The position numbers and the translations under genes were made by a program. Below the pieces are notes generated by a model, which worked only from the letters and a program-made list of their open reading frames with translations, was not told the origin of the DNA and did not search any database. From a virus, in the IMG/VR virus record IMGVR_UViG_3300042518_001094, positions 1 to 27,011 of that record: 27,011 nucleotides of DNA; one strand, 5' to 3'. Below are positions 1 to 27,011 of the stretch, in pieces (the first letter of the stretch is position 1; every line of letters begins with the position of its first letter).

Positions 1-425
1 GACTTGCGGCCGATGCCGTGGGCAATGATGTCCCCCTCGCCGATGCCGATTTGCGTGAACGACTGCGCCACGCGCTTGAAGTCAGCGCCCTCCTCCACGA
101 GGTTGACGGCGTCGTCCAGGGCCTCGAGGCGGTTCTTGTAGGGTGAGGGCTTCGCGGGCGCAGGAGGAGCAGCCGGTGCGAGCGGCGCCGACATCGGCGT
201 GCCCATCATGTCTGTGGCGGCCTGCCCGTAGTCGATGGGGTCGGGTGCAGGCGCAGGGCGCAGCTTGGGGTAGGTCGGCTGCGGCTGCCCGGCCATCGGC
301 GGGTTGATTGAATCGCCACGGCCACCGCCGGCGTCGCGGCGAGGCTCGTCCGCAACGGCGGACGACTCCCACCACTTCTCTTCTTCGTCAGCCAGCCGAG
401 AAGAATCCCACCAATTGCGTGCCAT
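1..425 (-). CDS. N-terminal fragment of a large virion-type protein (partial, runs off left edge)
   Basis: An open frame starts at an ATG at 423-425 and runs to the window edge without a stop, giving about 141 residues. A ribosome-binding site (AAGGG, 9 nt before the ATG) supports the start, and the gene begins 12 bp after the stop of its upstream neighbour. The first 25 residues contain a near-tandem motif, WWDSSRLADE then WWESSAVADE. A Pro/Ala-rich, probably disordered stretch follows (about residues 45-95), then a predicted helical segment. Short repeated aromatic/acidic motifs at the N-terminus of the last gene in an ejection-protein cluster remind me of the very large internal virion or polyvalent proteins of Bcep22-like and related podophages. 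That match is from memory. The function cannot be decided because the body of the protein lies outside the window. I am sure it is a real gene and unsure of its role. Confidence 0.6.
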   Translation of the reverse strand, partial: MARNWWDSSRLADEEEKWWESSAVADEPRRDAGGGRGDSINPPMAGQPQPTYPKLRPAPAPDPIDYGQAATDMMGTPMSAPLAPAAPPAPAKPSPYKNRLEALDDAVNLVEEGADFKRVAQSFTQIGIGEGDIIAHGIGRK

Positions 426-437
426 GCCGCGAAGCCC

Positions 438-1448
438 TTACTTGATGCGAATGGAGCCGTCTGGCGCCTTGAACCGAGTGCCCTTTGGCAGCTTGTCGAA
501 TTCTGCCTGCGTCTTGGGCTCTGGCATGCTGGCGCTCGCCGGCGCCGGAGCGGGCGATGCACCGCCACCAGACTGCCTGCGGTTGCGCAACTCAGTCATC
601 ACCTCGTCGAACTGAGTCTCCAGACTCTTCTTGCGGTCGCCGGCAGCCTCGTTGATCGCCTTGCGCAGCGTCTCGGCCTGCGCGGTCAGGCGTTCGTATG
701 GCAATTCCTTGATGGACACCGGCGCCGCAGGCTTGCCTTGCGCGGCCTTGCGGTTGCGCGCCTCAATGGACTCACCGATCTCGGTCGACTCGGCCTCGCC
801 GGTGAACTCGTTGAGCTTGGTGTTGCCCTGCACCTTGTAGGCGCCGCGGCCCTCGCCTGCAGCCATGCCCTGCCCGATGACGCCTGCAGCCGCCGGGTTG
901 GCGATCGCTGCGTCGCTTGCACGCATCTGCTGCGCCGTGCGCTCGCCCCGCTTCACGTCGTCGTAGTCCTTGTTGTAGACCGAGATCTTGCGGATCTCGG
1001 CCAGCTTGGCGACCTTGGCCTGGTACTCGGCCTCGAAGCCAGGCGGGTAGTCGGTGACCGTCGACGACGTCATCTCCGGGTTGTACGGATTCCCGGTGTC
1101 GGTGGTCGAGATCCTTTGCTGCTCCCGCTTGAACCCAGACTTGTCGCCCGTCTTCACCGAGCCCCAGTAGGCGTCGTACTCCGGCCGCGTCATGCCGGCC
1201 ATGGCCGACTGCTCATCGTCCGTCAGCTCACGCGGGCCAGACGAGCCACTGCGGGCAGCACTCGGCTGGTCGGCCGGGCGGCGGTAAAGCGCGTCGCGCT
1301 CGGCCTGGCGCTTGGCATCCTCCTCGCGCTCCCGGCGGCGCTCTTCCTGCCGGTCTTCTCGCTCGGCGTCCCGCGCCATGTAGTTGCCGACCGTCGTCGC
1401 GGCGTTGCCGATCGACTGGCCCAGCGCGCTCCAGATCAGTCCGCTCAT
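438..1448 (-). CDS. Probable internal virion / ejection protein (336 aa)
   Basis: The ATG overlaps the stop of the preceding gene by 4 nt (ATGA), so the two are probably translationally coupled. The first ~23 residues are weakly hydrophobic and could form a membrane-active helix. Residues ~25-55 are extremely charged (Arg/Glu/Asp repeats such as EREDRQEERR) and should form a single helix or coiled coil. The middle is hydrophilic and shows no enzyme motif. The C-terminus has a Pro/Ala linker followed by a short module ending FKAPDGSIRIK. I recall similar LP.GT.F.APDG tails on other phage virion proteins. Its place between two other ejection-type genes suggests a protein carried in the capsid and delivered with the DNA. 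No homologue is recognised with certainty, so the role is inferred from context. Confidence 0.6.
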   Translation of the reverse strand: MSGLIWSALGQSIGNAATTVGNYMARDAEREDRQEERRREREEDAKRQAERDALYRRPADQPSAARSGSSGPRELTDDEQSAMAGMTRPEYDAYWGSVKTGDKSGFKREQQRISTTDTGNPYNPEMTSSTVTDYPPGFEAEYQAKVAKLAEIRKISVYNKDYDDVKRGERTAQQMRASDAAIANPAAAGVIGQGMAAGEGRGAYKVQGNTKLNEFTGEAESTEIGESIEARNRKAAQGKPAAPVSIKELPYERLTAQAETLRKAINEAAGDRKKSLETQFDEVMTELRNRRQSGGGASPAPAPASASMPEPKTQAEFDKLPKGTRFKAPDGSIRIK

Positions 1449-2011
1449 GCCGGCATCTCCTCTACAACAACCTCGCCACCCTCTTCAGCCATGCGGTTGA
1501 ACTCTTCCGGGTCCACCTGATCCATGGCCTGCTGCAGTTGCGTGGTGTCCATGCCCTGCTCGCCCAGGTAGCGCAGGATCATCTGCTTGAGCGCAAGGGC
1601 GATGTCGGATCCCTTGTACTTCAGGCCCGCCGCCTCGCCGATGTCAGCCACCTCCTCGAGGATCTTGGTGGCCAGCAGCGCGAACAGCTCGTCGGGCACC
1701 GCGCCCTCGGTGCGCTCGTCCACGATGGACGTGATCTCGTAGGCGGTGTTGGCCAGGCCTTCGACGGGGCTCCGCGACGTGCGCAGCGACTCGGCCACGC
1801 CCTCGGCAGCGCCGTTCTCATACAGCGCCTGCATCGCGAACTTCAGCGCCCCAGCGTAGTTGGGGTCGGTGTCAGGATCCGGGCTCTCGCCCTGCCCCAT
1901 CTCTTCACCCTGCATCTGCTGGGGTGCCGGCGCCATCGCTGGCTCGGGCGCGCCCTGTGGCGGCATGGCCCCCTGGGCAGAAGCCACCTGGTCGTTGATC
2001 AATCCTGGCAT
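1445..2011 (-). CDS. Hypothetical virion-associated protein (188 aa)
   Basis: The start is an ATG preceded by AGGA (AGGAACCACCATG), 11 bp after the previous gene. Residues 1-50 are rich in Pro, Gln, Ala and Met and look disordered. Residues ~50-160 form an acidic, predicted all-helical domain (for example YAGALKFAMQALYENG and ALLATKILEEVADIGEAAG). The C-terminus is Glu-rich. There are no catalytic motifs, signal peptide or membrane segment. Small acidic helical proteins with a Pro/Gln-rich head often sit beside ejection-protein genes in podophages, and this gene is part of that four-gene run. I cannot name a family. A virion or assembly role is inferred from position only. Confidence 0.55.
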   Translation of the reverse strand: MPGLINDQVASAQGAMPPQGAPEPAMAPAPQQMQGEEMGQGESPDPDTDPNYAGALKFAMQALYENGAAEGVAESLRTSRSPVEGLANTAYEITSIVDERTEGAVPDELFALLATKILEEVADIGEAAGLKYKGSDIALALKQMILRYLGEQGMDTTQLQQAMDQVDPEEFNRMAEEGGEVVVEEMPA

Positions 2012-2022
2012 GGTGGTTCCTC

Positions 2023-2712
2023 TCAGGCGTAGCGGAAGTCGGCGATGTTGGTGTTGTAGGCGGCCTTCTGGTCAGCCGCCATCTGCTCCTGGCGCTTCTG
2101 CTCTTGACGCATGCCGACGCCCTGGATCAGGCCGCCAGTGAGCTGGCCGCCGACGGTGATGGCTGCGGCCTGGCCTTGCGGGGAGAGGCTGCCCAGCATC
2201 CCGCTGATGAGGCCGGGCTTGGCTGCGCTGACAGCAGGCGTCATTCCGGCAGGTGCAGCCATCGACATGGGAGCTCCACCAGTAGCCTGCGTGATCGCAG
2301 CTTGCGCGGGCGACACGATTGACTGTGGCGCCATGGACATGCCAGGCGCAGCCGACGCAAGCTGCGTAGCGGTTGAAGCGCCTTGCAGCGCTGTCGTCGT
2401 GCCCTGGAACCCGGCAGACAACTGCGACCCAGCTTGCGCGAAGTTGCCTCCAAGCGCACTGCCGGCCGCACCTGTCAGACTGGTCCAGGCATTGGCCACC
2501 CCCTGCGCCGCGCCAGATAGCGCGCCGGACAGGCCTCCGCCTGCGGCAGCGCCGCTGAAGCCACCCATCAGCGCCGCGCCACCGAAGTAGACCAGCGCAG
2601 CCCCGATCAGGATCTTGCCGAACTTCGACTTGGCCACCTTCTTGACGGTGTTGACCACGCCCTTGACGACCTTGCCGACGGCTCTGCCGATGCCGCGAAC
2701 TACTTTTGACAT
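2023..2712 (-). CDS. Probable membrane-active ejection protein (229 aa)
   Basis: The protein begins with a strongly cationic amphipathic stretch (residues 1-33, regularly spaced Lys/Arg and Val). A hydrophobic segment follows (about 33-50, ILIGAALVYFGGAALMGG), then a long Gly/Ala/Ser/Met-rich low-complexity region. It ends in a short charged coiled coil (RQEQKRQEQMAADQ) and an aromatic C-terminus. This layout fits small podophage ejection proteins that insert into or cross the host envelope during DNA delivery (compare P22 gp7 and gp16 in role, not sequence). The start has an AAAGG site 7 nt upstream. It is the first minus-strand gene after the HNH insert, and a copy of the dispersed 14-bp element lies 17 bp upstream. 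Function is inferred. Confidence 0.55.
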   Translation of the reverse strand: MSKVVRGIGRAVGKVVKGVVNTVKKVAKSKFGKILIGAALVYFGGAALMGGFSGAAAGGGLSGALSGAAQGVANAWTSLTGAAGSALGGNFAQAGSQLSAGFQGTTTALQGASTATQLASAAPGMSMAPQSIVSPAQAAITQATGGAPMSMAAPAGMTPAVSAAKPGLISGMLGSLSPQGQAAAITVGGQLTGGLIQGVGMRQEQKRQEQMAADQKAAYNTNIADFRYA

Positions 2713-2728
2713 TGCGTTACCTTTACAA

Positions 2729-2740
2729 TATAGGCATTGT
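2729..2740 (-). promoter_or_regulatory. Dispersed element, copy 1 (truncated; promoter remnant?)
   Basis: TATAGGCATTGT on the plus strand matches the first 12 bases of the repeated intergenic element. Read on the minus strand it offers a -10-like TATATT, but the expected -35 position holds CCCCCC, which is the ribosome-binding site of the HNH gene on the other strand. The HNH insertion may therefore have removed the -35 and the last two bases of the element. The short dyad ACAAT/ATTGT is also present here. Confidence 0.5.
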
Positions 2741-2758
2741 TTATTCTAGGGGGGTGAC

Positions 2759-3241
2759 ATGGCAGCCACGCGCATGACAGCAGAGCAAAGGTTCTTCAGC
2801 TACGTCGACCAGTCGAGCGACTGCTGGAACTGGACTGGAGCAACCTTTGGCCAAGGAAGGTACGGCGCATTTTGGTTCCAGGGAAAGACAATCGGCGCAC
2901 ACATTTATTCCTTTGAACATCACATTGCCCATATTCCGACAGGGATGTATGTGTGTCACAGGTGCGACAACCCGCGATGCGTCAACCCTCAGCATCTTTT
3001 TCTTGGCTTCCCGAAAGAGAACACGCAAGACATGATGCAGAAGCGGCGCGGCAGATGGCCGAGCGGTGACAGCCATCACTTGAGCAAACTTACAAATGAG
3101 CAAGTGAAGCAAATCATTCAACTGAGAGGCGAAAAGACTCAGAGGGAAATTGCCGCCATGTTTGGCGTCGACCCAAGCCACGTCAGTCGCCTGATGAGCG
3201 GGCACAAACGCGGTCGCGTTCATGCTGCGCTCCTGACGTAG
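2759..3241 (+). CDS. HNH homing endonuclease with C-terminal helix-turn-helix
   Basis: This is the only complete plus-strand gene. It encodes 160 residues. The HNH_3-type core lies around residues 64-83, with His67, Asn76 and His79 in the CHRCDNPRC...NPQHL pattern and Cys66, Cys69 and Cys74 as possible zinc ligands. A helix-turn-helix domain follows (about 111-148: LTNEQVKQII, REIAAMFGVDPSHVSRL), as in free-standing phage homing endonucleases that use it for site recognition. A GGGGGG ribosome-binding site sits 4 nt before the ATG. The gene looks visibly richer in A+T than its neighbours, lies opposite to all of them, and overlaps the 3' end of the acetyltransferase gene by 22 bp. All of this points to recent acquisition as a mobile cassette. 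A non-mobile DNA-processing role is possible but less likely. Confidence 0.85.
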   Translation: MAATRMTAEQRFFSYVDQSSDCWNWTGATFGQGRYGAFWFQGKTIGAHIYSFEHHIAHIPTGMYVCHRCDNPRCVNPQHLFLGFPKENTQDMMQKRRGRWPSGDSHHLSKLTNEQVKQIIQLRGEKTQREIAAMFGVDPSHVSRLMSGHKRGRVHAALLT

Positions 3242-3669
3242 CTCATGTTGATCGACTTGCGCACGAACCCGATGCGGCGCAGGAAACGAAGCAGCCGCAC
3301 ATCAGTGCTGGGCTCGAGCTCCAGCACCGCGACCTTGACTCCCGAGCGGGACTTCACCCACCGAGCGAACTCTCGCAGCAGCGCCGCGCCCAGGCCCGGC
3401 AGGCGCGTGTAGTACAGCAGCACCGAGCACTGCAGCCCGCGATACCAGAACGAGCGCTGCGTCATCGCCGCCACCGCGGCCACCACGTTGCCGCTGTCGT
3501 CCTCGCCCACCCACATGAAGTGCGCCGGGTTCAGGCACTGCATGGCCATCTCGCGCATCGCCTCGCGGTCCACGGTCACCGGCAGCGGGTCGCGCATGAC
3601 CGACTCCACCGCGATGTCCACGACCGCGGCGATGTCCTTGTAGGTGGCCTTGCGGACCTGCATGATCAT
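3220..3669 (-). CDS. GNAT-family N-acetyltransferase (149 aa)
   Basis: The 149 residues fit the length of a single GNAT domain, which transfers an acetyl or acyl group from CoA to an amine. The N-terminus (MQVRKATYKDIAAVVDI) is the usual beta1-alpha1 region. The acetyl-CoA pyrophosphate loop is RLPGLG at residues 89-94 (R/QxxGxG/A pattern), followed by the expected helix ALLREFARWVK. The C-terminal RFLRRIGFVRKSINMSY is the typical late strand-helix-strand. The ATG overlaps the stop of the long repeat protein (ATGA), so the two are probably co-translated. The last seven codons overlap the HNH gene on the other strand. Acyltransferases of this type occur in the tail/ejection region of several temperate podophages and may modify a virion or host surface component. 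The substrate is unknown. Confidence 0.75.
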   Translation of the reverse strand: MIMQVRKATYKDIAAVVDIAVESVMRDPLPVTVDREAMREMAMQCLNPAHFMWVGEDDSGNVVAAVAAMTQRSFWYRGLQCSVLLYYTRLPGLGAALLREFARWVKSRSGVKVAVLELEPSTDVRLLRFLRRIGFVRKSINMSYVRSAA

Positions 3670-6600
3670 CCTGCGCCGCCGCCGTCGGTGGAGATGTTGA
3701 TGTTGTTCGGGTCAAAGCCGTACATCGGGTCCCAAGGCTCACGTCCCCAGGCGTCGCGGCGCTCCATTGCGTCACGGACGACGCCACCGCCCCCGCCTGG
3801 CGATGGTGCGGGCGAAGGAGAAGGCGATGGTGAGGGGGACGGCGACGGTGACGGCGCAGAAGCACCAGTGACCCTGTCGTAGTCGGCCCTGGTGAAGTTG
3901 GTGCCCACGGCCTGGTTCCACATCGACACCGTCTGGTCAGGCGTCAGGCCCATGCGTTGCGCGTAGGCAATACCCGCCGCAGTCCCTGCGTCTGCGTTGC
4001 TTGCGCCAGACTGGATGGCAGCCTTCAGCCCGGCGACGTTGGCACCCGGCGTGATCGTGGACCCAGTCCCCGTGCGGGCGAAGCCAGTCATGGACGTGTT
4101 GTAGAACGTCGACCCCCACTGCAACGTGCTGTTGGCGTTGGCGATCACGTTGTCGATCGCTGCGTTCTTGGCCTCGGGCGTCAGGTTCCCATCGGCCATG
4201 ATGGCGTTGATCGTCGAGCTGGTGCTGGACGTGACGTTGGCTGCGAAGGTGCCGGGAACCTGAGCCGTCGACAGGTTGTTGGCCAGCCTGGTCATCGCCT
4301 CCTGGTGCGTGCGATCGAGGTTGGCCTGCGTGGTCTGGAATGTCTGGCGCGCAGTTTCAAGGGTCTGTTGCTGCGTGCGGTCGGCGGCGTTCTCGGTTCG
4401 CTGGAACTCTTGACGAGCCTGCTCCAGCGCCTTGTTGGCGGTGATGTTCTTGTCGGTCAGCATGATCTGCTGAGCGCGGTCTTTCTCATTCTGAGTGGCC
4501 TGGAAGGTCTGCGCCGCCGAGGCTAGGTTCGCCTGCTGATCGCGGTCGAGCTGACGTTGGCCAGACTCAAACTGCCGGGCGATGATTCCCTCGCCACGCT
4601 GAAATTCTTGACGTGACTGCTCAAGTGCCTGCTGCGCCGAGATGTTCTTGTCGGTCAGCATAATTTGCTGGGCCCGATCTTTCTCGTTCTGCGTAGCTTG
4701 GAAAGTCTGCGCAGCGCTTGCCAGAGACGACTGCTGATCTCGGTCAAGCTGACGTTGGCCAGCTTCAAAGGTCCGGCCGGCAGCGTTCTCCCCACGCTGG
4801 AACTCTTGGCGCGATTGCTCAAGCGCTTGCTGAGCGGTGATGTTCTTGTCGGTCAGCATGATCTGCTGAGCGCGGTCTTTCTCGTTCTGGGTAGCTTGGA
4901 AGGTCTGGGCTGCCGAGGCTAGGTTCGCCTGCTGCGTGCGGTCAAGCACGTTCTCGCCCCGCTGGAACTCCTGCCGTGCAGTCTCCAGCGCCTTGTTGGC
5001 TGAAATGGTCCTGTCTGTCAGCATGAGCTGCTGAGCACGATCCATTTCCGCTTGAGAGGCTTGGAATGTTTGGCGTGCAGTCTCCAAGGCCTGTTGCTGA
5101 GTGCGGTCGAGCGAGCTCTCGCCGCGCTGGAACTCCTGCCTTGCCTGCTCCAGCGCCTTGTTGGCGTCGATTGTCTTGTCCGCGAGCATCAACTGCTGAG
5201 CTCGATCCTTCTCGTTTTGCGTAGCCTGGAAAGTCTGCGCCGCTTGAGCAAGGGACGCCTGCTGCGTGCGGTCAAGCACGTTCTCGCCCCGCTGGAACTC
5301 CTGCCTTGCCTGCTCCAGCGCTTGGTTCGCGGTGATCTGCTTATCCGCCAACATGAGTTGCTGGGCGCGGTCCTTCTCGTTTTGCGAGGCCTGGAAGGCC
5401 TGCGCCGCTTGAGCAAGGGACGCCTGCTGCGTACGGTCCAGCGCAGACTCACCGCTCTGGAACTCCTGCCGCGCCTTCTCCAGAGCTTGCTGAGCGGTGA
5501 TCTGCTTATCCGCCAACATGAGTTGCTGGGCGCGGTCCTTTTCGTTTTGCGAGGCCTGGAAGGCCTGCGCCTTGGACGCTAAGTCGGCTTGCTGGGTGCG
5601 ATCAAGCTCTCGCTGACCCTGCTCAAACGTCCTGTTAGCGACGTTCTCGCCTCTGGTGAAGTCCTGCTGTTGCGTCTGCAGCTCTTTCTGCTGCGTACGG
5701 TCCAGCTCAGACTCACCGCTCTGGAACTCCTGCCGCGCCTTCTCCAGAGCTTGCTGAGCGGTGATGTTCTTGTCCGCCAGCATGAGCTGCTGGGCGCGCT
5801 CAAGGGTAGCCTGGTCGGCCTGGAATACCTGTTGGGCCTTGGCCAAGTCCGTGGCCTGCTTGCGGTCCAGACCTGCCTGCTCGCCCTGGAACTCTTGGCG
5901 CGATTGCTCCAGCGCTTGCTGCGCCGTGATGTTCTTGTCGGCCAGCATGATGTCTGCGGCGCGATTCTTCTCAGACTCGGTGGCCTGGAAGGACTGGGCC
6001 GCCGTCTGGAGCTGGAACTGCTGCTGGCGGTCCAGGTTGTTCTGAGTGGCCTGGAACGACTGCTGCTTTTCCTGCAGCGTCGACTGATGAATTCGGTCGA
6101 GGTCCGACTGTGCAGCCGTGAATTTCTGCTGCGCAACCTGCAAGGCCTGTTGCGCCTCAACGGACTTGTCGGCCAGGGCTCTTTCCAGAGCCCGATTCAG
6201 ATCGGCTTGCGCAGCGTTGAAGTTCTGCGTGGCCAGAGTCTGCTCGGCCGTGAAGGCCTGGCCCGCCGTGCGCTCACTGGTGGCAAACTTGCGCCCGGCC
6301 TCGTTCTCGCTGGCCGTGAATGACTGGTCAGCACGCTGCAGGCTGAACTTGTTCTGCTCGCCCGCATTGAACTGGCCGGCTTGGTTGACGGTGGTCTGAT
6401 TGGCCAGCGCCTGGTTGGCAAACGTCTGCGCGTCCGCCTGCGCGATCGGCGTGATCTTGTCGATCATCGCGGCCTGCGAGGCGCCGATGGCCATGGAGCT
6501 GTTGACCAGGCCCCGCTGGTTCATCTGCTGCAGCGCCATCGTGCGGGCGCGCTGCATCAGCGGGTTGTTCTTCGACAGCAGGGACTCGACCTGCCCGGCC

Positions 6601-6737
6601 GTCGTCTCCGTGGCACGGTCGACTTGGCGCGTCTGCGGATTGAATGCGGCCGCCTGCTGGATCAGCCCCTGGCTCGGCGCAGGTGCAGGCGCGGGAGCCT
6701 GGACGTCGAACGGGTTGTTGGGAACCATCGTGGCCAT
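3666..6737 (-). CDS. Giant 11-residue-repeat (hendecad) coiled-coil virion-type protein (1023 aa)
   Basis: The start is an ATG preceded by GAGGA (6 nt). Residues 1-129 include an NPFD motif, a Pro/Ala linker and a helical region (RGLVNSSMAIGASQAAMIDK) that I recall from other phage structural proteins. Residues 130-822 are about 63 consecutive 11-residue units with no break in register. The units follow a five-unit cycle, for example QALEQARQEFQ, RGENVLDRTQQ, ASLAQAAQTFQ, ATQNEKDRAQQ, LMLADKQITAN. Residues ~823-955 form a non-repetitive domain (LTPEAKNAAID, TPDQTVSMWNQ). A Ser-Pro dipeptide linker (about 958-980) and a Gly/Asp-rich tail follow. If helical throughout, the repeat would span about 104 nm at 1.5 A per residue. 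Its place between the holin-like gene and the ejection genes suggests a virion component such as an ejection protein, tail filament or scaffold. No function is established. Confidence 0.7.
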   Translation of the reverse strand: MATMVPNNPFDVQAPAPAPAPSQGLIQQAAAFNPQTRQVDRATETTAGQVESLLSKNNPLMQRARTMALQQMNQRGLVNSSMAIGASQAAMIDKITPIAQADAQTFANQALANQTTVNQAGQFNAGEQNKFSLQRADQSFTASENEAGRKFATSERTAGQAFTAEQTLATQNFNAAQADLNRALERALADKSVEAQQALQVAQQKFTAAQSDLDRIHQSTLQEKQQSFQATQNNLDRQQQFQLQTAAQSFQATESEKNRAADIMLADKNITAQQALEQSRQEFQGEQAGLDRKQATDLAKAQQVFQADQATLERAQQLMLADKNITAQQALEKARQEFQSGESELDRTQQKELQTQQQDFTRGENVANRTFEQGQRELDRTQQADLASKAQAFQASQNEKDRAQQLMLADKQITAQQALEKARQEFQSGESALDRTQQASLAQAAQAFQASQNEKDRAQQLMLADKQITANQALEQARQEFQRGENVLDRTQQASLAQAAQTFQATQNEKDRAQQLMLADKTIDANKALEQARQEFQRGESSLDRTQQQALETARQTFQASQAEMDRAQQLMLTDRTISANKALETARQEFQRGENVLDRTQQANLASAAQTFQATQNEKDRAQQIMLTDKNITAQQALEQSRQEFQRGENAAGRTFEAGQRQLDRDQQSSLASAAQTFQATQNEKDRAQQIMLTDKNISAQQALEQSRQEFQRGEGIIARQFESGQRQLDRDQQANLASAAQTFQATQNEKDRAQQIMLTDKNITANKALEQARQEFQRTENAADRTQQQTLETARQTFQTTQANLDRTHQEAMTRLANNLSTAQVPGTFAANVTSSTSSTINAIMADGNLTPEAKNAAIDNVIANANSTLQWGSTFYNTSMTGFARTGTGSTITPGANVAGLKAAIQSGASNADAGTAAGIAYAQRMGLTPDQTVSMWNQAVGTNFTRADYDRVTGASAPSPSPSPSPSPSPSPAPSPGGGGGVVRDAMERRDAWGREPWDPMYGFDPNNINISTDGGGAG
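4272..6350 (-). repeat. Tandem 33-bp coding repeats with a 165-bp higher-order period
   Basis: The coding DNA for residues 130-822 is built from 33-bp units. Marker positions for one unit type (the one encoding MLADK or MLTDK) are 4441, 4639, 4837, 5002, 5167, 5332, 5497, 5761, 5926 and 6157. The spacings are 198, 198, 165, 165, 165, 165, 264, 165 and 231 bp, all multiples of 33. The basic superrepeat is therefore five units, with one, two or three extra units inserted in places. Several copies are nearly identical at DNA level, so the tract should be prone to length change by recombination. Confidence 0.9.
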
Positions 6738-6758
6738 ATCAAGTCCTCAAACGACAAA

Positions 6759-6776
6759 GGCCCGCATGTGCGGGCC
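6759..6776 (-). terminator. Intrinsic-terminator-like hairpin upstream of the repeat-protein gene
   Basis: GGCCCGC, loop ATGT, GCGGGCC is a perfect 7-bp GC stem. On the minus strand it is followed by TTTGTCG, a weak U-tract. It lies between a candidate promoter (6815-6843) and the first gene it would serve (ATG at 6737), the same order as at 17.1 and 21.5 kb. Confidence 0.6.
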
Positions 6777-6814
6777 CCCGTTGACCAAACTCGGGACGGA
6801 GTTGGCCGACGTGG

Positions 6815-6843
6815 ATTGTAGAGCCATTCAATGGCATTGTGAA
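6815..6843 (-). promoter_or_regulatory. Candidate late promoter for the repeat-protein operon, containing element copy 2 (6829-6842)
   Basis: On the minus strand TTCACA (6838-6843) is 17 bp from TACAAT (6815-6820). The next 14 bases (CCACGTCGGCCAAC) and then TCCGTCCCG (6792-6800) match the region after the promoter at 21548, where TCCGTCCCG also begins exactly 14 bp after the -10. That shared spacing is the best support for this promoter. The dispersed element CAATGGCATTGTGA overlaps the -35 here, whereas at 17.2 and 21.5 kb it covers the -10. Confidence 0.6.
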
Positions 6844-6847
6844 GTTA

Positions 6848-7168
6848 TCAGCCGAGGCCGGACTTCTTCATCACGGTCATCGCCAGCAGGCCCAAGCCGG
6901 CCCAGACCGCCCGGTCCACCCAGACGCTCACCCGCTTGTTGGCGGGAACGTCTTTCTCAAGCGCAGCCACCCGGGTCTCCACCCGCTCCAACGCACTGAA
7001 CGCACGCTCGAGCGACGCGGCCGCATTGGCCTGGCGCTCTTCGATCAGCGCCAGCTTGGTGATCGCCGTGGCGAGATCCTTGAGCACACTCTTCATTTCG
7101 CTGACGTCCTCGTGGAGGGTCTTGAGCTGGATGCTGAGCACGGTGGGATCTTGAGTCGTGTCTGACAT
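6848..7168 (-). CDS. XhlA/holin-like small membrane protein (106 aa)
   Basis: Residues ~10-75 form a continuous amphipathic coiled coil (heptad-spaced Leu/Ile, many Glu/Lys). One C-terminal transmembrane segment follows (about 86-100, RAVWAGLGLLAMTVM), ending in a short basic tail (KKSGLG). This coil-then-single-TM layout is that of the XhlA (haemolysin/holin accessory) family and of some class III-like holins, so a lysis role at the inner membrane is likely. A ribosome-binding site (AAGGAAGG) lies upstream of the ATG. It follows a DUF5856-type gene, and its stop lies 4 bp from element copy 2. No endolysin is seen nearby, so a virion membrane role remains possible. Confidence 0.55.
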   Translation of the reverse strand: MSDTTQDPTVLSIQLKTLHEDVSEMKSVLKDLATAITKLALIEERQANAAASLERAFSALERVETRVAALEKDVPANKRVSVWVDRAVWAGLGLLAMTVMKKSGLG

Positions 7169-7183
7169 GCGCCGGGGCCTTCC

Positions 7184-7546
7184 TTACTTCAAGTGCTTGA
7201 GCTTGTAGAGCGTGCTGAGGTACAGCGCGATCACCTCGTCGATGATGTTCTGCAGGGTCGAATCTGTCTTGGCCGCGGCCTTGTAGCGGTTGTTCTCGAT
7301 CCACATCAGGTGCTGCGACATGATGCCCACCGCGCCGCCGGACTTGAAGTCGTTCTCGGCCAGGGGGATGGTGCCGATCAGGCCGTGCCGGCCCTGGTAG
7401 GCCTCGGCCAGCTTGTCGGCCAGCTCGATCACACCCGGGTAGAACTCACCGAGCGCCATGTGCTGCGAGAAGCTGGTGGTCGACAGGTGCTCCCGGTGCG
7501 CGATGTCGCGACTCAGGAACAGGACGGCGATGAGGTCGGCGATCAT
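7184..7546 (-). CDS. Ferritin/Dps-like phage protein, DUF5856 type (120 aa)
   Basis: The protein is predicted to be all helical. It starts with a hydrophobic helix (IADLIAVLFLSRDIAH), then His- and Glu-bearing helices (HREHLSTTSFSQHMALGEFY, then IELADKLAEAYQG). Candidate metal-ligand residues are His17, His20, His29, Glu34 and Asp44. The pattern of short helices with a conserved A/SFxxHxALGxFY core and a following AYQG matches my memory of the DUF5856 family, small ferritin-like proteins common in tailed phages. Whether it binds iron or protects DNA is unknown. An AGG about 11 nt before the ATG is a weak ribosome-binding site, and element copy 3 overlaps it. It lies between the tail-fibre block and the holin-like gene. 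Confidence 0.55.
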   Translation of the reverse strand: MIADLIAVLFLSRDIAHREHLSTTSFSQHMALGEFYPGVIELADKLAEAYQGRHGLIGTIPLAENDFKSGGAVGIMSQHLMWIENNRYKAAAKTDSTLQNIIDEVIALYLSTLYKLKHLK

Positions 7547-7555
7547 GCGTTCAAC

Positions 7556-7569
7556 CTATGGCATTGTGA
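7556..7569 (-). promoter_or_regulatory. Dispersed element, copy 3
   Basis: CTATGGCATTGTGA lies in the 26-bp gap between the tail-assembly-like gene and the DUF5856-type gene, 10 bp from the ATG of the latter. On the minus strand I see no good -35/-10 pair. This argues that the element can be something other than a promoter, such as a protein-binding site. Confidence 0.6.
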
Positions 7570-7572
7570 TTG

Positions 7573-8010
7573 TCAGATAGGCCAGACCAGCGCCGGCAGC
7601 TCGGGCTCGACGTCCGCAAAGCTGTTGGGCATCGGGCGCGTGCCGGCCTGCACCTCATCCAGCATGGTGTACAGCTTGTCCCAGGTCTCCGCACGCCGAT
7701 CCTGACAGTAGCTGCCCTCGGTGTTGAACTTCGGCACCGAGCAGCCCGCGTAGGTGCAGGCACTCTTGATGTCGTCGTAGTTGCGCGTGCGGGCGAAGGT
7801 GTCGAGTCTGGTCTGGGTGGCTGCGACGATCTCGTCTTGAATTTCCGCTGACGTCTTAATGGGAGGCGGCGGTGGAGAAAAAGACTGCCCATCCCAAAGG
7901 AACCCAATTTCTGCGCCGGTGGCGTCCACCCATCCCTGTTGAGACGCAAACTCAGAATCGGCAACTGCAATGTTGATGACCGTGCCGTTTTCGATGACTG
8001 CGAATTTCAT
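7573..8010 (-). CDS. Tail-fibre-assembly-like protein (145 aa)
   Basis: The N-terminus MKFAVIENGTVINIAVAD followed by a WDGQSFSPPPPP segment is the usual opening of phage tail-fibre assembly proteins, which help distal fibre parts fold or join. The rest is helical (IQDEIVAATQTRLDTFARTRNYDDIKSACTY), with a C-terminal PELPALVWP. I chose the ATG at 8008-8010 because GGTGA lies just upstream. A GTG at 8017-8019 would add three residues and overlap the stop of the adhesin gene (GTGA). It sits directly downstream of the fibre and adhesin genes, as expected. It could instead be a small structural fibre component. Confidence 0.6.
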   Translation of the reverse strand: MKFAVIENGTVINIAVADSEFASQQGWVDATGAEIGFLWDGQSFSPPPPPIKTSAEIQDEIVAATQTRLDTFARTRNYDDIKSACTYAGCSVPKFNTEGSYCQDRRAETWDKLYTMLDEVQAGTRPMPNSFADVEPELPALVWPI

Positions 8011-8015
8011 GTTGA

Positions 8016-8945
8016 TCACCAGGTGTAGATCCGCGCATAGCCTGCGCCGCCGGTTCCGCCAGAGCCAGGCGTATAGCCCCCCGTTGGGCAGGCGCCACCA
8101 CCACCGCCACCACTGGCTCGGCCTCCGGTGCCCCCGTTTCCAGAAGTGAACGGCGCTGAACTGGTGGCGCTGTAATAGGCTGCGCCGCCGCCGCCGCCTT
8201 GAAATGCGCTTCCGTTGCCGGCGTTGCGCACCGTCGTGCCATAACCAAAATTGCTGCCTTCCAGGCCGCCGCCACCCGAAGTCTGACCTCGGCTACCACC
8301 TGGTCCTCCATCAGTCCCGGAAGATCCAGAGCTCGTGCTTGTGCCACCTCCTCCACCACCGGCGCCGCCCATGAATGAGCCCGCGCCATTTGTTCCTGCG
8401 GCGCCGCCGGCTCCACCGCCAAAACCGCCAGCACCTGCCGTCCACGGGGAAGAAGTGGCCGCGCTACCACCGCCAAATGCAAGGTCAAGGCGACCGCCGC
8501 CGGTGCTTGTCGAGGGGTTCGGCCCAATGGCCCCGCCGCCGCCGCCACCGACACCAACGGCCGTCGCGGTGCCGCCGCTTCCACCTGCACCGCGGAATCC
8601 CGTCAGTAGCGTGCCAAACGTGGTGTCACCACCATCAACGCCTGCGCCCCCCGTTGCCCCGCCAGATCCTCCAGTGCCGCCAGCTCCAATGGTGACCGTG
8701 ACTGTGGAGGCGAGATCCTCCTGCCGGAATAGTCGGTAGGTGTATCCGCCACCACCGCCACCACCGCCGTTTGCCGCCGCAGTGCCAGTGGTGGCTTGCC
8801 CGCCGCCACCACCACCGCCGCCCGCGCCCCAGAGCTCGACAAGGACAAAGTTCGCTGCCGATGGCTTTGTCCAAGTCCCAGACGACGTGAACTCTTGGAT
8901 GTTTGGGCTGCCGACAGCAGGCAGGAATGTTGAGAAGTTGCTCAT
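8016..8945 (-). CDS. Glycine-rich tail-fibre tip adhesin-like protein (309 aa)
   Basis: Residues ~15-40 (IQEFTSSGTWTKP...NFVLVELWGAGGG) are the conserved opening of the phage glycine-rich domain family. From residue ~41 to the C-terminus the chain is a mosaic of Gly runs (up to eight in a row) separated by short Ser/Thr/Ala/Tyr segments, ending GGAGYARIYTW. Such chains can pack as polyglycine-II helices, as in the receptor-binding adhesin of phage S16 (gp38), with variable loops between Gly strands contacting the host surface. The gene follows the tail fibre (14-bp gap) and precedes the assembly-like gene, so it is a good candidate for the receptor-binding tip. AGGA lies 7 nt before the ATG. 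The receptor is unknown. Confidence 0.7.
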   Translation of the reverse strand: MSNFSTFLPAVGSPNIQEFTSSGTWTKPSAANFVLVELWGAGGGGGGGGQATTGTAAANGGGGGGGGYTYRLFRQEDLASTVTVTIGAGGTGGSGGATGGAGVDGGDTTFGTLLTGFRGAGGSGGTATAVGVGGGGGGAIGPNPSTSTGGGRLDLAFGGGSAATSSPWTAGAGGFGGGAGGAAGTNGAGSFMGGAGGGGGGTSTSSGSSGTDGGPGGSRGQTSGGGGLEGSNFGYGTTVRNAGNGSAFQGGGGGAAYYSATSSAPFTSGNGGTGGRASGGGGGGACPTGGYTPGSGGTGGAGYARIYTW

Positions 8946-8959
8946 TCTTTGATCCTGTG

Positions 8960-10879
8960 TCAGTCGATCAGCGTCCAGCCGCGAGTGGCATCCGCGTACA
9001 CCAGGGTGCCCCGGGCCTGCGCAGAGTCAAGCGTCATGTCCTCCGCCAGGCTCATAATGTTTAGGCCGTTGCGGGCAATGACTGCCGTGGTCGTCCCGCT
9101 GCGATTGATGAACGCGATCTCGTCACCAGCGCTAGGCGAGGCCGGCAGCGTCAGGGTCAACGACGCAGTGAGGACATAGGTGGCGGACCTGACGGCTGCG
9201 GTGTTGATTGAGATGATCTGTACGTTTTGCGTGATGACCGGCGTCGTCAGCGTCTTGTTGGTCAGCGTCTGCGTTGCCGTCGGCGTGACTACGTCACCCC
9301 AAGCAGGAGGCGCCGCAGACCCCGCAGAGATCAGCGCCTGCCCATTGGTGCCGTAGTTCGCGCCGCTGAATCCAACGGCACCAGTCGAACGCAATCGCAG
9401 ACGTTCAGCGGCGACTCCGTTGCCGGTAACCTCAAACCACAGGTCTGCATCCTCAGTGCCAGCAGTCACGTCCGTGATCTCGGATCCGACTCGTGCGTAC
9501 TGCTGGTCGGCCGCGCCGCTGTCCTTGCCGCGCCAGATGATCACGCCGAGCTGGTCTGCGGCGGCCGGGCTTGAGGAGTTGCGGTAGAGCACCAAGTCCG
9601 GTGCGGCCGTGGCCGACGTGTCAAGAGACTCCAGCACCACCATGTCTGCAGCGTTCGTGCCGCGGAAGGTGTACACGCCTGTCGCGGTCGCAGACCCGAA
9701 CGTGACGTTGCCGACATCGTCAAACGTCAGCCGGTCCACGCCGTTGGTGGAAAGCGCCAGGGGCAGCGCGTTGTTGGACGCAAGCCGCACCAGCGCCGCC
9801 GTCGTCTGGAATTGGCCTTGCGTCGTGCCAGACGACTGCACGAGCACGCGCGAGTCCGCTCCGGTGTTGACCGTCAGGTTTCCGGTGATCGTGCCTCCAG
9901 TCAGCGACAAGACACCAGGAAAAGTCTGCCCACCCGCGAAGGTGATGGCACCCGTCATCGTGCCGCCAGACAACTGAAGGTAACCTGTGGTCGGAAGGTA
10001 GGTCGCGATCCACGCAGACCCCGTCCACACCTTCATGATGCTGGACGTCGTGTTCCAGTAGATCGCCCCGGTCAGCAGCGCGTTGCCGTCGTTGTCGAGC
10101 GTGGGGTCGCTGGCCTTGGCGCCCAAGTACCGGTCATCGAATGCGTCGTAGCTTGCCGCCGCATCAGTGGCCGATGTTTGCGCATTGCCCGCAAAGGTCT
10201 GCGCGCTCGTGGCGCTGTTGGCCGCAGCAGAGGCACTGGACGCTGCGGCTGCGGCCGACGTCGCTGCAGCAGCAGTGCTGCCAAAGAGCGTGCTAACGTA
10301 ATCGAGATTGACCGCGTCGTTGCTGTTCGTCGGCGTGCCCAGGCCGGTGATTTTGCTCGACCCCATGGCGATCGCGCCGCTCATGGTGCCGCCAGCAAGC
10401 GCCAGGCGCGTGTCGCGCTGCGTATCGACGTAGGCCTTGTTGGCCGCCTCGTCGTTGGCGCTCGGCGTCTGCAGCCCCGCGATCGAGCCCACGGTCGCGC
10501 TGGCCATGTCCAGCGTGCCGTTGATGGTCACGTTGTTGAAAGTCGATGTGCCGCTGCCGGCCGTGACGTTGCCGGTCACGTTGCCGTTCAGGTTGCCCGT
10601 GATGCCGCCGCTTGCAGACAACGTGGTGAACGCGCCTGCGGCCGGCGTGGTGGTGCCGATCGTCGTGTTGTTCAGCGTCAGGCCAGACAACGACAGCGTG
10701 CTCGTCTGGGCCGTGCCGCCGGCATTGATCACCACCACTTTGTTGCCGTTGCCGGTCAGCGTTGGCAGCTTCAGGAACCCTTGCTCGATGGAGTCGAGCT
10801 CAGCGCGCAGCGCGGCCGAAGAGCCTGGCGCGTTGGGGCCCGGGTACGTGGTGTGGTCGTAGTAGTCGTTGCTTGGCAT
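8960..10879 (-). CDS. Tail fibre / tail spike protein (639 aa)
   Basis: Residues 1-45 resemble a virion-attachment peptide (SSAALRAELDSIEQGFLKLP). A long beta-rich region follows, with repeats such as SLSGLTLNNTTIG, GNLNGNVTGNV and LSGGTMTGAI, and two ANKAYVDT/NLDYVST joints characteristic of phage fibre shafts. Residues ~200-240 are an Ala/Ser-rich coiled coil (SAAAAASSASAAAN). The region ~530-560 carries a LTNKTLTTPVI motif, also common in fibres, and the C-terminal ~80 residues look globular. No intramolecular chaperone or depolymerase active site is obvious. The start has GAGG before the ATG and lies 3 bp after the tail-hub gene. It is clearly a fibre; its length is typical for a podophage side fibre. 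Confidence 0.8.
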   Translation of the reverse strand: MPSNDYYDHTTYPGPNAPGSSAALRAELDSIEQGFLKLPTLTGNGNKVVVINAGGTAQTSTLSLSGLTLNNTTIGTTTPAAGAFTTLSASGGITGNLNGNVTGNVTAGSGTSTFNNVTINGTLDMASATVGSIAGLQTPSANDEAANKAYVDTQRDTRLALAGGTMSGAIAMGSSKITGLGTPTNSNDAVNLDYVSTLFGSTAAAATSAAAAASSASAAANSATSAQTFAGNAQTSATDAAASYDAFDDRYLGAKASDPTLDNDGNALLTGAIYWNTTSSIMKVWTGSAWIATYLPTTGYLQLSGGTMTGAITFAGGQTFPGVLSLTGGTITGNLTVNTGADSRVLVQSSGTTQGQFQTTAALVRLASNNALPLALSTNGVDRLTFDDVGNVTFGSATATGVYTFRGTNAADMVVLESLDTSATAAPDLVLYRNSSSPAAADQLGVIIWRGKDSGAADQQYARVGSEITDVTAGTEDADLWFEVTGNGVAAERLRLRSTGAVGFSGANYGTNGQALISAGSAAPPAWGDVVTPTATQTLTNKTLTTPVITQNVQIISINTAAVRSATYVLTASLTLTLPASPSAGDEIAFINRSGTTTAVIARNGLNIMSLAEDMTLDSAQARGTLVYADATRGWTLID

Positions 10880-10882
10880 GGA

Positions 10883-12925
10883 TTACCTCAGACCGCGCCG
10901 CGGCGTGTAATGCAGGATGATCGAGTTGACGGTGAACGGCTGGATCAGGTTCGACACTGAGGAGATGCGGATGGCCAGGTTCTCCGCGGTGCCCGCCAGC
11001 TCCACCTCGCTCGGGATCAGGTCGTTGCCGTCGAACACGAAGTTGTCCCACTCGAACGTGTCCCAGAAGGCCGCCCGCAGGTCGTTGGCGTGCGTGCTGT
11101 CGGCAGGCTGGTCAATCTCCTGCGATCGGTAGCCGTAGTCCACGCCAAACTGGAACAGCGAGTAGGAGTCGCCGGTGAGCTCCACGCTGGCCTTGCGGAA
11201 CCGCTTGCGCAGCCGGGGCGAGCGCACGCTGTTGTAGACCAGGCTGATGTTGGCGGCGATGTCCTCGCCGTCGAACGAGGCGCCCGTGTCCATCTGGTAC
11301 ACGAACCCGTTGTCGGACCCGAAGAACGCCGTCTCGGTGCCGTCGGCCTTTTCGCCCTCAGTTGCGCACAGCACAGGGTCGGGGTACTGCACCGGCATTG
11401 CGCCCATGTACTTGCCGCTGGCCATGGTGAGGTACAGCGCATTGCCGTCGCTGAAAAAGACCCGGTACTGTCCCTTCTCGCGGTTGACGATGCTGGCTGA
11501 GGCCAGCGTCCTGTTGGCCTGGATGAATGGCCGCAGGTTCATCGTCAGGGTGGCGGTGGCGAAGTTGCCGAAGTTCAGCGTCGTGCCCAGGGCCATGATC
11601 CCGCGCTCGTTGAGCACGTAGGTCTGGTCGAGGTTCTGCGCGGTGTAGGGCATGCTGCCCGTGCCGACGTTGAACGTGGACAACGCGAAGTTGGCCTCGC
11701 TCGAGCCGTACAGCACCGAGGTATCGGACTTGGTGTAGACCGCCAGCGCCCCGCTGCTCTGGTCACCCGGCAGCAGGATCAGCTCGGTGATCAGGTCGTT
11801 CATTGCGATCTCGCCCGCGCCCAGCACCGGATCCCAGGAGTACGGGTCGCCGATGGAGGAGAACTGCAGCGAGGCACCGAAGGCCAGGAACAGGTGCTGC
11901 TTGTGCGCGGCGATCTTGGTCGGCACGTCGGGGTTCATCGACGTGCTCAGAGGCACGTAGGTCGTGCCGTCGAACTCAAAGGCCCGGTTGATGCCGTCGA
12001 TGCCGTAGATGCGCGTGTTGTTCGTGCCACCGCCGAAGTTGGCGACCACGGACTCCACGCGGCCGTTGGGCGACAGCGTGATCTGTGTGGCCGCGCCACC
12101 GGCCACCGCCTTGGTTGCGGCCGCCACCTGCAGGTTCTCGGCGGCCTGGAAGGTGCCGGTAGTGCTGGACAGGATCAGGCGCCCGGCCGCATCGCTGGTG
12201 GCCCATGTCCCGGACTGCACCACCACGCGGGCCACGACGCCCGTGGCGCCGCTGGTGGCGCCGGTGACGGTGTTGCTCTCGAGGATCTCGGCGCTGCCGG
12301 CGCTGAAGGCCAGTTCCTTGCCCAGGCTCACTGCGGTCCATCCGCTTGAGGTGGACTTGTAGATCGCCAGTGCGGTGCCGCCTGCGTTGTTGCGCCAGGC
12401 GTAGACGTCGTTCTTGTACCAGCGCACGCCGCGGATCGGGCCCGAGCCCGGCACGGAGGCGATGCTGGCACGGTAATCGTTGGCCGCCCGCAGCTTGTAC
12501 GTGGCGTCCGTCAGCCCGTCGGCCACCGTGCCGACGATGGCCGTGATCTGCCCCACATTGACCGCAGACACGGAGATGTACTCGCTGACAGAGAACGTGC
12601 CTGTCTCGCGGGTGATGATCAGGTCGGCACCGCTAATCGCGATCACTTTGCCGGTGGCCGCACTGGACAGGCCGGTGATGGTGTTGCCCACCGCCACGGA
12701 GCCGGTGAGCGTGCAGGTCAGGACGTTGTAGCGGGCATCCGCCGGGCTGGCTCTGCCGTCGTAGCGGTCATACCCAGCAATGCGGGTATAGCCACCGTTC
12801 AGGCTGCACTCAAAGTTGGCTGCACGGCGCGCAAAGCCAGATGGCAGTGACAGCGTCGGCGTGATCTGATCCAGCCCGCCAGCGAGCGTGATCAGGTCGT
12901 ATTGAACTGGAGGCAGCTTCTCCAT
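10883..12925 (-). CDS. Tail hub / DNA-stabilisation protein, P22 gp10-like (680 aa)
   Basis: The protein has the composition and motifs of a podovirus tail hub (nozzle): an N-terminal LAGGLDQITPTLSLPSGFAR followed by CSLNGGYTRIAGYDRYDG, then repeated beta blades with Trp/Tyr-Gly turns (IRGVRWYKNDVYAW, HKQHLFLAFGASLQFSSIGDPYSW). The C-terminal region is beta-rich (FRKASVELTGDSYSLFQFGV). In P22, gp10 attaches below the gp4 adaptor and closes the DNA channel, and here the adaptor-like gene is immediately upstream. Two internal segments (about 75-125 and 215-270) are similar to each other (VGNTITGLSSAATGKV versus ESNTVTGATSGATGVV) and may be duplicated inserted domains. The family call rests on pattern and gene order. 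Confidence 0.7.
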   Translation of the reverse strand: MEKLPPVQYDLITLAGGLDQITPTLSLPSGFARRAANFECSLNGGYTRIAGYDRYDGRASPADARYNVLTCTLTGSVAVGNTITGLSSAATGKVIAISGADLIITRETGTFSVSEYISVSAVNVGQITAIVGTVADGLTDATYKLRAANDYRASIASVPGSGPIRGVRWYKNDVYAWRNNAGGTALAIYKSTSSGWTAVSLGKELAFSAGSAEILESNTVTGATSGATGVVARVVVQSGTWATSDAAGRLILSSTTGTFQAAENLQVAAATKAVAGGAATQITLSPNGRVESVVANFGGGTNNTRIYGIDGINRAFEFDGTTYVPLSTSMNPDVPTKIAAHKQHLFLAFGASLQFSSIGDPYSWDPVLGAGEIAMNDLITELILLPGDQSSGALAVYTKSDTSVLYGSSEANFALSTFNVGTGSMPYTAQNLDQTYVLNERGIMALGTTLNFGNFATATLTMNLRPFIQANRTLASASIVNREKGQYRVFFSDGNALYLTMASGKYMGAMPVQYPDPVLCATEGEKADGTETAFFGSDNGFVYQMDTGASFDGEDIAANISLVYNSVRSPRLRKRFRKASVELTGDSYSLFQFGVDYGYRSQEIDQPADSTHANDLRAAFWDTFEWDNFVFDGNDLIPSEVELAGTAENLAIRISSVSNLIQPFTVNSIILHYTPRRGLR

Positions 12926-12935
12926 GTCCGATGCG

Positions 12936-13616
12936 TCAGGCCAGAGGGTTGCCCAGATAGACGGCCGGGAGTTGCTCGCGCTCGAGCTGACCCTTAAGTG
13001 CCGAGTAACCGGTGCGAGCGCGGCTCAGCACCTCGGGCGCGGACTCAAACAAGCCGTAGTACTCCATCGCCTTGTAGACGATGACTTGGTGCAGGTGCTC
13101 GGGCATCTCGGGGGTATCCGTGTCGCCAGACAACTGCGTAGGCTTCTTCTGATACTCGCCGACCACGGTGTAGACGTCGTCGGGCACGCTGCCCAGCATC
13201 AGCGCCTTGTCCATCGGCTTCTCGGCAAACACCACCGGGCGCCCCTGCTGCGTCGTCTGCAGACCGAAGCGGTAGGTGTTGCGAAAGACCTGGTACTCCC
13301 ACTCGATCAGCCACTGCTCGTCGGCCAGGCCCAGCGCGGTCTTGTACGTGCGCAGCGTGTCCTTGAACCAATAGCGGTGGTCGCTCAGGCCTGCGGCCGT
13401 GGGCGTGTAGTCGCCCGTGCCGGCCACCGTCTGGAAGCTGAACGTGTCGCGCATGAAGTGCCAGGTGTCGTGCAGACCCTGAATCTCCAGCCATGCGGCA
13501 TTGATCCAGTCGACCAGCCGCTTGGCCTCGCCCGTCTGGCTGACCGTTGAAGACGGGCCAGAACCAGAGACGCCGCACTCCTGGCGCAGAGACTGGGCGA
13601 GCTGCAGGAAGTTCAT
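12936..13616 (-). CDS. Head-tail adaptor protein, SU10-adaptor/P22 gp4 type (226 aa)
   Basis: The N-terminal FLQLAQSLRQECGVSGSGP...GEAKRLVDWINAAWLEIQ, then WHFMRDTFSFQTVAGTGDYTP, is the standard layout of podovirus adaptor proteins that sit under the portal ring and join it to the tail hub. The middle carries the WLIEWEYQVFRNTYRFG and KPMDKALMLGSVPDDVYTVVGEYQ strands, and the C-terminus is helical. Its ATG overlaps the stop of the upstream gene (13613-13616), and it lies just before the gp10-like gene. Order, length and motifs agree. I expect twelve copies bound to the portal, which is family knowledge rather than something visible here. Confidence 0.75.
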   Translation of the reverse strand: MNFLQLAQSLRQECGVSGSGPSSTVSQTGEAKRLVDWINAAWLEIQGLHDTWHFMRDTFSFQTVAGTGDYTPTAAGLSDHRYWFKDTLRTYKTALGLADEQWLIEWEYQVFRNTYRFGLQTTQQGRPVVFAEKPMDKALMLGSVPDDVYTVVGEYQKKPTQLSGDTDTPEMPEHLHQVIVYKAMEYYGLFESAPEVLSRARTGYSALKGQLEREQLPAVYLGNPLA

Positions 13617-14116
13617 GTCGGGTTCGACAGCATCTGCTTCAGCCAGGGCGCCCCGCGCTTGGGGTTCGGGTCGTGCGTCACGCTGAAGGGGTAGCTCAGT
13701 GACAGGACGTTCTCCTCGACGAAGCCCATCGACCCGTCGGGGTTCACGATCTTCTTCTGGCGCACCCGCGACTGCTTGGCCTGGGCCAGCACAGCGACGT
13801 GGTAGCGGCGCAGCCGCACGGTGTCCCCGCGCACGGCCATCTTGTAGTCGCCGTTGACGTTGACCTCGACGAACGCGGGATCGTTCTCGGACTGCGGCTC
13901 GTGGAAGTGGACCTCGAGCTCGTCACGCATGAACTGCTCGTTGTCGAGCTGCTGCGTGCTGTAGACGCGGTCCATGTCCACCTCGATCGCGTTGCCGCCA
14001 GCCTTGCCGGCCGCGGTGTCGTCGATGCTGGTGGTCTGCACCTTGCCCACGATGTCGACGTCTTCCGAGTCGATGGTGCGCTGTCGCTCGTAGCTGTTGA
14101 CGCGGTTGCCTGCCAT
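13613..14116 (-). CDS. Conserved hypothetical head/neck protein (167 aa)
   Basis: The start has AAGGAG 9 nt before the ATG. The protein is mixed alpha/beta and hydrophilic. It contains DRVYSTQQLDNEQFMRDEL, then FHEPQSENDPAFVEVNVNG and a basic strand-rich region (RGDTVRLRRYHVAVLAQAKQ). I recall similar unnamed proteins between the major capsid and adaptor genes in N4-gp56-type podophages. No enzyme motif is visible. Position suggests a minor capsid or neck component, but I cannot assign a function. The C-terminal codons overlap the adaptor start (ATGA). Confidence 0.6.
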   Translation of the reverse strand: MAGNRVNSYERQRTIDSEDVDIVGKVQTTSIDDTAAGKAGGNAIEVDMDRVYSTQQLDNEQFMRDELEVHFHEPQSENDPAFVEVNVNGDYKMAVRGDTVRLRRYHVAVLAQAKQSRVRQKKIVNPDGSMGFVEENVLSLSYPFSVTHDPNPKRGAPWLKQMLSNPT

Positions 14117-14145
14117 GATGAAAGTCTCCTTGGGTTGCGTTCACC

Positions 14146-14169
14146 GGGGGCCGCCCGAAGGCAGCCCCC
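14146..14169 (-). other. UUCG-loop hairpin after the 153-aa head gene
   Basis: On the minus strand GGGGGCTGCC, loop TTCG, GGCGGCCCCC forms a 10-bp stem with one mismatch. A UUCG tetraloop is exceptionally stable. No U-run follows, so it is more likely an mRNA-stabilising or partial-termination element than a full terminator. Confidence 0.55.
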
Positions 14170-14177
14170 AGTCCTCA

Positions 14178-14639
14178 TCAGGCCGTCAGGGGCCGGGTGG
14201 GAACAGCGAACAGGTTGAAGTACGTGCCGGTGATGCCGGACGCACTCAGGTCCACCGAGCCCGGAGTGAACGTCGCCGAGGCGTTGGTGTCGACGCGGAT
14301 CGCGCCCACAACAGCGATCTCGCCGACCGGCGCGGCCGGCCACTCCAGGCCACGCACACCAGCGGTGACTTCAGCCGTGAGCACAGCGCGGCCGGCCACA
14401 GTCGAAAAGTTGCCGCCAGAGTCCAGGCACACCAAGTACAGGCACGAGCTCGACACGGGCACGGTGGCGTGGCCGGCAGAGAACGCGACGTTGTTGGTGG
14501 CAGCCTTGGACCGGAGCACGCCGTCGGTCACGAAGGTGATCGTGTTGGCGGTCTGGTAGGTGTTGGCGTTGGTGCCTTCGGCCAGGCCGCCGGAGGTCAG
14601 GGCGAACGAGCCGCCTTGCGAGAGCTTGAGGTTGTCCAT
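14178..14639 (-). CDS. Probable capsid decoration / minor head protein (153 aa)
   Basis: The start has AAAGG upstream of the ATG (AAAGGATCTCACGATCATG). The sequence is beta-rich and Ser/Thr/Ala/Gly-rich with few charged residues (ANTYQTANTITFVTDGV, VGAIRVDTNASATFTPG). This is typical of small capsid-surface proteins. It lies two genes after the major capsid protein and between two UUCG hairpins. No specific family is recognised. A decoration or cement role is a reasonable guess; a tail-associated role cannot be excluded. Confidence 0.55.
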   Translation of the reverse strand: MDNLKLSQGGSFALTSGGLAEGTNANTYQTANTITFVTDGVLRSKAATNNVAFSAGHATVPVSSSCLYLVCLDSGGNFSTVAGRAVLTAEVTAGVRGLEWPAAPVGEIAVVGAIRVDTNASATFTPGSVDLSASGITGTYFNLFAVPTRPLTA

Positions 14640-14660
14640 GATCGTGAGATCCTTTCGTGA

Positions 14661-14873
14661 TCAGGCAGTGAATTGAGCTGCAGCCAAGCCGACGGTGGCC
14701 GCGTAGTTGGTGTCGGTGACACCACCATCGAGGTCCAGCTTCGCCAGAAGGGCTGCGTACTTGGTACGCACGTCGTTGAGCTCGGCGCGCAGCGTGTCCA
14801 GCTCACGGGTGAGCTGAGCGCGCTCGCTGACGGCGAGGCTCTGGGTCGTGTTGAGAACTTGCTTGTAGGCCAT
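14661..14873 (-). CDS. Small coiled-coil head protein (70 aa)
   Basis: Residues ~15-45 form a heptad coiled coil (ERAQLTRELDTLRAELNDVRTKYAALLAKL). The last 20 residues read GGVTDTNYAATVGLAAAQF. A GAAAGGA site lies 6 nt before the ATG. It immediately follows the major capsid gene across a hairpin-bearing gap. Short proteins of this shape are common after capsid genes in related phages, but I know no function. It may be a capsid accessory or assembly factor. Confidence 0.55.
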   Translation of the reverse strand: MAYKQVLNTTQSLAVSERAQLTRELDTLRAELNDVRTKYAALLAKLDLDGGVTDTNYAATVGLAAAQFTA

Positions 14874-14888
14874 GGTGTTCCTTTCAGC

Positions 14889-14910
14889 GAGGAGGGCCGA
14901 AGCCCCCCTC
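14889..14910 (-). other. UUCG-loop hairpin after the major capsid gene
   Basis: On the minus strand GAGGGGGGC, loop TTCG, GCCCTCCTC gives a 9-bp stem with one mismatch, starting 7 bp after the capsid stop. There is no U-tract. The same stem-loop type recurs at 14146-14169, so the pair may set mRNA stability or stoichiometry of the capsid genes. Confidence 0.55.
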
Positions 14911-14917
14911 AGTTACA

Positions 14918-15955
14918 TCACAGACCGGAAGCGGCCGCCTCGAGGCGGACCATCCAGTTCTCGTTCAGACGCACCGCGGACTTGTAGAAGTTCGCGCCGA
15001 CGTATCCGAACTGACCCATCGGGTTGGCGTGCGTGATCTGCTTTGCCGGCAGGTAGATCGGCTGGATCGCGCCCATGCCCTTCAGTGCCACCTGACCCCA
15101 GGCCTCCTGAGCCACCACCATCAGGGGGTAGACGTCAGCCGTGGTGCCAGCGGTGCCACCGTTGGACAGGAATGCACCCGCCGTGATCGTGCCGCCAGCC
15201 GTCAAGAACGGGCGGAAGTACGGGCTGGTGATGAAGCGGAACTGCTCCACCGCACCGATCTCGCGCTCATGCACAGGCTTCTGGGTGCCGTACTCGACGA
15301 CAGGGGTGAAGCCAGCCAGGTTGCGGATGTCGGCTTCCATGTCGGTGTGGATGAACACCAAGTAGGCCGGGTGGATGCCGGAGGTGCCGAAGTTCGGGCC
15401 GGCGGCCAGCTTCTCGGTCACGCGCTTGGCGTGCGCGGCCTCGAGCTGACGAGCGGCCTGGCGCAGCTTGTTCAGCGTGATGGCGGTGTTGACCGCGTTG
15501 CGGGCAGCGCCGTTGGCAAACACCACGTTCGTACCACCGCGCACCACGCCGTAGGCGATCAGCTCTTCGATGGTGGCCATGTGCTCGCCCACCAGCTTGG
15601 TCATGTCGCCGGGGATGTCATCCTCGTACATGGACTCGGCCTTGGACGAGAGCTTCATCAGCACGCCGTACTGCTGCAGGGTGACCTGCACGTCCTGGTA
15701 GGTGATGGTGCGAGCCGAGGGGGTCACGCCTTCTTGCAACAGGTAGTTGCTGGTGGTGACGGACGGCGCGCCGTTGGAGCCAGCGTCGATCGGCAGGGCG
15801 CGACGGAACACGACCGTGTCGGTCTTGTTCTGGGGCACCTGCTTCTGCGAGCCAAAGCTGCCCATCACCTTGATGGGCTCGGCGTGCTTGAGCATCTCGC
15901 GCTCAGCCATGATGAGGTTCCGCGAAGGAACCAGGGAATAGGTCTGCATGGTCAT
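14918..15955 (-). CDS. Major capsid protein, N4-gp56 family (345 aa)
   Basis: Length (345) and order (terminase, portal, scaffold, this gene) fit an HK97-fold major capsid protein. The sequence matches the N4-gp56 type: an N-terminal MLKHAEPIKVMGSFG, then NKTDTVVFRRALP, LQEGVTPSARTITYQDVQVTLQQYG, KLSSKAESMYEDD, and a C-terminal half with VFIHTDMEADIRNL and VEQFRFITSPYFRPF. It would form the icosahedral shell. The start lies 6 bp after the scaffold stop, with AAAAAAGG 9 nt before the ATG, consistent with strong translation. A second ATG two codons later is also possible. There is no protease gene nearby, so maturation by cleavage is unlikely. Confidence 0.85.
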   Translation of the reverse strand: MTMQTYSLVPSRNLIMAEREMLKHAEPIKVMGSFGSQKQVPQNKTDTVVFRRALPIDAGSNGAPSVTTSNYLLQEGVTPSARTITYQDVQVTLQQYGVLMKLSSKAESMYEDDIPGDMTKLVGEHMATIEELIAYGVVRGGTNVVFANGAARNAVNTAITLNKLRQAARQLEAAHAKRVTEKLAAGPNFGTSGIHPAYLVFIHTDMEADIRNLAGFTPVVEYGTQKPVHEREIGAVEQFRFITSPYFRPFLTAGGTITAGAFLSNGGTAGTTADVYPLMVVAQEAWGQVALKGMGAIQPIYLPAKQITHANPMGQFGYVGANFYKSAVRLNENWMVRLEAAASGL

Positions 15956-15961
15956 GATCGG

Positions 15962-16852
15962 TTACCTTTTTTGGCGATCAAGTTCATCGAGGTAGCGCCA
16001 GTACTCCTGCGGGGACATGTCCTCCACCGCCTTGGTCCGGGTAGCCGAACCAGAGCGACCTGAAGGGATGGCCGCCGCAGCCGACAGGCGCTGCGTTCTT
16101 GTTGCTGCTGACGTCTTCGTGCCGTCTGCGTAGAGGTCCAGGAGTCGCACAGCGTCCTGCGGGCTTGCGCTCGCCGCCAGCATCTGCACTTCTCTCGCTT
16201 GCCTCTCCAGCCAGCCCCGGAAGACGGGCTGCGTCACAGTCTCTTTCCAACCCGGGTGGCGCACTTCCACCGCGAACTCGGACTGCAGGCGATTCAAGTC
16301 GTCAGCGGTGACCGAGGGCTGGGCCTGCACAGGCTGTGGCTGCTGCGGGATCCGCTTGACCACTTCCTGCAGCCGCTCCTCGAGCGCTGCGTCCATCGCC
16401 TCGGCGAACTCGGGGTAGTCGCGCCGAAGGTTTTCCATCGCCTTGGTGGACCTTTGCGCATCAGCGAGTTGCTTCGCTGACGGTGCATCGCCGCCTTGGT
16501 TTGCCACCTGATGCGCCGTCTGAAGCTGCTGCTTCAGTTGGCTGTTCAGGCCGCCGATGTGGCCTTCTGCGTTGCGAAGTCGCTGCGTCGCCTGGTTCAG
16601 AGATGACTCCAAACCAGAGATGCGATCCAGAAGAGCTTGCTGATCAGGGCTTGGGGCGTCCTGCTGCTGCGTGCCGGCCGCGGGGGCGGGCTGCTGTCCA
16701 GCAGGAGCTTGGCGGCTCGCCTGCTCCAGTTGCTCGTCTGTGGCCGTGCGTTCGGCAGTGACCGGGTCGCTCCCAATCTCTTCTGCGTCCAGCTCGTCCC
16801 AGATCTTCTTGGCCTCGTTCTGCGGGTTGATCGTTTCCTGTGTGGTTGACAT
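15962..16852 (-). CDS. Capsid scaffolding protein (296 aa)
   Basis: The N-terminal third is acidic and disordered (KKIWDELDAEEIGSDP, then a Gln/Pro/Ala-rich stretch). Residues ~70-115 form a coiled coil (ALLDRISGLESSLNQATQRL). A helical middle follows (ENLRRDYPEFAEAMDAALEERLQE), then a basic C-terminus rich in Arg/Lys/Ser with a final YWRYLDELDRQK. This acidic-coil-basic layout and the position directly before the major capsid gene are those of phage scaffolding proteins, whose basic C-terminal helix binds capsid subunits during procapsid assembly and which then exit. No protease domain is seen. Confidence 0.75.
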   Translation of the reverse strand: MSTTQETINPQNEAKKIWDELDAEEIGSDPVTAERTATDEQLEQASRQAPAGQQPAPAAGTQQQDAPSPDQQALLDRISGLESSLNQATQRLRNAEGHIGGLNSQLKQQLQTAHQVANQGGDAPSAKQLADAQRSTKAMENLRRDYPEFAEAMDAALEERLQEVVKRIPQQPQPVQAQPSVTADDLNRLQSEFAVEVRHPGWKETVTQPVFRGWLERQAREVQMLAASASPQDAVRLLDLYADGTKTSAATRTQRLSAAAAIPSGRSGSATRTKAVEDMSPQEYWRYLDELDRQKR

Positions 16853-16877
16853 TGGGCTCTCGTCTCACGATTGGCCG

Positions 16878-17111
16878 TCAGGCCGGGTTGTCTTCGCCAA
16901 GGAGTTCCTCGGGGGAGACCGCTTGCCCCGCGCTTGCGTCGTCCGCAAGGGCGAGGATTCGTTTGACCTCGGCGATCGAGCCACGAATCGCCGCTGTCTT
17001 TTCCGGGCCGAAGGACTGGTTGTCATTCAGCTCACGCAACTCCTCGAGCCGCTGCTCAAGGCCTTGCGTCAGCCGCTTCCAGGTCGGCGTCTGGAAGTCT
17101 TCGTACTTCAT
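16878..17111 (-). CDS. Small portal-proximal hypothetical protein (77 aa)
   Basis: I start this at the ATG at 17109-17111 (MKYEDFQTPTWKRL). A longer reading from a GTG at 17132 would start inside a terminator hairpin. Residues 10-60 form two or three helices with TPTWKRLTQGLEQRLEELRE and TAAIRGSIAEVKRIL. The C-terminus is acidic (SPEELLGEDNP). Small helical proteins with a TPxW...AxIRGxI pattern are frequent between portal and scaffold genes in other phages; I know no proven role. The ribosome-binding site is weak. It is the first gene after the promoter/terminator module at 17.1-17.2 kb. Confidence 0.6.
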   Translation of the reverse strand: MKYEDFQTPTWKRLTQGLEQRLEELRELNDNQSFGPEKTAAIRGSIAEVKRILALADDASAGQAVSPEELLGEDNPA

Positions 17112-17125
17112 CGCACCAAAGAAAA

Positions 17126-17145
17126 AGGCCACCGAGTGGTGGCCT
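17126..17145 (-). terminator. Intrinsic terminator between promoter 17202 and the scaffold/capsid operon
   Basis: AGGCCACC, 4-nt loop, GGTGGCCT is a perfect 8-bp stem. On the minus strand it runs straight into TTTTTCTTT, a good U-tract. It lies downstream of a near-consensus promoter and only 14 bp before the first ATG, so transcripts from that promoter must pass it to reach the scaffold and capsid genes. Confidence 0.75.
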
Positions 17146-17201
17146 GTAAATGGCTTTCGCCAAGGAGAACGGGAAACTGCACTGACAGTGACCCGGGGCG
17201 A

Positions 17202-17229
17202 ACTATAGCATTGTGAAGTTGCGAGTCAA
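17202..17229 (-). promoter_or_regulatory. Sigma70-type late promoter with element copy 4 (17203-17216)
   Basis: On the minus strand TTGACT (17224-17229), 16-bp spacer, TATAGT (17202-17207), with TGC just before the -10 (extended -10). The dispersed element CTATAGCATTGTGA covers the -10 and half of the spacer. The 14 bases after the -10 (TCGCCCCGGGTCAC) resemble those after the promoters at 21548 and 6815. The start point should be near 17195, giving a leader of about 50 nt before the terminator. Confidence 0.75.
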
Positions 17230-17234
17230 GCACC

Positions 17235-19463
17235 TCAGATACCAGCGCCCGTGCGCACCCGCAGCGCAGCCTCGGCGTTGAACCGCTCGCGCTGGTCGGA
17301 GATCTTGATCAGCTCCAGCCTGGACTTGGTCTCCATCTCCTCGCGGGTGATCTGACCGTCCTGCTGCATCTTGGCGATCGCGAGCTCGCGGGAGAGCTGA
17401 GCATCCACCGATGCGATCTCGGCCTCGGACTGCTCGCGGGCGGTGTTGTAGGCCAGCGTCTCCCGGCGCAGTTGCATGTCGGACTCGTTGCGAGCCTGCT
17501 CGAATGCGCGCTGCTCCTTGCGGTCCTCAAGCTCGAGCTGCTTGGCCTGCAGTTGCATCTGCGCAGACACCATGCGCGGATCCTCTGGCATGCCCTGCTG
17601 CGCCTGTGCCTCCTGCTCTTGCTTGACGGTCTCCTCGTCCTTCATCAACTCCTCGGGGTTGACCTTGAACGCCTTCAAGATCGCCTTGAGCTCCTCGCGC
17701 TCCTTGAGGTGCGGGATGTAGCGCGGGTTGTTGGTGATGTTGGCGAGGTTCAGCAGCGCCTGGTTCTGGATGTCGCGCTCCACCAGGGCGGTGCTGCCGC
17801 GGGCGTCGACCTCGTAGTCGCCCTTGATGGCCGGGTCTTCGTTGTTGGCCATGTGCCAGTCGTGATACCGGCCGATGTGCGGCCGCGTGACGCTGTCGTC
17901 GTACAGCTTCACCCGCTGGCGCAGCACGCCGCTGGCGTTGTTGTAGAGCATGACCATGCCGCCCACGGTCTCGGGCGCACTGCCCTGCTGTCCGCCCAGG
18001 ATCTGCGGCATGCTGGACTCCTGGTCGGCGAACGTCATCGCGGCGTTGGCCACGCCCAGCAGCTCCTCGAGGTGGCTGTTGAACTCAAAGATGCTGAACG
18101 CCGAGCGCACGTCGTCGAGCTCGTCCTTGGCCAGCCAGATCTTGTTGGGCGTGATCTCGTAGCTGTTGTTGACCGGGACGACCATGCCCTTCTTCACGAC
18201 GATCTGGCCGCCCATGGTGTTGCGGCCGTTGTCCATGACCTGACGCCAGGCGGCGTTGACCACCCGCTGCTGGTGCTCGAGCTCGTCGGGCAGCCCGTAG
18301 CCATAGGGCGAGTCGTCGGCCTTGCGCCAGCACCAGATGTCGCACGGCAGGGTCTTGTCAGCCACCCACGACGGCAGCGCGCCGATCACCTTGTCGTTGA
18401 CCATCACCAGCACGCCGAAGTCGACGTCGGTCAGCGGGTCGCCGGTGCGCTCGGACAGCGCCTCCATCTCGTCGGGCTCGACCTCGCCGTGGTACTCCCA
18501 CAGCTCGTAGCTGTCGTCGTACAGCGGCTGGCGGGTGATGCGCCCCTCGGCCACGCGGATGCACCTGGGTTCCGAGCGCAGCACCTCGCGGATGGCGTCG
18601 GAGTCATACCCGGGCAGACCCACCAGCTTGCGCAGCGCCTTGCGGTTGACCATGCGCCGGCGGAACACGCCGCGGCCGGCCTGGTGGTCGTTGCCGCACG
18701 ACGGGTCGAAGAACACGTCCCACGGGTCCACGCGCTCGGACGCCGGGGCGATGCCCTCGTTGATCTCCATGACCTGCGTGCCGTCGGGCTGAGGCAGCCA
18801 GACCTTGCTGGAGGTGCGCGACGGGAAGGGCCCGAACAGGATGCCGGTGCCCAGGCGCACGCCGTCCTCGACCATCTTGCGGCCCTGGCCGTTGTAGCCG
18901 CACTCGGTCAGGTTGTCGTCGATGGCGCGCTGCATGCCCTCGGCGGCCTGCTGCGCCGCCTCGAGGATGACCTTGACCTCTTGGTCCGCAGTCAGGCCGG
19001 TGGGCTGCCCGGTGGCCGGGTCGACCGTGGCGCGCTTGTCGCCCACCCGCTCGGCCATCTCGGGCAGCGGCGTGGGCTTGATCGCCCAGTTGCGGTCGTC
19101 CACCGGGAACAGGATCTCGCACATCCTGGCGGTGGCCTGGTCCACCTTGGGCCGCACGATGTTGACGACCACGCGGGAGCGGTTGCCATCAGCCACCTTG
19201 CGGGCGGGCGGGCCGTTGCGCAGCGTGGACTCGAGTGAGTTGTCGGACTCCTCGCGCTCCCCGAAGTACAGGTCGGTGGCCTTGCGCCAGCGACGCTCGA
19301 CGCCAGACTGGGCGCGGTGCTGGACCCATTTATCTCGCATCTGCACGAACAGGCCCTGCATGCGCTCGACCTCGGATCGCTTCATGGCCTCGAACTGGTC
19401 GGGCGTCATGAGCTGATCGCCGACCATGATGGCAACGTCTTGGGGGATGTCTTTGGGGTCCAT
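17235..19463 (-). CDS. Portal protein (742 aa)
   Basis: This is a large podovirus-type portal, the dodecameric ring through which DNA enters and leaves the capsid. Residues ~25-110 hold the usual opening (WVQHRAQSGVERRWRKATDLYFGE, then NRSRVVVNIVRPKVDQATARM). The middle has GYNGQGRKMVEDGVRLGTGIL, PWDVFFDPSCGND and SPYGYGLPDELEHQQRVVNAAWRQV, all portal-like. Residues ~470-500 are LEELLGVANAAMTFADQESSMP. From ~600 to 742 is a long Gln/Glu/Arg-rich coiled coil (QMQLQAKQLELEDRKEQRAFEQ), matching the barrel-type extension of P22-like portals. GAGGAAACACC precedes the ATG. It follows the terminase large gene by 9 bp, and its stop lies 5 bp from the next promoter -35. Confidence 0.85.
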   Translation of the reverse strand: MDPKDIPQDVAIMVGDQLMTPDQFEAMKRSEVERMQGLFVQMRDKWVQHRAQSGVERRWRKATDLYFGEREESDNSLESTLRNGPPARKVADGNRSRVVVNIVRPKVDQATARMCEILFPVDDRNWAIKPTPLPEMAERVGDKRATVDPATGQPTGLTADQEVKVILEAAQQAAEGMQRAIDDNLTECGYNGQGRKMVEDGVRLGTGILFGPFPSRTSSKVWLPQPDGTQVMEINEGIAPASERVDPWDVFFDPSCGNDHQAGRGVFRRRMVNRKALRKLVGLPGYDSDAIREVLRSEPRCIRVAEGRITRQPLYDDSYELWEYHGEVEPDEMEALSERTGDPLTDVDFGVLVMVNDKVIGALPSWVADKTLPCDIWCWRKADDSPYGYGLPDELEHQQRVVNAAWRQVMDNGRNTMGGQIVVKKGMVVPVNNSYEITPNKIWLAKDELDDVRSAFSIFEFNSHLEELLGVANAAMTFADQESSMPQILGGQQGSAPETVGGMVMLYNNASGVLRQRVKLYDDSVTRPHIGRYHDWHMANNEDPAIKGDYEVDARGSTALVERDIQNQALLNLANITNNPRYIPHLKEREELKAILKAFKVNPEELMKDEETVKQEQEAQAQQGMPEDPRMVSAQMQLQAKQLELEDRKEQRAFEQARNESDMQLRRETLAYNTAREQSEAEIASVDAQLSRELAIAKMQQDGQITREEMETKSRLELIKISDQRERFNAEAALRVRTGAGI

Positions 19464-19472
19464 GGTGTTTCC

Positions 19473-20957
19473 TCAATAGCCGGCCACTTCGTCCATCACG
19501 GCCCAGGCGGCCTGCGCGCCCGCAGGCATGTCCATCTCGTCATCGGGCCAGGGCAGCATCAGCGTAGGCTCAGCCAAGCGGGCCAGGCAGTCCATGCCGT
19601 CATCGAACCGACCCACCGGGAACGTGGCGTACTCGACCTCGACCAGCTCCTGGATCAGGTCGTGCTCGCGCTCCTGCACGTCGGTGTACTTGAGTTGCTG
19701 CGGAAACCAGATGCGCCCGCCCTCAAACCAGGGGATCAGCCGGCGGATGCGGGCGTTCTTCTCAACCGCACCAGCCACCTCGGTGACCTTGAATCGGTAC
19801 TGCCGGCGCTCCTGCTCGGCGCGGATCGCCTCGACGTCGCCCATCATTCCGTAGCGCTCGTAGCGCACCTGCATGGGCTTGTGCTTGCGGTGGAGCTCGA
19901 ACAAGCGGTCCACGCGCTGCGTGAGGTTCAGCCGGTCGATGATGCCGTCGACGATGTAGGCGTTCTGGTCTGGCGCCAGGGCGACCACCCACATCACGGT
20001 GCGGTCGGACAGCTTGCGGCGCTTGCCGCTGCTGCCCATCGGGTCACCCGCCGGGTCGACGAGGATGACCTTGTTCGACTTCGTGGGCTTGTCGTTGTAC
20101 CGGCAGATCCACGAGCGGCGGAACTCCGCGCCCTCAGTCGGCCTGGGCTCTTGCTGGTACAGCGAGATCCACGAGCGTGGGTCGGCCTGCGCCTGCTGCA
20201 CCATCTCGTCGGTGAACCACTCGTGCCACAGGCGCTCACCGGGCTTGCGCTTGAGCGGGTCGTTCTCGCCCGCGATCATCGGCAGCTTGATGACGCGCCA
20301 CTTCTCGGGCTCGCGCTCGAGCAGGCGGCCGGCCAGGTCGTCCTCATGCCAGCGGGTCATGATGACCACCATGCGGCAGCCGGGCTTGCCGCGGGTCATC
20401 AGGTCGTTGACCCACCAGTCCCAGGTCTTCTCGCGGATGCGCTCACTGTCGGCGTCCTCGCGGCTGCGCACCGGGTCGTCGACGATGATCAGGTCGCCGC
20501 GTCGGCCGGTGACGGATCCGCCCACGCCCACTGCGGTGTACTCGCCGCCATGGTTCGTCGACCAACGGCCAGCGGCCGTGGAGTCGGCTGCGAGCTCGAC
20601 GTTGAACAGGGTCTTGAACTGCTGGTCTGCCACGCCGTTGCGCACCCGGCGGCCGAACCGCTCAGCGAGCTCCGCGGTGTGGCTGGCTGCGATGACGCTG
20701 AGCTGGGGGTTGCGCCCGACGAAGTACTCGGCGAAGTAGACCGACCCGTAGGTGGACTTGGCCGAGCCTGGCGGCATCATCACCAGCAAGCGATCGCACT
20801 CGCCGCGCTCCACCTCGTCCAGCGCATCGGCCAGCAGGTGGTGGTGCGCGGCCATCTTCTGTTCCGGCGGCAGCCGGTACTCGCAGTAGCCGGTGAACGA
20901 CGACCTGGCCTTGCGGCGGGACAGCAGTTCGGCAGCGGCTGCAGCCGGGCTGATCAC
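19473..20957 (-). CDS. terL: Terminase large subunit (494 aa)
   Basis: This is the packaging motor ATPase and nuclease. Walker A is MPPGSAKS at residues 61-68, and Walker B is DLIIVDD at 156-162, followed by a TRWHEDDLAGRLL coupling motif near residue 200. The C-terminal RNase H-like nuclease begins at VILVDPAGDP, with further acidic residues in IVDGIIDR and the late DDGMDCLARL motif. The length is normal for the family. The ATG overlaps the stop of the small subunit (ATGA), so the two are coupled. The portal follows, the classic order. A headful (pac) mechanism would fit the P22-like tail genes, but the sequence does not decide it. Confidence 0.9.
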   Translation of the reverse strand: MISPAAAAAELLSRRKARSSFTGYCEYRLPPEQKMAAHHHLLADALDEVERGECDRLLVMMPPGSAKSTYGSVYFAEYFVGRNPQLSVIAASHTAELAERFGRRVRNGVADQQFKTLFNVELAADSTAAGRWSTNHGGEYTAVGVGGSVTGRRGDLIIVDDPVRSREDADSERIREKTWDWWVNDLMTRGKPGCRMVVIMTRWHEDDLAGRLLEREPEKWRVIKLPMIAGENDPLKRKPGERLWHEWFTDEMVQQAQADPRSWISLYQQEPRPTEGAEFRRSWICRYNDKPTKSNKVILVDPAGDPMGSSGKRRKLSDRTVMWVVALAPDQNAYIVDGIIDRLNLTQRVDRLFELHRKHKPMQVRYERYGMMGDVEAIRAEQERRQYRFKVTEVAGAVEKNARIRRLIPWFEGGRIWFPQQLKYTDVQEREHDLIQELVEVEYATFPVGRFDDGMDCLARLAEPTLMLPWPDDEMDMPAGAQAAWAVMDEVAGY

Positions 20958-21418
20958 TCGGCGGCCCCCTGGGCGGCGATCTTCAGCAGCGCGTCATCGG
21001 ACAGCGCCTCGAGCTTGATGGACCCGCCGTCCTTGCCGGTGAGCTCCACCCGCTTGCGGTCCCCATAGGTGTCGGGCGCATACAGCGCGGCCAGCTTGAA
21101 GCGGGTCTCGATGGCGGTCTTCAGGCCGGATGAGTCACCGTTGGCTGAGGCAATGGAGGCGTCCTCGGCGTTGCGCTCGACCATCTCGTGGGCGCGCTCG
21201 ATCATCGCCCGGTCGTAGTCCTCGGGGTGGTGGATGCTCAGGTAGTTGCGGGCCGAGGCGGCCGTCACGTTGAGCTGGAGCTGCTCGACGATCTGGCGCA
21301 TGGACATGCCCTCGATGTAGAGGGCCAGCATGGCATCGACGTGCGGCCGCAGGGCTGCGTCGAGCTTTCCCCACTTGCCGTGGGGCTTGCCGGTGAACTT
21401 CTTTGGCGTCTCAGTCAT
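20954..21418 (-). CDS. terS: Terminase small subunit (154 aa)
   Basis: The protein has an N-terminal KKFTGKPHGKWGKL followed by a helix-turn-helix (about residues 35-65: GMSMRQIVEQLQLNVTAASARNYL), as expected for a subunit that recognises the packaging start site. A helical oligomerisation region follows (YDRAMIERAHEMVERNAEDAS), then an APDTYGDRKRVELTG tail. I chose the ATG at 21416-21418. A longer frame opens with TTG at 21487, in the shadow of the terminator, and has a GAGGAGG that is poorly placed for either start. It is the first gene of the late block and lies about 120 nt downstream of the promoter at 21548. Confidence 0.75.
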   Translation of the reverse strand: MTETPKKFTGKPHGKWGKLDAALRPHVDAMLALYIEGMSMRQIVEQLQLNVTAASARNYLSIHHPEDYDRAMIERAHEMVERNAEDASIASANGDSSGLKTAIETRFKLAALYAPDTYGDRKRVELTGKDGGSIKLEALSDDALLKIAAQGAAE

Positions 21419-21494
21419 AACGTAGATGGGCCCGAGCCGCCCCTCCTCGATGGGAGACGGACACCGGCTCAGGTTGGCCGGGCCCAAAAGTGAA

Positions 21495-21516
21495 AAGCCC
21501 GCCGGGTGGCGGGCTT
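21495..21516 (-). terminator. Intrinsic terminator between promoter 21548 and the terminase operon
   Basis: AAGCCCGCC, 4-nt loop, GGCGGGCTT is a perfect 9-bp stem followed on the minus strand by TTTTCACTTTTGG. It lies about 30 bp after the -10 of a near-consensus promoter and before the terminase genes. A second small GC dyad (CCCC GCC GGGG) lies between promoter and terminator. Confidence 0.75.
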
Positions 21517-21547
21517 GGAATCGGCGGGACGGACTGCCCCGGCGGGG

Positions 21548-21575
21548 ACTATAGCATTGACATACCTAGTGTCAA
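21548..21575 (-). promoter_or_regulatory. Sigma70-type late promoter with element copy 5 (21549-21562)
   Basis: On the minus strand TTGACA (21570-21575), 16-bp spacer, TATAGT (21548-21553), with TGC before the -10. This is the best promoter in the window. The -35 overlaps the stop codon of the upstream gene. The dispersed element appears as CTATAGCATTGACA, the copy most altered on its right side. The next bases are CCCCGCCGGGGCAG then TCCGTCCCG, the latter shared at the same distance with the promoter at 6815. Confidence 0.85.
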
Positions 21576-21841
21576 TCCTCTGGGTCGAAGCCCAGCTTGA
21601 TCTCCCTGAGACCGAGGCGGGTCTGCTTGGCGAGGTACTGCAGCGAGACCTGCACGGCGGCGCGCCTGGAGGGGAAGCCCCACTGCTTTTGCAGGTAGAG
21701 CAGGCAGGCTGCGGCGTCGATGTCCAGGTCGACCTGCAGGGAGGTCCAGCCGTGTTTGGCGCGGCGTCTGCGCATCTGGTTGCGCATCTTCTCGCGCTCC
21801 CTGTCCGTCGTGCGGACGTCGCGGATGCGGAGTTCTTTCAT
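21572..21841 (-). CDS. Small basic protein, possible ribbon-helix-helix DNA binder (89 aa)
   Basis: I start at the ATG at 21839-21841, which overlaps the upstream stop (ATGA); a start 18 bp earlier is less natural. Residues 10-32 are very basic (REREKMRNQMRRRRAKHG). A strand (TSLQVDLDIDAA) and two helices (CLLYLQKQWGFPSRRAAVQVSLQYLAKQT) follow. The strand-helix-helix order could be a ribbon-helix-helix fold, which would make it a DNA-binding regulator. It is the last gene before the terminase promoter, and its stop codon is inside that promoter. The family assignment is uncertain. Confidence 0.5.
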   Translation of the reverse strand: MKELRIRDVRTTDREREKMRNQMRRRRAKHGWTSLQVDLDIDAAACLLYLQKQWGFPSRRAAVQVSLQYLAKQTRLGLREIKLGFDPED

Positions 21842-22110
21842 GCGCCGTCCTTGAGCCATCGCTCGATCGCCCGGGCGAAGTGGTGATGAAAGCCGCCGTT
21901 CTGGTGCCAGAGGTCCGCGATGACCTCGTCGGTCAGCGTGCGCTCGGGCTGCTCACGAACCCTCTGCAGCGCGTGCCGCCAGCCGGCGCAGTAAGACAAC
22001 TTCTCGCACTCGTTCATCAGCTCTAGCGGCTTAGGCTGCAGCTCGGGGTCGCAATCGCACTTGCCCTTGATGTACGGGCTCCAGCAGATGCCGCAAACTT
22101 CTCTGCTCAT
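21838..22110 (-). CDS. Small Cys-containing hypothetical protein (90 aa)
   Basis: The N-terminus has CGICWSPYIKGKCDC, with Cys6, Cys9, Cys18 and Cys20 that could bind one metal. A hydrophilic linker and a helical, His-rich C-terminus follow (WRHALQRVREQ, LWHQNGGFHHHFARAIERWL). Its ATG overlaps the stop of the preceding gene, and its stop overlaps the next start. It belongs to a chain of small coupled genes typical of the middle region of temperate phages. No function is known to me. Confidence 0.5.
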   Translation of the reverse strand: MSREVCGICWSPYIKGKCDCDPELQPKPLELMNECEKLSYCAGWRHALQRVREQPERTLTDEVIADLWHQNGGFHHHFARAIERWLKDGA

Positions 22111-22319
22111 GCGTTGCGCTCCTTCAGCGCGGCCTCGATGGCGAGGATCACTGGATGAATTTCTGGAGTCCAGCGATCAATCTCCTCCTGGCTCAGCCCT
22201 CGCCACTCGCGGATCTCCTTGTGCTGGCCGCAGGCCGAGCACGACTTGCGAAAGGCCAGCCCGGGGCTGCTCGCAGGCTGGCTCATCGTGGTGTCTTTGA
22301 CGTTGCTGTAGATGGTCAT
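22107..22319 (-). CDS. Small hypothetical protein with CxxC motif (70 aa)
   Basis: The start at 22319 has GGAG 8 nt before the ATG and overlaps the upstream stop (ATGA). An upstream extension of the frame overlaps the neighbouring gene and is not credible. The protein carries KSCSACGQHK (one CxxC) and a helical C-terminus (WTPEIHPVILAIEAALKERNA). I recall similar small CxxC proteins in other phages' middle operons. Function unknown. Confidence 0.5.
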   Translation of the reverse strand: MTIYSNVKDTTMSQPASSPGLAFRKSCSACGQHKEIREWRGLSQEEIDRWTPEIHPVILAIEAALKERNA

Positions 22320-22552
22320 TGACCGATCTCCTTGAGCAGGCGCGGGCCTGCGGTGTAGAACAGGATCTGCTTGCTGGGCCTTGAGGGGTTGGGCTTCTTG
22401 GTCGACTGCACCCACCCCTTGTGCTCGGCGTAGCGCAGCGAATTGCCGACGTTGTTCGGGTCGACGCCCCACTTGATGCCGATGTCCTCGCTGGTCAGCT
22501 CCTCTTCAGGGTTGACGGCGAAGAACACGCACACGGTTGTGACGATGCTCAT
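22316..22552 (-). CDS. Winged-helix-like small protein (78 aa)
   Basis: I start at the ATG at 22550-22552 (MSIVTTVCVFF), 4 bp after the stop of the zinc-ribbon gene. The order helix (VTTVCVFFAVNPEEEL), helix (TSEDIGIKWGV), recognition-like helix (DPNNVGNSLRYAEHKGW) and a beta wing (KQILFYTAG) fits a small winged-helix DNA-binding domain. It may be a middle-gene regulator. It could also be an unrelated structural protein. The ATGA overlap with the next gene supports expression. Confidence 0.5.
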   Translation of the reverse strand: MSIVTTVCVFFAVNPEEELTSEDIGIKWGVDPNNVGNSLRYAEHKGWVQSTKKPNPSRPSKQILFYTAGPRLLKEIGQ

Positions 22553-22556
22553 GGCT

Positions 22557-22703
22557 TCATGGCTTAACTTCGGACAGGCAGGTGACGCAGCGCCAACGCC
22601 TGGTGATCTTGTTGGTCCTGCCGCCAAAAGACGGTCGGTTCTGCTGGCACTTGCTGCAGCGGCGGCGCGTGCTGTCGGGCGGGTTGCGGTCGTCGCGCTT
22701 CAC
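22557..22703 (-). CDS. Zinc-ribbon microprotein (48 aa), GTG start
   Basis: A short frame from GTG (22701-22703) to TGA (22557-22559). GGAGG lies 7 nt before the GTG, which makes it the best-placed ribosome-binding site in this small-gene chain. The product has two CxxC pairs (Cys16/Cys19 and Cys39/Cys42) separated by 19 residues with many Arg/Lys, the layout of a single zinc ribbon able to bind nucleic acid or RNA polymerase. The GTG overlaps a TGA (GTGA) that closes a nine-codon frame starting at the stop of the upstream gene. The protein is too short for most gene callers. It could be a transcription accessory factor; this is inference. Confidence 0.6.
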   Translation of the reverse strand: MKRDDRNPPDSTRRRCSKCQQNRPSFGGRTNKITRRWRCVTCLSEVKP

Positions 22704-22725
22704 TGCATGCCCTCCGGTCGCTTGG

Positions 22726-22929
22726 TCATGCCGAACACCTCGACACCACCACCACAGCCACCACCATCACCAGACCTGCACCGCAGGCCGTCAGCGCCGC
22801 ATCGGTCAGCATGTCGCGCCAGTGCTCGCGGCCGTAGAAGCTGGGCTCCTCAACCTCAATCTCGCACGCCTCCGGCGTCGGGCAACTCACCCTGCCCTGC
22901 TGGCACGGTCCATTGCAGCCCGGCCTCAC
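22726..22929 (-). CDS. Small Cys-rich single-pass membrane protein (67 aa), GTG start
   Basis: I start at the GTG at 22927-22929, which overlaps the stop of the upstream gene (GTGA). A longer frame covers other genes. Residues 1-25 contain CNGPC and two further Cys (RVSCPTPEAC). An acidic segment follows (EIEVEEPSFYGREHW), then one hydrophobic span at the C-terminus (ALTACGAGLVMVVAVVVV) ending SRCSA. It would sit in the inner membrane with most of the chain on one side. Function unknown. The TGA overlaps an ATG (ATGA) that opens the nine-codon frame before the zinc-ribbon gene. Confidence 0.5.
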   Translation of the reverse strand: MRPGCNGPCQQGRVSCPTPEACEIEVEEPSFYGREHWRDMLTDAALTACGAGLVMVVAVVVVSRCSA

Positions 22930-23114
22930 GATGCGCGCTCCTGCGCCAGGAACGCGTTCAGGCGCTCGATGCGCGCTTGGTGGTAAGCAATCATGCTGTC
23001 GGCGTACTCGGCCGCAGAGTGCGCCTCCAACAGCGAGCGACGGGCCTGATCGAGCTCGCGTGCGGCGAGCATCTCGGGCGACGGTGTGCGAAACCAATTG
23101 CGCCAGAAGTTCAT
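22926..23114 (-). CDS. Small coiled-coil phage protein (62 aa)
   Basis: I start at the ATG at 23112-23114, which has GGAG 6 nt upstream; a frame four codons longer is open but would swallow that site. The sequence NFWRNWFRTPSPEMLAARELDQARRS followed by a helical SAAEYADSMIAYHQARIERL is familiar from middle-region genes of temperate phages of Burkholderiales. It is predicted fully helical after residue 10. Its role is not known. It is the first gene after element copy 6. Confidence 0.55.
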   Translation of the reverse strand: MNFWRNWFRTPSPEMLAARELDQARRSLLEAHSAAEYADSMIAYHQARIERLNAFLAQERAS

Positions 23115-23147
23115 GGTCGTCTCCATGAGTTGATGAAGTCCCGATTA

Positions 23148-23161
23148 TCACAATGCCTATA
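23148..23161 (+). promoter_or_regulatory. Dispersed element, copy 6, reversed orientation
   Basis: TCACAATGCCTATA on the plus strand is the reverse complement of the consensus found at the other six sites. It lies in the 63-bp gap between the Q-like gene and the small coiled-coil gene. Read on the minus strand the sequence includes TGTGATAAT, a possible extended -10 for the downstream genes without a clear -35. On the plus strand it would point into the 3' end of the Q-like gene. Confidence 0.55.
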
Positions 23162-23177
23162 TGCCGGCGCCAGCCAA

Positions 23178-23531
23178 TCACCCCAGAGTTTTGTCAACAT
23201 AGGCGGCGATCATCTGCGCGGCCTCGCGCACCAGTCGGTCTTCGTCCGGGCTGGCCGCCAGGCTGTCTCGCAGCCACGGCCGCCAGCGCCGGGTCAGCGC
23301 CCGCCAGTGCGGCTCATGCACGAGGTGCAGCCAGTCGACCGCAGCCTGCACCGCCCGCACCTCCAGCGGGCTGTAGCCGGTGACCTCGAGTTCCTCGGCC
23401 GAGTCGGCCACGCCGCGGAACATCGGCGACACGCTCGGGTAGCCCAAATCCCGTCTGGCCTGCCCCCAATCGCCGCCGGCCCAGACCTGCAGCAACTCGT
23501 TGACCCAATCAGGCACGTTTTTTGCAGTCAT
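23178..23531 (-). CDS. Candidate Q-type antitermination protein (117 aa)
   Basis: The N-terminal VNELLQVWAGGDWGQ, then LGYPSVSPMFRG, followed by a helical VRAVQAAVDWLHLVHEPHWRALTRRWRPWL and a final helix (REAAQMIAAYVDKTL) resembles the layout of Q antiterminators of the PF06530 (QuuD-like) type. It lies directly after rusA, the arrangement seen in lambdoid prophages, and its start overlaps the rusA stop by 23 bp. Such proteins bind RNA polymerase at the late promoter and let it read through the early terminator. Three promoter-leader-terminator modules are present downstream. The DNA-binding C-terminal motif is degenerate, so this is an informed guess. It may instead be an unrelated middle gene. 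Confidence 0.45.
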   Translation of the reverse strand: MTAKNVPDWVNELLQVWAGGDWGQARRDLGYPSVSPMFRGVADSAEELEVTGYSPLEVRAVQAAVDWLHLVHEPHWRALTRRWRPWLRDSLAASPDEDRLVREAAQMIAAYVDKTLG

Positions 23532-23952
23532 AAATCCCAGACTGTACGCCTGTACAGTTGCTCAGCGTTTCGACCGTCAGCAGCACCTTCCCTCCCGGCT
23601 CGGGCGGCACCCACTCGAAGGTCTCCTGGCGGAGCACCTTGCACGAGTCGTCTATCCACAGGCCGGCCAGGGTGAGCGCATCGGCTGCTTCCTTGCGCAC
23701 GTTGTCGAGGTCTCTGGCCCGGTGGTCGGGTGGGGCGATGACCCAAGACGCCTTCAGCGGGCCCGCCAGAGGCCCCAGGCTCGTTTTTCTGGCCAGACCC
23801 TTACCCAGCCCCATCCCGGCCAGCAATCGCAGCACAGCGGCCCGATACGCCACGGTCTCGGCCGTCTTGTAGTGCCCACCGGTGCGGGTGTGCTTCGTTG
23901 CGTGATTGCCGGTGGGCGGATACGGCAGTTCAAGGGTGATCGTCTGGGTCAT
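23509..23952 (-). CDS. rusA: RusA-family Holliday junction resolvase (147 aa)
   Basis: The protein carries the RusA signatures: N-terminal LELPYPPTGNH, and the catalytic region APPDHRARDLDNVRKEAADALTL...IDDSCKV. Candidate catalytic acids are Asp81, Asp83, Asp91 and Asp101/Asp102. RusA cuts Holliday junctions formed during phage recombination and replication. I start at the ATG at 23950-23952; the longer open frame upstream runs through a repeat array and is not coding. An AGG is about 14 nt upstream, and a GTTAG/CTAAC dyad lies between it and the ATG. The last ~25 residues (after VETL) are longer than I expect and overlap the next gene. Confidence 0.8.
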   Translation of the reverse strand: MTQTITLELPYPPTGNHATKHTRTGGHYKTAETVAYRAAVLRLLAGMGLGKGLARKTSLGPLAGPLKASWVIAPPDHRARDLDNVRKEAADALTLAGLWIDDSCKVLRQETFEWVPPEPGGKVLLTVETLSNCTGVQSGIYDCKKRA

Positions 23953-24010
23953 GTTAGTGACTGCTAACCTATTTCCGGTCAGACCTTGAGTTGCCTCATT
24001 TTTGAGCAGT

Positions 24011-24227
24011 TTGGCGGGCTCAAACGGCCTGCCCGCCAACATCTCGCCACCCCTTAAGGGTGTGGCGAGTTGGCGAGATGATCCCGCCAACATCTCGCCA
24101 AAGAGCTGGCGAGATGATTTGTGTTTGCTGACAAGCACTTACGTTCATTTTTTCCTCGTCTCGCCACGTCTCGCCAAGACGCTGGCGAGATCGAAATATC
24201 ACATCTCGCCAAGACATTGGCGAGATG
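24011..24227. repeat. Array of 13 TGGCGAG-type elements in both orientations; candidate replication origin
   Basis: Core TGGCGAG or its reverse complement CTCGCCA occurs ten times, and the variant TGGCGGG/CCCGCCA three times, between 24011 and 24227. Most copies extend to CATCTCGCCA or TGGCGAGATG. They pair into perfect dyads: 24011-24039 (9-bp arms), 24043-24069 (8-bp arms around the palindrome CCCTTAAGGG), 24091-24116 (10-bp arms) and 24202-24227 (11-bp arms). CGTCTCGCCA is repeated in direct tandem at 24157-24176. A T-rich stretch is at 24145-24154. The array directly follows the primase-helicase gene, which suggests a replication origin with iterons. An operator or partition site is an alternative. 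Confidence 0.7.
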
Positions 24228-24233
24228 ATTTGC

Positions 24234-26246
24234 TTAATTTTTAAGCAGCAGCGCTCCCGTCATGGACAGCTCCTTGACCGCCTTTTCGGACGCTTCCCAG
24301 CCCTTTCCTGACGTCGACCTGACGACCAAGCCACTGTCTGCGCAGGACTTCATGATTCGGCTGACCGACCGTTCGGAGCACTTCAGGAGCTTGCAGAGAC
24401 CCGGGGTGCCAGGCCACTGTTGCGGGTAGATCGCCTTGACGACCTGCAGGGCGGTGATGGGCTGGCCGCTGGTGGTGGTGCCGACCTTGAACTCCATCGG
24501 GTTGCCGTCGAGCTCGAGTGCTGCGCCCAGGATCTCGACGTCCGCGTCGTCGCGCACGCCAAGGCCCATCTGAATGATCTTGAAGGCCCGGGGGGCCGGC
24601 GCCTCGGCGTCCTTCATCTTGGTGCAGGACACCTCCAGCTTGCCGTTGCCGCCCTTGATCGCGATCTCCTGGTCCATGGCGGCCTTGAACACGCTCGAGC
24701 CGCGGGCGCGGTCCATGTCGTGTCCAGAGTGGTGGACGATGATGATCGTGCAGTTCCATTGACGCCTCAGCCGGTCGACGGCCGCGATGAATGCATTGGC
24801 GTCTTCCTGCTTGTTCTCGTCGCCGGGGCCGAAGTTGCGCGCCAGGGTGTCGACCATGATCAGGCGCGGGGCCTGGCCGGTGGCGGCCGCCATGCGCTCG
24901 ATCTCTGCGGCCAGCTTGTCCGCCTCGGCCTGGTTGAGCAGCAAGATGGCGTGGTTACTTTTGAAGAGCGGGGTGTCCTTGGTGATGGCCTTCCCGCGGG
25001 CCTTGCTCCAGCCAGCGAAGCGCCGGGTCAGTCCGTTGTGGCCTTCGCCCGCGATGTAGAACACCGCTCCCCTCTCCACCGCGTTGCCGTGCCAGGGTGT
25101 GCCCGTGGCCACGCAGCAGGCCCAGTCGACCACGACGAAGCTCTTGCCCACGCCTGATGGCCCGAAGACCATGGCCAGCGCGTCCTGCTCGAGGTAGCCA
25201 TCGATGACCCACTTGATCTGCTTGATGTCGGACAGGAGCTGCCAGACGGGGGTGAAGATCGGCTGATCGATGAGCTCACCCGTCTCGGGGTCGACCACCT
25301 GCGCCACAGGGGGCGGAGGCAGGCGGAACTTCTGCTCCGCGGTGGCCACGCTGCGTGGGATGTCCTGGTAGCGCTGCGCCCACCGGTCGTCTCTGGCCGC
25401 GGAGCTCGACTCCATCATGGCGCGCAGGATGTTGACCACCGCACCGCCCTTGGCGCCCGAGGCCACCAGGCTGGCCGCCATCACATTGATGGAGTCGTGC
25501 AGCGCCTCGCCGCGCAGGATGTTGCCGGTGAGCACGCGCAGGCGCTCGTCCTGCTCGCCCTCGACCATGGTGCTGGTGGGCCGGTGCTCGGCCGCTTGCT
25601 GGCGCAGCTCGTCCAGGTCCAGCCCGAAGATGCCGACCGCGTCCTCGAGGCTGTAGCGGTTCGCCGGGTTCCAGTACTCGACATACACCTGCCAGGCGCC
25701 CGAGTCGCGGGGTTTCTGGTTCTGCCCCGTGGGCAGGCGCACGTAGCGCACCGCGTTGTTGCCAGACCTGTCGGCCTTGATCAGGCCCTTCTCGGCCATC
25801 GCGGTGACGACGCGGGTGACCAAGTCCAGGTTGCTGCAGTCCGGGTCCGACCTGTCCAGCAAGATGCCGATCTGCCGCTTGTTGGGGCTGGTCTCGATGC
25901 CCCAGCTCGGCGTGCCCTGCAGATCTGCCGGCTCGACGTCGTCGGCCACCAGGGCCAGCAGCTTGGCGAAGTGAGACTTGCGCCGGTGCAGCTCGCCGTC
26001 CGAGTCGCGCCGCATGGCGGCGACCGAGAAGTAGGTGTTCTGGCGTGACCAGGAGTCGACCTCCTGAGCCATCGTGGCCGCGTTGTAGGGCTTTCCCTGC
26101 CAACTGGCGTCGGACCCGTTGGGGTTGCCGATGAACGCATTGACCCAGACGGCGCTGCCGTTGGGAGCGGCCTGCAGCAACTCGCGAAGGAAATCGCTGT
26201 TGGCAACGGCGCCTGGTGAGCTAGACACCTCGGATGTGGTCATCAT
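24234..26246 (-). CDS. Replicative primase-helicase fusion, AAA/RepA-type (670 aa)
   Basis: Residues ~30-200 look like an archaeo-eukaryotic-type (RepB-like) primase domain: VADDVEP at 100-106, GIETSPNKRQIGILL at 116-130, and RYVRLPTGQNQK at 167-178. Residues ~335-540 form a RecA-fold hexameric helicase: Walker A GPSGVGKS at 362-369, Walker B RLIMVD at 461-466, and the sensor-like IIIVHHSGHDMDRARGSS at ~501-518. The C-terminus is a probable winged helix (GLCKLLKCSERSVSRIMKSC). It should prime and unwind phage DNA, acting at an origin that probably lies just downstream of the gene. It begins with two consecutive ATGs (26246, 26243). The promoter and a structured leader lie in the 145-bp gap upstream. 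Confidence 0.8.
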   Translation of the reverse strand: MMTTSEVSSSPGAVANSDFLRELLQAAPNGSAVWVNAFIGNPNGSDASWQGKPYNAATMAQEVDSWSRQNTYFSVAAMRRDSDGELHRRKSHFAKLLALVADDVEPADLQGTPSWGIETSPNKRQIGILLDRSDPDCSNLDLVTRVVTAMAEKGLIKADRSGNNAVRYVRLPTGQNQKPRDSGAWQVYVEYWNPANRYSLEDAVGIFGLDLDELRQQAAEHRPTSTMVEGEQDERLRVLTGNILRGEALHDSINVMAASLVASGAKGGAVVNILRAMMESSSAARDDRWAQRYQDIPRSVATAEQKFRLPPPPVAQVVDPETGELIDQPIFTPVWQLLSDIKQIKWVIDGYLEQDALAMVFGPSGVGKSFVVVDWACCVATGTPWHGNAVERGAVFYIAGEGHNGLTRRFAGWSKARGKAITKDTPLFKSNHAILLLNQAEADKLAAEIERMAAATGQAPRLIMVDTLARNFGPGDENKQEDANAFIAAVDRLRRQWNCTIIIVHHSGHDMDRARGSSVFKAAMDQEIAIKGGNGKLEVSCTKMKDAEAPAPRAFKIIQMGLGVRDDADVEILGAALELDGNPMEFKVGTTTSGQPITALQVVKAIYPQQWPGTPGLCKLLKCSERSVSRIMKSCADSGLVVRSTSGKGWEASEKAVKELSMTGALLLKN

Positions 26247-26280
26247 TCCGGCTTCGTTTCCAGCGGTTCACAGATGTAGG

Positions 26281-26348
26281 TTGACCCGGCGCGAGTGTGG
26301 TGAAGCCGCTAAGCCCACGCCCTCAGGTGGCCGCCTGTGCCGGGTCAA
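26281..26348 (-). promoter_or_regulatory. Leader of the replication gene with a 10-bp inverted repeat
   Basis: TTGACCCGGC (26281-26290) and GCCGGGTCAA (26339-26348) are perfect inverted repeats 48 bp apart in the 5' leader of the primase-helicase gene. They could form a long stem closing smaller GC-rich hairpins, which would make a translation or attenuation control. The alternative is a pair of DNA-binding half-sites. Confidence 0.45.
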
Positions 26349-26374
26349 AAATAGGCATTGTGATACTTGCGCAA
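26348..26374 (-). promoter_or_regulatory. Candidate early promoter with element copy 7 (26350-26363)
   Basis: On the minus strand TTGCGC (26369-26374) is 15 bp from TATTTT (26348-26353); CTTGCG gives 16 bp. AATAGGCATTGTGA covers the -10 and most of the spacer, as in the late promoters at 17202 and 21548. The promoter is weaker than those two. It would drive the primase-helicase gene. Confidence 0.5.
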
Positions 26375-26406
26375 GCTCAATTGCGCCCGTATCAAGTGCG
26401 TGATAC
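26361..26406. repeat. TGATAC half-site cluster upstream of the replication gene
   Basis: TGATAC occurs at 26361-26366 and 26401-26406, and its inverse GTATCA at 26389-26394. The last two form a dyad with a 6-bp centre (AGTGCG). Two of the sites are followed by GCGC in the same frame (TGATACTTGCGC; reverse strand TGATACGGGCGC). CTTGCGCAAG (26366-26375) is a perfect palindrome. The cluster overlaps the candidate early promoter, so it is a plausible operator for the phage repressor or Cro. Confidence 0.5.
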
Positions 26407-26619
26407 TTTGGAGCTAAACTTCCGCAGCACTGGCTTACGGCCCAGGATGGCCTTGTCTGCCTTGAGCCGTCCGCCTGAGAGGTGCTCTATGCGTAGCTGC
26501 TGCAGGCGCGGTACGCAGCCGCGTGCGCGCCACATGCTGATGGTGGGTTGAGTGACGCCAATCGCCGCAGCAGCCGCGACCTGGGTGCCCCAAAAATGGA
26601 TGACTTGATCGACGTGCAT
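26392..26619 (-). CDS. Cro/YdaS-like helix-turn-helix regulator (75 aa)
   Basis: I start at the ATG at 26617-26619 (MHVDQVIHFWG). The frame stays open further upstream, but that would overlap the promoter and the divergent repressor start. Residues ~10-32 are a helix-turn-helix (GTQVAAAAAIGVTQPTISMW), followed by RARGCVPRLQQLRIEHLSGG, the YdaS/Cro-type pattern in which the product binds operators and turns off lysogenic transcription. The C-terminus is basic (LGRKPVLRKFSSK). There is no clear ribosome-binding site at this ATG; ATGs at 26667 and 26673 have AAGG but lie upstream of the predicted -10. It faces the CI-like gene on the other strand. Confidence 0.65.
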   Translation of the reverse strand: MHVDQVIHFWGTQVAAAAAIGVTQPTISMWRARGCVPRLQQLRIEHLSGGRLKADKAILGRKPVLRKFSSKVSRT

Positions 26620-26630
26620 GTGTGAATTTG

Positions 26631-26645
26631 TTGTGAATATCACAA
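26631..26645. promoter_or_regulatory. Operator-like perfect dyad in the immunity region
   Basis: TTGTGAATATCACAA is a perfect inverted repeat (6-bp arms, 3-bp centre), next to a half-site TGTGAATTTG (26621-26630) and near CTTGTGAAGTC (26678-26688). It lies at the predicted start point of the Cro-like transcript. The half-site TTGTGA is also the right part of the dispersed element (ATTGTGA), which may link the two. Confidence 0.55.
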
Positions 26646-26655
26646 AGAGGTCGGC

Positions 26656-26685
26656 AGTGTAATCCATGACCATCAGCCTTGTGAA
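26656..26685 (-). promoter_or_regulatory. Candidate promoter of the Cro-like gene
   Basis: On the minus strand TTCACA (26680-26685), 18-bp spacer, TACACT (26656-26661). The predicted start (~26649) is next to the operator-like dyad, and the -35 contains a TTGTGAA half-site. Moderate match only. Confidence 0.4.
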
Positions 26686-26735
26686 GTCGGGCAAGTTGTT
26701 GTTTTTACGAGTGAAGAACGAGAGTGATCTGCAGC

Positions 26736-27011
26736 ATGAAAAAAACCGTCGAATCTGATAGGTCTTTCGCAAAGTGGGCTAAGTCGGCGACGATAGGCGA
26801 ACGGATCCGCTGGCTCATAGAGGCCAGGGGCTACAAACAGACCGAACTCGCCGCCAAAATGGAACTGACCCAAGCCACCATTAGCAACTGGATCACCGGC
26901 GCCTCGCGCAAGCCCAACGCCCCCAGTCTTCTGAAGCTCGCCGCCGCACTGCAGTGCAACCCGCAATGGGTCATCGACGGAACGGGTGATCCCTGGCAGA
27001 TGAACAAGATG
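26736..27011 (+). CDS. CI-like lysogeny repressor, N-terminal part (runs off right edge)
   Basis: The frame opens at the ATG at 26736 and stays open to the window end (92 residues). Residues 20-75 are an HTH_3 domain: IGERIRWLIEARGYKQTELAAKMELTQATISNWITG, with the recognition helix at ~44-55, then SLLKLAAALQCNPQWVIDGTGDPW, the classic end of the DNA-binding domain. The expected C-terminal S24 peptidase/dimerisation domain would lie beyond the window. Divergence from a Cro-like gene over an operator-bearing gap is the standard lysogeny switch. The ribosome-binding site is weak (GAGAG 12 nt upstream). A GTG four codons earlier is an alternative start. Confidence 0.75.
   Translation, partial: MKKTVESDRSFAKWAKSATIGERIRWLIEARGYKQTELAAKMELTQATISNWITGASRKPNAPSLLKLAAALQCNPQWVIDGTGDPWQMNKM

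Follow-up and report, generated by a model that had tools for sequence, protein, structure and literature searches.

A Candidate CI–Cro Operator Dispersed over the Genomes of an Uncultured, Probably Temperate Phage Lineage

Introduction

Immunity systems in which the repressor acts at many dispersed operators are known from a few unrelated repressors. In mycobacteriophage L5, more than 20 repressor sites (operators and stoperators) occur genome-wide; they follow the direction of transcription and are found in short gaps between genes and in promoters. The repressor, of 183 residues, has two DNA-binding domains, and its monomer recognizes an asymmetric site of 13 bp (PMC9283540, PMC6550527). 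Phage P1, which uses C1/Coi/Lxc, has 22 dispersed C1 operators with the asymmetric 17-bp consensus ATTGCTCTAATAAATTT (PMC8546580). The SPbeta master repressor MrpR, which binds an intergenic element repeated across the prophage, has a tyrosine-recombinase fold, and about ten promoter regions have been named for its 15-bp SPBRE motif (PMC10516654).

The window analysed here is a stretch of 27,011 nucleotides (IMG/VR record IMGVR_UViG_3300042518_001094, positions 1 to 27,011). This 27-kb phage contig carries structural, capsid, portal, terminase, RusA, and helicase genes on its minus strand, followed by cro. Like the lambdoid switches of P22, lambda, and 434, it has a CI-type HTH repressor (HTH_3) divergent from a P22_Cro; there are dyad operators at cro in outgroups, and in the window the predicted −35 coincides with an imperfect dyad. 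Unlike in these switches, the sites are not confined to OL/OR, the repressor has no C-terminal peptidase/autocleavage domain, and late promoters are apparently covered directly. The many dispersed sites co-oriented with transcription recall L5, but the repressor is a P22-C2-like protein of 115–124 residues modelled with one HTH and with a divergent cro, and the element is an imperfect dyad with symmetric versions rather than an asymmetric site. P1 has dispersed sites and an asymmetric consensus as well, but the two consensuses are unrelated, and CI/Cro stands where P1 has C1/Coi/Lxc. The similarity with SPBRE is that of a repeated intergenic element presumably bound by a master repressor, whereas CI is an HTH protein and MrpR has a recombinase fold. 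Because the repressor type differs from those of L5 and SPbeta and the consensus from that of P1, the system is not assigned to any of them.

Genomes Compared

Relatives were collected via terminase, Cro, and CI. The contigs derive from environmental DNA, and mosaic ones may be among them. Genes were called by ourselves with a codon-usage caller; greedy longest-ORF calls are unreliable at 64% GC. A tyrosine integrase is present in seven of the 12 contigs searched, all seven from the clade of the window phage, which is therefore probably temperate. Scanning genome contigs for hosts turned up a single prophage-like locus, L108, which lies in a Burkholderiales MAG, and no phage of the named phage collection has a CI or Cro match at 60% identity or more. 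The features of the window are given in Table 1.

Table 1. Coordinates of the switch genes, predicted promoter, and operator-like sites in the window
Feature	Position	Strand	Remarks
Element copy, weak	2728–2748	−	10.3 bits; 15 bp 5′ of gene 2023–2712
Element copy TGAACATCACATTGCCCATAT	2914–2934	+	20 bits; runs against neighbouring genes; unnamed in the earlier note
Element copy 2	6828–6848	−	TTCACA is −35 of TTCACA-N17-TACAAT (6843–6815)
Element copy	7555–7575	−	8 bp from start of gene 7184–7546
Element copy 4	17202–17222	−	Between −35 and −10 of TTGACT-N16-TATAGT (17229–17202)
Element copy, variant ATGTCAATG	21548–21568	−	Inside promoter TTGACA-N16-TATAGT (21575–21548)
Element copy 6	23142–23162	+	25.6 bits; direction opposite to flanking genes
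Element copy 7	26349–26369	−	25.9 bits; ~100 bp 5′ of helicase operon
cro	26392–26619	−	75 aa; P22_Cro family, Pfam PF14549 (E = 1e-11); PHROG transcription regulators
Further half-site TTCACAC	26620–26626	−	Touches cro start codon; from sequence
Dyad TTGTGA-ATA-TCACAA	26631–26645	.	Auxiliary; about +5 to +19, in predicted cro leader; noncanonical half-site order
Predicted cro promoter	26656–26685	−	TTCACA-N18-TACACT; −10 position agrees with relatives
Dispersed element CCGACTTCACAAGGCTGATGG	26670–26690	−	16.5–16.8 bits; TTCACA is predicted −35 of Pcro
cI-like repressor gene	26736–27011	+	HTH_3; cut by contig end; full-length relatives 115–124 aa

The Dispersed Element

The element is about 16 bp long, with the consensus TATCACAATGcTGATA (more fully R-A-A-G-TATCACAATGcTGATA), and is also found in dozens of related phages with the same switch genes. 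The consensus is an imperfect version of the symmetric 16-mer formed by the halves TATCACAA and TTGTGATA; expressed as TCAC-N4-GTGA, it departs by one base, in the right half, and the symmetric form of the proposed full operator is TATCAC-N4-GTGATA. A k-mer search of the clade, made without a prior motif, gives TATCACAAT, ATCACAATG, and TCACAATGC as the most enriched words, the first being found 86 times for 0.3 expected. With a matrix of 21 positions that included the window's own clade, 387 sites of at least 14 bits were found, against three in the reversed-sequence control. An independent matrix, which left this clade out and was trained solely on relatives whose Cro is ~60% identical, gives eight sites of at least 14 bits in the window, against 0.05 expected from dinucleotide shuffles. 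Contigs of 55 kb or more (relatives of 55–59 kb) contain ~27–43 sites each at 11 bits or more, and two contigs sharing only a distant terminase (G017 and G018) contain one and two. A search of the open literature for the exact element and dyad strings returned no paper containing them.

Two words that an earlier note on this DNA, made from the sequence alone, had assigned to dispersed copies are where it placed them: ATTGTGAAGTT in copies 2 and 4 (6836 and 17210; two found, 0.00 expected) and ATTGTGATA in copies 6 and 7 (23146 on the minus and 26357 on the plus strand; two found, 0.03 expected). These four copies are among the eight high-scoring sites, as is the half-site at 26679 (16.5 bits). 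The seven copies of that note are probably those at 6843, 7570, 17217, 21563, 23147, and 26364 and the weak one at 2743, the sites at 26685 and 2919 being additional. The hexamer TTGTGA alone occurs nine times in the window for 8.9 expected; it is thus at chance frequency, proves nothing by itself, and was discarded as evidence.

The cro Promoter and the Dyad

The sequence places the predicted start of cro transcription at about 26649, with the cro ATG at 26619. The perfect dyad described earlier at the Cro-side start point is present (TTGTGAATATCACAA, with 6-bp arms around ATA), and its location fits the predicted promoter. It is unique in the window at up to three mismatches, its own reverse complement aside, and is identical in two close relatives (L109 and L111). 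TTGTGAAGT, said to recur at 26679, does start there and lies within the element at 26670–26690. The relative strengths proposed for these sites, a strong dyad and weak dispersed copies, do not hold: the dyad scores only 10.4 bits with the matrix of distant relatives and is among the weakest sites of the window, with its half-sites in reversed order. Its right arm corresponds to the half-element TATCACAA. As with the further half-site of Table 1, several relatives have a TCACA directly 5′ of the cro start codon.

The spacer of Pcro is occupied by the element in most relatives, for example in TTGCGA-N7-TCACATGGCT-TATACT. The window is unlike them: what was formerly the spacer element seems to have degenerated (TCATGGATTACACT), and the TTCACA −35 is supplied by the element at 26670–26690. 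L131 is laid out alike and has TATACT as its −10. This element, lying over the predicted −35, would be a better cro operator than the dyad, which is possibly a secondary site just 3′ of the start point serving as a local down-regulator of cro.

The order of the half-sites separates the two kinds of site. Among 15 genomes, TCACA-N2-TGTGA occurs 28 times and the order of the dyad, TGTGA-N3-TCACA, six times, with none of either in the control. The latter six all adjoin cro and belong to two lineages, being downstream of the predicted −10 in G000, G001, and G002 and just upstream of it in G005, G006, and G007. Many outgroups with a more distant P22-type Cro have TCAC-N4-GTGA, or a form longer by one base, just upstream of cro; their symmetric operators usually number a handful per stretch scanned, mainly at cro. 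Hence, TCACA-N2-TGTGA is best regarded as the operator of the family and the dyad as the odd one. As a canonical operator the dyad was rejected, since its half-site order and spacing are wrong and its score is among the lowest in the window. A separate group of ~49% GC (L142–L151) has a symmetric operator ~28 bp before cro; most members have, in addition, a pair of operators 44 bp apart at a distance of ~3–4 kb. The group resembles a conventional system with few operators.

One protein might read the dyad and another the dispersed element (Cro and CI, for example, respectively), with the shared half-site reflecting only related recognition helices. The opposite order and spacing of the half-sites and the constant location of the dyad order at Pcro speak for this reading, which we consider somewhat unlikely. 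The half-element in the right arm of the dyad and its 10.4 bits speak against it. Moreover, the CI-less L118 and L125 have the corresponding half-sites separated by N8 instead of N3, which is unexpected if Cro alone uses the dyad. Of the earlier proposal that one protein binds both, what stands is that the immunity region and the dispersed copies share operator-like sequence, which tracks the CI–Cro pair; the sites may be read by one protein or by two (CI and Cro).

It is very improbable that the dyad is a hairpin of the cro-leader mRNA or a host CRP site instead of an operator. The 6-bp stem does form in the leader, but the folding of the latter is no better than that of shuffles (z = 0.5), on which ground the hairpin was rejected; in G005–G007 the same arrangement lies immediately before the −10, outside the transcript from Pcro. 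In the CRP consensus 6 bp separate the half-sites, against 3 bp in the dyad, and this misfit led to the rejection of a CRP site.

Genomic Placement of the Sites

In 12 genomes, 218 of the 267 sites are intergenic, while the noncoding share is ~7–33% per genome by our gene calls. Among intergenic sites with a downstream flanking gene, 185 of 217 are co-oriented with its transcription (p = 2e-27). Promoter matches number 74 around the sites, compared with four at random places, and are found in several registers, including a −10 immediately after the element and TTCACA as the −35. The element often overlaps the −35, the −10, or the start codon, and in 20 cases an ATG belonging to the element was called as the start of the gene. 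Binding by a dimer is assumed, although many of the sites are imperfect as dyads.

Good promoters of late/structural operons are predicted around three copies in the window (6843, 17217, and 21563), which lie respectively upstream of the large structural gene 3666–6737, of the capsid operon, and of terS-terL-portal. This lends support to the suggestion, also made earlier, that late operons are tied to the lysogeny switch. Copies 2914 and 23142, which point against their flanking genes, count against an explanation by dispersed operators.

Many copies have TATANT-like boxes 3′ of the element, at offsets 10–13, as one would expect if it were a phage promoter box (an extended −10 or an activator site) and not an operator. 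We regard this as improbable, because many copies overlap a −35 or a start codon instead (the 20 with the ATG inside), 28 symmetric copies exist, and the symmetric form of the outgroups is found mainly at cro.

CI, Cro, and the Use of the Sites

Every scanned locus with a homologous CI beside cro has ~4–24 sites per 10 kb, and loci with an unrelated P22-type Cro have sites near background. The residues Q46, S50, and N51 of the CI recognition helix are invariant down to 45% identity. The model of CI consists of one P22-C2-like HTH domain and two C-terminal helices; its nearest solved relative is the DNA-binding domain of P22 C2, and for the CI–Cro pair the nearest solved relatives include P22 C2 and P22 Cro. 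No Peptidase_S24 or C-terminal autocleavage domain was found in these proteins of 115–124 residues, and induction must therefore take another route (antirepressor?). In L061 (G016), an open frame adjoining cI, at ~14570–15000, resembles a GIY-YIG homing endonuclease by eye.

Some relatives are apparent cases of natural repressor loss. The cI gene is absent beside cro in L118, L119, L125, L128, and L130 and truncated in L126 (G008, 9828–9890), and in all of these cro and operators remain. Since relatives that lost CI keep many sites, CI alone may not explain them. Cro could then be the protein that chiefly reads the dispersed copies, tuning lytic transcription. Several CI-less lineages retain ~5–20 sites per 10 kb, and L142–L151, in which a Cro was found without a CI homologue, have the symmetric operator upstream of cro. 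We nevertheless consider Cro rather unlikely as the main reader: L129, whose Cro is 69% identical, has essentially no element sites, CI and Cro use common operators in lambda-type switches, and the sites are less conserved where CI was lost. Among kept sites, the odds ratio of core versus flank substitutions is 0.12 for pairs in which both members have CI and 0.52 where at least one has lost it, a difference (p = 6e-5; 0.005 without G008) that comes from few, partly overlapping genome pairs and small numbers. Conservation was computed on kept sites; lost and kept sites pooled are uneven between pairs. This weaker constraint is suggestive; it points to CI as the principal binder, at sites that Cro would use as well.

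Proposed Mechanism and Significance

The dispersed element is probably the operator of the CI–Cro pair, through which the repressor would silence early and late promoters directly. The TTGTGA/TCACAA word would be one half of this operator, the whole being a ~16-bp imperfect dyad with copies at promoters and gene starts throughout the genome. In the lysogen, CI, a short HTH repressor and presumably a dimer, would bind the copies and, where these cover the −35, the spacer/−10, or the start region, shut off early as well as late promoters; Cro is a probable second ligand of these sites. At cro, the element at 26670–26690 would cover the −35 of Pcro, and the dyad, with its reversed half-sites, would be a secondary site possibly used in local down-regulation of cro. 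Computation shows the element itself, how widely it is spread, that it overlaps predicted promoters, that it goes with CI–Cro, and that it is conserved; what we infer from this is the identity of the binding protein, its action as a dimer, repression, and what the dyad does.

We lean towards the view that an uncultured temperate lineage has turned a few-site CI–Cro operator into a network of ~30–40 sites repressing early and late promoters, and that the sites have begun to decay in several lineages that lost cI. Dispersed-operator immunity, so far associated with L5, P1, and SPbeta, would here apparently be built on a CI–Cro pair. If true, late genes are under direct control of the repressor and not only under control via an antiterminator cascade. 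The few-site outgroups, the genomes mixing symmetric and asymmetric sites, and the lineages lacking cI make both the step from local to genome-wide control and the subsequent decay directly testable.

Other Repeats in the Window

Two further kinds of repeats are found in the window. Direct repeats of 165/198 bp, at 4375–6066, lie inside the gene 3666–6737, which codes for a repetitive structural protein of 1023 residues (fibre-like?). Between the RusA and helicase genes, at 24011–24232, there are at least three copies of hairpin-forming repeats (CATCTCGCCA...TGGCGAGATG); the cluster is also present in the close relative G001, at ~25995–26180, and could be a replication origin.
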